NCBI GenBank assembly: GCA_023251075.1
Contig: JAHEZM010000028.1
Span: 1-48,179 of the forward strand
Reading direction: 5' to 3'
DNA: 48,179 nucleotides
Origin: Flavobacteriales bacterium
GTDB lineage: Bacteria > Bacteroidota > Bacteroidia > Flavobacteriales_C > GCA-002722245
Shown here: positions 1 through 48,179 of the stretch, piece by piece
Position numbering within the stretch: the first letter of the stretch is position 1
Layout: each line of letters opens with the position of its first letter
Program-made: the position numbers and the translations under genes
The notes under the pieces: model-generated
The model's database searches: none
The model's input: only the letters and a program-made list of their open reading frames with translations
What the model was told of the DNA's origin: nothing

Positions 1-208
1 ACATTTCTCTTGAGTGTTTAATGAAGTGATAATTTCTATTAATTCCATAAGTTTTTTCTTTCAAAGAAACACTTACAGACCGTATTCTATTTACGGTTTG
101 CCTTAATATGGGTCATTACCTTTTGGAGGGCGGTGGCGATGAGGGCTATTATTAAATTAATGAAGTACAAGAATCATAAATTTTACTTTCCCATCTCCCA
201 AAAAATCC
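1..208. other. Intergenic stretch, no gene seen
   Basis: No convincing coding frame, RNA gene or repeat is visible here. One frame is open from about 51 to 155 but has no upstream start codon and resembles no family I know. A small dyad, CCGTA (80-84) with TACGG (92-96), is too weak to call a terminator. The stretch separates whatever lies left of the window from the thiamine operon promoter. Confidence 0.5.
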
Positions 209-216
209 TATCTTTG
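209..216 (+). promoter_or_regulatory. Promoter -7 box of the thiamine operon
   Basis: TATCTTTG matches the Bacteroidota -7 consensus TAnnTTTG. The predicted start of transcription (about 221-223) falls at the first base of the TPP aptamer's P1 stem, so promoter and riboswitch fit together closely. No clear TTTG -33 element is visible upstream, so the assignment rests on the -7 box and the spacing. Confidence 0.6.
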
Positions 217-222
217 CTCCAT

Positions 223-297
223 CTTATAGGGGTGTCTATAAAGGCTGAGAAAATACCCTCATAACCTGATACAGGTAATGCTGTCGAAGGGAATAAG
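223..297 (+). promoter_or_regulatory. TPP riboswitch (THI element)
   Basis: The conserved THI-box blocks appear in order: GGGGTG near 229-234, GGCTGAGA at 243-250, ATACCC just after it, then AACCTGAT, ACAGGTAATGCTGT and CGAAGGGAA. CTTAT (223-227) pairs with ATAAG (293-297) to form P1. The element lies 44 bases upstream of thiS. It is expected to lower expression of the whole thiS-to-thiH operon when thiamine pyrophosphate is abundant. No strong intrinsic terminator follows, so control at translation is more likely (see the hairpin at 330-350). Confidence 0.95.
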
Positions 298-329
298 TTC
301 CGCAAGGATTCTCCGCCTTTTTGTGCACT

Positions 330-350
330 CCACGTAAATAATGAACGTGG
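330..350 (+). promoter_or_regulatory. Hairpin enclosing the thiS start codon
   Basis: CCACGT (330-335) and ACGTGG (345-350) form a perfect 6-bp stem whose 9-base loop contains the thiS ATG (341-343). It follows the TPP aptamer by about 30 bases and could be its expression platform, hiding or presenting the start codon. The pairing is seen directly; the regulatory role is inferred. Confidence 0.5.
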
Positions 351-550
351 AAATTAAAGTCAACAACGATACAATTCAAATCACCAACGAAAGCAATATT
401 TTGTCTCTTTTGCAGCAACTGCGTGGAGAGAGAATAAATGGCTTGGCGGTGGCTTTGAATGAAACGGTTGTTCCGCGTTCTCAATGGGATAAAATTCAAT
501 TAAATCAAAACGATAATGTGTTAATTATACAGGCTACTCAGGGCGGGTAG
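341..550 (+). CDS. thiS: Sulfur carrier protein ThiS
   Basis: This 69-residue ubiquitin-fold protein ends in Gly-Gly, the C-terminus that is adenylated and then converted to thiocarboxylate to donate sulfur for the thiazole ring of thiamine. Length and the internal NETVVPRSQW block are typical of ThiS. It is the first gene after the TPP riboswitch. Its partner ThiG is encoded about 4 kb downstream in the same operon. The adenylating enzyme ThiF is not encoded in this cluster. The start is the ATG enclosed in the 330-350 hairpin. Confidence 0.95.
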   Translation: MNVEIKVNNDTIQITNESNILSLLQQLRGERINGLAVALNETVVPRSQWDKIQLNQNDNVLIIQATQGG

Positions 551-553
551 CGG

Positions 554-623
554 TTGTCATCCTGAGGTACTCCGAAGGAACTATCGTGTAGGGCATTAGT
601 TCCTTCGTTCCTCAGGATGACAA
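554..623. repeat. Long imperfect palindrome between thiS and thiC
   Basis: TTGTCATCCTGAGG (554-567) is the perfect reverse complement of 610-623. The inner arm CGAAGGAACTA (573-583) pairs perfectly with 597-607, leaving a small internal loop and a 13-base terminal loop. The motif GTCATCCTGAG...GAAGGA resembles a dispersed palindromic element common in Bacteroidota genomes (recognition from memory, no search made). In RNA it would form a stable hairpin inside the thiamine transcript, where it could act as a processing or stability element. It lacks a T-run on the plus strand, so it is not a simple terminator. Confidence 0.8.
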
Positions 624-632
624 GCAGAGTAA

Positions 633-2498
<1,866 letters not shown>

Positions 2499-2503
2499 GT
2501 ATT

Positions 2504-3130
2504 ATGGAAATTATTGTTTTATCGAGTACTGAAATTTCTTCTACAGAAGAAATAGAAATGATTAAATTACTTTTCGAAGAAGGGTTGGATTTTTTTCACG
2601 TGAGAAGGAAGGGTTACTCGATGGAGAAAATGCGAGAATACCTGAATAAAATTCCGAAAGAGTATCATAATAGGTTGATGTTGCATTCTCACTATAAATT
2701 GGCTTTGGAATTTGATATTAAAGGAATTCACATTACCAATGATTTCAGAAAAAGTAAATATCAAATGTGGAAAGTGAGAAGGTTTATTCTAAAGAAAAAA
2801 CCAAACCTTTCTGTTTCCGCTTCTTTTCATAGTGTTTCGATGATTGAAAGAAAAGATCCCCTATACCAGTATGTGTTTTTGAGTCCGATTTTCGATAGTA
2901 TTTCCAAAAGAGATTATCAGAGTGGATTCAATGAATATACTTTAACTAAAGCACTTGAAAAAACACCTTATAGAGTTTTTGCATTAGGTGGGGTAGATAT
3001 AGATAAAATAGATAAAATAAAACAATTGGGTTTTGCAGGTTGTGTTTTAGTGGGGTCGGTATGGACCAGTGAGGATCCGATTAACAATTTCAAGGAAATT
3101 AAAAATAAATGCAAAGAGATCGCTCAATAG
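2504..3130 (+). CDS. TenI-like paralogue of thiamine phosphate synthase
   Basis: A 208-residue TIM-barrel protein of the ThiE/TenI superfamily. Recognisable blocks are FHVRRK (in place of the QLRxK of ThiE), GIHITND, FLSPIFDSISK and FALGGVD. The pyrophosphate-binding positions of true ThiE are altered, and a canonical ThiE follows two genes later. A TenI-type role (aromatising the thiazole product of ThiG) or a non-catalytic role is therefore more likely than thiamine phosphate synthesis. It overlaps thiD by 22 bases, suggesting translational coupling. The function is inferred; family membership is secure. Confidence 0.8.
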   Translation: MEIIVLSSTEISSTEEIEMIKLLFEEGLDFFHVRRKGYSMEKMREYLNKIPKEYHNRLMLHSHYKLALEFDIKGIHITNDFRKSKYQMWKVRRFILKKKPNLSVSASFHSVSMIERKDPLYQYVFLSPIFDSISKRDYQSGFNEYTLTKALEKTPYRVFALGGVDIDKIDKIKQLGFAGCVLVGSVWTSEDPINNFKEIKNKCKEIAQ

Positions 3131-3864
3131 TACTTTCTGTTGCAGGGTTTGATCCTTCTGCAGGCGCAGGAGTATTGGCTGATATTAAAACTTTTGAAGC
3201 ATCATTCGTTTATGGTTTGGCTATTTGTACGGCAAATACTTTTCAAACCGATCAAAGTTTTTTGCGCTGTGATTGGTTTAAAATTGAAGATGTTGAGCAA
3301 CAAATTGAAATATTAAGTAATCGATTTTCTATTGAAGTGGTGAAGATTGGAATTGTTCCGAATTTTAATTTTTTGGAAAAGGTGGCAGATAAGATTTTAA
3401 AAAATAATCCTTTATGTAAAATCATTTGGGATCCTGTTTATAAATCAAGTACGGGGTTTCAATTTTTTGATACTGAATGGACAAATGAAGATAGAAATCG
3501 AGTGTTGAGCAAGTTGTATTTACTTACGCCAAACACTGCTGAATCGAAAGTGTTTTCAAAGTGTGAAGATGCATTGGATGGAGGAAAGTATTTAAGTCAG
3601 TTTTGTTCTGTGTTGCTTAAAGGTGGTCATTCCTCTGTTTCTAGTTCTTCTGATATTTTGTTTGCCCATTCAAAAGAAATTGTGTTTGAAAGTGATCGAT
3701 TTAAAACACAAGGAAAACATGGTTCGGGTTGTGTTCTTTCTGCCAGTATTGCTGCACAATTGAGTTTAGGTTGTTCGTTGGAAGAGGCATGTGTTGAGGC
3801 AAAAAAATACATTTCAAATTATTTATTGAGTTCAGAAAATCTTTTAGGATACCACAATGTATAG
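3109..3864 (+). CDS. thiD: Hydroxymethylpyrimidine (phosphate) kinase ThiD
   Basis: A 251-residue ribokinase-fold kinase that phosphorylates HMP and HMP-phosphate to HMP-pyrophosphate. N-terminal SVAGFDPSAGAGVLADIKTF matches the family signature (canonical AGSDPSGGAGIQADIKT). The C-terminal GKHGSGC is the anion-hole/catalytic motif, with Ser where Thr is usual. It overlaps the preceding gene by 22 bases and the next (thiE) by 8, as expected of a tightly coupled operon. Confidence 0.93.
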   Translation: MQRDRSIVLSVAGFDPSAGAGVLADIKTFEASFVYGLAICTANTFQTDQSFLRCDWFKIEDVEQQIEILSNRFSIEVVKIGIVPNFNFLEKVADKILKNNPLCKIIWDPVYKSSTGFQFFDTEWTNEDRNRVLSKLYLLTPNTAESKVFSKCEDALDGGKYLSQFCSVLLKGGHSSVSSSSDILFAHSKEIVFESDRFKTQGKHGSGCVLSASIAAQLSLGCSLEEACVEAKKYISNYLLSSENLLGYHNV

Positions 3865-4504
3865 GGAGTTGAAAGAAATATCGCGCTTGCAATTTATTAC
3901 TTCTGATGACAGTGATTTGAATCATTTGGAACAAATTAAATTGGTGCTCGATAATGGAATCAAATGGGTTCAATTGCGTGCTAAAAATAGAGCACCTCAA
4001 GAGTTATTAAAATTAGCAGAAGAAGCAAAGGAAATCCTGCAATCTTATGAGGCTAAATTGATTATTAACGACAATCATTTAGTAGCGTCAATGGTTTTAG
4101 CAGATGGAGTTCATTTGGGTAAAGACGACGAAACACCTGAGAATGCAAGGAAATTTTTACTGAATGAAATTATTGGAGGAACAGCCAATTCGATTGAAGA
4201 TGTGAGAAGAATTGAAAAGCATGTGGATTATATTGGTTTGGGGCCGTTAAGATTTACAAATACCAAAAAGAATTTGAGTCCGATATTGGGATTGCTCGGA
4301 TATGAAAAACTTATCCATGAAATGCAGTTAAATATACCTGTTGTTGCTATTGGTGGTGTAGTAATAGAAGATATTGAAGGGTTGATGAAAACAGGAGTGC
4401 ATGGAATAGCAATTTCTGGTGCTATTTTAAAGTCGCAAAATCCAAATGAGAAGATTAAACAATTTATCAAAGAATTAGAGCAATATGAAAGCGTCAAATC
4501 TTAA
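3857..4504 (+). CDS. thiE: Thiamine phosphate synthase ThiE
   Basis: A 215-residue TIM barrel joining HMP-pyrophosphate and thiazole phosphate to give thiamine phosphate. The family motifs are intact: [42 protein letters not shown] and GIAISGAI. Unlike the TenI-like paralogue encoded upstream, it keeps the catalytic QLRxK and the phosphate-binding glycines. It overlaps thiD by 8 bases and thiG by 20. Confidence 0.95.
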
Positions 4505-5258
4505 AATAGCAGATAAAATATTTCAGTCACGGTTATTTACCGGAACGGGAAAATTTAGCAGTAATGAAGTGATGGAATCGGCTATTGAGGCAAGTGCATC
4601 AGAATTGGTTACAGTTGCATTAAAGAGAGTTAATATTAATGATAAAGAGGATGATATCATTAAGCATCTAAATCATCCACGTATTAATTTATTGCCCAAT
4701 ACTTCTGGAGTGAGATCGGCAAAAGAAGCTGTATTTGCCGCTCAATTGGCAAGAGAAGCTTTACAAACCAATTGGTTGAAATTAGAAATTCATCCTGATC
4801 CAAGGTACTTATTACCTGATCCTATTGAAACACTTAAAGCTGCTGAAGAATTGGTGAAATTGGGATTTATTGTTTTGCCCTATGTGAATGCAGATCCGGT
4901 TTTATGCAAGCGGTTAGAAGAGGTGGGAACGGCTGCGGTAATGCCTTTGGGTGCTCCTATTGGTAGTAATAAAGGATTAAAAACAATCGATATGCTTCAA
5001 ATCATTATCGAAGAAAGTAATGTACCTGTGATTATAGATGCCGGAATAGGTGCTCCATCTCATGCTGCATTGGCGATGGAATTAGGTGCCGACGCAGTTC
5101 TAGTGAATACAGCTATTGCGGTGGCAAAAGATCCTGTTGCAATGGGTATTGCCTTTAAAATGGCTGTGGAGGCTGGGCGATTGGCTTATGAGTCAAGGTT
5201 AGGAAAACAAATTGATCACGCCGAAGCAAGTAGTCCCTTAACCGCATTTTTAGGATAG
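4485..5258 (+). CDS. thiG: Thiazole synthase ThiG
   Basis: A 257-residue TIM-barrel enzyme that makes the thiazole phosphate carboxylate from deoxyxylulose phosphate, dehydroglycine and the ThiS thiocarboxylate. Lys99 in WLKLEIHPD is the expected Schiff-base lysine (family motif KLEV). The phosphate-binding regions [13 protein letters not shown] and [14 protein letters not shown] are intact. One base separates it from thiH, which supplies dehydroglycine, so substrate supply and use are encoded side by side. Confidence 0.96.
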
Positions 5259-5259
5259 T

Positions 5260-6384
5260 ATGTTAGATTTCTATACCCTCATAAAAAATAATCCTTGGGA
5301 TGAAATAAAATCATCTATTTACAATAAAACTAAAGAGGATGTTGAAGTGGCTTTATCGAAAGGGGAGTTCAGAGATATTGAAGATTTCAAAGCATTAATT
5401 TCTCCAGCCGCTGAAGGATTTTTAGAACGTATGGCTGCGGAGAGCAGAAATATCACCTTGCGAAGATTTGGTAAGGTAGTGCAGATGTATGCTCCATTTT
5501 ATCTTTCTAATGAGTGTCAGAATATTTGCACTTACTGCGGTTTTAGTTTACACAACAAAATCAAGCGTACAACATTAACCGATGCTCAAATTATTAGAGA
5601 AGCTGAAGCTATTAAGGCTTTGGGCTACGATCATATTTTATTGGTTACAGGTGAGGCCAATAAAACGGTGGGTGTTGAATATTTGCAAAATGCCATTCGA
5701 TTGGTGAAACCCTTTTTCGCGAATATTTCTATTGAGGTTCAACCTCTCGAGCAAAATGAGTATGAAGTATTGATAGAAGAAGGCTTGTATGCTGTATTGG
5801 TTTATCAGGAAACTTATCATGAAGAGGAATATAAAACACATCATACTAAAGGCAAAAAGTCGAATTTTGAATATAGAATCGATACTCCGGAAAGATTAGG
5901 AAAAGCCGGAATTCATAAAATCGGATTGGGTTGTTTGATTGGTTTGGAAGATTGGCGAACAGATTCGTTTTTTACAGCTATGCATTTACAATATCTCGAA
6001 AAAAAATATTGGCAAACAAAATTTTCGGTTTCGTTTCCAAGATTACGGCCTGCACAAGGATTATTAGAACCTAAATCTGTAATGACGGATAAACAATTGG
6101 TTCAATTGATATGTGCGTACCGACTTTTTAATGAAAATGTGGAGCTATCGATTTCCACCAGAGAGAGTGCCAGCTTTAGAGATCATGTTTACAAATTAGG
6201 AATTACTTCAATGAGTGCCGGTTCAAAAACCAATCCTGGTGGTTATGCTGTATTTCCTGAGAAGGAAAGTTTAGAACAATTTGAAATAGATGATTCAAGG
6301 AGCCCCAGAGAAATGGAAAAAATGCTTCATGAAAATGGATATGAAGCGGTTTGGAAAGATTGGGACCAAATGTTAATGGTATAG
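5260..6384 (+). CDS. thiH: 2-iminoacetate synthase ThiH (tyrosine lyase)
   Basis: A 374-residue radical SAM enzyme that cleaves tyrosine to give 2-iminoacetate (dehydroglycine) for ThiG. The cluster motif is C86-x3-C90-x2-C93 within NECQNICTYCGF. The use of ThiH rather than the glycine oxidase ThiO is usual for anaerobes and for many Bacteroidota. It is the last gene of the operon. A short dyad at 6403-6431 follows but has no T-run. Confidence 0.95.
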   Translation: MLDFYTLIKNNPWDEIKSSIYNKTKEDVEVALSKGEFRDIEDFKALISPAAEGFLERMAAESRNITLRRFGKVVQMYAPFYLSNECQNICTYCGFSLHNKIKRTTLTDAQIIREAEAIKALGYDHILLVTGEANKTVGVEYLQNAIRLVKPFFANISIEVQPLEQNEYEVLIEEGLYAVLVYQETYHEEEYKTHHTKGKKSNFEYRIDTPERLGKAGIHKIGLGCLIGLEDWRTDSFFTAMHLQYLEKKYWQTKFSVSFPRLRPAQGLLEPKSVMTDKQLVQLICAYRLFNENVELSISTRESASFRDHVYKLGITSMSAGSKTNPGGYAVFPEKESLEQFEIDDSRSPREMEKMLHENGYEAVWKDWDQMLMV

Positions 6385-6470
6385 AAATTACCTTTAAAAA
6401 CGTTCCTCTTTTTTAACAAGAATTAGAGGAAAACAAAAAGAAAATAAAGTGTTTTTATGAAAGCAACCCT

Positions 6471-6478
6471 TAAATTTG
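6471..6478 (+). promoter_or_regulatory. Promoter -7 box for the 64-residue protein gene
   Basis: TAAATTTG is an exact TAnnTTTG match 33 bases upstream of the ATG at 6512. It implies that the small gene is transcribed separately from the thiamine operon. No clear TTTG -33 box accompanies it. Confidence 0.5.
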
Positions 6479-6511
6479 CATCTCGTCTTAACACAAAATA
6501 ATTGAGTAATC

Positions 6512-6706
6512 ATGGTGATTAGAACAATAGAACAACACGTAAATGCCTTAGACCAGGTAAGAGATTGGTTGAAACGTGAAGATTACTCTCTAGAGAGTAT
6601 GAAGGAGATAGATGGCGTGATGAGAGCTATAGAAGACTACTCAGGTATGCCTCTTCCTGCAAGGAGCTTTATTACAGCAAAAGTATTTTCGAGAATGGCA
6701 GTTTAG
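6512..6706 (+). CDS. Small hypothetical protein (64 aa)
   Basis: I do not recognise this 64-residue protein. It has no signal peptide or membrane segment. The composition is charged and helical, with an Arg/Asp/Glu-rich central part and the sequence GMPLPARSF near the end. Support for its being real comes from an exact -7 promoter box at 6471-6478 and an ATG start at a sensible distance. Its stop codon interlocks with that of the convergent gene on the other strand (overlap 6703-6706). Confidence 0.6.
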   Translation: MVIRTIEQHVNALDQVRDWLKREDYSLESMKEIDGVMRAIEDYSGMPLPARSFITAKVFSRMAV

Positions 6707-6939
6707 TTATTTTTTAAACTGTTTTGAAATTTTTTAAAGGCCTCCAAGTCGGATTCTCCCACCCCCCCAGGTTTAATTCCGGGATTCAATAATACAAATA
6801 TCAAATTATTTAGATCTTCAGATAAGCGGCGATTTTTTTTAATTCTCGCATTGTCATTCTCTTCGTATAGTTTTGGTAAAATTTCAGCGGAGGTTTTGCC
6901 CTCTAATTCTATCAGTAATTTTTTTAAGCTTTCAGTCAT
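6703..6939 (-). CDS. Small hypothetical protein (78 aa)
   Basis: This is an unrecognised, highly charged, predicted helical protein without signal peptide or membrane segment. A run of seven G on the coding strand (C7 at 6762-6768 on the plus strand) encodes the end of a Pro-Gly-Gly turn between two helical halves. Such a homopolymer could be slippage-prone. A one-base loss would replace the last 15 or so residues without much change in length. It converges on the 64-residue gene and overlaps its stop codon. Confidence 0.55.
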   Translation of the reverse strand: MTESLKKLLIELEGKTSAEILPKLYEENDNARIKKNRRLSEDLNNLIFVLLNPGIKPGGVGESDLEAFKKFQNSLKNN

Positions 6940-6992
6940 GGTTAAGGTTTGGTATCACTAAGATAAACCAAAACTTGAAAGTTTAAAACAGA

Positions 6993-7580
6993 TTATTTAC
7001 TGGAGCTGGTGTTTTGAGGATTATCTTTCAATTGGGCCACATATCTTCCGCACTTAGTATCCATTAAAGGGCCTGCCATTTCAAGGCCTAATTCTTTCGC
7101 TTTCTTTAGATCTTTACAGGCATCTAAAGTATACATGAAACGGGCTTTGGAAATCGCACGATTGTAGTAACTAATTGATTGAGTTGGGTCTAGAGCTATT
7201 GCTTTATTGTAATCTTTGATCGCTTCAACATGTAAACCAAGTTCAGCCATATATGTTCCCCGGTTTACGTAAGCACCAACATTGCTAGTGTCTGCAGCTA
7301 TTTGTTCAGTAAAGAAAGTAATTGCTTTTTTATGTTTTATTCTATCTCTTTCACTCATTTCAGGATTAAATAATCTTTCCATTTTTTCTGCATCATAATT
7401 CACTACATCAATGGGAAGCTTAAAGGAGCTAGAATCTTTTTTAACGGTTTCGGGGTTATTATCGAAAGTGCTTAATTTCAGGGTGTCTTGTTTGTAGGGC
7501 TGTGGATCTCTGGGGCGAGGTTGAGTGAAAGCTAGAGAGAAGCTCAACAAAAATCCGATACAAAGTAAAAGTGTTTTCAA
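6993..7580 (-). CDS. Secreted TPR-repeat protein, paralogue of the one at 12249
   Basis: A 195-residue protein with an N-terminal signal peptide (MKTLLLCIGFLLSFSLAF, cleavage near TQP) and a TPR region at about residues 100-180. TPR motifs are visible in AYVNRGTYMAELGLHVEAI and SYYNRAISKARF. The end carries a cysteine pair in ACKDLKKAKELG...TKCGRY. The same layout and cysteines recur in the protein at 12249-12725. TPR domains bind partner proteins; the partner here is unknown. It is probably periplasmic. Confidence 0.8.
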   Translation of the reverse strand: MKTLLLCIGFLLSFSLAFTQPRPRDPQPYKQDTLKLSTFDNNPETVKKDSSSFKLPIDVVNYDAEKMERLFNPEMSERDRIKHKKAITFFTEQIAADTSNVGAYVNRGTYMAELGLHVEAIKDYNKAIALDPTQSISYYNRAISKARFMYTLDACKDLKKAKELGLEMAGPLMDTKCGRYVAQLKDNPQNTSSSK

Positions 7581-7642
7581 GTTTTATTCCTTAATGGTGT
7601 TTCTCGTACGATGAGTTTATAATTAGGGTTTCGATTAAAAGA

Positions 7643-9790
7643 TTAAAATACAATTTTTATAGTTTCAACACCACTTTCATTAATGATTTTAACATAGTAA
7701 ATTCCCGAACTTTTTTCATGAACGAGTTGTTCGAGCGGTATTTTATAGGAAGCCTGACCATTTAGTTTTACTGATTCTCCTATTATTTTACCGAGAGCAT
7801 CATAAATTTCAATTACAAAGAAAGAGGACTGGTTACCTGAAATATCAAGTACAGAACTTTCATTGGCCGGATTGGGATAGATAGAACTTCCGAAATTAAG
7901 AGTATTGACATCACTAATTCCCACATGATCATGATAAAAATTAACATTATCCAAATAGAATTTATTTCCTCTCAAAGCACTAACAGCAAACATAATTCGG
8001 AAATCCGATTGTCCGGCTCCCTTAGAACTCAAATCAATTTCCTTATAACCCCATTCTGAAATAGAAGGAATGTATTCTGTAGTTACATTGGTGTTTTTAG
8101 TATCGATTTGACTATTCGACATAGTAGTACTCAATTGCCAGCCAATACCACAGTTTCTTAAATATAAAACACGTAAATAATCGTTACTGTAGTTATCTAC
8201 CTGAGCGTAAGCGTAATTGAAGCTCAAATAAATAGAATCGGTGAAGGAGCTCAGATTGAAATTCGGACTAATTAATAGGTGCCACAACTCTTTATCCTTA
8301 TTGCTACCTAGGCCTATCAGTCCGCTTTCGGTATTTAAATTTACTTCTAAAGAAGCAGAACCTGTTTTTCGGGTAACAGTGGTTCTTTTAAATTTTTCGC
8401 TTCCGGGGGAATAAAGAATCCATTCGTTTTCACTTCCTGGAATTTCAGGAAAAGAGGCATTTTCAAAACCTTCAAAAAAATGAGCTGTAGTATCAACGCT
8501 GGTGCTGAGTATTAAAATATAATTGCTTTTTTTCAAGGTATCTCTGCCAGCACTATTACTTACAATTAATTGAACATCGAAAATACCAGCGGTATTGTAG
8601 GTAATGATGGGATTTATATCGGTAGATGAAGAAGGTGTTCCTCCAGGAAATGACCACTCGAATACTCTGTTCGTAGAGAGGCTATCGTTGTAGCTTAGGT
8701 CTAAAAAATGAACGGTGCTACCTTCACAATATATAGTTGAATCTATTGCAGGATAAGAAGCTGTACTTGTTCTAAAATCAGCTATTGGCGCGTATTCGTT
8801 TACTGTATGATTGTCTTCGGTACCGGTTGCAATTAGGTTCGAATTCAAATACAATTTATTTCTATCTCCAGCAGCACTGGTTAAAGCTGAAATCATTACC
8901 GCTTTCTGACCTTCGGTGAACATATTGCTGCAACTTCCATAATCCATAAAATTCTGAACATTTTCCAATGAACCACAACCATTCTGATTTAACACGCATG
9001 TACCGGAAGAACCTTTGGTGGGAGGGGTGTCGGAAATATAGTCGGATCCATTGCAGTTGGCTCCCACAGTACCCAGTCCCCAGGTATGGTATAAACCAAG
9101 AAAATGGCCTGTTTCATGTGATAGGGTATGGTTTGCTGATGGGGTGCCGTAGGAAGTACCTATGCTACCAAATGAACGATTGATAGCTATTGTTCCTTCA
9201 TGGCTAGGAGAAGGAGCTGTTCCGGGAATGTAGCTGTATGCCCCAATTCCAGATCCCAGGTAATTTACCACCCATATGTTGTAATATTTTTTGGTGTCCC
9301 AGCTAATCAGATCTTTTACTTCCTCTCCTTTTGCCGAATTGGTTTTGTAGGAAAAGGTTCGCGTAATTCCTTTGGTACCTTTTCCATCCGGATCAATGGT
9401 AGCCAGTCGAAATTCAATACCAATATTTGCAGCAATAGATTTAAACTGAGATACAATACTTGAGGTATCGGCATTACTTTTATTAAAATCCTCATTCAAG
9501 ATGCGAATAGCATCGTACACTTGTGCGTCGGAAATATTTGAAACTCCATAATCGTGAACAATATGTACTACAACAGGAACTATATAAGTTGCATTATTGC
9601 CGCTTAGCGTTTGAGTGCTGTTGAGTTGCAGGTTTTGCAGAAAACTATTGTGTAAATCGATTTGTTTCTTTTTTGCAGGATCATTTTTAATCATCTCTTC
9701 CATAATATGATCAAAACCACAAGGTTGAGCCACTAATTTCGTGAGAGATAGAATAGTAAATAGGACAATAATAACTGAACGGTTTCCCAT
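7643..9790 (-). CDS. Secreted M43 (pappalysin/cytophagalysin) metalloprotease with PKD domain and T9SS type A signal
   Basis: A 715-residue extracellular zinc protease. It starts with a signal peptide (MGNRSVIIVLFTILSLTKLV). The zinc motif is H225-E226-x2-H229-x2-G232-x2-H235, with a Met-turn near Met282 (NFMDYGSC), as in the M43 family. A PKD-like domain follows at about residues 335-430 (WSFPGGTPSSSTDINPIITY), then a jelly-roll-like carbohydrate or lectin-type stretch. The last 75 or so residues (YPNPANESS...GIYYVKI) are a type A T9SS sorting domain. The protein should be exported across the outer membrane and released or attached at the surface. It is probably monocistronic. Confidence 0.93.
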   Translation of the reverse strand: MGNRSVIIVLFTILSLTKLVAQPCGFDHIMEEMIKNDPAKKKQIDLHNSFLQNLQLNSTQTLSGNNATYIVPVVVHIVHDYGVSNISDAQVYDAIRILNEDFNKSNADTSSIVSQFKSIAANIGIEFRLATIDPDGKGTKGITRTFSYKTNSAKGEEVKDLISWDTKKYYNIWVVNYLGSGIGAYSYIPGTAPSPSHEGTIAINRSFGSIGTSYGTPSANHTLSHETGHFLGLYHTWGLGTVGANCNGSDYISDTPPTKGSSGTCVLNQNGCGSLENVQNFMDYGSCSNMFTEGQKAVMISALTSAAGDRNKLYLNSNLIATGTEDNHTVNEYAPIADFRTSTASYPAIDSTIYCEGSTVHFLDLSYNDSLSTNRVFEWSFPGGTPSSSTDINPIITYNTAGIFDVQLIVSNSAGRDTLKKSNYILILSTSVDTTAHFFEGFENASFPEIPGSENEWILYSPGSEKFKRTTVTRKTGSASLEVNLNTESGLIGLGSNKDKELWHLLISPNFNLSSFTDSIYLSFNYAYAQVDNYSNDYLRVLYLRNCGIGWQLSTTMSNSQIDTKNTNVTTEYIPSISEWGYKEIDLSSKGAGQSDFRIMFAVSALRGNKFYLDNVNFYHDHVGISDVNTLNFGSSIYPNPANESSVLDISGNQSSFFVIEIYDALGKIIGESVKLNGQASYKIPLEQLVHEKSSGIYYVKIINESGVETIKIVF

Positions 9791-9847
9791 ATCGTATTTT
9801 TGAAAGTGTATTTAAAAATAGTGAATAAATCGAAAGGCAGAAAAAAA

Positions 9848-10426
9848 TTACAACATTGAGCTGCTAAGCGTCATCAGTTCAGGGAATAATTGATTGAAAT
9901 CTTTTTCTATTTCCTGGTAATTCTCCTTTAAGATGAGTGAAGCACTTTGAAGATTAGATTCAAATTTTGTTCGTTTGCTCATCTGACAAAGTATTTGATG
10001 AATTCCTTCTACTGAAAGGTAAGTGTTTAGCCAATCGTATTGAATGAGATATTTGGTTAATTCCTGGGCATTGTTGGGTAATTGCTTCTTGTTTCTTTCT
10101 ATATAGGAATAAAAATTGGCAATAAAATCTTTCAGGTTTAAGGGAGAAAAATAGGATTCGAAGTGCTTGGCTAAAAAGTGATCAAAGAATACGTCGGCCG
10201 CTACCGGTGCGTATTTCTTTAATAGTGGTCGGGATAGTAGTACAGTATTTTTAAAAGCAGCATGTTGGTCGGTAAATGTATCAATAGCATGATGTAATTC
10301 AATTCCTTTTTGCATCTTAATACTAAGTTCCTTCCTTTGTTTAGGAAGAATCGTGTCAGCAATAAGATTGCCTAAAGCAATTTCATTGTCGTTTCCTGAT
10401 AGAACTATATGAGCTAAGAAATTCAA
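9848..10426 (-). CDS. ACP phosphodiesterase-like protein (AcpH/DUF479)
   Basis: A 192-residue protein opening with MNFLAHIVLSG, followed by GNLIADTI, GIELHHAIDTFTDQH and DVFFDHFLAKHF. This is the histidine/aspartate pattern of the AcpH family, a variant HD-type metal site. AcpH removes the phosphopantetheine arm from acyl carrier protein in E. coli. Whether Bacteroidota members share that substrate is not shown by sequence alone. It is divergent from the SiaC-like gene. Confidence 0.85.
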   Translation of the reverse strand: MNFLAHIVLSGNDNEIALGNLIADTILPKQRKELSIKMQKGIELHHAIDTFTDQHAAFKNTVLLSRPLLKKYAPVAADVFFDHFLAKHFESYFSPLNLKDFIANFYSYIERNKKQLPNNAQELTKYLIQYDWLNTYLSVEGIHQILCQMSKRTKFESNLQSASLILKENYQEIEKDFNQLFPELMTLSSSML

Positions 10427-10576
10427 GGGTTTGAAGGTATTTATTTTTTTAATTTGACATACTGTTTCCGAAAGGTGAATTTTTTGTTAAATAAAGCTTT
10501 ACATCGTGATGTTAAATTTATATTTTAGTGCGAGGGAGAAAAAACTTTAGTGCATTTAACTTTAACTTGGGATTCA

Positions 10577-10996
10577 ATGCTAAATGAGAGTAAAAACAAA
10601 TTGATGATTGAAGCAACGGATTTAACTCCGAAGTTTCACTTTGATGCATCAGAGGGGGTGTTTGCGATTACAGGAAAATCATTGCCAGATAGTGGTGAAC
10701 TTTTTTACAAACCTATTTTAGACTGGTTAGAGACTAAACTTCCCAGCAGTTCCCAAAAAATTAAATTTCATATCAGTTTAGATCAAATGAATTTATCATC
10801 TTCAAAGATGATCTTGTTTATTCTGTATAAATTGAAAGCAGCCAAAGAAACAGGTAAAATCGTTTCTGTGTGGTGGTATCATGCTTCTGAAGACTCTGAT
10901 ATGTTGGAGGTAGGCGAAGATTATGAATTCATGGTAGATATACCTTTTCGCTTTAAAGTAGGAAAATTCGAAGCAAGCGAATTATTGGTTGCTTAA
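10577..10996 (+). CDS. SiaC-like regulatory phosphoprotein (DUF1987)
   Basis: About 139 residues, with the family signature TPKFHFDASEGVFAITGKSL, a FYKPILDWLE block and a central serine-rich strand-helix NLSSSKMILFILYKL. In Pseudomonas, SiaC is switched by phosphorylation and controls a diguanylate cyclase. No SiaA, SiaB or GGDEF gene is present here. The ATG at 10577 is chosen; a GTG at 10550 and an ATG at 10604 are alternatives. TAAATTTA at 10513-10520 is a near-match -7 box. If the phospho-acceptor aligns with the usual NTSS-type motif, the threonine is leucine here. Confidence 0.8.
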   Translation: MLNESKNKLMIEATDLTPKFHFDASEGVFAITGKSLPDSGELFYKPILDWLETKLPSSSQKIKFHISLDQMNLSSSKMILFILYKLKAAKETGKIVSVWWYHASEDSDMLEVGEDYEFMVDIPFRFKVGKFEASELLVA

Positions 10997-11022
10997 AACA
11001 TCTCCTTTTAAATCATACTTAG

Positions 11023-11030
11023 TATATTCG
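11023..11030 (+). promoter_or_regulatory. Possible promoter -7 box for the OmpH-like operon
   Basis: TATATTCG differs from TAnnTTTG at one position and lies 36 bases upstream of the ATG at 11066. It could drive the three-gene set ending at 12725. Confidence 0.35.
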
Positions 11031-11065
11031 CATTTCAAATTTTGAAGTGGCCAAATCTTATTGTT

Positions 11066-11686
11066 ATGCTTAAAAAAGTTATTATCGCCTTACAAGTAGT
11101 TATTTTAATTGCGGTGGGAGTTTTGTTTTATAGATCTTATAGTGCCCCAACGGGCAATGAACCGGCTTATGTTTTTGATGATAAAGGAAAGGCCGCTTCA
11201 AAAGTAACTGATAATGATATTATTGTTTATTATGATCAGGATAGTTTAATTGCCAAAAGCAATTATATCGATAGTTTAGAAAAATCTTACAATGCGAGTG
11301 AAGCAAGCTGGAATAATAATTTGGAAAGAAAAAAACAAAATTATCAGGATTGGGCAATGCAAACCCGATCTAAAATTGATAACAAGCAAATGACGATGGT
11401 TGAAACTCAACAAGCAGGAGAAAAAGATCAGCAATTACAAATGGATTTGTATCAATATCAACAAAAGGCAGAAGAAACATTGGCTGCATTGCAAGTAGAC
11501 GTTTACAAAAAAATGAACGACGCCATTTATAAAACAGTAAAGGAATTAAATACAAAAAAGAAAATAAAATTTGTATTGGCTTATGGTGGAAAAACTCAAT
11601 TGGTAACTCCAACTGAAGGTGCTATTAATGTTACTTCCGACATGGTTGAAATCATCAACAATCTTTACAAAACAAAACGTAAGTAG
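11066..11686 (+). CDS. OmpH/Skp-like coiled-coil envelope protein
   Basis: A 206-residue protein with one N-terminal hydrophobic segment (residues 2-21: anchor or uncleaved signal). A long alpha-helical, Gln/Lys/Glu-rich coiled coil follows, and then a compact C-terminal part (KKKIKFVLAYGG...NVTSDMVEIINNLY) typical of OmpH/Skp periplasmic chaperones of Bacteroidota. It probably binds unfolded outer-membrane proteins. ATG 11066 is preferred over an upstream TTG because it starts directly before the hydrophobic segment. The stop codon overlaps the next start by one base. Confidence 0.75.
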   Translation: MLKKVIIALQVVILIAVGVLFYRSYSAPTGNEPAYVFDDKGKAASKVTDNDIIVYYDQDSLIAKSNYIDSLEKSYNASEASWNNNLERKKQNYQDWAMQTRSKIDNKQMTMVETQQAGEKDQQLQMDLYQYQQKAEETLAALQVDVYKKMNDAIYKTVKELNTKKKIKFVLAYGGKTQLVTPTEGAINVTSDMVEIINNLYKTKRK

Positions 11687-12252
11687 TGTTTGTTTCTCAA
11701 GAAAAATTAAAAAGCAATCTTGCCGAGTATATTTTATATATGTGGCATGTTGAAGATTTGGTGCGTGCTTACCAATTCGATTTAGAAAAAATTGATGAGA
11801 ACATTATCAGTAGAAATACTTCTAGTGATGTTCAGCAAATTCAATTGAAAAATTGGTACAAGGGAATTGTAAATGAAATGAAGCAAGCCAAGTTATTGCA
11901 ACGCGGTCATTTAAAAGAAGTGGAAGAAAAAATGGTCGAGTTGAATTTACTGCACATCACCTTATTGAACCACATTAAAAATAAAGAATATATCATGCTT
12001 TATGATCGCGCTAAACCTGAAATTGAGGAATTAAAAAAACGATCAGAAATTAGCAAAGAAGGAAGTGAAGAGATAAAAAGCAAGGCTGTGAAAAGTGACA
12101 TTGAAGCATGCTTTAATGGCCTCTATGGAATATGGATGTTGCGCTTACAAAAAAAACAAATCAGCGAAGAAACTTCTTCTGCGATGAATAAAATTTCAAA
12201 TTTAATTGCTTATCTTACTCGTAGCTATCATTCTACAATGAACGGTATATGA
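11686..12252 (+). CDS. DUF4924 family protein
   Basis: A 188-residue soluble helical protein with the DUF4924 signature NLAEYILYMWHVEDLVRAY near the N-terminus. The family is found mainly in Bacteroidota and its function is unknown. The start is a GTG that shares its first base with the stop of the OmpH-like gene, and its stop overlaps the next ATG by four bases (ATGA). The three genes are therefore probably co-translated. No signal peptide is present, so it acts in the cytoplasm. Confidence 0.8.
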   Translation: MFVSQEKLKSNLAEYILYMWHVEDLVRAYQFDLEKIDENIISRNTSSDVQQIQLKNWYKGIVNEMKQAKLLQRGHLKEVEEKMVELNLLHITLLNHIKNKEYIMLYDRAKPEIEELKKRSEISKEGSEEIKSKAVKSDIEACFNGLYGIWMLRLQKKQISEETSSAMNKISNLIAYLTRSYHSTMNGI

Positions 12253-12725
12253 GAATAACTACTACACTTTTTTTCATTTTTTTATTAGTACAAATTAGTC
12301 GAGCACAATCTGCTTCCATTTTAGCCAGCGATAGTACTTTTGCTAAAGCATTCGATATCAATGAATATTTTAATGTGGATTTAGCTCCGGAAGAACGTCA
12401 GAAAATTAAAGATGAAATAATTAAATTAACAGATGTTCTGGAAAAGCACCCTAACGAGTACAGTATTTATATTAATAGGGGAGCTAATTTTTCTTATCTC
12501 GGATTTCACGTGAATGCAATAAAAGATTACGATAAAGCATTAGAATTAAAAAATGATTTACCTGAAGCTTATTATAACAGAGGCTTAGCGAAAGCCCGTT
12601 TTTTTTATAATGTAAATAGCTGCAAAGATATTTATGCGGCTGCTAATTTAGGATTGGTTCAAGCACAAACTGTTTTCGATAAAAATTGCAAGCGGTATAC
12701 TGCTTCCATTGCAGGAAGTAAGTAA
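12249..12725 (+). CDS. Secreted TPR-repeat protein, paralogue of the one at 6993
   Basis: 158 residues with a signal peptide (MRITTTLFFIFLLVQISRAQ) and a TPR pair (YINRGANFSYLGFHVNAIKDY and AYYNRGLAKARFFYN). The C-terminal cysteine pair lies in SCKDIYAAANLG...KNCKRY. It matches the protein at 6993-7580 over its second half. It is the last gene of the OmpH-like/DUF4924/TPR operon and is followed by a bidirectional terminator. It is probably a periplasmic binding scaffold. Confidence 0.8.
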   Translation: MRITTTLFFIFLLVQISRAQSASILASDSTFAKAFDINEYFNVDLAPEERQKIKDEIIKLTDVLEKHPNEYSIYINRGANFSYLGFHVNAIKDYDKALELKNDLPEAYYNRGLAKARFFYNVNSCKDIYAAANLGLVQAQTVFDKNCKRYTASIAGSK

Positions 12726-12768
12726 TGTTTTTCCTTCCGTGGAGATGAATTGCATTCATTGTAAATAA

Positions 12769-12801
12769 AAAAGAACTGTCAAGTAAATGACAGTCCTTTT
12801 T
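12769..12801. terminator. Bidirectional intrinsic terminator
   Basis: ACTGTCA (12775-12781) pairs with TGACAGT (12788-12794) around a 6-base loop. An A-run lies on the left and a T-run on the right, so the hairpin works in both directions. It lies between the convergent TPR gene (plus) and M42 peptidase gene (minus). Confidence 0.85.
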
Positions 12802-12819
12802 TATTAGATTTTGATTCAA

Positions 12820-13935
12820 TTATATTTTTGTGAAATATCTAAAGTCTTGATTATTCTTTACCACCTTCACCGACTCCAAAATCAATTTAATTACATTTTC
12901 TACATCCTCCTGATGTGCTGTTTCAACAGTAGTGTGCATGTATTTCAATGGAATGGAAATTAATGCAGAGGGAACACCACCAATAGAATAAGCGAAAGCA
13001 TCGGTATCAGTTCCAGTAGCACGAGAGGCTGCTAATCTTTGGAAAGGTATTTTGTTTTTTTCAGCAACGTCTTTAATCAATTTCAAAACATTATTGTGCA
13101 CCGCTGGGCCAGTAGTTAAAACCGGACCTTTACCACATTTAGTATCTCCTTGCTCTTTGAGGTTGATGAGAGGAGTAGAGGTGTCGTGACAAACGTCGGT
13201 AACAATGGCCAGGTTCGGACGAATACTTTCAGTAATCATTTGAGCACCGCGTAAACCAACTTCTTCCTGCACAGCATTTACGATATATAATGCAAAGGGT
13301 AATTTTGTTTTTTGTTCGTGAAGCAACCTTGCAACTTCGGCGATGATAAATCCACCCAAGCGGTTATCTAATGCGCGACCAACAAAGTATTTTTTATTTA
13401 AAACGATGAATTCATCTTCGTAAGTTACTACATCACCCACGCGAATTCCCAATTTCTCTACTTCGGTATTTGATTCAGCGCCGCAATCCAACCAAATATT
13501 GGTTGTTTTAGGAGTTTCTTCTTTTCCATCAATTCTGGTGTGAATGGCAGGCCATCCAAAAACAGCTTTAACAATTCCTTTCTCGGTATGAATATTTACT
13601 CTTTTAGAAGGAGCAATCTGATGATCGCTTCCACCATTTTTTCTTAAATAGATATAACCATCTTTAGTAATCAAATGAACGAACCACGAAATTTCATCGG
13701 CATGGGCTTCAATCACTACTTTGTATTTTGCTGTTGGATTGATGATGGCTGCTACTGAACCATAATTATCAATAGTATAAGTGTCCACATAAGGTTGAAT
13801 ATATTTCAACCACAATTTTTGTCCTTCCGCTTCAAAACCTGTAGGAGATGGATTATTAATATATGCTTCTAAGAAATCGAGAGATTTTTGAGTAAGAATT
13901 GATTTCGCTTTTTTTTCAGTTTTCTTTTTTGCCAT
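12820..13935 (-). CDS. M42 family aminopeptidase
   Basis: A 371-residue cytosolic co-catalytic metallo-aminopeptidase of the M42 (deblocking/TET-like) family. Metal and catalytic motifs are visible: H78-A-D-E (EAHADEISW), GRALDNRLGG, VQEEVGLRGA, VTDVCHDTSTP and TGTDTDAFAYS, the last usually containing a metal-binding His region nearby. It has no signal peptide, as expected. A -7 box at 13953-13960 gives it its own promoter downstream of the lipoprotein gene. It likely degrades peptides in the cytoplasm. Confidence 0.92.
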   Translation of the reverse strand: MAKKKTEKKAKSILTQKSLDFLEAYINNPSPTGFEAEGQKLWLKYIQPYVDTYTIDNYGSVAAIINPTAKYKVVIEAHADEISWFVHLITKDGYIYLRKNGGSDHQIAPSKRVNIHTEKGIVKAVFGWPAIHTRIDGKEETPKTTNIWLDCGAESNTEVEKLGIRVGDVVTYEDEFIVLNKKYFVGRALDNRLGGFIIAEVARLLHEQKTKLPFALYIVNAVQEEVGLRGAQMITESIRPNLAIVTDVCHDTSTPLINLKEQGDTKCGKGPVLTTGPAVHNNVLKLIKDVAEKNKIPFQRLAASRATGTDTDAFAYSIGGVPSALISIPLKYMHTTVETAHQEDVENVIKLILESVKVVKNNQDFRYFTKI

Positions 13936-13952
13936 AAAGGGTGTCTTTTTGA

Positions 13953-13960
13953 CAAAAATA
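13953..13960 (-). promoter_or_regulatory. Promoter -7 box for the M42 aminopeptidase gene
   Basis: On the minus strand this reads TATTTTTG, an exact TAnnTTTG match 17 bases before the ATG. It suggests that the peptidase is transcribed separately from the sigma-factor operon upstream, with a very short leader. Confidence 0.5.
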
Positions 13961-13998
13961 GCGATATAAGAATAAGAAGAAAGTATTTAAGGGAAAAC

Positions 13999-14643
13999 TT
14001 ATCTGGTTAAAGTAAATTTTCCTCGATAGGTAAAAGTTTTTCCTGTTTCTAAAGTTCCTTTTACCACATATTTGTAGGTTCCGCTTTGAACAGGTTTTCC
14101 GTCGAATGTTCCATCCCAACCAGTGCTAAGTGAATAGCTGGTGAACAACAATACATTATCGATAGAATAAACTTCGATGGTAATACTTTTAACACCATAA
14201 CCAATGGGCACCCATGTATCTTGATTCCAATCATTATTGGGTGAAAAAGCGCTAGGTATAACATCAATAGAGGCAGCACAGGAGTATACATTAATGTAAT
14301 GAGTATCTGCAACTCCATATTTAGAAGCTATTACAGCGAAAACTCCGGGTTCAGCAATTTTAATATAGGGTTCTGAAGAACGTTTAACGAGTTGATTGAG
14401 GTCATTTCTTTTGCTCCAGGAAATGGAATCAATCGAGCTTGCATAAGTTAGTTGAAGATCATTGTTTTCAAAAAAACAAGTTGAAAGATATTTGCTGCTA
14501 TCGAGATTGATGATACATTGTTTGGTGGTTGGTTTGAAATTCGGATCAACACCCTCTTCGTACATATCGAGTTCATCTCTGTGATGACAACCAGAGATAA
14601 TTAAGATGCCCGCAACCAGAAAATATAGTGAGTTACGTAACAT
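13999..14643 (-). CDS. Lipoprotein with Ig-like domain and T9SS type B C-terminal domain
   Basis: 214 residues. The signal peptide ends in a lipobox (IISGC, Cys19) and is followed by HHRDE, which loosely resembles the basic-acidic surface-export tag of Bacteroidota lipoproteins. Residues 40-120 look like a small Ig-like fold. Residues 125-214 are a type B T9SS/gliding-associated domain (PSAFSPNNDWNQDTWVPIG, then GWDGTFDGKPVQSGTYKYVV). It starts on the last base of the anti-sigma::PorP gene. Type B domains normally pair with PorP/SprF-like barrels, so it is the likely extracellular partner of that protein. Lipidation plus a type B domain in one small protein is unusual. Confidence 0.82.
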   Translation of the reverse strand: MLRNSLYFLVAGILIISGCHHRDELDMYEEGVDPNFKPTTKQCIINLDSSKYLSTCFFENNDLQLTYASSIDSISWSKRNDLNQLVKRSSEPYIKIAEPGVFAVIASKYGVADTHYINVYSCAASIDVIPSAFSPNNDWNQDTWVPIGYGVKSITIEVYSIDNVLLFTSYSLSTGWDGTFDGKPVQSGTYKYVVKGTLETGKTFTYRGKFTLTR

Positions 14644-16538
14644 TATAAGTTACTTGGGTTAATAGTTTTGCCGAACATGTATTTTACGCCTGCACTTACA
14701 AAACCTTCTCTGTCCGCATCAGAGTAACGAATATTCTCATCTACTAAAATTCCACCATTTAAATGGAATCTTAATTTATCGGCAATGTTAATGCCTGCAG
14801 TAAATGCTGCATAATTCGAATTCTCTACAGATACACCAGCAAAAATTCTGTTTTTATAAGTGAACATAGTACCTGCTGTATAAATGGGAGTAATTTCAGA
14901 AGTTCTTTTACCATAAATGGTAGCGGTAAACTTTTTAGAGAATGGAATATTGATACCAGCAGTAAGAGCATTGTTTTTAGTTAACTCCGGACGTTTATTC
15001 AATGATGTTTGAAACAAGTTATTGAAACTTGCACCCGCAAAAAATAAAGGATGATTGAACCAAATACCAGCATTGTAGTTGATATACTTTTCGCCAGTCT
15101 CAACAGATTTGTCGTTAGTAGTAATCAATCCGCCGCCTTCTCCTTCTTTCCAATAATTTACATTTTTCGCATCCAATGCATTGGTGCAATGTGTAGCGCC
15201 CACACCCAATCGAATAGAGCTTAATTTGCTTATTTTTTGGTTCATCGATAAGCTGATATTCACTTTACGGGATTCCCAGTCATTGTTGATGGTGTTTTGA
15301 AAATAAGAACCGATAGCAAATTTCTTATCGCTACCTAATGCAACATCTCCTGCAACATAAAGACTTGATGGATCATGCCAGTTCAATACCTTTTCTTGTG
15401 AGTTTCTCAACCAGGCATCAGTCCAGAAAGAAGAATACATTACTTTTACACCTGCTCTCGCTTCTACTCCGGCAATAGCAGGATTTTCATTTAAATTATT
15501 TAAAACTGATGCGGGCAAACTAGAGGGAAGGGTAAGGTATTTTAAAACCTTATCATCAATATTTTCCCAGTTTGCGGCCACCACATTTCCTAATTGTTCC
15601 TGGTTGGTATTAAGTTCTTTGCCATAAGCATTGAAGGAAAGTAATTTTTCCTCTGCTGTTTCATTCTGAACTTCATAAACTGGCAGGTACAATTTGGTAT
15701 CCGGAGTTTGATTTCCCTCTTTATTAAAATCCTTTTTGTATTTCTTATTACTTATTCCTTTGTGTGTAGAGTTAACAAATTCTCTGTTTTGATTTTCGAT
15801 ATTGTTAGGCAATACAACCTTATTTTGTTTTTCATGAGTGTTAGAAGGAGGGGTTATGAATCCTCTTTTTTCACTACGGGCAATATTTTCTTCTTTTGTT
15901 GAATTGTTATTTTTCCCGGTTTGTTGAGTTTCATTGTAATGTCCTACAATAGCGTAACTAACCCAACCAAACAACAATATGGCAGCAGCAGCACTTAATT
16001 TTTTCCAATTGAAGAAAGCTCCTTTTTTCGAATTTTCTCCATTTAGCATTTGTTCCATTCGATTCCAATGTTGTGGATTGTATGGAACTTCTGTACTATT
16101 TAGAACTTCTCTGGATTTAACTTCAAAAGCAGGAGTAGCATCCAACTGATTTACAATCTCAGTCCAATGCTCAGGTTTGTAAGAAACATTGCCATTTTCC
16201 AGTTTTTCCTTTACTGCTTTTTCAAAATGGGTAGGTTGATCTAACTGAGAACTAATCGCATCCCAATGTGGCATGTTAAAAGCTACGGTTTCACCTTCCA
16301 GTTTATCGCGTAATCCTTTTTCAAAAGGAGTTAAAGAAGGACTCATTTCTTTTTCGAAAGATTTCCAGGCATTGGCAGGCATCGCAACATCAGCACTTTC
16401 TAAAATAGACTTAACCTTCTCCTCAAAAGGGGAAGGTTTAACGGAGTCTAATCTGGCTTTCATTTGTTCCCAATGTTGGGGATTGAAAGGGATTTCCTCG
16501 CCGTCTAAAATATTTTTTATGTTGTCGTCTGATGCCAT
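14643..16538 (-). CDS. Anti-sigma-like protein fused to a PorP/SprF-like outer-membrane barrel
   Basis: 631 residues. Residues 1-170 form five repeats of 33-35 residues, each with a V-x-(F/Y)-(N/K)-P-x-H-W type core; the tryptophans are 23, 58, 92, 125 and 158. The WxxMxxxLD pattern resembles Bacteroidota anti-sigma N-termini. One membrane helix follows (about 179-199). Residues 200-345 are a polar periplasmic linker. Residues 350-625 look like a PorP/SprF barrel (ENPAIAGVEARAGVKVMYSSFW, then alternating strands ending GVKYMFGK). The gene is one base from the ECF sigma gene and overlaps the type B lipoprotein gene by one base. The layout suggests one chain spanning both membranes that transmits a surface signal to the sigma factor. 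Domain calls are from pattern only. Confidence 0.8.
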   Translation of the reverse strand: MASDDNIKNILDGEEIPFNPQHWEQMKARLDSVKPSPFEEKVKSILESADVAMPANAWKSFEKEMSPSLTPFEKGLRDKLEGETVAFNMPHWDAISSQLDQPTHFEKAVKEKLENGNVSYKPEHWTEIVNQLDATPAFEVKSREVLNSTEVPYNPQHWNRMEQMLNGENSKKGAFFNWKKLSAAAAILLFGWVSYAIVGHYNETQQTGKNNNSTKEENIARSEKRGFITPPSNTHEKQNKVVLPNNIENQNREFVNSTHKGISNKKYKKDFNKEGNQTPDTKLYLPVYEVQNETAEEKLLSFNAYGKELNTNQEQLGNVVAANWENIDDKVLKYLTLPSSLPASVLNNLNENPAIAGVEARAGVKVMYSSFWTDAWLRNSQEKVLNWHDPSSLYVAGDVALGSDKKFAIGSYFQNTINNDWESRKVNISLSMNQKISKLSSIRLGVGATHCTNALDAKNVNYWKEGEGGGLITTNDKSVETGEKYINYNAGIWFNHPLFFAGASFNNLFQTSLNKRPELTKNNALTAGINIPFSKKFTATIYGKRTSEITPIYTAGTMFTYKNRIFAGVSVENSNYAAFTAGINIADKLRFHLNGGILVDENIRYSDADREGFVSAGVKYMFGKTINPSNL

Positions 16539-16539
16539 T

Positions 16540-17115
16540 TTATCTGCCGTTTGCCACAGCTATTTTATCGCTTAAAAGTTTTTTTAAATTCATTTTTGCC
16601 TTTGCCAAATTCGATTTTGAAGTACCCACACTAATATTCAGCATTTCAGCAATTTCATTGTGTTGATATCCGTCAACCACATATAAGTTGAACACTTGCT
16701 TGTAGGCAGGAGAGAGGTTTTGAACACATTTTAATAATTCATCATAACTTACATTGTTCAACAACGAATCACTTTCGTCTTCATCATTGCCACTCATGGT
16801 ATCAGAATGACGGTCATTCAGTTCTACCATGTTGTTATTTACTTTATTGCGACGAATATGATCAATGGCAGTATTCACCATAATTCTCCTGATCCATCCT
16901 TCAAATGAACCCTTATCTCCATATTTGTGGATATTGTTAAAAACCTTGATAAAAGCCTCCTGAAAAATATCCAATGCTTCATCATTGTCTTTAGCATATC
17001 TTCTGCATACAGCCATCATTTTGCCGTAGAACATTTCATACAGCTTTTGTTGGCTTCGACGGTCGCCCTCTATGCAACCTCGAATGATTATAGCGTTATC
17101 AATTACAATACCCAT
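16540..17115 (-). CDS. ECF-type RNA polymerase sigma factor
   Basis: 191 residues. Region 2 spans about residues 25-95 (AKDNDEALDIFQEAFIKVFNNI, then GSFEGWIRRIMVNTAIDHIRR). Region 4 spans about 125-180 (LSPAYKQVFNLYVVDGYQHNEIAEML, NISVGTSKSNLAKAK). The linker is acidic and Ser/Asp-rich. It lies one base upstream of the anti-sigma::PorP gene, the usual arrangement for an ECF sigma and its regulator. A near-match -7 box (TAAAGTTG, minus strand, 17141-17148) precedes it. Target promoters cannot be told from this window; autoregulation is possible. Confidence 0.95.
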   Translation of the reverse strand: MGIVIDNAIIIRGCIEGDRRSQQKLYEMFYGKMMAVCRRYAKDNDEALDIFQEAFIKVFNNIHKYGDKGSFEGWIRRIMVNTAIDHIRRNKVNNNMVELNDRHSDTMSGNDEDESDSLLNNVSYDELLKCVQNLSPAYKQVFNLYVVDGYQHNEIAEMLNISVGTSKSNLAKAKMNLKKLLSDKIAVANGR

Positions 17116-17250
17116 TAAATACAGCTTAAAATTAAGACGACAACTTTAGCAAAGGGTTGCTTTCCCTAAGTAAATTTGTTGATTTAGCTACCAATTTATT
17201 AAAATGTTTCCAAGTTCGCTACCTTTTTAAGTGTTTAATCTTATTATCCT

Positions 17251-17258
17251 TATTTTTG
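17251..17258 (+). promoter_or_regulatory. Promoter -7 box for mnmD
   Basis: TATTTTTG is an exact TAnnTTTG match 22 bases upstream of the ATG at 17280 and lies in the divergent region with the sigma-factor gene. No clear -33 TTTG is visible. Confidence 0.5.
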
Positions 17259-17279
17259 GTCAAATTCAGCTAACATTTG

Positions 17280-17927
17280 ATGAAAAGAACTTTAATTCAA
17301 ACCAACGATGGTTCTCATTCTTTAAGAATGGAGGAAATGAACGAAACCTATCATTCCATTCATGGTGCTTTACAGGAAGCAAAGCATGTTTTTTTAAAGG
17401 AGGGTTTCCATCAAACAGAAGGCGACGTTTCTATTCTTGAGGTAGGGTTTGGTACAGGACTCAATGCCTTTTTAACAATGTTGGAGGCGCATAAAACAGG
17501 AAGAATTACTCATTACGTAGGGATAGAGAAATTTCCGATAGAAGAAGACATTATTAGAACGATCAATTATGGTGAGTTGTTGGGCGAACCAGAGTGGTTT
17601 GATGAATTACATGTTTTGAATTGGAATATGGAGGTGCCTATTTCCGATTATTTCTTTCTGATTAAGTTGCAGAAAGATATTGCGGATACTGATTTTACAG
17701 AAAGGTTTGATATTATCTATTTCGATGCTTTCGCTCCCGAAAAACAACCTGAAATGTGGAGCAAAGATATATTTTCTAAAATGCTAAATGCATTAAAACC
17801 GGGAGGGATATTGGTGACGTATTGCGCTAAAGGACAAGTGAAGCGCGATTTAAAGGAAGTGGGGTTTGAGGTAGAGACAGTTGCTGGTCCGCCGGGGAAG
17901 AGAGAGATGATTAGGGGGAGAAAGTGA
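17280..17927 (+). CDS. mnmD: tRNA 5-methylaminomethyl-2-thiouridine methyltransferase MnmD
   Basis: 215 residues; a stand-alone version of the methyltransferase half of MnmC (DUF752). It methylates nm5s2U34 of tRNA to mnm5s2U34 using SAM. The SAM-binding loop LEVGFGTGLN (53-62) and the substrate-side motif YFDAFAPEKQPEMW are intact. The FAD-dependent MnmC half is absent. ATG 17280 is chosen over the TTG directly before it. A terminator-like hairpin follows at 17949-17981. Confidence 0.9.
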   Translation: MKRTLIQTNDGSHSLRMEEMNETYHSIHGALQEAKHVFLKEGFHQTEGDVSILEVGFGTGLNAFLTMLEAHKTGRITHYVGIEKFPIEEDIIRTINYGELLGEPEWFDELHVLNWNMEVPISDYFFLIKLQKDIADTDFTERFDIIYFDAFAPEKQPEMWSKDIFSKMLNALKPGGILVTYCAKGQVKRDLKEVGFEVETVAGPPGKREMIRGRK

Positions 17928-17948
17928 AATTTGTTTTGACGCCTAAAC

Positions 17949-17981
17949 ACCTTAGAGCACCCCAACTCTTGAGGTTTTCTT
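17949..17981 (+). terminator. Probable intrinsic terminator of mnmD
   Basis: CCT (17950-17952) with AGG (17972-17974), and AGAG (17954-17957) with CTCT (17966-17969), form an interrupted stem around an 8-base loop. TTTTCTTTTT follows immediately. Confidence 0.5.
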
Positions 17982-18032
17982 TTTACTAATTTGAAATACT
18001 CTGGGGGTTAAATCGGTATTTTTTTCATTTTT

Positions 18033-18040
18033 TATTTTTA
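18033..18040 (+). promoter_or_regulatory. Possible promoter -7 box for the large adhesin
   Basis: TATTTTTA differs from TAnnTTTG in the last base and lies 42 bases before the ATG at 18083. Local T-richness lowers confidence. Confidence 0.3.
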
Positions 18041-18082
18041 GTGCCCATTACTTCTTTAGTAGCTTTCTTAAAACAAGAAACT

Positions 18083-21000
18083 ATGAAGGACTTAAGATTA
18101 ATTATGCTTTTGTTGGTGATTTTTATTTCCTTCGAAATTAAATCACAAATTTGTCCGGCGCCCAATCAATGGCAATGGCTTACTCATTCCAAATGGTTTT
18201 ATGGTGAAGGCAATCTGATGACGTTCCCGGGGGGTACTGGCTCTCCTACAGCAGGTACTGTTCCAGGCAGTTTGTTGTGGGATCAGGGTACCTACGAATC
18301 TTGTGCATCGGTATGTGATAGCACAGGTGCTTTGCTTTTTTTTACCAATGGCAAGTACTTAATGGATAAGAATGGAAATTCGATTGCTTCAAATTTATTA
18401 ACAGGAAATGAAGGGGGAGCTCAAAGGGGTAGTGCAGTGCAAGGGGTAATGATTGTTAAACATCCTTTGAACAGAACCGACTATTATATTTTTACTACTG
18501 ATGATGCATTAACTGCTACCGATCGCGGTTTAAATTATTTTATATACAATAGTACTTCCAATACTGTGTCGGGTCCTACACGTATTGGTTCTTATCGTGT
18601 TACAGAACAATTGGCTGCTACATGGCATGCAAACGGAGTGGATATTTGGATTTCATTTCATCAAAGTGGAACTCCTAATTTATCGTCTGTATTATTAAAA
18701 TGTACAGGTATTAGTGGTGCGCCAGTAGTCTCTAATAATGTAGTTTTAAATGCATCACTCCGAACGGATAACGAACGCTCTTGTTTGAAATTTTCTTGGG
18801 ATGGAACCAAGGCTGCTGCTACTGCACATTTAGGAAGTGGGAGCTGGACTACCCCTTCCGATGCTTTGGTATTGTTAAATTTTAATAGTGCATCAGGATC
18901 TTTTACCAAGAGCTGTGCTTTTGGTGATGGTTCTTTTACCGATCCTTATGCTTGTGAATTTTCTACCGACAATGCCTATTTGTATATCACTGCTGTTACC
19001 ACGGCAACCACTTACAGATATTCTATGGCAAGTTGGGGAAATGGAGGAGCAATTGCGGGTACTAAAACATCTATTTCTTCTCAGGGTATTGCCGGCCATT
19101 TAAAAGTAGGAGGTGATGGAAGAATGTATAAAGCAGGAGATGGGAAATTAGGAACAATTACAGGAACTGCTTACACTGCAAATCCTGTTAATTCTTCAAA
19201 AACAGTTACCTATTCTTTGCCCAATATGTTTGTTCCTCCAATGGATAAATTAGATATTCAACCTATAGGACCATTTTGTCAATTTGATGCACCTGTTGAT
19301 TTGTCGGTAAAATGGAAATGTAAAAATACCAATGCAGAAGATCCAATCAATTATCCAACAGCATGGAGTGGTCCCGGTATAACCAATGCTGCTACAGGAA
19401 TATTTAATCCTAAAATTGCTGGGCCCGGAGAGCACATAATAAAATACACCTTATGTACGGTTGCTGATACCCTGCATATTATAGTGAAGAAAAAACCAAA
19501 TGTTGTACTCGCCAATAAAACCATTTGTAATACCGATCCTGCCACAACATTTGATGCCGGCGCTGGTTATACTTCTTATGCATGGAGTGCTAATGGAACA
19601 GGAACCAGTAGAACAACCAGCGGATTGGCGCCCGGAAATTATACGGTGATGGTTGATTCACTAGGTTGTAAAGATACTGCTACCGCCGTATTAACTGTGA
19701 ATACTTGTGTCATCACTTGTTTAGATACAACACTAAAAAATCCTAACGCTCTTTGCTTACTTCAAACCTTAGATTTGAATACTTTAAAAACAAGCACAAC
19801 GTCGCCAGGTGTTTGGAGTGTTACAGGATCGGGTGCTGGATGGCCAACGATTACAGGAACAACTTTTTCTACTTCATTAATTACTGCACCTGGAAATTAT
19901 ACGGTGAGGTTTACATTGAATCCTGCACCAACCGATGTCTCTTGTGCAAAATTCAGTGAAAGAATTATTACGGTTAAAGCTTTGGCTGAGCCTGTTATAA
20001 CTTCATTTGGCCCGTTGTGCAGCGATTCTGTTTTAGTAACAATGGCAGCCGATTTACCGGGTGGATTATGGTATTTGCAAAAAAATTCTACCGGTGCATT
20101 CAATGCTGAATTAACCGGAAAATTTGATCCAACCGTTATGGGAGCTGGCACACACAAAGTAATGTATGTTGCAATGGGATTGAATGGTTGTCCGGGAGAT
20201 GATACTATTTCTGTAATTGTGAATCCAAGAAAAAATGCAACTATTACTGCTGTGGGACCCTATTGTGCAAACAATCCATCGGTTAATTTACAGGCCGTGA
20301 GTGCTGGTGGTGTGTGGACTGGAAATGGAATTACAAATCCAAATTCAGGCACATTTAATCCATCCAATGCCGGTGCAGGAGATCATGTAATTACCTACAC
20401 TCTCGCTGGTGCATGTGGAGATGTTAAAACAACCACTATTCATGTTGATCCGGTGCGTGATGCAACGATTTCTCCCAGAAATCAAACACTATGTGTTTTA
20501 GATCCTGCTGTTACTATTAACGCCGCTGAAAGTGGTGGAACGTGGACTCTCCAATTGAAATCCGGAGGTGCCGTTACCAACTTGGGAAATACACAAACTT
20601 TAAGTTTTAATCCCGCTAACTATGCCGCAGGATTGTATCAATTAATCTATTCAATAGCTAATCCTTGTGGTGATAAAGATACGATTGAAATTACTGTGAT
20701 CTCACAATTTGATGCAACCATCAATACAGCAAAAACTTTGATTTGCGAAACAGAAGCTCCCTTTACTATTAATTCTGTAATGCCGGGTGGAACATGGACT
20801 TCCTCTTGCGGAGCATGTATTAGCAATGGTATTTTTAGTCCAGCTTTAGCAAATGCGGGTGTAAATACAATTACCTATTCTTATCCTGGTGGATGTGGTG
20901 ATTCGAAAACTATAAATATTGATGTGAAGAAAAAACCAGTGATTGTTTTTTCTCCTTTTCCTCCATTGTGTAAAGGTGATGCATTGTTAGATTTAAAACC

Positions 21001-22174
21001 TTTTGCAAGTCCCGATACCGGAATCTGGTCGGGAACAAACGTAAATGCCGGAAAATTTAATCCTGTTTCAGGTGGTACAGTAACTTTAACTTATGAGATT
21101 TCCGGAGTTTGTAGTGTTTCTAAAACGGCCGACATTTTTGTAAATGTAAAACCTAATCCGATTATTTCCGGCCCAACCTCTGTATGTGGAAATTTGCCGG
21201 GATTACAATTAAGTGTAGATAAAACAGGAGGGATATGGGTAGGTTCAGGAATAAATTCTACAGGGTATTTTTCTACTACAAATTTAGCAGCAGGAATTTA
21301 CAATATTGAATATCAAATGAACGCTGCTCAGTGTCCCGATACTGCAAAATATACGGTTGAGATCTTAAATGTTCCTCTTACTGATTTTGTTGCAGATACT
21401 ACCCAAGGATGTATTCCTTTAACAGTTAAATTCACTGATGTTTCCAGCGAAATACCGGTAAGTTCAATTTGGAATCCAACCGATAATATTCAGGATTTAA
21501 GAAGGGGTACTATTACTTATTTATATACCACAGCCGGTTCTTTTAATGTTACTTTAAAAAACACTTACGCCAATGGTTGTGTTAGTAGTATCACTAAAAA
21601 CAATTACATCACTACTTATGCCATCCCCAAAGCAGAGTTTTATTCTACTCCCGATTTGGTAAGTATAATCAATCCGCAAGTGAGTTTTATCAATCAATCT
21701 TCAAGTGATGTAACACATTGGAATTGGGATTTTACAGCGAAAGGTTCTCCAGCCATTTCTATCAAAGAAAATGTGGAGGTGATTTTTTCGTCAACGGAAG
21801 ATGATACTATTAAAGTGTGGTTAGTGGTGGATAATGGACAATGTTTCGATTCCATTTCACACCATGTAATTATCAGAGAAGTTACCACCCTGTTTGTTGC
21901 CAATGCTTTTACACCTAATGGTGATGGAATCAATGATGTTTTTATTCCGAAGGGAATTAATAATTCTGATAAGGGCTATGAGTTTTTGATTTTCGATCGT
22001 TGGGGTGAATTAATTTTTAGAACAACCAATGCTTCTGAAGGATGGAATGGAAAACGCGATAACAATATGCGCGAAGCACAAATAGATACCTATGTTTGGA
22101 AAGTAGTTTATGTGGATCATTTCACAGAAACAAAAGCCGATCCGATGGTGGGTATAGTGAACTTGATTAGATAA
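18083..22174 (+). CDS. Large secreted adhesin-like protein with Ig-like repeats, PKD domains and T9SS type B domain
   Basis: 1363 residues. A signal peptide (MKDLRLIMLLLVIFISFEIKS) precedes a roughly 380-residue region resembling a beta-propeller (repeated LLFFTNG, YYIFTTDD and SCLKFSWDGTK patterns). About eight Ig-like modules of 75-85 residues follow, each with GGxWxGxGI and GxFxPxxAGxGxxxIxYT-type cores. Two PKD-like domains are next (CIPLTVKFTDVSS, VTHWNWDF). The last 90 or so residues (VANAFTPNGDGINDVFIPKG, FDRWGELIF) form a type B T9SS domain. It should be displayed on the cell surface. No PorP/SprF gene adjoins it. ATG 18083 is chosen over an upstream GTG because it starts the signal peptide. 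Confidence 0.93.
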   Translation: MKDLRLIMLLLVIFISFEIKSQICPAPNQWQWLTHSKWFYGEGNLMTFPGGTGSPTAGTVPGSLLWDQGTYESCASVCDSTGALLFFTNGKYLMDKNGNSIASNLLTGNEGGAQRGSAVQGVMIVKHPLNRTDYYIFTTDDALTATDRGLNYFIYNSTSNTVSGPTRIGSYRVTEQLAATWHANGVDIWISFHQSGTPNLSSVLLKCTGISGAPVVSNNVVLNASLRTDNERSCLKFSWDGTKAAATAHLGSGSWTTPSDALVLLNFNSASGSFTKSCAFGDGSFTDPYACEFSTDNAYLYITAVTTATTYRYSMASWGNGGAIAGTKTSISSQGIAGHLKVGGDGRMYKAGDGKLGTITGTAYTANPVNSSKTVTYSLPNMFVPPMDKLDIQPIGPFCQFDAPVDLSVKWKCKNTNAEDPINYPTAWSGPGITNAATGIFNPKIAGPGEHIIKYTLCTVADTLHIIVKKKPNVVLANKTICNTDPATTFDAGAGYTSYAWSANGTGTSRTTSGLAPGNYTVMVDSLGCKDTATAVLTVNTCVITCLDTTLKNPNALCLLQTLDLNTLKTSTTSPGVWSVTGSGAGWPTITGTTFSTSLITAPGNYTVRFTLNPAPTDVSCAKFSERIITVKALAEPVITSFGPLCSDSVLVTMAADLPGGLWYLQKNSTGAFNAELTGKFDPTVMGAGTHKVMYVAMGLNGCPGDDTISVIVNPRKNATITAVGPYCANNPSVNLQAVSAGGVWTGNGITNPNSGTFNPSNAGAGDHVITYTLAGACGDVKTTTIHVDPVRDATISPRNQTLCVLDPAVTINAAESGGTWTLQLKSGGAVTNLGNTQTLSFNPANYAAGLYQLIYSIANPCGDKDTIEITVISQFDATINTAKTLICETEAPFTINSVMPGGTWTSSCGACISNGIFSPALANAGVNTITYSYPGGCGDSKTINIDVKKKPVIVFSPFPPLCKGDALLDLKPFASPDTGIWSGTNVNAGKFNPVSGGTVTLTYEISGVCSVSKTADIFVNVKPNPIISGPTSVCGNLPGLQLSVDKTGGIWVGSGINSTGYFSTTNLAAGIYNIEYQMNAAQCPDTAKYTVEILNVPLTDFVADTTQGCIPLTVKFTDVSSEIPVSSIWNPTDNIQDLRRGTITYLYTTAGSFNVTLKNTYANGCVSSITKNNYITTYAIPKAEFYSTPDLVSIINPQVSFINQSSSDVTHWNWDFTAKGSPAISIKENVEVIFSSTEDDTIKVWLVVDNGQCFDSISHHVIIREVTTLFVANAFTPNGDGINDVFIPKGINNSDKGYEFLIFDRWGELIFRTTNASEGWNGKRDNNMREAQIDTYVWKVVYVDHFTETKADPMVGIVNLIR

Positions 22175-22220
22175 AATAAAAAAGGGAGAAAATATTTTGG
22201 TTATTATATACAATCAAAAA

Positions 22221-22248
22221 AAATAAAGCCATGAAAATGGCTTTATTT
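22221..22248. terminator. Strong bidirectional terminator with GAAA tetraloop
   Basis: AAATAAAGCCAT (22221-22232) is perfectly complementary to 22237-22248 around a GAAA loop. T-runs lie in both reading directions. It ends the adhesin gene on the plus strand and the type A cargo / micro-lipoprotein operon on the minus strand. Confidence 0.92.
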
Positions 22249-22295
22249 TTTTTCGGAATTATTACTTATAGATCCTAAACTTGTTTCATGACCTA

Positions 22296-22397
22296 TTAAC
22301 AATCAGTTAATTTTAGTTTTTGTGTTTTGCAACAGTCTTTGTCACAAGAAAGAAAGCAAATGGCTAACGATATTGTATAAAGGAAATGTTTTTTCAT
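22296..22397 (-). CDS. Cysteine-rich micro-lipoprotein (33 aa)
   Basis: The frame reads MKKHFLYTISLAICFLSC, a basic start, hydrophobic core and lipobox-like FLSC (Cys18), and then only 15 more residues containing Cys22, Cys23 and Cys33. It has an ATG start 31 bases after the stop of the CBM9-like gene on the same strand, and the bidirectional terminator follows it. This fits the last gene of a three-gene operon. The lipobox has Phe at -3, less usual than Leu/Ile/Val. I know of no family for it, and it is short enough that chance cannot be ruled out. Confidence 0.5.
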   Translation of the reverse strand: MKKHFLYTISLAICFLSCDKDCCKTQKLKLTDC

Positions 22398-22428
22398 AGG
22401 TGTAAATCGTATTAACATCGATTTATTT

Positions 22429-23409
22429 TTATCTGATTATTTTGTGATTTATACTTTGAATTCCGTCACTGGCATTAATAATGTATAATCCTTTTTCAAA
22501 ATTATCCAGGCTAATTATTCCTTCGTCTTTTATGTTTTCAATTTTTATTAATCTTCCTGAGTTATCGAAAATATTTATTTGGATAAATCCATTGCCACTA
22601 ACATGAAATTGATTGTTTTGAACAGCGTTTATTGTGAATGAATTTGAATTTATTTCTGTAGTTGATACACTCATATTACTAAATGTGAAATATCCGAAAT
22701 AATTTGGTTGATGAAAGGCCGGACTTCCACCAGGGTAGGTGCTCCACGATAAATATTCTTTAGGGGAAGATCCATTTTTATCAAAATTCACCATCATTAA
22801 ATTTCCTCTCCATGTGGTTCCGTTAATAGGCATTTGGAAATTGGATCCAGTCATGGAATTAAAACTATTGAAAGGAATTTTTACTTCAACATCAAATCCA
22901 TAATCATCCTGATTGTCTTGTGATCTGTCGATTCTGGCGGCAATTTCCATATTGGCAATATCCCAGGCCTGATCATCACTCCATCCACCACACGAAGCTG
23001 AAGTACAAAGCAAATTAAAATCATAATTATTTCCATTTGGATTTATTCCCATTTCGAGATAATGGTCTCCATTGCCATCGAAATCAAAAATTACTTCCAA
23101 CACATCTCCTTTTTGCCAGAGGTAGGCGTCTTGTACTTCATTACTGGTTTTTATGCTGTTGTCGTCTATATGAAACATCATATACAAATTGTTGTCGTCC
23201 CAAAGTAATCTGCAATTGCCTTGAGCTGTTCCGTTTTGTCCGCTGGTACAAATGGTAAAATTTTCAGAAATATTTGCACCTACCCAATCATTCATATAGC
23301 TGTCGATTGTGATGGGTGAAGAAGCCCGAAGTATAGTGTACGATTTTGGGGTTTGTGCCAAAATGTTTGCGCAAAAAAGTATTGCGATAAAAAATATTTT
23401 AGTTTTCAT
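22429..23409 (-). CDS. Secreted CBM9/DOMON-like protein with T9SS type A signal
   Basis: 326 residues. A signal peptide (MKTKIFFIAILFCANILAQ) is followed by a CBM9-like sandwich at about 30-240 (TIDSYMNDWVGA, CRLLWDDNNLYMMFHIDD, GDVLEVIFDFDGNGDHYLEM). Domains of this type bind sugars or haem-like ligands. The last 70 or so residues (INIFDNSGRLIKIENIK, FEKGLYIINA) form a type A T9SS sorting domain. It is three bases downstream of the previous type A cargo gene, so the two are co-transcribed. The ligand is unknown. Confidence 0.83.
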   Translation of the reverse strand: MKTKIFFIAILFCANILAQTPKSYTILRASSPITIDSYMNDWVGANISENFTICTSGQNGTAQGNCRLLWDDNNLYMMFHIDDNSIKTSNEVQDAYLWQKGDVLEVIFDFDGNGDHYLEMGINPNGNNYDFNLLCTSASCGGWSDDQAWDIANMEIAARIDRSQDNQDDYGFDVEVKIPFNSFNSMTGSNFQMPINGTTWRGNLMMVNFDKNGSSPKEYLSWSTYPGGSPAFHQPNYFGYFTFSNMSVSTTEINSNSFTINAVQNNQFHVSGNGFIQINIFDNSGRLIKIENIKDEGIISLDNFEKGLYIINASDGIQSINHKIIR

Positions 23410-23412
23410 GTT

Positions 23413-24372
23413 TTAGTTTTTAATTAGTTTTTCGGTATGAATCGTCTCGCCTCCTTCGTTCTTTATTGATAAAAAATACATCCCCGTGGTGAGTGAGGAA
23501 GCATCAATACTATATTGTGCTGAATTTATTTTTCCGGTTAACATATTTTCGCCGGAAATGGAGTAAATGGAATAGTTTCCTCTGGCATTCATTACCCCTA
23601 TATAATCGCTAAAAAGAGTAGGGTAAATACTGGGTTTTGGTAATTCAAAATAGTGGGTGGCCACATTCTCTTCATTCATAAATTTGTAAGAGGTAAATAT
23701 GTCGGGATATCCTACTTCGTGTGTTTTGGTAATTAGAAAAACAGGGAGTTTTTCAAGAGAACTATACCAGGCATATTCAGTGGTTACTTTAATCGAACTG
23801 CCACAACCACCCTGGCCGCAGTAATCGTAGAAGATTGAATCAGTTGTTACAACGCGTAGGGTGGCTATTTCATTTCCATTAGGTAATACGATATTTCCCC
23901 AGGCATCGGCGTTAATGTTTCTTTTGGTTTTTACTGTTCCGTCTGAATACATTTCATGTTTGTGATAGAAACCAATGTCGTTAAATTGATCATTATAGTG
24001 AAGAGGAAAAACTAAATAAGTAAGCGGATTTTCCAATGTATCATAATTGTATCCAGGGAAAGTTAGTGTGCTATCGCTAAACATTTTATATTCACTCATT
24101 CCAATTAAAGAATCAACGATGTTAATATGCGAAGGATGATTGCCGGAGCCTACTACATGGTTTTTTAAAATTCTGGAATCACTTGTGTCAATACTGCTGA
24201 AATCCCAAATTTTGTTAATACCTGAGCTTCCAACCGATAAAGTTTTTTCTACTTCTACATATTCGAAGTAATCACCAATTTCTGGTTGATGTTCATGTGC
24301 GTAAATAACTACCTGTGCACTGCTGTATATTGAGTACAGCAGAAAGTAAACGACGATAAATTGCTTTTTCAT
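23413..24372 (-). CDS. Secreted protein of unknown function with T9SS type A signal
   Basis: 319 residues with a signal peptide (MKKQFIVVYFLLYSIYSSAQ), a beta-rich body I do not recognise, and a C-terminal type A sorting domain (IYPTLFSDYIGVMNARG, IYSISGENML, LTTGMYFLSIKN). Body features include a CGQGGCGS loop. It heads an operon with the CBM9-like cargo and the micro-lipoprotein. It is exported through T9SS; a structural or binding role is possible. Confidence 0.8.
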   Translation of the reverse strand: MKKQFIVVYFLLYSIYSSAQVVIYAHEHQPEIGDYFEYVEVEKTLSVGSSGINKIWDFSSIDTSDSRILKNHVVGSGNHPSHINIVDSLIGMSEYKMFSDSTLTFPGYNYDTLENPLTYLVFPLHYNDQFNDIGFYHKHEMYSDGTVKTKRNINADAWGNIVLPNGNEIATLRVVTTDSIFYDYCGQGGCGSSIKVTTEYAWYSSLEKLPVFLITKTHEVGYPDIFTSYKFMNEENVATHYFELPKPSIYPTLFSDYIGVMNARGNYSIYSISGENMLTGKINSAQYSIDASSLTTGMYFLSIKNEGGETIHTEKLIKN

Positions 24373-24516
24373 AACTATTGTTTTAGGTTACTAATTGAAA
24401 AAGCAGATGAATTTCCCAGTGTTAATTTATTTAATAAGAGTATGGAGTAGAAATTAAAATTTTGAAAAACTATCGATTCATTCGTCCTTTTTATTAAAAA
24501 CCCATTGCTCAAATGT

Positions 24517-24568
24517 TTATACCCTAATGGTATTTTAGAATTCTTTTTAAAACTAGATTAGGGTATAA
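24517..24568. promoter_or_regulatory. 12-bp perfect inverted repeat upstream of the Nudix operon
   Basis: TTATACCCTAAT (24517-24528) and ATTAGGGTATAA (24557-24568) are exact reverse complements separated by 28 bases. The second arm ends 9 bases before the ATG at 24578. The pair could be a split operator or an RNA stem that hides the start region. No regulator gene adjoins it, so its identity is unknown. Confidence 0.6.
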
Positions 24569-24577
24569 TTGTTTAAT

Positions 24578-25015
24578 ATGAAACTCTCCAAATGGAATCT
24601 TCGCATTTATGGTTTGTTAATTCAAGAGGGTAGAATTCTGCTTACCGATGAAGTGCGTAATGGAATTAAAATGACCAAATTTCCTGGTGGTGGATTAGAA
24701 TTTAACGAAACTTTTGAGGAGTGTTTGTATCGTGAATTCATGGAGGAAATGGATCAACCTATTAATGTTTTAGAATATTTTCACCACAACGAAAACATAC
24801 AACCTTCGGCTTTTAATACCGAGGAAAGATTGATTAGCTTTTATTATAAAGTAGAGATAAAAGGAAGGGTGAATTTTGAAACAGTTTCTACTCCTTTTCA
24901 GTTCAAAGACGAATCAACACAATGCTTTCGCTGGGTTGAACTTTCTAGCGTAAGCGAAGAAGAGTTAAGTTTTCCTATCGATAAAAAAGTTTTGAAAATG
25001 CTTAAATCAAAATAA
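24578..25015 (+). CDS. Nudix hydrolase
   Basis: 145 residues. The Nudix box runs from Gly38: G38-x5-E44-x7-R52-E53-x2-E56-E57, with Asp59 where the family usually has Gly. The metal-binding REx2EE core is complete. The substrate (nucleotide diphosphate linked to another group) cannot be told. ATG 24578 is preferred to a TTG nine bases upstream. It heads a four-gene operon (gaps of 4, 10 and 6 bases) and follows a 12-bp inverted repeat. Confidence 0.88.
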   Translation: MKLSKWNLRIYGLLIQEGRILLTDEVRNGIKMTKFPGGGLEFNETFEECLYREFMEEMDQPINVLEYFHHNENIQPSAFNTEERLISFYYKVEIKGRVNFETVSTPFQFKDESTQCFRWVELSSVSEEELSFPIDKKVLKMLKSK

Positions 25016-25019
25016 AAAT

Positions 25020-25736
25020 ATGCGCTATTTATTTATTCTGGCTATTGCGGCTTTAACTATTACTTCCTGTTCTCCATCACATTTTGTGGTGCCTTTACAA
25101 AGGAAATCACATGCGGTGAATTTTTCATTGGGTGGTCCCTTAATCAATTATTCTAACCTCGTGATTCCGGTTCCATTTGCAAGTTTGCAATATGGCTATG
25201 GTTGGAAAAAGAAAACCACTGTTTATGGCGGATTACAACTGACATCAGCTGCTTTTGGAGTAGTACATACAGAGTTAGGATTGACTCACCAATTGTTTTA
25301 TCGTACCGATAATAAGTTAGGACTGAGCGTTTCTCCTACCTTTAATTTGATGTATGATAAATGGGAAAATCATTTTAAATTTTATCCGCAATTCGACATG
25401 AATTTGTATTGGCATTTTAAAGGAGAGAATAGAGGAAGTTGTGATTGTACGGGTGAAGGTAAAACATTTATGTATGCTTATGTGGGCGCTAGCAATTGGA
25501 TTGAATTGGCTACCAAACGCCTCGATGGCTTAAACCAATCCACCAATTTAATTTTTATGCCTCAGGTGGGAATCAACATGGGGTCGGCATCCTGGAAGTT
25601 TAATTTCGAAGTAAAATATATGGGTTTAGGTACTACTAACAACAATACTGTGGTGGAATATTTTAATCCTATTTCCGATAAAGGTGCTATAGGAGCATAC
25701 CTTTCCGTAACAAAAATAATTACAGCAAAACATTAA
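25020..25736 (+). CDS. Lipoprotein with beta-rich, barrel-like body
   Basis: 238 residues starting MRYLFILAIAALTITSC, with lipobox ITSC (Cys17). The rest is alternating aromatic/polar strands (ASLQYGYGWKKKTTVYGGLQL, HQLFYRTDNKLGLSVSP) resembling a small outer-membrane beta structure. A CDCTGEG loop is present. I do not recognise a named family. It is four bases downstream of the Nudix gene and co-transcribed with it. Confidence 0.65.
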   Translation: MRYLFILAIAALTITSCSPSHFVVPLQRKSHAVNFSLGGPLINYSNLVIPVPFASLQYGYGWKKKTTVYGGLQLTSAAFGVVHTELGLTHQLFYRTDNKLGLSVSPTFNLMYDKWENHFKFYPQFDMNLYWHFKGENRGSCDCTGEGKTFMYAYVGASNWIELATKRLDGLNQSTNLIFMPQVGINMGSASWKFNFEVKYMGLGTTNNNTVVEYFNPISDKGAIGAYLSVTKIITAKH

Positions 25737-25746
25737 AAATTGAGCT

Positions 25747-26637
25747 ATGAAAAAGTTGATTTATATACTGGTTTTAATTTTTCCTTTTTCTTGTTTGCGC
25801 TTGGATAGCAACTTGTATAATAATTCTAAAGTAGATGCTTACAAGTGGGATAACTATGGTGGTGCAGTAGATTTTTATACTCCCTCCTCGTATAATATTC
25901 CTCAAAATTTTATGAACGAAATTACTTTGGTTTCAAAGGATACCGTAGTAAATAAAAATTATAATATTAAAGCGCTGTACATTGGTAACCTGGTAACGGT
26001 TGCTCAGGATACTATTATTTTGTATTGTCATGGAAATCGTGATCATATGGATTTTTATTGGCCTCGCGCAAAAACTTTGGCTAATGTGGGAGGTAAAAAT
26101 CGATTTGGAGTTTTTATGTTTGATTACCGTGGTTATGGCCTGTCGGAAGGAGAATCAACAGAAGAGAGCATGAATGAAGATCTCACGGCTGCGTTAGAAT
26201 GGCTAAAAAGTAAAGGAGTTACCAGCAGTAAATTAGTGATTTATGGTTTTAGTTTAGGAAGTGCATGTTCTTCTTATGAAATGGCTTATCCTCGCTCCAG
26301 TTTAAAACCTTCCAAATTGATTTTAGAAAATCCTTTTGCGTCGGCAGCAACCATGGTGGCCGATGCTTCGCGTTTGTCAATGCCTTCTTCCTTTTTTACC
26401 AATGTAAAAGTAGATGTGTCGGAAAACATAAAACGGGTGAATGAACCTTTTATGTTGCTTTCCAGTGCCGATGATAAATTTCTTAAACCGTCAACGCATC
26501 ACGATGTTGTTTCAGCTAATTATAAAGGACTTTACAAAGAAGTGCACTCTGTTCCTGGCGCTGATCACGGACATTTAATAGATGTATGGGGATTAGATAA
26601 TTATAGAAATACGATGGAAGCATTTTTATTGAAATAA
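25747..26637 (+). CDS. Alpha/beta hydrolase, envelope-attached
   Basis: 296 residues. The oxyanion region is LYCHGNRDH, the nucleophile elbow is GFSLGS, an acid is likely in SSADDKF, and the histidine is in GADHGH. This is the serine-hydrolase order of the BAAT/ABHD13-like group. The N-terminus (MKKLIYILVLIFPFSC) is a signal or anchor with a weak lipobox. The substrate is unknown. It lies between the beta-rich lipoprotein and the DUF486 protein in one operon. Confidence 0.85.
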   Translation: MKKLIYILVLIFPFSCLRLDSNLYNNSKVDAYKWDNYGGAVDFYTPSSYNIPQNFMNEITLVSKDTVVNKNYNIKALYIGNLVTVAQDTIILYCHGNRDHMDFYWPRAKTLANVGGKNRFGVFMFDYRGYGLSEGESTEESMNEDLTAALEWLKSKGVTSSKLVIYGFSLGSACSSYEMAYPRSSLKPSKLILENPFASAATMVADASRLSMPSSFFTNVKVDVSENIKRVNEPFMLLSSADDKFLKPSTHHDVVSANYKGLYKEVHSVPGADHGHLIDVWGLDNYRNTMEAFLLK

Positions 26638-26643
26638 AAAATA

Positions 26644-27012
26644 ATGAAAGCATTTTACACTATTGCACTTTTAATTCTTTCCAACACCTTCATGATTTTT
26701 GCCTGGTATGGGCACTTGAAATTTAAGGAAATGAAGTGGTTTGAAAATATTGGATTATTAGGTATTATAGCCATTAGCTGGGGAATTGCATTCTTTGAAT
26801 ACTGCTTTCAGGTGCCTGCCAACAGAATAGGCTATAAAGAGAATGGCGGTCCCTTTTCCTTAATGCAATTAAAAGTAATTCAGGAAGTAATTACATTGGT
26901 GATTTTTATGATTTTTTCAATGGTGGTTTTCAAGAATGAAACCTTCCGGATGAATCATGTTATCGGTTCAGTATTTTTGGTGCTCGCGGTATATTTTATT
27001 TTCAAGAAGTAA
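26644..27012 (+). CDS. DMT-superfamily DUF486 membrane protein
   Basis: 122 residues with four hydrophobic helices. The DUF486 signature includes SNTFMIFAWYGHLKF, FEYCFQVPANRIGY and SLMQLKVIQEVITL. These are half-size drug/metabolite-transporter-like proteins expected to work as dimers in the inner membrane; the substrate is unknown. It is the last gene of the Nudix operon, followed by the long inverted repeat at 27017-27110. Confidence 0.88.
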   Translation: MKAFYTIALLILSNTFMIFAWYGHLKFKEMKWFENIGLLGIIAISWGIAFFEYCFQVPANRIGYKENGGPFSLMQLKVIQEVITLVIFMIFSMVVFKNETFRMNHVIGSVFLVLAVYFIFKK

Positions 27013-27016
27013 TTAG

Positions 27017-27110
27017 GTAGAGTCGAAATGCTTCCGACTTTAAAAAGATTATTTTTCATAAAATCAAAAGGAATTATCTCTCTTTTAAGTCGAAAGCATT
27101 TCGACTCTAC
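27017..27110. repeat. Long imperfect inverted repeat between convergent genes
   Basis: The left arm at 27017-27045 (GTAGAGTCGAAATGCTT, then CGACTTTAAAA) matches the reverse complement of 27081-27110 almost throughout. Each arm also contains its own smaller palindrome (AGTCGAAA with TTTCGACT in the right arm). It resembles dispersed GTAGAG-type palindromes in Bacteroidota genomes (from memory). It lies between convergent operons and could stop transcription or protect both mRNA 3' ends. Confidence 0.8.
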
Positions 27111-27141
27111 GAAAAATATTTGCTGTTTTGTTGAGGATTAA

Positions 27142-27546
27142 TTATCCTCTCTTCAGTCTCTGAACCAAATCTTTTTGTACTTCCATCCAGTCGTCGTAAA
27201 GCTGAGAACCGATATACATTTCTTTTATTTCTGAACCGCGAATAATTTTATTTACACCGTCAATTGCTTTTTTAATCAACTCTTCGTCGGGTTTTATTTT
27301 ATTGGCAGTAATCCAATCTTCTAATGTTTCAGGAATATCATCTGCCGGATCTTCTTTAATAGCTGCTACCGTTTCTGCTGCTGCTAAAAAATTGCAGCAG
27401 GTCATCATGTCGGTATCCGTTGGTTTGAAGTTTTTCAAAAAGTTGTCGATTTCTTTAGCGATGTTCGCTACTTTGTTCGACTGAACTAATTCTTCAGCCC
27501 ATTCTAAAGATGTGTCGTTTTCGAAGTTGCTAATACCCCAGCTCAT
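27142..27546 (-). CDS. DUF4259 family protein
   Basis: 134 residues beginning MSWGISNFENDTSLEWAEEL, the characteristic opening of DUF4259. The remainder is helical and acidic, with a CCNFLAAAETVAA stretch that fits the family. It has no signal peptide; the function is unknown. It follows the methylmalonyl-CoA mutase large-subunit gene by 29 bases and may be co-transcribed. It ends near the 27017-27110 repeat. Confidence 0.8.
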   Translation of the reverse strand: MSWGISNFENDTSLEWAEELVQSNKVANIAKEIDNFLKNFKPTDTDMMTCCNFLAAAETVAAIKEDPADDIPETLEDWITANKIKPDEELIKKAIDGVNKIIRGSEIKEMYIGSQLYDDWMEVQKDLVQRLKRG

Positions 27547-27575
27547 ATTTTAATTTTTAATGATTAGTTTTTAAT

Positions 27576-29621
27576 TCAAATTATCTTTCCAATTATATCT
27601 TCTGCTGCTTCAGGTATCTTAGTACCCGGACCGAATATACCGATCACTCCGCTTTTGTACAAAAAATTATGATCTTGTTCTGGTATAACGCCACCCACTA
27701 TTACTTTAATATCCTCTCTGTTTTTCTTTTTTAGTTCTTGTAATACTTCGGGTACTAAAGTTTTGTGTCCGGCTGCCAAAGAAGAAATGCCTATCAAATG
27801 AACGTCGTTTTCTATGGCTTGTTTTACACATTCTTGTGGCGTTTGAAACAATTGTCCTAAATCCACATCAAACCCCAAATCAGCGAAGGCGGTGGCAATT
27901 ACTTTTGCGCCTCTATCATGGCCATCTTGCCCTAATTTCGAAATTAGAATTCGCGGAGGTCTTCCGTGTTTTAGCGCAAATTCTTTTACTTTTTGCATTA
28001 CTAATTTAAAATCGTTTTGATTACTGTAAGTGTTGCCATAAACACCTGCACTCACATTGTATTTAGGTTGATATCGTGTAAACTCTTTTTCTAAGGCCAA
28101 TGATATTTCTCCTAAAGTAGCTCTCATACGGGCAGCCTCCACACACAGTTCCAAAAGATTGAAATTTTCTTTCTGTGCGCTGCTGGTGATGCGATTCAAT
28201 ATTGCTTCAACCGCTTTATTGTCGCGATTTTCCTTCAAATGTTTTAACCTCGAAATTTGCTTGTTTCTAACTTCTTCATTGTTGATTTGCAGGATATCGA
28301 ACTCGTATTTCTCCTTACTTTGATAGCGATTTAAACCTACAATTATTTCTTTGGTACTATCGATATCGGCCTGGCGTTTTGCTGCTGCTTCTTCAATCAT
28401 TCTTTGTGGTACGCCTGCTTCAATGGCTTTGGTCATGCCACCAATTTCCTCAATTTCATTAATTATTTTTTTAGCTCTCTCTATCATTTCTGAGGTGAGA
28501 TTTTCAAAATATTCACTTCCGCCCAGCGGATCGATATAGGCACAAATTCCGCTTTCTTCCTGAAGAATCAGTTGCGTATTTCTTGCTATGCGTGCCGAAT
28601 TATCGGTGGGTAATGCTACCGCTTCATCAAAGGAGTTGGTATGTAAAGATTGTGTTCCACCCAGCACAGCAGCCAAAGCCTCAATCGTTGTTCGGGCGAT
28701 ATTGTTGAGCGGATCTTGGGCAGTTAGGCTCCATCCGCTGGTTTGACAATGGGCGCGCAACATCATTGATTTTTCATTTTTTGCTCCCATTTTTTGCATC
28801 CACTCACACCATAGTGTTCTGCCGGCTCTCATTTTTGCAGCTTCAGCAAACACATTCATTCCTATTCCCCAGAAGAAGGAAAGACGGGGAGCAAAATCAT
28901 CAATTTTTAATCCCGATTGAATTCCTGTTTTCACATACTCTAACCCGTCGGCAATGGTCAAAGCTAATTCCAAAGTAGCATCAGCTCCGGCTTCTTGCAT
29001 GTGGTAGCCCGAAATACTGATGGAATTAAATTTGGTCATTTTCTCGGCGGTGAATTGAAAAATATCTTTTACAATTCTCATGGATGGTGCAGGTGGATAA
29101 ATGAAAGTGTTACGCACCATAAATTCTTTCAAAATATCGTTTTGAATGGTGCCTTGCAAATCATTTGTTTTTACTCCTTGTTCTTCTGCAGCCACAATAT
29201 AAAAAGCCATAATGGGCAATACGGCGCCATTCATGGTCATAGAAACCGAAACTTCATTTAAAGGAATTCCTTGAAAAAGAATTTTCATGTCTTCCACCGA
29301 ATCTATGGCAACACCCGCCATTCCTACGTCGCCATGTACACGAGGATGGTCGCTATCGTAACCGCGATGGGTAGGTAAATCGAAAGCAATCGACAATCCT
29401 TTTTGTCCGCCTGCTAAATTTTTTTTGTAAAATTCATTCGATGCTTCAGCCGTGGAAAATCCTGCATATTGTCGGATAGTCCATGGTTTTTCAGTGTACA
29501 TGGTAGGATAGGGGCCGCGCAGGAAATTGGGTTTACCTGCATCGGCCAAAGTAAATTCTTTAACCTTTTCAGCCGAAACAAATTGATTGTATTTTATTTT
29601 CGAAAAATCTGGTTTCATCAT
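27576..29621 (-). CDS. mutB: Methylmalonyl-CoA mutase large subunit
   Basis: 681 residues. The substrate barrel includes [20 protein letters not shown] and [16 protein letters not shown]. The C-terminal B12 domain carries the base-off motif [10 protein letters not shown] (DxHxxG). It interconverts methylmalonyl-CoA and succinyl-CoA, linking propionate and odd-chain or branched-chain breakdown to the TCA cycle. It overlaps the short small-subunit gene by one base (TAATG). Length and motifs are normal. No cobalamin riboswitch was seen upstream. Confidence 0.96.
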
Positions 29622-30322
29622 TACAATTGTTTCTCCATAAAATAAATTTTTCCATTGACTGCTTTAGCGTATTTATTGCCTCCTATCAGCACTTGTTTTT
29701 TATCTTTGTAACGTTGAACTTCGCTATCGTTATTTTCTTTAATCCATTGTTGAATTCTTCCAGAAGAAAGTATCTTACTGTATCCACCTTCTTTTTCTAT
29801 TTCTTGAAAAATAGTCCAGCTTTCCTGAGCCACTTCATCACTTTTTATTTTTAGTGTTGTAGCCCCTTTTATAGGATTTTGTAGGGTTTTTAATCGTGCT
29901 TCTTCTTTGAGCAAATGGATAATATTTTCACTAATTCTTTTTGATTTTTCTTGTTGGTTGAAAGAACTCATTTGAATATCATCAACCTGGGCTAGAATTA
30001 GCGAAAAAGCTTGAATACTCTGGCGAATTAAATTCAATTCACTATCGTTGGAAGTGTAATAACGAGTTCCCATTACACCTGTTATTTTAGGTAGTTCATT
30101 GGAATTTGGATAGTAACATTTCACGAGGTTGAACACGAGTAACTTCAAAGCACTGACCTTACTCAATTCAGCAATGAATTGTACACCCACACTAACTTGA
30201 ATTTCAATTGAATTTGGCCTTGTTTTTTTATGAAGTGCTTCGCTGAGTTCTGCTAATATCAACGCAATTTGATGATGTGGTGAAAGACCTTCTTCCTCAA
30301 AAGAACATTGATTAATCACCAT
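29621..30322 (-). CDS. mutA: Truncated methylmalonyl-CoA mutase small subunit
   Basis: 233 residues. Family small subunits are usually about 450 residues or more. What is present matches the later part of the mutase barrel: [17 protein letters not shown], the [21 protein letters not shown] region, [16 protein letters not shown], and a C-terminal [19 protein letters not shown]...GGNKYAKAV. The start of the barrel and any B12 domain are missing. The reading frame is intact and coupled to mutB, so it is more likely a minimal subunit than a pseudogene. It lies 6 bases after the FtsB-like gene. Confidence 0.82.
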
Positions 30323-30328
30323 AAGTTT

Positions 30329-30625
30329 TTACTTTTCTATTATCACAAACAAGTCTTCATTTTTTTTCTTCATTCTAAACATCTCCCTCGCGTATTTTTC
30401 AACGTAAACGGAGTCGCTGAGGTTTCTTAGTAAACTTTTACTGTTATCAATAGATTTTTGATAATGTTCTTTTTTGGTTTCTAATTCTTCTTTTTGCTCT
30501 CCCAATTCATAATGAAAAAATAAATTGTTTTGATCAAAAAAGCATACCCATAAAGCAAAAGCTAAAGAGATGATAACATACTTGTTTTTAAGGTAAGGCA
30601 GTATTTTTTCTTTGGATAAGATCAT
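30329..30625 (-). CDS. FtsB/DivIC-like septum formation initiator
   Basis: 98 residues. One transmembrane helix (about 16-35) is followed by a periplasmic coiled coil (ELGEQKEELETKKEHYQKSI) and the closing motif EKYAREMFRMKKKNEDLFVI typical of FtsB/DivIC. It should form part of the divisome core. It precedes the mutase genes, an association I recall from other Bacteroidota. A near-match -7 box (TAACTTTA, minus strand 30631-30638) precedes it. Confidence 0.88.
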   Translation of the reverse strand: MILSKEKILPYLKNKYVIISLAFALWVCFFDQNNLFFHYELGEQKEELETKKEHYQKSIDNSKSLLRNLSDSVYVEKYAREMFRMKKKNEDLFVIIEK

Positions 30626-30701
30626 AGTACTAAAGTTATTTTAAATCCAGTAACAATGAAAAGAGAAGGAGCTAAGATTATAAACAGCGACTTGTTGGCG
30701 A

Positions 30702-33140
30702 TTAAAATTTAATTTGAAAGGTACCTGTTATTCCAAAGTGTGGGGCTTTTGGGTTATTTAAGTTGGTGAGTCGCCATAGCGCATCGATACGCATTACTTT
30801 AAAAATATTTTCTATTCCAAATCCTGCTTCTAAATAGGGTTGATTCAGGCCCGACATACCCACAGGCAACGATACTATTTTTTGATTTTCCGCAGATACA
30901 CTTCCCATCACCCCTCTGGCAAAAGCCAATTCGCGCCATTGTAATTTTCTAAGCAGAGGAATTTTATTTAAGAACAATCCCTGGAAATGATGGGTAGCCA
31001 TTACCTGAACATATTGATCACTCACAAATTCAAATAAATTCATGAGGTTAAATGCTTCTGCATCGAAATAATAGGAGTTGTTTCCAATGTGTGTGATCAA
31101 TAAAGGGTAAGGTACATTTCCCCATATTTTACCAGCTTCTCCAATAAATTGAGTGTAACCAATATTGCCAATGTACCAGTTGTCTACAATTTTTATTTTG
31201 GCTTTATGAAAACCAAAATCACCTCCTAAAAATCCTTTCATTGCCACCTCGTACGAATAAGTAATGATAGGGTACCTGGTGCTTAAGCTCACTCTCCGGA
31301 AATTTTCCTGTAATATTTTTTCTTTGTAAGCTATTCGTCCCGATAAGGTAAAGCTGCTGTATTTGATAGAGCTTAAAAAGGTGTTATCGGGCTTTTCAAA
31401 AAATAAAGGAGCTACCGGTTTAATATCAAACCAACCAAAAGTAATTCTGTTGTTGGTTCCTTTCATCCATTCTTTTTCGAAGTAAGCGGTATATTTTTCT
31501 ACAAAAAGATATTTAACAGAATCTCGGCGGGAAAGTGAGGCTAAAATATTGTCGTTCAAAAAGGCATCAGGACTGGTATTCATTACCTGCAAATCATTTC
31601 CAATATCTACGCCCAAATAAGTTCTTTTGGGAGAAAGCTTAAAGAAGTATTGCGCGTGAATATCGTATTTTATTTTCCTGTCTAAAGTACCATAAGCGCC
31701 ATAACCAGTAATTCTCCATTTGTCGCTGAATTTAATATTGGTTCTTCCGCAAATTTTATATCTGTTTCCCTCCACACCATTCCAACTAAACGTAGTGTAA
31801 TAAGGTCCCCATTCTAATTTACCTAAAGGAAGAAATCCAGTATAGGTCATGATGAATAGTTTCTTGGCTACGTTAAAATATTTTGTTTGCATTGCGCTAT
31901 CGATATTATTGAAAGACTGCTTTTCTTTCTCACTAAAATCTTTAGGTCGCTTCTCTTCCCAATGATCATACTGCATTACTGCAGAATCGCTTACAATTAC
32001 TTTTTGTGTGGGGTCGAAAAAATTATTTTCCTTGGCTTGATTGATAATGTATTTACTGAAATAGGTTTGTTTTAAACCGTACATTCCTAATTGCTTATCA
32101 GCAAGATTGGCGTCAACGTAAATAGTTTCTTTTAAAGGCATCCAATGACCGTTAACTCTTGTAAAAGTTTTTTCCATTTCCATGCTTTGCACATAGTTGA
32201 TGTTGGCATCTTTAGCCATGTTCATGGTGGCTTTGGTGATGGCATAGCTTGCGCTGTCGATCCAAAGATGTCCGCGAAAAGTAAGTTCCTGAGAACGCAA
32301 TGGAATATAATATAAATGGTAAACAGTATTGCTATCGGTGTGCGTGGTATCTACCAAAATATAGTCGTAAGAGAACGTTCCTAAAGAGGCTAAGGGACTA
32401 ACAAAGTTCTGATTGAAATTAAATATATAGTCGTCGTAAATATTGAAATCGAGATAGAAATTAGAAGAAAATTCTGCAATACTTTTATTTTGAATTCCGG
32501 CAGTATGACTGGCTTCTACAAATTCATTTTCAAGTTTAGGGTTGTTTTTGAAGTAGTATTTTGATGACGTTTCCGATATGAGTAAAGGCACACTTCTTTT
32601 TTTGAAAGTTGTAGAGTCAATATTTTTAAATAAAAAACCAATGGGTTGTAAAAAAATGTTGTGTGCAAAGTTGGTGTCTACATTATTGATATTGAATTGT
32701 ATTTTCGTATAGTTGCTACTTTCGTATGCCTCTAGTTTTTTAAAGTTATTGAGGTCTTTGTTTTCCACCACTTTTTTCATGATGATTTCTGCCGGATCAT
32801 CCTTTTTTCTCTTTCTTTTTTTACCTACAATTTGAACTGTAGAGCTAAGGTTTTCTTTTTTACTTAATTCAATTTTAATAGAGAGAACAGATTTGTTGAT
32901 TGCTATTTTTCTGGTTCGATATCCCACCATAGAAATAACCAGGCTATCTGCTTCATCGGTTTGCAAGTAAAACTTCCCTTCTGCGGTGGCAGCAGTTCCA
33001 TACATTTTCTTGGCTAAATATAAGTTAGCATGAGGAAGTGCTTGTTGCGTAGCAGAATCAATAACGACACCAGCAATTATAATTTGAGCATTGGAGGAAA
33101 TGGAAAGTGAAATGAAAAAAGCAAGTAGTAATTTCCTCAT
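30702..33140 (-). CDS. DUF5686 / CarboxypepD_reg-like outer-membrane protein
   Basis: 812 residues. A signal peptide (MRKLLLAFFISLSISSNAQ) is followed by a CarboxypepD_reg-like (TonB-plug-type) domain at about 20-100 (GVVIDSATQQALPHANLYL, then SMVGYRTRKIAI). A basic KKRKRKKDD stretch precedes the DUF5686 body, which continues as a beta-barrel ending in aromatic-terminated IKF. These are Bacteroidota outer-membrane proteins of unknown role. It is four bases after the DUF551 gene, in the operon starting with the M16 protease. Confidence 0.88.
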   Translation of the reverse strand: MRKLLLAFFISLSISSNAQIIIAGVVIDSATQQALPHANLYLAKKMYGTAATAEGKFYLQTDEADSLVISMVGYRTRKIAINKSVLSIKIELSKKENLSSTVQIVGKKRKRKKDDPAEIIMKKVVENKDLNNFKKLEAYESSNYTKIQFNINNVDTNFAHNIFLQPIGFLFKNIDSTTFKKRSVPLLISETSSKYYFKNNPKLENEFVEASHTAGIQNKSIAEFSSNFYLDFNIYDDYIFNFNQNFVSPLASLGTFSYDYILVDTTHTDSNTVYHLYYIPLRSQELTFRGHLWIDSASYAITKATMNMAKDANINYVQSMEMEKTFTRVNGHWMPLKETIYVDANLADKQLGMYGLKQTYFSKYIINQAKENNFFDPTQKVIVSDSAVMQYDHWEEKRPKDFSEKEKQSFNNIDSAMQTKYFNVAKKLFIMTYTGFLPLGKLEWGPYYTTFSWNGVEGNRYKICGRTNIKFSDKWRITGYGAYGTLDRKIKYDIHAQYFFKLSPKRTYLGVDIGNDLQVMNTSPDAFLNDNILASLSRRDSVKYLFVEKYTAYFEKEWMKGTNNRITFGWFDIKPVAPLFFEKPDNTFLSSIKYSSFTLSGRIAYKEKILQENFRRVSLSTRYPIITYSYEVAMKGFLGGDFGFHKAKIKIVDNWYIGNIGYTQFIGEAGKIWGNVPYPLLITHIGNNSYYFDAEAFNLMNLFEFVSDQYVQVMATHHFQGLFLNKIPLLRKLQWRELAFARGVMGSVSAENQKIVSLPVGMSGLNQPYLEAGFGIENIFKVMRIDALWRLTNLNNPKAPHFGITGTFQIKF

Positions 33141-33144
33141 GATA

Positions 33145-33429
33145 TTACTTTGCTGAGTTTGGTTTTTGTGGTAAAGACATCCAATGACTCACTTCCTGAA
33201 AAAAGTGATTGGTTAAACCTTCCCCGCTCCAAAAATGATCACTTCTACTATTTTTATGTCGGGGTTTATGAGCGCCGTAAAAATTTTTATTGAAACGGAG
33301 AATTTTAATAGGTTGTAAGGTTCTTTCAGTAGGATCACCTGGCGTGGGCACATAGTTTTCAGGCAAATAGGCCAACACCAATTCATTATCAGCTGGTAGT
33401 TGCTCATTTACATTGATCCACTGCATCAT
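33145..33429 (-). CDS. DUF551 family protein
   Basis: 94 residues with the DUF551 pattern: N-terminal WINVNEQLPADNELVLAYLP and C-terminal EVSHWMSLPQKP. The family is common in phage and bacterial genomes; its function is unknown. It has no signal peptide. It lies between the flippase-family gene (5 bases) and the DUF5686 gene (4 bases), so it is operonic. The annotated start is the first of two adjacent ATGs. Confidence 0.85.
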   Translation of the reverse strand: MMQWINVNEQLPADNELVLAYLPENYVPTPGDPTERTLQPIKILRFNKNFYGAHKPRHKNSRSDHFWSGEGLTNHFFQEVSHWMSLPQKPNSAK

Positions 33430-33434
33430 GGTGA

Positions 33435-34712
33435 TTAATTTTGGGGTTGTTGCAATTTACGTTTTCGGTTGTAAATAGGCAAGTAGATGAACGATAAACC
33501 GCCGGCAATTACATTGGTAATAGTCATCATAAATAAGGCAATAAATGAATAAATGAAGGCATTAGGTTCGCTTACACCGTAAACTACTAAGGTAAATGTT
33601 ACCAATACATTCCATGTTCCAATTCCACCTGCGGTAGGTATAATCATACCTACACTTCCCATAATTAATGCTGCAAAAGCAATAACAGGACTCAAGTTTT
33701 GAGTAGATTCATAAGATTTAAAAGAAACATAAAGTACTCCGAAATACATGGTCCAAATCAAGATACTATGAATAAAGAAAGCCCATTTTCTTTTAATGTT
33801 TTTGGTGCTTTTTACTCCTTGCCATAAATCGAAAAGAAGTTTTCCTATTTTGTTTCCGATTTTTGTGGCTAAAATTCTATTTCGCAAAAGATAGAGAGCA
33901 ATTACTACAATAATTCCAATTATTCCTGCAGCAATTAAGTAAGGCCATAAATGAGCTTTTTCTTTCAAGCTTTCTTGAACATCAGGACGATTGAAATAAG
34001 TTTTCATAAAATCGAGCTGACTCAAAACCAATAGTCCTGTTAATATTGCCAAGGCTATCATGTCGATCACCCTTTCTACCAATACGGTTCCCACTAATTT
34101 TGCCACTGGTACTTTTTCGTATTTGTATAAAATAGAACACCTGCTTATTTCACCCGAGCGGGGAATTACCAAATTCGAAAAATACATGATGTTCACACTT
34201 AAAAAAGTGTTCATCGTATCGGGTTTATAACCCAAAGGCTCAATAATAGTTTGCCATCTCACGGCTCTTGAATAGTTACTGATAAGCGATAATATAAAAG
34301 CAAGAATATACCAGCTCATGTCCATGTTTTCAATCTCTTTCCAAAGGTTGATAGGACTCCATGCTTTTAATTTGTATTGAATGTCTTTGGGAGCTACAGT
34401 CGATTTTGTTTCATCGTATTTTTGATAAGCACTTGGTTTTTGCAATGGAATAGTATCCATGATCTCGTAGTAAATACCATCTTCACTTCTTTCTAAAGTA
34501 AAGAATTCACAAGTGCTGTTCGCCGTATCGGTCCATGAAACAACATTTTGATTTAAGTGGTTGGTACTTTTAGTGAAACTAACTTCTTTGAAATTTTTCC
34601 CGCCCTTATTCTTTTCATACAAATACCACATTAAACCTAAGCCAATGCCCAAGAACAACAAATATTTAAGAATATTCAGAATTTTCGCCTTCACGTTGGC
34701 AAAGATGAACAA
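33435..34712 (-). CDS. LPG-synthase-TM/UPF0104 flippase-family protein with FnIII-like insertion
   Basis: 425 residues. Helix 1 spans about 12-31. An insertion at residues 43-119 resembles a fibronectin III module (NVVSWTDTA, FFTLERSEDGIYYEIMDTI, IQYKLKAW) and would face the periplasm. The UPF0104 core follows (ISNYSRAVRWQTII, VNIMYFSNLVIPRSGEISR, VLVERVIDMIALA), with about seven more helices and a basic C-terminus. Core members relate to the lipid-flipping domain of MprF; the lipid handled here is unknown. It is part of the M16-to-DUF5686 operon. The insertion is the odd feature. Confidence 0.85.
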   Translation of the reverse strand: MFIFANVKAKILNILKYLLFLGIGLGLMWYLYEKNKGGKNFKEVSFTKSTNHLNQNVVSWTDTANSTCEFFTLERSEDGIYYEIMDTIPLQKPSAYQKYDETKSTVAPKDIQYKLKAWSPINLWKEIENMDMSWYILAFILSLISNYSRAVRWQTIIEPLGYKPDTMNTFLSVNIMYFSNLVIPRSGEISRCSILYKYEKVPVAKLVGTVLVERVIDMIALAILTGLLVLSQLDFMKTYFNRPDVQESLKEKAHLWPYLIAAGIIGIIVVIALYLLRNRILATKIGNKIGKLLFDLWQGVKSTKNIKRKWAFFIHSILIWTMYFGVLYVSFKSYESTQNLSPVIAFAALIMGSVGMIIPTAGGIGTWNVLVTFTLVVYGVSEPNAFIYSFIALFMMTITNVIAGGLSFIYLPIYNRKRKLQQPQN

Positions 34713-34737
34713 AAAAGTTGAAAATGCCCAATGGTAT

Positions 34738-37671
34738 CTAGTAACCGAAGATTTGTTCGAGAGTTAACAATTTCACTTCTCCTTTTTCACTTAACCATTT
34801 CATATTCAGTGATTTGGTATTTCCTAGAATGAGGTAGGCAAATTTCTTATTGTTTAAATTTTTATTTTGAAAATCAGACAGATCGGTAAAGGTTAGCGTG
34901 TTCAATGCGGAATATAGATCTTTTCTTCTATCGTAGTCATAACCCAATCGCATATTATTTCTGTAAGTTCCGAAGATACTGGCTTTACTGATTCTACCGG
35001 TTTCAATGTTTTGTTTTAGAGAGGTGGTAGCAGTATGCCATATTTTTTCAGAATAAGGTACTTTTTGAATGATAGTATCCATCGATAAAATGGCCTCTTT
35101 CATCTTGTCGGCCTGTGTACCCAACATTCCCCAAAAGGTATAAGGTTCTTCTTTGTAAAATGGTTCGTTGTATGCACCGCCCACGCCATAAGCCAAAGCT
35201 TTCGATTCTCTGATTTCCTGGAAGGTGATCGACGACATGTCACCACCAAAATATTCATTGAAAATTTGAGCGATGGAAGCCACTGAAGGATCGAAGGTTT
35301 TTCCTTTGGTGTAGATCCAAATGCTGGCTTGCTGCATGTTGTAATCTACCACGTAAACCTCGTTTTTCTGTATATCTCTTTTTGTAATGATTTTGGGTGT
35401 TAATCCATCTTGTAAAGTTTTTGGAAAAGTAGATTTTAAAGTAACTAACTGAGCAGGAGAAAGAGCAGGGGAGTATAAACAAATTTGATTTTTGCTCATC
35501 CATAATTTTTCAATTTCGGCCAGTAATTGAGAAGAGCTGAACTGTTCTATTACTTTGGGTGTTGGTTTTTGTAAATAAGGGGAATTGGCGCCATACAAAA
35601 CATAACTCGATTGCGCATTTTGGATCACATCTTTATTCAATTTATCATCCGATTTCATTTTCAGCATTTTCATTTTTAATGCTTTCAATGCTTGTTCATC
35701 CGCAACGCTTTCTGTGAAAAAAGATTGAACAATAGCCAAAGCTTCGGGCATGCTTTCCGCTAAACCATTTAAGTTGATGGTGGTTTCGTGAGCTTTTACA
35801 CTAATGTTGTAATTACATGCAATTTTGTAAAAAGCTTCATTCAATTGTGCATTGGTATATTTTTTAGTTCCTAATTTCTTAAGATAATCTATAGCGCTTT
35901 CCAATAAAGGATTTTCGTACGATCCAAAATCATAATGGATAGAAATTGAAAATAGTGAGTTGTCTTTATTTTCAATCGTCCATAATTCACCTCCATTTTC
36001 CAATTTGCTAATGGCCAATTCTTTTTTGAAATCTACATAAACCGGTTCAATATTTTTAGGATTGCTTTTCGCCAATTCTTTTGCAAATTCACTGGTATTT
36101 TCTCTATTCATTTGAATAGGTGTAATACTTGGTTTTTGAACTTTTGCGGCTGATTTTTCAGTGGAAGTTCTTTTGTAAACTACCACTGCACCTTGAGGAG
36201 AATAATTGCTTTTACAAAATTCAACGATGTCGTTTTTAGTGATTTTTTCCAACTCAGCAATTTCCTCCACTACTTTTTTGTATTCTACTTTGCTATTGAA
36301 TGCTTTTAATAAAGTTCGTGCTGCACCGTCAATCGACTCTCCTGATTTTAGAGATTCATACTTCATGTTTTTAATAATGGCAGGAAGTAACCAATCTTCA
36401 AATTCTCCTTTTTTTAATTTTTCTATTTGCTCAAATAATAATTCCTGGGCTTGTTCTAAAGTTTGGTTTTGCGTAGGTACTGCATATAAAACATGTGCAG
36501 TGTAATCATTGTAGTTTAGCAAATAAGTTCCTGCCTGCGCCACTTTTTGCGTTGAATTTAAATTGATGTCGATTAAACCGGCATAAGCATTGTTTAATAT
36601 TTGATCGATCATATTTAAGATGTAAGCCTTTTTAGTGAAGGGCGAAGCATGAAAGGGATAAGTGAGCATTATATATTCACCATCGGCACCAAACACTTCA
36701 GCTTTTCTTAAAGTGGTAATGGGATCTTCTACTTCATATTTAAAATCGGGAAGCGCTTTTGATTGTAATTTTCCAAAAGATTTATTGATTTCAATAATCA
36801 CTTCATCGGGATTAAAATCTCCCGAAAGGATCAATGCCATATTGTTGGGAACATAGTAAGTGTTGTAAAACTCTTTTATTTTTTTGAGGGAAGGATTTTT
36901 TAAATGTTCTATAGTTCCAATATTGGTTTGGGTTCCGTAAGGATGTTTTAAAAAACATTGTTCTAATAATTTTTCGTAAGCCAATCGATCATCATTATCC
37001 AATGCAATATTTTTTTCTTCATACACTGCCTCCAGTTCGGTATGAAATAAACGGAATACAGGATATTCAAATCTTTCGTATTCTAATTTCAGCCAATTGC
37101 TAATTTGATTCGATGGAATGTTATTCACATAAGTAGTTTGATCGGGCATTGTGAAAGCGTTGGTGCCGGTAGCACCCATCAATGAAATTAAACGGTCGTA
37201 TTCATTAGGGATGGCATATTTTGAGGCTTCGTATGATAAGCTATCGATGGTGTGATAGATCTTTTTTCTTTTTAAAGTATCGGTAGTGCTTCTATAAATT
37301 TCAAATTGATTTTCTATTTCATCCAACAGCACTTTTTCTTTTTCGTAGTGGATGGTTCCCATGTGTTCACTTCCTTTAAATAACATATGCTCTAAATAAT
37401 GCGCTAATCCGGTAGCATCGGCCGGATCGTTTTTACTACCAGCATTTACAGAGATATAAGTTTGAATTCTTGGCTTTTCTTTATTCACACTCAGGTAAAC
37501 TTTAAAACCATTGTCTAAAGTGTAAATTCTGGTTTTTAATGGATCTCCTTCTACTGTTTCGTAAGCGAATTGCTTCTGTGTATTTTGTTGGATTGAATTC
37601 TGCTGTGGTACTTTATTGTAGCAGGATACGGCGAAAATGATAAGAAGCGAAATGCGAAGGATATATTTCAT
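34738..37671 (-). CDS. M16 (pitrilysin-type) metalloprotease, envelope
   Basis: 977 residues, two M16 halves. The active half has H91-x2-E94-H95 (HYLEHMLFKG), with a further glutamate in TELEAVYEEK near residues 212-219. The second half (about 520-977) is inactive, as usual. The signal peptide ends in AVSC (Cys17), a possible lipoprotein site. It should degrade peptides in the periplasm. It heads the operon followed by the flippase-family, DUF551 and DUF5686 genes (25-, 5- and 4-base gaps). Confidence 0.92.
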   Translation of the reverse strand: MKYILRISLLIIFAVSCYNKVPQQNSIQQNTQKQFAYETVEGDPLKTRIYTLDNGFKVYLSVNKEKPRIQTYISVNAGSKNDPADATGLAHYLEHMLFKGSEHMGTIHYEKEKVLLDEIENQFEIYRSTTDTLKRKKIYHTIDSLSYEASKYAIPNEYDRLISLMGATGTNAFTMPDQTTYVNNIPSNQISNWLKLEYERFEYPVFRLFHTELEAVYEEKNIALDNDDRLAYEKLLEQCFLKHPYGTQTNIGTIEHLKNPSLKKIKEFYNTYYVPNNMALILSGDFNPDEVIIEINKSFGKLQSKALPDFKYEVEDPITTLRKAEVFGADGEYIMLTYPFHASPFTKKAYILNMIDQILNNAYAGLIDINLNSTQKVAQAGTYLLNYNDYTAHVLYAVPTQNQTLEQAQELLFEQIEKLKKGEFEDWLLPAIIKNMKYESLKSGESIDGAARTLLKAFNSKVEYKKVVEEIAELEKITKNDIVEFCKSNYSPQGAVVVYKRTSTEKSAAKVQKPSITPIQMNRENTSEFAKELAKSNPKNIEPVYVDFKKELAISKLENGGELWTIENKDNSLFSISIHYDFGSYENPLLESAIDYLKKLGTKKYTNAQLNEAFYKIACNYNISVKAHETTINLNGLAESMPEALAIVQSFFTESVADEQALKALKMKMLKMKSDDKLNKDVIQNAQSSYVLYGANSPYLQKPTPKVIEQFSSSQLLAEIEKLWMSKNQICLYSPALSPAQLVTLKSTFPKTLQDGLTPKIITKRDIQKNEVYVVDYNMQQASIWIYTKGKTFDPSVASIAQIFNEYFGGDMSSITFQEIRESKALAYGVGGAYNEPFYKEEPYTFWGMLGTQADKMKEAILSMDTIIQKVPYSEKIWHTATTSLKQNIETGRISKASIFGTYRNNMRLGYDYDRRKDLYSALNTLTFTDLSDFQNKNLNNKKFAYLILGNTKSLNMKWLSEKGEVKLLTLEQIFGY

Positions 37672-37721
37672 GATATAAATTTTGTGGAGTAAATATAATA
37701 AATGCTCCTAATTTTCTGTAG

Positions 37722-39659
37722 CTAATAAATTTTCCCTTGGTAGCTTCTGAATCCGTGTGTGCAATAGCTGCATTTTTTTAAAACAAAATTTCCTTTTTCG
37801 TTGCGAGCTACAAGATACTCTGTGAAATAATCGCGAGGTGCTGGTGTATAAACGCCGTCTAGTATTGTTGGTTCATCGATAGAATAAAATGCAGATTTTC
37901 GAAGGGCAGACAGAGATTTTTCGTAGGCATCTTTTAGTTTACTTTCATTTAAATTCAATGCAAAATCATCGCAGCAAACACTACGAAAAAAATCACATAC
38001 AGAATAAAGGGTATCTGCATTAGTTTTTTTTCTAAGTGTAATTTGGTCCTCAATAATGGTGTCCACTATCCACAAATTACATTCGTTCATTAATTGTTTA
38101 GCATCTTTCGAAAGATCTTTCCAGCTTAGCAATTTTGTGTATTGAATGGTATCGCTTTTCAATTTTACATGAACCACATATCTAAATCCAACAGTGCATC
38201 TAAGAGAATCAGGATGCAGAAATCTTTTTGCGTAGGCACCATCTAAATTCTGACCAAGTTGCAACGATCTTCTTTCATCCAACCAATTTCCACCCACTAC
38301 TAGTTTCCCATTTTTATCGTTGCGCAGATTATAGTAGCTTTCAATTTCGTAAATTATTGAGTCTTCTTTTGTTTTTGACGACAAAAGATATTTTTGTCGT
38401 TGAGCGAAAATTGCTCCCCATTGGCTGTAATCATGGTTAGTCCATTCCGATACGTTATTGGCCAAGCAATAAATTCCTTGTGAATTCCGGTGTTCAGCAG
38501 CGATCAATGGAAAATCCTTTTCCCATTTTCGTCGAGTAGGAGTGGTATGCAATCCTCCATCTAAAACAAGATCTCCGAGTGTTAAGGCATTTCGGTAAAG
38601 TGCTGCCCGTAATGGCGCTTTCTTATTTTTTATTCTAATGTCTTCTGCTTTGAAGCATAAATCTGTAACAAAATTATTGTCGAAAACATACATCGCCGCC
38701 GAACTATCAGAATCATAGTGAACAGAACTTTTTATTGCAAATTCTCTTTCTGCCATCGATGGTAAATCAACTTCAACTAGTATATCCGGATTTAGTTTTC
38801 CCCATTCTTTTTGTAGTTTTTTTGTTTTCCAATCACAAAAGGCTTTCGCTTGCCAATAGTTTATTCCGGTTACAGGATATTCTTTATAAACAGGATGCCA
38901 GAAATACAGCATGGTCATCGGTTCATTGAAAGAGTATTCAAAATCATGTATCCAGGCTAGTGTATCGGGATATATATTAATCACTTTTCCATTAAGTGAA
39001 TAATTAAAAATATCAGTTCTTATAGTTTGTCGTTTGTAAAATCTTTCTTCTTCTTTTTTAAAAAGAAATTTGTTCATAATATTTACAACATTAGTGTCTT
39101 CAATATTGATTGCTTTTTCCCAATTAACAGTGGTATCAATGTTGGTTATATGGATATAATCTCCCCCTAAATATTTTCGGATGATTGAATCGTGTACATC
39201 TTTAATAAATTCCTGGTATTCTCCATTGGTAACTTCACCCTTTGAAAAATAGAAGGGTTTATATAAATCGGAAATTAGTTGGATGGGCAGAGTACTAAAA
39301 CTAAGGTTTTCTCCACTACAAGAGGTATTCATGTTTACAGTGTCGACGTAATAACGGATAGCTGCAGGAAACAGAAGTTTATTGTCGATAATTCTTTCAT
39401 CAATAGAAAGTTTTTTTAATTGTGTGGAGGGGTTGAAATACACAAAATTAGAGGGAGTTTTTTTAAGTGGTACACCTTCATATTTTTTTATTGGTATCAT
39501 GGTGTTAACATGCTCTCCAAAAGGTGTAATAAATGTATTGCTGTATCTGAAATTAATGGTGCTTACAGTATCATACACCAATTTAAATTCTACTTTATTC
39601 TTTTGTCCAATGGCAATATCGCTCATTAAAAAGCATACGATCAATAGTAAATTCCTCAT
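37722..39659 (-). CDS. Secreted FGE-sulfatase-domain protein (GldK/GldJ-like)
   Basis: 645 residues. A signal peptide (MRNLLLIVCFLMSDIAIGQ) without lipobox is followed by a formylglycine-generating-enzyme-like fold at about 130-510. Its landmarks are FSKGEVTNGEYQEF, PVTGINYWQAKAFCDWKTKK, LANNVSEWTNHD, VVGGNWLDERRS and CTVGFRYVVH. GldK and GldJ of the gliding/T9SS machinery share this fold; assignment to either is not secure. Residues 515-645 are an extra domain, ending in CSYC, that also occurs alone in the protein at 42098. ATG 39659 is chosen for the signal peptide. Confidence 0.82.
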   Translation of the reverse strand: MRNLLLIVCFLMSDIAIGQKNKVEFKLVYDTVSTINFRYSNTFITPFGEHVNTMIPIKKYEGVPLKKTPSNFVYFNPSTQLKKLSIDERIIDNKLLFPAAIRYYVDTVNMNTSCSGENLSFSTLPIQLISDLYKPFYFSKGEVTNGEYQEFIKDVHDSIIRKYLGGDYIHITNIDTTVNWEKAINIEDTNVVNIMNKFLFKKEEERFYKRQTIRTDIFNYSLNGKVINIYPDTLAWIHDFEYSFNEPMTMLYFWHPVYKEYPVTGINYWQAKAFCDWKTKKLQKEWGKLNPDILVEVDLPSMAEREFAIKSSVHYDSDSSAAMYVFDNNFVTDLCFKAEDIRIKNKKAPLRAALYRNALTLGDLVLDGGLHTTPTRRKWEKDFPLIAAEHRNSQGIYCLANNVSEWTNHDYSQWGAIFAQRQKYLLSSKTKEDSIIYEIESYYNLRNDKNGKLVVGGNWLDERRSLQLGQNLDGAYAKRFLHPDSLRCTVGFRYVVHVKLKSDTIQYTKLLSWKDLSKDAKQLMNECNLWIVDTIIEDQITLRKKTNADTLYSVCDFFRSVCCDDFALNLNESKLKDAYEKSLSALRKSAFYSIDEPTILDGVYTPAPRDYFTEYLVARNEKGNFVLKKCSYCTHGFRSYQGKIY

Positions 39660-39780
39660 CCTTAAATTTTGATTTTTAAATATAATGCAATTTATGGCAA
39701 GACGTAACACTTTATCATAGTTGTTTGTTTATCACTCTTTTCAATTCCTCTTCCTTCACTTTTTAATCAATTAATAAAAT

Positions 39781-39993
39781 TTTAACCACAGAGAGCGCAG
39801 AGACACTGAGTTTCCCAGAGATTGATTGTAAAACACAAGGGCGCTTTGCTTTAAGGAGTTCACAGAGGCTGGGACTTAAATCATGTAACTTATTTTCGGA
39901 TGCTCCACTCAGTGAACTCAATTAAAACGCAGTGTCTCCGTGAAGAATAAATGAATTGAATTTTCTGTGGAACTCAGTGTCTCTGTGGTTAAA
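39781..39993. repeat. Mosaic CCACAGAG-type palindromic repeat
   Basis: TTTAACCACAGAG (39781-39793) is the reverse complement of 39981-39993, and ACACTGAGTT (39803-39812) pairs with AACTCAGTGT (39971-39980). Inner arms GAGTTCAC (39856-39863) and GTGAACTC (39912-39919) form a second stem. CAGTGTCTC(T/C)GTG occurs twice as a direct repeat. Elements built from CCACAGAG/ACACAGAG words recur in many environmental genomes (from memory). It fills most of the gap between the M23 and FGE-like genes; no coding frame is seen there. Confidence 0.75.
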
Positions 39994-40015
39994 GAAAGAA
40001 ATTTTATTTTCTTAT

Positions 40016-41377
40016 TTATTTCACCACCATCTTACCGGTGCTAAAAATTTCATTATTATCTTTCAATTGATAAAAATACACTCCGCTTTGATTGCCTAAG
40101 TTAATTTCTGTTTTGCTATTGGTGATAGTAGTTTCTAAAACTTTATCTCCCAAAATATTGAAGACTGTGAGTACTTGTGAATTCGGATTTTCTACTTCGA
40201 TGATGAACTTTCCGTTGGATGGATTTGGATATACTTGAACATCGGTGAAGTTTATTAATGTTGGTATTCCTGCTGCTAAGGAAATATCAAAATTGCTGGA
40301 ACAAGTAATACCATTGTAAGTAGCTTTATAAGTATAAGTTCCCGGATTAAGAGGTAATTTTTTCGACCAGGCAAAAGTTCGTGTTTTGGTATCGGTAGCA
40401 CTATTGTAAGTCCAGCTTAAATAAACACTTTGATCGGGATTTAAAATACTCATGTTACCCACTAATCCGTTTACTTCATCACGAATAAAAATGTAAAATT
40501 TAGCATAGCCGGCAGTCATTCCCGGACCCTGAAAAGGTTGTTCGTAAGAGTTACTTTCATTGGGTGTTTCGGTGTTCGGACAACCTGGAAAAACGGCATC
40601 GGTAGTATGTACAGAAGCTTTAACCACTGCTGTTTCTTTGGCCGGTTTTTGCGCTGCCCACCAGCTTGAATTATTTAAAATATTACAATTTCCAAAGTAG
40701 GGATCTATGCGTGTTGAAACATCGGCACCTGCCCAAACTTCAAAATGTAAATGCGGACCTGATGCACTTCCAGAACTACCTACCATTCCTAAGTGTTCGC
40801 CAGCTACCACCGTTTGTCCCACTATTTTTGTTGTTACCGATCCGTTTTTCATATGCCAGTATAAGGCCGTCGACCCATCGCTGTGTTGAATCATAGCGTA
40901 ATTGGCTGTTAAATTATTCGATGAGCAGTTTCTGTCAAACTCTCCATCATGAACAGCTACAATGGTTCCCGGAGCAGCAGCAACTACTTCTACTAAATCA
41001 TTGTCCATTTTATAGAAATTAAAAGGCCAAGTGGCAATATCGGTACCTCTATGCCCGTCGTAAGAATTGGTTCCGCAATTAAAATCTTTGAAAGTTCCTG
41101 GATTGGCATCGTGATCTACATAAGCTGCTATATTATAGTAACTGCAATCTTTTAAAGATTCGGCTGGTTTTAAAGGCCATTCTAATGAAACAGTATTTCC
41201 ATCCGTTTTGAATTGTGGTGATTTAATTCCGTTTTCAGCAACCAGTTTTTGTAGTTGTTCATATTCTGTTTCAGTGATACAAGGGTTTTCTGCATTCTGT
41301 TCTGCAATTTGAGCATTTAGCATATTTGAAATAGCAGTCAATATGATTGTGCCAATCAGAGTAATTTTTGTGCGCAT
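40016..41377 (-). CDS. Secreted M23 peptidase with T9SS type A signal
   Basis: 453 residues. A signal peptide (MRTKITLIGTIILTAISNML) is followed by a LytM/M23 domain at about 105-230, with zinc ligands in HRGTD and the PHLHFEV triad region, plus YWHMKNG. A beta-sandwich follows, and then a type A T9SS domain (VYPNPSNGKFIIEV, GVYFYQLKDN). It probably cleaves peptidoglycan stems or surface peptides of other cells after export. ATG 41377 is chosen since the upstream ATG only adds a charged extension before the signal. Confidence 0.9.
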   Translation of the reverse strand: MRTKITLIGTIILTAISNMLNAQIAEQNAENPCITETEYEQLQKLVAENGIKSPQFKTDGNTVSLEWPLKPAESLKDCSYYNIAAYVDHDANPGTFKDFNCGTNSYDGHRGTDIATWPFNFYKMDNDLVEVVAAAPGTIVAVHDGEFDRNCSSNNLTANYAMIQHSDGSTALYWHMKNGSVTTKIVGQTVVAGEHLGMVGSSGSASGPHLHFEVWAGADVSTRIDPYFGNCNILNNSSWWAAQKPAKETAVVKASVHTTDAVFPGCPNTETPNESNSYEQPFQGPGMTAGYAKFYIFIRDEVNGLVGNMSILNPDQSVYLSWTYNSATDTKTRTFAWSKKLPLNPGTYTYKATYNGITCSSNFDISLAAGIPTLINFTDVQVYPNPSNGKFIIEVENPNSQVLTVFNILGDKVLETTITNSKTEINLGNQSGVYFYQLKDNNEIFSTGKMVVK

Positions 41378-41456
41378 AAGCAATGATTTTAGTAGTAAAA
41401 TCCCTTTCACTTAAAACACCTTAAAGCAACTAAAAGTTACAATGATTTTGGATGGA

Positions 41457-42098
41457 TTATTTTTTTCTGCAAATCATTAATCCGTCACGAACGGGCAATA
41501 AAACATTTTCAACGCCATCATGTTGTTGAATAAAGGTGTTGAACTCAAGAAGTTTTTGTGTGTCGGTATCGTTTGATTTTACTGGTTCAACCACCTTTCC
41601 ACTCCACAAAACATTATCGGCAATAATGTATCCGCCACTCTTTACTTTATCGAAAACCAAGTTGAAATAAGGCAAATAATTCTCTTTATCGGCATCAATG
41701 AAAACGATGTCGAATTTTTCATTTAAAGTGGGAATGATTTCCAAAGCATTACCAATATGTTGCTGAATTTTGTTTTTGTATGGGGAGGCATCAATGTGTT
41801 TTTGTACAAAATTTTGTAATTCTTCATTGATATCAATAGTGTGTAATTTTCCCGTTTCTGTTAATCCTTCTGCCAAACAAAGTGCAGAATAACCAGTATA
41901 GGTGCCTATTTCAAGAATTCTTTCGGGTTTAATCATGTTGCTAAGCATAGATAAAACTCTTCCTTGTAGGTGCCCCGACAACATGCGTGGCTTTAATATT
42001 TTCTGATGTGTTTCGCGATTTAAATTATACAACCATTCGCTTTCCGGTGAAGTATGTTGAGTAGAGTAGAGATCTATATTTTCAGGTAGAAAATTCAT
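41457..42098 (-). CDS. SAM-dependent O-methyltransferase (family 3, COMT-like)
   Basis: 213 residues. The SAM-binding loop is EIGTYTGYSALCLAEGL, followed by HTIDINEE and the metal-binding DIVFIDADKENYLPYF and IIADNVLWSGKV. This is the family-3 catechol/caffeoyl-type O-methyltransferase pattern, dependent on a divalent metal. The substrate is unknown. The start overlaps the stop of the small secreted-protein gene by one base (TAATG), so the two are translationally coupled. Confidence 0.9.
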   Translation of the reverse strand: MNFLPENIDLYSTQHTSPESEWLYNLNRETHQKILKPRMLSGHLQGRVLSMLSNMIKPERILEIGTYTGYSALCLAEGLTETGKLHTIDINEELQNFVQKHIDASPYKNKIQQHIGNALEIIPTLNEKFDIVFIDADKENYLPYFNLVFDKVKSGGYIIADNVLWSGKVVEPVKSNDTDTQKLLEFNTFIQQHDGVENVLLPVRDGLMICRKK

Positions 42099-42508
42099 TA
42101 TTTTATTGCTGTGAGCTTTATCTTGTCAGATGAAATTACTTCAATTGTATATTTTCTCTTTACTCCTTTAGGAACATAAATGCCCTCTAATATTCCTTCT
42201 TCCGGCCTATATAAATTTCTGATTGAATAATGTAAGTTATATTTAATTCGAAAGTTATGTTCATCCAGTTCCACTTCATTTTGAGTGCAATTTTCTTTCT
42301 TTAAATATTTGCTGATACTTTTTGAGGCGTTTTTAGATGGTTGTTTTTGAAGAAAAATATTGTCATATGAAACAGAATCAATAATCCAATATTTACAATT
42401 TTGAATTAGATCTTTTTTTGTGCTTATGCTGTCTATAGGGTTTTGTGAAAATCCTACAGCGAAAATAAAGGACATAAGGAATAAAAGAATGTGTTTCAAT
42501 GGAAGCAT
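42098..42508 (-). CDS. Small secreted protein homologous to the C-terminal domain of the FGE-like protein
   Basis: 136 residues with a signal peptide (MLPLKHILLFLMSFIFAVGF). The mature part (LIQNCKYWIIDSVSYDNIFLQ, then EEGILEGIYVP) lines up with residues 515-640 of the FGE-like protein at 37722 (MNECNLWIVDTIIEDQITLR, then TILDGVYTP). No family name is known to me. It is between der (10-base gap) and the O-methyltransferase gene on the same strand. Confidence 0.7.
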   Translation of the reverse strand: MLPLKHILLFLMSFIFAVGFSQNPIDSISTKKDLIQNCKYWIIDSVSYDNIFLQKQPSKNASKSISKYLKKENCTQNEVELDEHNFRIKYNLHYSIRNLYRPEEGILEGIYVPKGVKRKYTIEVISSDKIKLTAIK

Positions 42509-42517
42509 ATCTACAAA

Positions 42518-43825
42518 TTATTTTTCTCTAAAAAACAAAGAAATCGGAACGCCGCTTAAATCAAAATTCTCTCTCAGTTTATTTTCTAAAAAGCGTTTGT
42601 AATTTTCCTGAATGTATTTTGGATGATTACAGAAAAACGCAAAGGCTGGTGTTTTAGTGGGTAACTGAGTGATGTATTTAATTTTGATCAATTTTCCTTT
42701 TACTGCAGAAGGTGGATTGCGTTCAATAATTTCTTGCATCACTTCATTCAATACCGAAGTTTTAATGCTTGCTGTTCTTCTTACATTCACTTCTAAAGCT
42801 ACTTCTAAAGCTTTTAAAATTCTTTGTTTATCGGGAACTGCTGTAAAAATAATTGGTACATCATTAAAAGGTTTTGTTGCTTCCTGAATAGCGGTGGTAT
42901 AAGAGTTTACCGAGTTACCGTCTTTGTTGGGAATCAAGTCCCATTTGTTCACCACGAAAACCACTCCTTTTTTACTTTTAACTATGATATTGAAAATGCT
43001 TAAATCCTGAGCCTCCAAACCTAAAGTAGCATCAATCATTAGCAAACACACATCAGAATTTTCAATCGCGTTCAAAGTTCTTAAAGTAGAGTAGAATTCT
43101 AAATCTTCATCTACCTTGTTTTTTTTACGCAAACCAGCGGTGTCGATCAAAATGAAATCATGACCAAAGGCGGTGTATCTGGTGTGGATGGTATCTCTCG
43201 TTGTACCTGCTATTTCGGAAACAATAGTTCTTTCCGTATTTAAGAAGGCATTCACAATAGATGATTTTCCAACATTTGGTCGGCCCACTACTGCAATTCG
43301 AGGTAAGCCGGTGGTGTCTTCTGGTTTTTCCTCATCTAGTTCAAGTGCAACGGCATCTAGCAATTCTCCTGTTCCGCTTCCGCTTAAGGAAGAAATACTA
43401 AACACTTCTCCTATACCAAAAGAGTAAAATTCGGCTGCATCTGCCTCACGAAGGTTGTTATCTACTTTATTGGCCACTAAAAAAACCTTTTTCTTTGATC
43501 GGCGGAGAACATCAACCACACCTTCATCTAAGTCGGTAATGCCTGTTATAACATCCACCATAAATAGTATCACTTTACATTCTTCAATAGCAATTTTAAC
43601 TTGCCTTTTGATCGCCATATCGAACGAAGCTTGCGAATCTTTTACATATCCTCCGGTATCAATTACAATAAATTCTTTACCATTCCATTCTGCGCGTCCG
43701 TAATGACGGTCGCGTGTTACTCCCTCTTGCTCATCTACAATCGCTGTGCGCGATTCAGTTAGTCTGTTGAAAAGGGTTGATTTACCCACATTGGGTCTTC
43801 CTACAATTGCTACAATATTTGCCAT
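42518..43825 (-). CDS. der: Ribosome-assembly GTPase Der (EngA)
   Basis: 435 residues with two tandem Era-type GTPase domains: GRPNVGKST at about 8-16 and GRPNVGKSS at about 182-190. Each has its DxxG (IDTGGY, IDTAGL) and NKxD (NKVD, NKWD) motifs. A C-terminal KH-like domain follows. It acts in 50S subunit maturation. The ATG at 43825 ([12 protein letters not shown]) matches family starts. A minus-strand -7 box TATTTTTG ends 5 bases before this ATG, so the transcript may be leaderless. Confidence 0.97.
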
Positions 43826-43829
43826 AGGG

Positions 43830-43860
43830 CAAAAATAGCGATTTGATTTTACTATTTTTA
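43830..43860. promoter_or_regulatory. Overlapping divergent promoters of der and rsgA
   Basis: The minus strand has TATTTTTG (43830-43837), an exact -7 box for der. The plus strand has TATTTTTA (43853-43860), a near-match for rsgA. The 39-base gap is an imperfect dyad, with GGGcAAAAATAG at the left mirrored by CTATTTTTaCCC at the right. Each box lies only 4-5 bases from its start codon. Confidence 0.55.
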
Positions 43861-43864
43861 CCCC

Positions 43865-44788
43865 ATGCAAGGATTGGTGTTAAAATCTACAGGTAGTTGG
43901 TATGATGTTAAGCTGGAAAACGGTGAGCGCATTTCTGCGCGTATTCGCGGGAAGTTCAGGTTGGAAGGGCTTAAGGTAACTAACCCTATTGCAGCAGGCG
44001 ATCAGGTGGAGATGGAAAAAGATAAGGATGATAATTTTGTGATTCATCAAATTCTTCCCCGAAAAAACTACATCATTCGTAAATCGGTTAATCTTTCTAA
44101 GCAATACCACATATTGGCAGCTAATTTAGATCAGGCTATTTTGGTGGTGTCGGCAACACATCCTAAAACTTTTTCTGAGTTTATTGATCGTTTTTTGCTT
44201 ACCGCTACAGCCTATCATATTCCTGCTGTTTTAGTGTTCAACAAAGTAGATTTATATGGCGCAGAGGAGAAGCAGCAATTACAGGAATGGATAGATATTT
44301 ATTCGGCTGCAGGCTATAATTGTAGAAGAGCGAGTGCGAAGAGTGGGGAAGGAGTAGGAGAAATAAAAGAATTGTTGAGAGGAAAAATTTCTATGTTGTC
44401 GGGACATTCGGGCGTTGGAAAATCTACATTGATCAATTCTATTGATTCAAATTTAAATTTAAAAACGGCCGCTATATCTGATATGCACGAACAAGGGAAA
44501 CACACTACTACTTTTGCAGAAATGCACGAATTGATTTTTGGTGGTTATGTAATTGATACCCCTGGCATAAAAGGGTTAGGATTGGCAGATATGAAGAAGG
44601 AGGAGTTGTGCAGATATTTTCCTGAATTTTTGAAATTTTCATCGCAATGTAAATTTCATAATTGTGTACATATCAATGAACCGGGTTGTGCGGTGAAACA
44701 GGCAACAATCAATGGTGAAATTCGTGAGGAGCGCTACAACAGCTATGTTCATATGTATAACGAAGACGATGAACAATACCGTTCATAA
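43865..44788 (+). CDS. rsgA: Small-subunit biogenesis GTPase RsgA
   Basis: 307 residues. An OB fold at the N-terminus is followed by the circularly permuted GTPase, in which the NKVD motif precedes the P-loop GHSGVGKST (about 179) and [10 protein letters not shown] zinc knuckle with C-x4-C-x-H-x5-C (CKFHNCVH...GC) closes it. It releases factors from maturing 30S subunits. It is divergent from der, another ribosome-assembly GTPase. dtd starts 2 bases after its stop. Confidence 0.97.
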
Positions 44789-44790
44789 CA

Positions 44791-45243
44791 ATGAAAGCAG
44801 TAATTCAAAGAGTAAAACATGCCAGTGTAACGGTAGACGACAAAATAACCGGAGCGATTCAGCAGGGATTATTAGTTTTATTAGGTGTAGCAGAAGGAGA
44901 TACTTTGGAGGACTTGGAGTGGTTGGCTACCAAAATTTCCAAGATGCGTATTTTTTCTGATGGGGAAGGAAAAATGAATTTATCGGTTCAGGAAATTAAC
45001 GGAAGAGTTTTGGTGGTGAGTCAGTTTACTTTATTTGCTTCTACCAAAAAAGGAAATCGTCCGTCGTTTGAAGGTTCAGCAAAACCAGATCTTGCCAAAG
45101 ATTTGTATTTGCAATTCTGCTCGGCAATGGAAGTATTATTAAATGATAAAGTAGAGCGTGGTATTTTTGCTGCCGATATGAAAGTAGAATTGTTAAATGA
45201 TGGTCCGGTTACGATAATTATCGATTCAAAAAACAAAGAATAA
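44791..45243 (+). CDS. dtd: D-aminoacyl-tRNA deacylase
   Basis: 150 residues, the normal length. The family-specific SQFTLFA motif and the C-terminal LLNDGPVT block carry the cross-subunit active site of this homodimer. It removes D-amino acids and glycine wrongly attached to tRNA. It lies 2 bases after rsgA and overlaps the pyrophosphohydrolase start by one base (TAATG). The rsgA-dtd-mazG-like grouping forms a quality-control operon. Confidence 0.96.
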
Positions 45244-45566
45244 TGGAAATATCAGTTTTACAAAAAGAAGTAGATACCTGGATTAAAACCCATGGGGTTC
45301 GATATTTTAATGAGCTTACCAACACTGCTATTTTGATGGAAGAAGTAGGGGAGTTGGCGCGCATCATGGCAAGAAAATATGGCGAACAATCTTTTAAAAA
45401 CAAAGAAGAAGAAAAACAGTTGGGTGATGAAATGGCTGATGTGTTGTGGGTTTTGGTTTGTTTGGCCAATCAAACAGGAGTGGATTTAGAAGAGGCGATG
45501 AAAAAAAATATGGAGAAGAAAACTAATCGCGATAAAGACCGCCACAAGAATAACAGCAAATTGTAG
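45243..45566 (+). CDS. MazG-like nucleotide pyrophosphohydrolase
   Basis: 107 residues, an all-alpha NTP pyrophosphohydrolase of the MazG-like group. The metal-binding motif EExxE appears as MEEVGELARI and the second, ExxD, as DEMADVLWVL. The C-terminus is basic (KKTNRDKDRHKNN). It probably hydrolyses abnormal or excess nucleotides; the substrate is unknown. It is translationally coupled to dtd. Confidence 0.87.
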   Translation: MEISVLQKEVDTWIKTHGVRYFNELTNTAILMEEVGELARIMARKYGEQSFKNKEEEKQLGDEMADVLWVLVCLANQTGVDLEEAMKKNMEKKTNRDKDRHKNNSKL

Positions 45567-45598
45567 CTGAAATAAATGCTTTGTATTATTATTGCATC

Positions 45599-46648
45599 AT
45601 GAGCGAAAAGAATAATTACATTTCACAATTAACATTCCCTCGTTTCATTGCGGCAATGGTGGTTGTTTTACATCATTATTGCAATAAGTTTTTCCCTTTC
45701 AACACTTCTTATCTTTCTAATTTTATTGATCAAGGAGGCATAGCGGTAAGCTTTTTCTTTTTCTTATCGGGTGTTGTTTTATCAGTTAGTTATTGGGATA
45801 AAGGGGTTTCATCAGCGAAGGATTTTTGGCTCAAGCGATTTGCAAGAATTTATCCCGTGTATTTTTTAGGATTTATTATGGTAGTTGGTTTTTCGTTGAT
45901 AGGAGGTTCTCCCATTGATTTTGTGAGTGCTGTTTACCAAGCTTTAGTGCTTCATGCGTGGAATCCATCTTATACATTAGATATCAATTATCCTTCATGG
46001 AGCATCTCCGTTGAAATGTTGTTTTATTTTTCTTTTCCTTTTTTAATAGGGTATTTTAAAAAGCGATCTATTAGTCATTTGGTAGGGGTAACAGCGGTGT
46101 TGTATATTCTTGGAATTGTACAGTATTTATACATGAAAGAATGGCATCAGCTTTTTAGAGATGGTTTTCCCGTATGGCATTTAAACACTTTTGTTTTTGG
46201 GATATTGGGAGGTGTTTTAATAGTGAATTTAAGGTCGAAAAATCTAAATTATAAAATTGATCCTTTATGGTGGTGGGTAGCTGGATCGCTTGCAATTTAT
46301 TTTATTTTGAACACTCGCAATGTCATTCAAGATAATTGCCACAATGGAACGTTAAGTCCAATTTTTCTTTTGATTTGTGTTGGATTGGCTTTAGATAAAT
46401 CGGTAGTTTCAAAATGGCTTAGTGCTAAACCATTAGTTTATTTAGGCAATGCAAGTTATGCAATGTATATATTGCAGTTTCCGGCTTTAATGCTTTTTGT
46501 GAAATTAATGGGAGTGAAAGAAATAAGTAGTTCAAATTACCTGTTGTATTTAGGTTTTCTAATTATAGTTTCTTGTTTAACCTATACTATTTATGAAAAG
46601 AAAGGGAGAGATATTATTTTGAAAATAACTTCGAAGAAAAAGTCCTAA
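45599..46648 (+). CDS. Acyltransferase family 3 membrane protein
   Basis: 349 residues with about ten hydrophobic helices. The family signature is LTFPRFIAAMVVVLHHYCNKFF, including the catalytic-site His, followed by FFFFLSGVVLSVSY and RFARIYPVYFLG. Such proteins O-acylate sugars of surface polysaccharides or lipids; the target here is unknown. ATG 45599 is chosen over a TTG 18 bases upstream. TATTATTG (45587-45594) is a one-mismatch -7 box directly before it. It converges on the HIT gene with a 5-base gap. Confidence 0.88.
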   Translation: MSEKNNYISQLTFPRFIAAMVVVLHHYCNKFFPFNTSYLSNFIDQGGIAVSFFFFLSGVVLSVSYWDKGVSSAKDFWLKRFARIYPVYFLGFIMVVGFSLIGGSPIDFVSAVYQALVLHAWNPSYTLDINYPSWSISVEMLFYFSFPFLIGYFKKRSISHLVGVTAVLYILGIVQYLYMKEWHQLFRDGFPVWHLNTFVFGILGGVLIVNLRSKNLNYKIDPLWWWVAGSLAIYFILNTRNVIQDNCHNGTLSPIFLLICVGLALDKSVVSKWLSAKPLVYLGNASYAMYILQFPALMLFVKLMGVKEISSSNYLLYLGFLIIVSCLTYTIYEKKGRDIILKITSKKKS

Positions 46649-46653
46649 AAAAA

Positions 46654-47046
46654 TTAAATGTTCTTTTTGATTTCTTCAGCCAGTGATAAAAATTCCTCTT
46701 TGCTCAATTGAACTCTAGGATTCGCAAAATTCATATCACCAATTTCATTCATCGGAATTAAATGAATATGTGTGTGTGGCACTTCCAAACCCACTACAGC
46801 CACTCCAATTTTTTTGCAGGGAATTACTTTTTTTAATCCTAGTGCTATTTTTTTTGCGAAGAGATGAAGAGCAGCCAGATCGTTATCTTCCATGTCGAAA
46901 ATATAGTCGATTTCTTTTTTAGGAATTACTAAAACATGACCTCTTTTAACCGGACTAACATCTAAAAACGCCAGAAAATCTGGCGTTTCGGCTACTTTAT
47001 AGCAAGGAATTTCTCCTTTAATAATTTTCGAAAAAATGGTTGACAT
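46654..47046 (-). CDS. HIT family hydrolase
   Basis: 130 residues of the HIT (histidine triad) family, hydrolysing or transferring nucleotide phosphoramidates. The catalytic motif is PHTHIHLIPM near residue 95, preceded by HVLVIPKKEIDYIFD. The start overlaps the greA stop by one base (TAATG). The greA-HIT pairing recurs in Bacteroidota (from memory). The exact substrate is unknown. Confidence 0.92.
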   Translation of the reverse strand: MSTIFSKIIKGEIPCYKVAETPDFLAFLDVSPVKRGHVLVIPKKEIDYIFDMEDNDLAALHLFAKKIALGLKKVIPCKKIGVAVVGLEVPHTHIHLIPMNEIGDMNFANPRVQLSKEEFLSLAEEIKKNI

Positions 47047-47522
47047 TATTCGCGGGTGATTTTTACAATCTCTAATTCTAATTCTCCGTTGGGTACTTTA
47101 ATTACGGCGATTTCGCCTAATTTTTTTCCTAGTAATCCTTTGCCAATAGGAGAGCTGATAGATATTTTTCCTGTTTTAAAATCGGCTTCATTTTCAGCCA
47201 CCAAAGTATATTTCATTTCCGCTTTGGTTTTTTTGTTACGCAATTTAACAGTAGATAAAATCAACACTTTTGAAGTATCAATTTTAGTTTCATCTACCAA
47301 ACGTGCATTGATTAAATTCGACTGTAACTGCGCAATTTTAGCCTCCAATAAACCTTGAGCTTCTTTGGCTGCATCGTATTCAGCATTTTCCGATAAATCA
47401 CCTTTGTCTCTTGCTTCAGCAATTTGCAGAGTAATTTTTTTTCTCTCTACGCTTTTCAGTTGGTGTAACTCATCTTTCAGTTTTTGCAAGCCTTCTTGAG
47501 TAAAATAAATTGTGTCTGACAT
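47046..47522 (-). CDS. greA: Transcription elongation factor GreA
   Basis: 158 residues, the standard length. The start is the ATG at 47522 (MSDTIYFTQEGLQKL). A frame open further upstream would add 34 residues across the leader hairpin and is rejected. The N-terminal coiled coil carries DLSENAEYDAAKE, including the acidic tip residues that stimulate transcript cleavage. The C-terminal FKBP-like domain has SPIGKGLLGKKLGE. It rescues backtracked RNA polymerase. The leader contains a terminator-like hairpin. Confidence 0.96.
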   Translation of the reverse strand: MSDTIYFTQEGLQKLKDELHQLKSVERKKITLQIAEARDKGDLSENAEYDAAKEAQGLLEAKIAQLQSNLINARLVDETKIDTSKVLILSTVKLRNKKTKAEMKYTLVAENEADFKTGKISISSPIGKGLLGKKLGEIAVIKVPNGELELEIVKITRE

Positions 47523-47544
47523 ACGGATACTATTAAGTTGATAT

Positions 47545-47574
47545 AAAAGAAAAAGAATCCCGATTTCTCGGGAT
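47545..47574 (-). terminator. Intrinsic terminator in the greA leader
   Basis: On the minus strand ATCCCGA, a GAAA loop and TCGGGAT (47574-47557) are followed by a U-rich tract (TTCTTTTTCTTTT, to 47545). It could simply end the PorV-like gene. However, a good promoter (47593-47625) sits between that gene's stop codon and the hairpin, so the hairpin also lies inside the predicted greA leader and may attenuate greA. Confidence 0.8.
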
Positions 47575-47592
47575 CCCTTAGTTGTAATAACA

Positions 47593-47625
47593 CAAAAGTA
47601 AGCAAAAATATTGTCTAAAAGCAAA
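47593..47625 (-). promoter_or_regulatory. Promoter for greA-HIT
   Basis: On the minus strand, TTTG (47625-47622) and TACTTTTG (47600-47593) are separated by 21 bases, an excellent Bacteroidota -33/-7 pair. A second -7-like box, TATTTTTG (47610-47603), overlaps the spacer. The predicted transcription start is about 47587, upstream of the leader hairpin. Confidence 0.6.
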
Positions 47626-48179
47626 TTCTCGCTCCAAAGGTATGCACCCCTTGAAAGGGGTTGGTATCGCGGTATGAATAGTCGAAACCAAACGATGCTT
47701 TGTCTTTGTAAGGTACTTCCACGGTGAATCCTAAAGTAGGTCCCGTAAAAGCCGTAGTTCTGGTGCTCATTTTGAAAATTCCCTGCTCATAAACATAGCC
47801 TGTTCTTAACATGAATATTTTTTTAAAGCGATATTCCAGGCCTACGCAGTATTGATCTTTGCTAAAGGCATTAGAAACAAAAGTTGCCGAGGTGAATAGC
47901 TGGTGTTGCGTGCCTAAATCGAAACGATAATGCCCACCAATATTCATTAAAAGAGGTAGTTCAAAAGATTGTGATTTCGATGCCAGTGTTACCTGTTTAT
48001 CGCTTCCTACGAAAAGTGCTTTGGTAGATAATCCGTCACCTGAATAAGACATTTTCGGACCGGCATTTCTTAAAGCCATTCCAAATCCAATGTGTTTTCT
48101 ACTGCCTGTGGTATATTGTATTCCGGCGTCTAATGCCATGCCCAAACCTTGTATGTTTGCTATAGATTCAGATACAATT
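47615..48179 (-). CDS. PorV/PorQ-family outer-membrane barrel protein, 5' end outside window
   Basis: About 188 residues are visible; the frame stays open to the window's right edge, so the N-terminus and signal peptide are missing. The visible part is a beta-barrel with ALDAGIQYTTG, IGFGMALRNAGPKMSY, GLEYRFKKIFMLRTGYVYEQ and a closing FDYSYRDTNPFQGVHTFGARICF, the pattern of PorV/PorQ-type proteins. PorV is the T9SS shuttle that carries cargo to the sortase. Whether this is true PorV or a paralogue cannot be told from the fragment. Confidence 0.8.
   Translation of the reverse strand, partial: IVSESIANIQGLGMALDAGIQYTTGSRKHIGFGMALRNAGPKMSYSGDGLSTKALFVGSDKQVTLASKSQSFELPLLMNIGGHYRFDLGTQHQLFTSATFVSNAFSKDQYCVGLEYRFKKIFMLRTGYVYEQGIFKMSTRTTAFTGPTLGFTVEVPYKDKASFGFDYSYRDTNPFQGVHTFGARICF

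Follow-up and report, generated by a model that had tools for sequence, protein, structure and literature searches.

How an ECF sigma factor might be controlled from the cell surface is the question raised by this locus, where the neighbouring gene encodes a candidate anti-sigma factor that ends in a PorP/SprF barrel, and the gene after that a lipoprotein with a type B T9SS domain. The window analysed here is the whole 48,179 nt stretch of a Flavobacteriales contig (JAHEZM010000028.1), and the genome from which it derives also encodes SprA. The three genes abut as described in a reading made previously from the sequence alone, and both coordinates and junctions proved to be exact (Table 1). 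The stop codon of the sigma gene (TAA) is followed by a single base and then the ATG of the fusion gene, which in turn overlaps the lipoprotein gene by one base (TAATG). No TonB-dependent receptor is found among the three; the outer-membrane part is the PorP/SprF barrel of the fusion protein.

Table 1. Features of the sigma/anti-sigma-PorP/lipoprotein locus, with positions in the window.
Feature	Position (nt)	Strand	Remarks
Second GCAACC-N15-CGTC motif copy	6463..6487	+	upstream of 64-aa ORF 6512-6706; orthologous site in G001 (L218)
Lipoprotein gene, Ig-like domain and type B T9SS C-terminal domain	13999..14643	-	214 aa
Type B C-terminal domain	14002..14277	-	residues 123-214; AF2 pLDDT 90-98
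Anti-sigma candidate/PorP-SprF barrel fusion gene	14643..16538	-	631 aa, Dma-like
14-strand PorP/SprF barrel	14661..15518	-	residues 341-626; AF2 strands 363-621
Disordered polar linker	15519..15908	-	residues 211-340; AF2 pLDDT mostly 24-35
Membrane helix	15909..16007	-	residues 178-210; hydrophobic maximum at 181; AF2 helix
Five tandem W-motif units, putative sigma-binding repeats	16011..16538	-	residues 1-176
ECF sigma factor gene	16540..17115	-	191 aa
ECF-type promoter GCAACC-N15-CGTC	17136..17160	-	45 nt upstream of sigma start

Sigma factor, barrel fusion and lipoprotein

The sigma factor matches the Sigma70_r2 (66.3 bits) and r4_2 (53.3 bits) profiles, and shares 79-87% identity with its counterparts within the genus and 61-66% with those of the sister genus. 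The seven sequences of the family form a single clade in the sigma tree (100/99), and this joins the sigmas whose anti-sigma partners end in a type B domain (the CTD class, described below) with support of 95/79, just below the starred level. The sigma of G306, a genome from another family, is a long branch elsewhere on the tree and its placement is therefore unsure.

The tryptophan-repeat N-terminus reported for the middle protein consists of five units of about 34 residues each (W23, W58, W92, W125 and W158), while six complete relatives carry four. AF2 models the units as five helical hairpins, with low confidence. They match no anti-sigma family described in Pfam, which counts against the explanation preferred below, and it is from their position that we infer sigma binding. 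In all 31 CTD-class anti-sigmas examined, the cytosolic part is 42-59 residues long with a single W motif, and one unit of the window protein is homologous to the whole of it (hhalign E 3.5e-10). Since the cytosolic part of that class amounts to one homologous unit, a single unit of ~34 residues is probably the minimal sigma-binding domain, present here in a tandem array. The W motif and membrane helix of the window protein are also common to Bacteroidales anti-sigmas with OMP_b-brl barrels (hhalign E 4.4e-5).

A single membrane helix and a polar linker follow the repeats, both as previously noted. Seven residue types (N/K/E/S/T/Q/D) make up 59% of the linker region between residues 201 and 345. 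The linker is weakly conserved among relatives, with no obvious conserved site for cleavage.

Similarity of the C-terminal part to PorP/SprF proteins was borne out by a profile search, with PF11751 (PorP_SprF) matching residues 347-591 at 70.7 bits (cut-off 22.3). The NCBIfam model TIGR03519 gives 74 bits (E 1e-20) on the fusion protein, under its stricter cut-off of 90.55, which the G306 homologue passes with 126.5 bits. Structure prediction of the middle protein alone gives a barrel. The full-length AF2 model was built from 7 sequences and its mean pLDDT is low (48.7); within the barrel, block means reach up to 89, with a weak loop near residues 455-481. Residues 342-626 of the model match FadL (Z 23.4), and the barrel also matches PorV, a T9SS shuttle whose structure was solved together with a cargo domain (8gl6_F; Z 22.8, rmsd 3.0 over 240 residues). 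As modelled, the barrel is a FadL/PorV-like fold of 14 strands. A sequence search of the PDB with the middle protein returned no significant match.

The third protein does end in a type B sorting domain, as had been proposed, and scores 45.5 bits with TIGR04131 (cut-off 35). Its lipobox cysteine, Cys19, is invariant in 8/8 aligned relatives, Cys56 and Cys122 are invariant as well, and the AF2 model shows an Ig-like beta domain at residues 41-121. A lipid anchor combined with a type B domain is unusual, and this too counts against the preferred explanation. Homology to the ectodomain of the CTD-class anti-sigmas extends over residues 62-214 and takes in the Ig-like domain (hhalign E 4.9e-14). 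On one reading of the window system, therefore, this ectodomain has become a separate lipoprotein, and the anti-sigma factor carries the receptor barrel in its stead.

Conservation of the trio and related arrangements

The trio occurs, with its order and abutting junctions retained, in the family relatives G001-G007 and in the more distant G306, and its persistence is not due to chance. The middle gene of G003 is interrupted by scaffold gaps. The sigma gene adjoins the fusion gene in 8/8 family genomes and in G306, and the two family members that do not show the trio are represented by assemblies only 74-77% complete. A search for homologues with the same domain order found both the sigma and the type B neighbours retained, so that the suggested linkage of an anti-sigma/PorP fusion to a sigma factor and a type B partner is supported by the conserved trio.

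Close relatives of the barrel also exist in unfused form (G156, G094 and G054), where a signal peptide takes the place of the anti-sigma part. At three of three testable loci with unfused barrels (L109-L111), a type B lipoprotein is encoded directly downstream and there is no neighbouring sigma gene; the G212 locus was left out of this count, as it lies too close to a contig end. Because the unfused barrels keep the lipoprotein and not the sigma factor, the presence of a sigma gene tracks the anti-sigma part, and that of the lipoprotein gene tracks the barrel.

A sigma-based scan of named genomes recovered 77 loci with a readable sigma gene. The adjacent anti-sigma ends in a type B domain in 33 of these, is short in 26, has another long form in 13, and is a PorP fusion in one. 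The form with a terminal type B domain is a widespread flavobacterial class, with examples in Cryomorpha ignava, Lishizhenia tianjinensis, Brumimicrobium and Fluviicola. Two were tested with Pfam CHU_C and scored 40.7 and 40.2 bits (cut-off 27), and with TIGR04131 three gave 47.6 (L064), 31.9 (L063) and 32.1 bits (L139), the last two just under the cut-off of 35. In addition, a second sigma/anti-sigma-PorP pair, with an only distantly related sigma, is present in 8/8 family genomes. It is followed by an ordinary PorP gene in 7/8, and a type B protein (1082-1777 aa) is encoded near it in five of the six loci read at length; none is found near the pair in the window's own genome. Together, the CTD class and the second pair strengthen the link to the T9SS. 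The anti-sigmas of many relatives carry OMP_b-brl barrels. At four loci where a short anti-sigma is separated from a PorP (L130, L131, L133 and L136), the gap contains no clear gene. A Flavobacterium psychrophilum pair, THC0290_1774/1773, has been associated with a T9SS-linked promoter set (PMC9723704) and is recorded here as a lead only.

Promoter and candidate regulon

The motif GCAACC-N15-CGTC precedes the sigma gene by 45-46 nt in 5/5 genomes of the genus. The same spacing is kept in two of three sister-genus genomes despite surroundings that do not align, and the third has a weaker match. This conserved promoter supports the view that the sigma factor would autoregulate its own operon. 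The motif may also be read by other ECF sigmas.

Genome-wide, the motif was found at 27 sites in six genomes, 23 of them non-coding and 20 directly upstream of an ORF; in a reversed-pattern control, 0/16 analysable sites were non-coding. Strict motif counts alone were rejected as a definition of the regulon. Their totals are near those of the reversed control in most genomes of the genus, and candidate targets were therefore judged by site position and orthology. The sigma operon is a candidate target in 5/5 genomes, as is a gene for a ~260-aa lipoprotein without a Pfam match (one of these five sites was dropped by the coding filter because a longer ORF start overlaps it). Further orthologous targets are a second ECF sigma, another lipoprotein and a 64-aa protein, each in two genomes, the window's being one of the two for the last, and a gene in three genomes that we take, from its sequence, to be RimP-like. 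While lipoproteins and the second ECF sigma are present, T9SS machinery is absent from this window-genus candidate regulon, which counts against the explanation preferred below.

In the CTD class, AAC-N16-CGT is found upstream of the sigma gene at 37/56 loci (shuffle mean 3.4, maximum 8). Loci whose anti-sigmas have other long C-termini favour an N17 spacing (15/44), and the two sets of counts are not all independent, because some genomes occur in both. The CTD-class genome G127 has the motif ahead of its sigma operon, of the genes for two 1115-aa type B proteins and of genes for other large secreted proteins; in G388 it lies upstream of an operon that includes two type B proteins. The strict motif is confined to the sigma promoter in G041 and G276.

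A proposed transenvelope anti-sigma system built from T9SS parts

A class of anti-sigma factors that reaches across two membranes is already known (PMC13088901). Dma1, Dma2 and Dma3 of Bacteroides thetaiotaomicron are anti-sigmas paired with ECF21 sigma factors (PMC13088901), and share with the window protein an anti-sigma region (for the latter, a putative one as regards sigma binding), one membrane helix, a long disordered tether and a C-terminal barrel. An ECF sigma is adjacent in both cases, and Dma2 likewise belongs to a three-gene operon (PMC13088901). The Dma partners are ECF21 sigmas, and the window sigma was placed at the level of the ECF family. Where Dma proteins have an OMP_b-brl barrel the window protein has that of PorP/SprF. 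Further differences are the five tandem units and a type B T9SS lipoprotein encoded next to the fusion, the B. thetaiotaomicron proteins having been compared by description. The sequence-only reading had proposed one chain spanning both membranes. The architecture (fusion, helix, linker and barrel) fits this proposal, but the spanning design was previously known (PMC13088901). Since the Dma class has been described, what is new is the T9SS barrel with its adjacent type B partner rather than the spanning design. No anti-sigma with a T9SS barrel or a type B domain at its C-terminus turned up in a literature search, a limited negative in that the founding Dma study and the main ECF classification lay outside its scope.

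Three other systems bear comparison. Known PorP/SprF proteins bind or export a type B protein encoded next door, as in the shuttle-cargo pairs SprF-SprB, Fjoh_3951-Fjoh_3952 and PorP-PG1035 (PMC9143113, PMC12618676). The 14-strand barrel and type B partner are common to these pairs and the window (PMC9143113, PMC12618676), but the window barrel is fused to an anti-sigma part and membrane anchor, its candidate cargo is a small lipoprotein, and the order is barrel then cargo. FecI-FecR-FecA resembles the system proposed here in that its ECF sigma is governed by a barrel in the outer membrane together with an anti-sigma in the inner membrane; in the window, however, barrel and anti-sigma are one chain, there is no TonB-dependent receptor, and the ligand would be the co-encoded type B lipoprotein. 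In the PorA-PorXY-SigP pathway of Porphyromonas gingivalis, an ECF sigma likewise acts downstream of a surface protein that carries a T9SS C-terminal domain (PMC7712824), but through a two-component system and without a barrel-fused anti-sigma. PorA reaches the surface without the T9SS (PMC7712824), a point that we also count against the explanation preferred below.

The explanation we prefer, to which we give slightly better than an even chance, is a Dma-type transenvelope anti-sigma system made from T9SS type B parts. It builds on what was observed here, namely the genes and domains of the locus, the fold of the modelled barrel, and the conservation of both the gene linkage and the promoter. 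One or more of the five W-motif units would hold the sigma factor at the inner membrane, which a single chain would cross once, continuing through ~130 disordered periplasmic residues to the PorP/SprF barrel in the outer membrane. Simultaneous anchoring in two membranes is thus supposed, as is binding of a ligand by the barrel. The likely cognate ligand at the surface is the co-encoded type B lipoprotein, since the PorP/SprF proteins already known bind type B proteins or export them, and the partner is often the product of a neighbouring gene. A filled barrel would stabilise the anti-sigma and keep the system off. Loss or non-delivery of the lipoprotein would expose the anti-sigma to release or proteolysis, and the freed sigma would then activate its own operon together with a few genes for surface proteins. 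Refilling of the barrel would end the response, making the loop self-limiting. Provided that such coupling exists, the switch is about evenly poised to run in this direction (filled off, empty on), and the opposite sign is possible. TonB transducers can shield an anti-sigma from proteolysis as long as no signal is present (PMC11637429), which offers a precedent for the proposed direction.

Rather unlikely, in our judgement, is a plain Dma-type envelope sensor, in which the barrel anchors the anti-sigma and reports the state of the outer membrane or of barrel assembly, its PorP origin being incidental and the lipoprotein accessory. Dma proteins with other barrels control vesiculation in Bacteroides (PMC13088901), many relatives have OMP_b-brl barrels without a type B neighbour, and the candidate regulon in the window genus consists mostly of surface lipoproteins. 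These points fit such a sensor, but an accessory role sits poorly with a lipoprotein that accompanies the barrel even where the sigma is missing (L109-L111), and fusions of anti-sigmas to type B pieces recur in various forms.

The single autoregulated operon for sensor, barrel and cargo might also suggest secretion feedback only, with the barrel a real shuttle for the lipoprotein and the anti-sigma tuning the operon to shuttle load in response to no outside signal. The motif before type B genes in G127 and G388 agrees with this, but the window-genus candidate regulon has genes outside the operon, and the confinement of the strict motif to the sigma promoter in G041 and G276 also speaks against it; we regard it as distinctly improbable. 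Even less probable is that the chain never spans both membranes at one time, the helix being a cleaved anchor, the barrel freed in maturation, and sigma release a report of processing. The Dma proteins studied so far are described as reaching from the outer membrane into the cytosol (PMC13088901), and the poorly conserved linker has no conspicuous conserved cleavage site, against which stand its length and disorder and the ordinary signal peptide that unfused homologues bear instead of the anti-sigma part (L108).

The preferred explanation, of a transenvelope system made from type B parts, touches on two open questions, namely by what means cells sense and regulate type B secretion, and how most Bacteroidota ECF sigmas are controlled. 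In one survey, known class I anti-sigma domains adjoin only 6% of Bacteroidetes ECFs (PMC7406223). Fusions of anti-sigmas to a T9SS barrel or type B signal point to an input that can be tested, either the occupancy of a shuttle or the secretion of type B proteins. With them the Dma architecture reaches beyond gut Bacteroides to bacteria that have a T9SS, and a repeatable unit of ~34 residues suggests itself as the minimum for sigma binding. Whether Bacteroidota have repeatedly wired ECF sigmas to T9SS type B recognition, through anti-sigmas that end in either a PorP/SprF barrel or a type B domain, seems to us evenly balanced; if they have, the filling state of a shuttle with its cargo at the cell surface would directly set transcription without TonB or a kinase.

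Related arrangements of sigma, anti-sigma and PorP

A second fusion of an anti-sigma candidate to PorP, likewise beside a sigma factor, is present in all eight family genomes. It differs from that of the trio at its N-terminus, and its sigma is only distantly related. An ordinary PorP usually follows it, and a large type B protein is often nearby. At four further loci (L130, L131, L133 and L136) the gene order is sigma, short anti-sigma and separate PorP gene, the anti-sigma having neither barrel nor type B domain; the motif GCAACC-N15-CGTC precedes the sigma at all four. The MAG names Chryseobacterium gleum, Chitinophaga pinensis and Candidatus Kuenenia (L128, L145, L136, L169) conflict with placement in the sigma tree; the underlying records are probably mislabelled.

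Anti-sigma candidates ending in a type B domain

Common to many genomes is a class of single-helix anti-sigma candidates (CTD class), encoded beside a sigma and carrying a C-terminal type B T9SS sorting domain. Its loci are for the most part from Flavobacteriales, with mdh as a frequent neighbour. No account of such a sigma-adjacent class was found in the literature searched. In F. psychrophilum, the ECF sigma/anti-sigma pair THC0290_1774/1773 has a CGT-box promoter class in common with the T9SS genes porU and gldN (PMC9723704), and this pair is possibly a CTD-class system.

Neighbouring genes and candidate targets of the promoter motif

Within the window, a methyltransferase gene (PF05430) separates the trio from the nearby 1377-aa type B protein. 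The motif-preceded 64-aa ORF has no Pfam match, and an ortholog occurs in the relative G001. A lipoprotein of about 260 aa, unassigned to a family, carries the motif in 5/5 genus genomes and is a candidate for the main regulon member.

Features in the window and at related loci
Feature	Location	Strand	Remarks
ORF, 64 aa	window 6463-6706	+	downstream of GCAACC-N15-CGTC (span includes motif)
Metalloprotease, M43-type	window 7643-9790	-	PKD domain, type A T9SS signal
Type B T9SS protein, 1377 aa	window 18041-22174	+	TIGR04131, 49.9 bits
PorP/SprF match, partial and weak	window 47669-48109 (window end)	-	20.4 bits, under cut-off
Second sigma/anti-sigma-PorP fusion	G000 contig C44:73165-75323 region (= L115:3165-5323); L280-L287, L300-L305		
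CTD-class anti-sigma loci	L063, L064, L068-L076, L129-L171 and others		
CTD-class example	L139:6533-7795	+	
Lipoprotein, ~260 aa	L209, L212, L216, L217, L232		GCAACC-N15-CGTC
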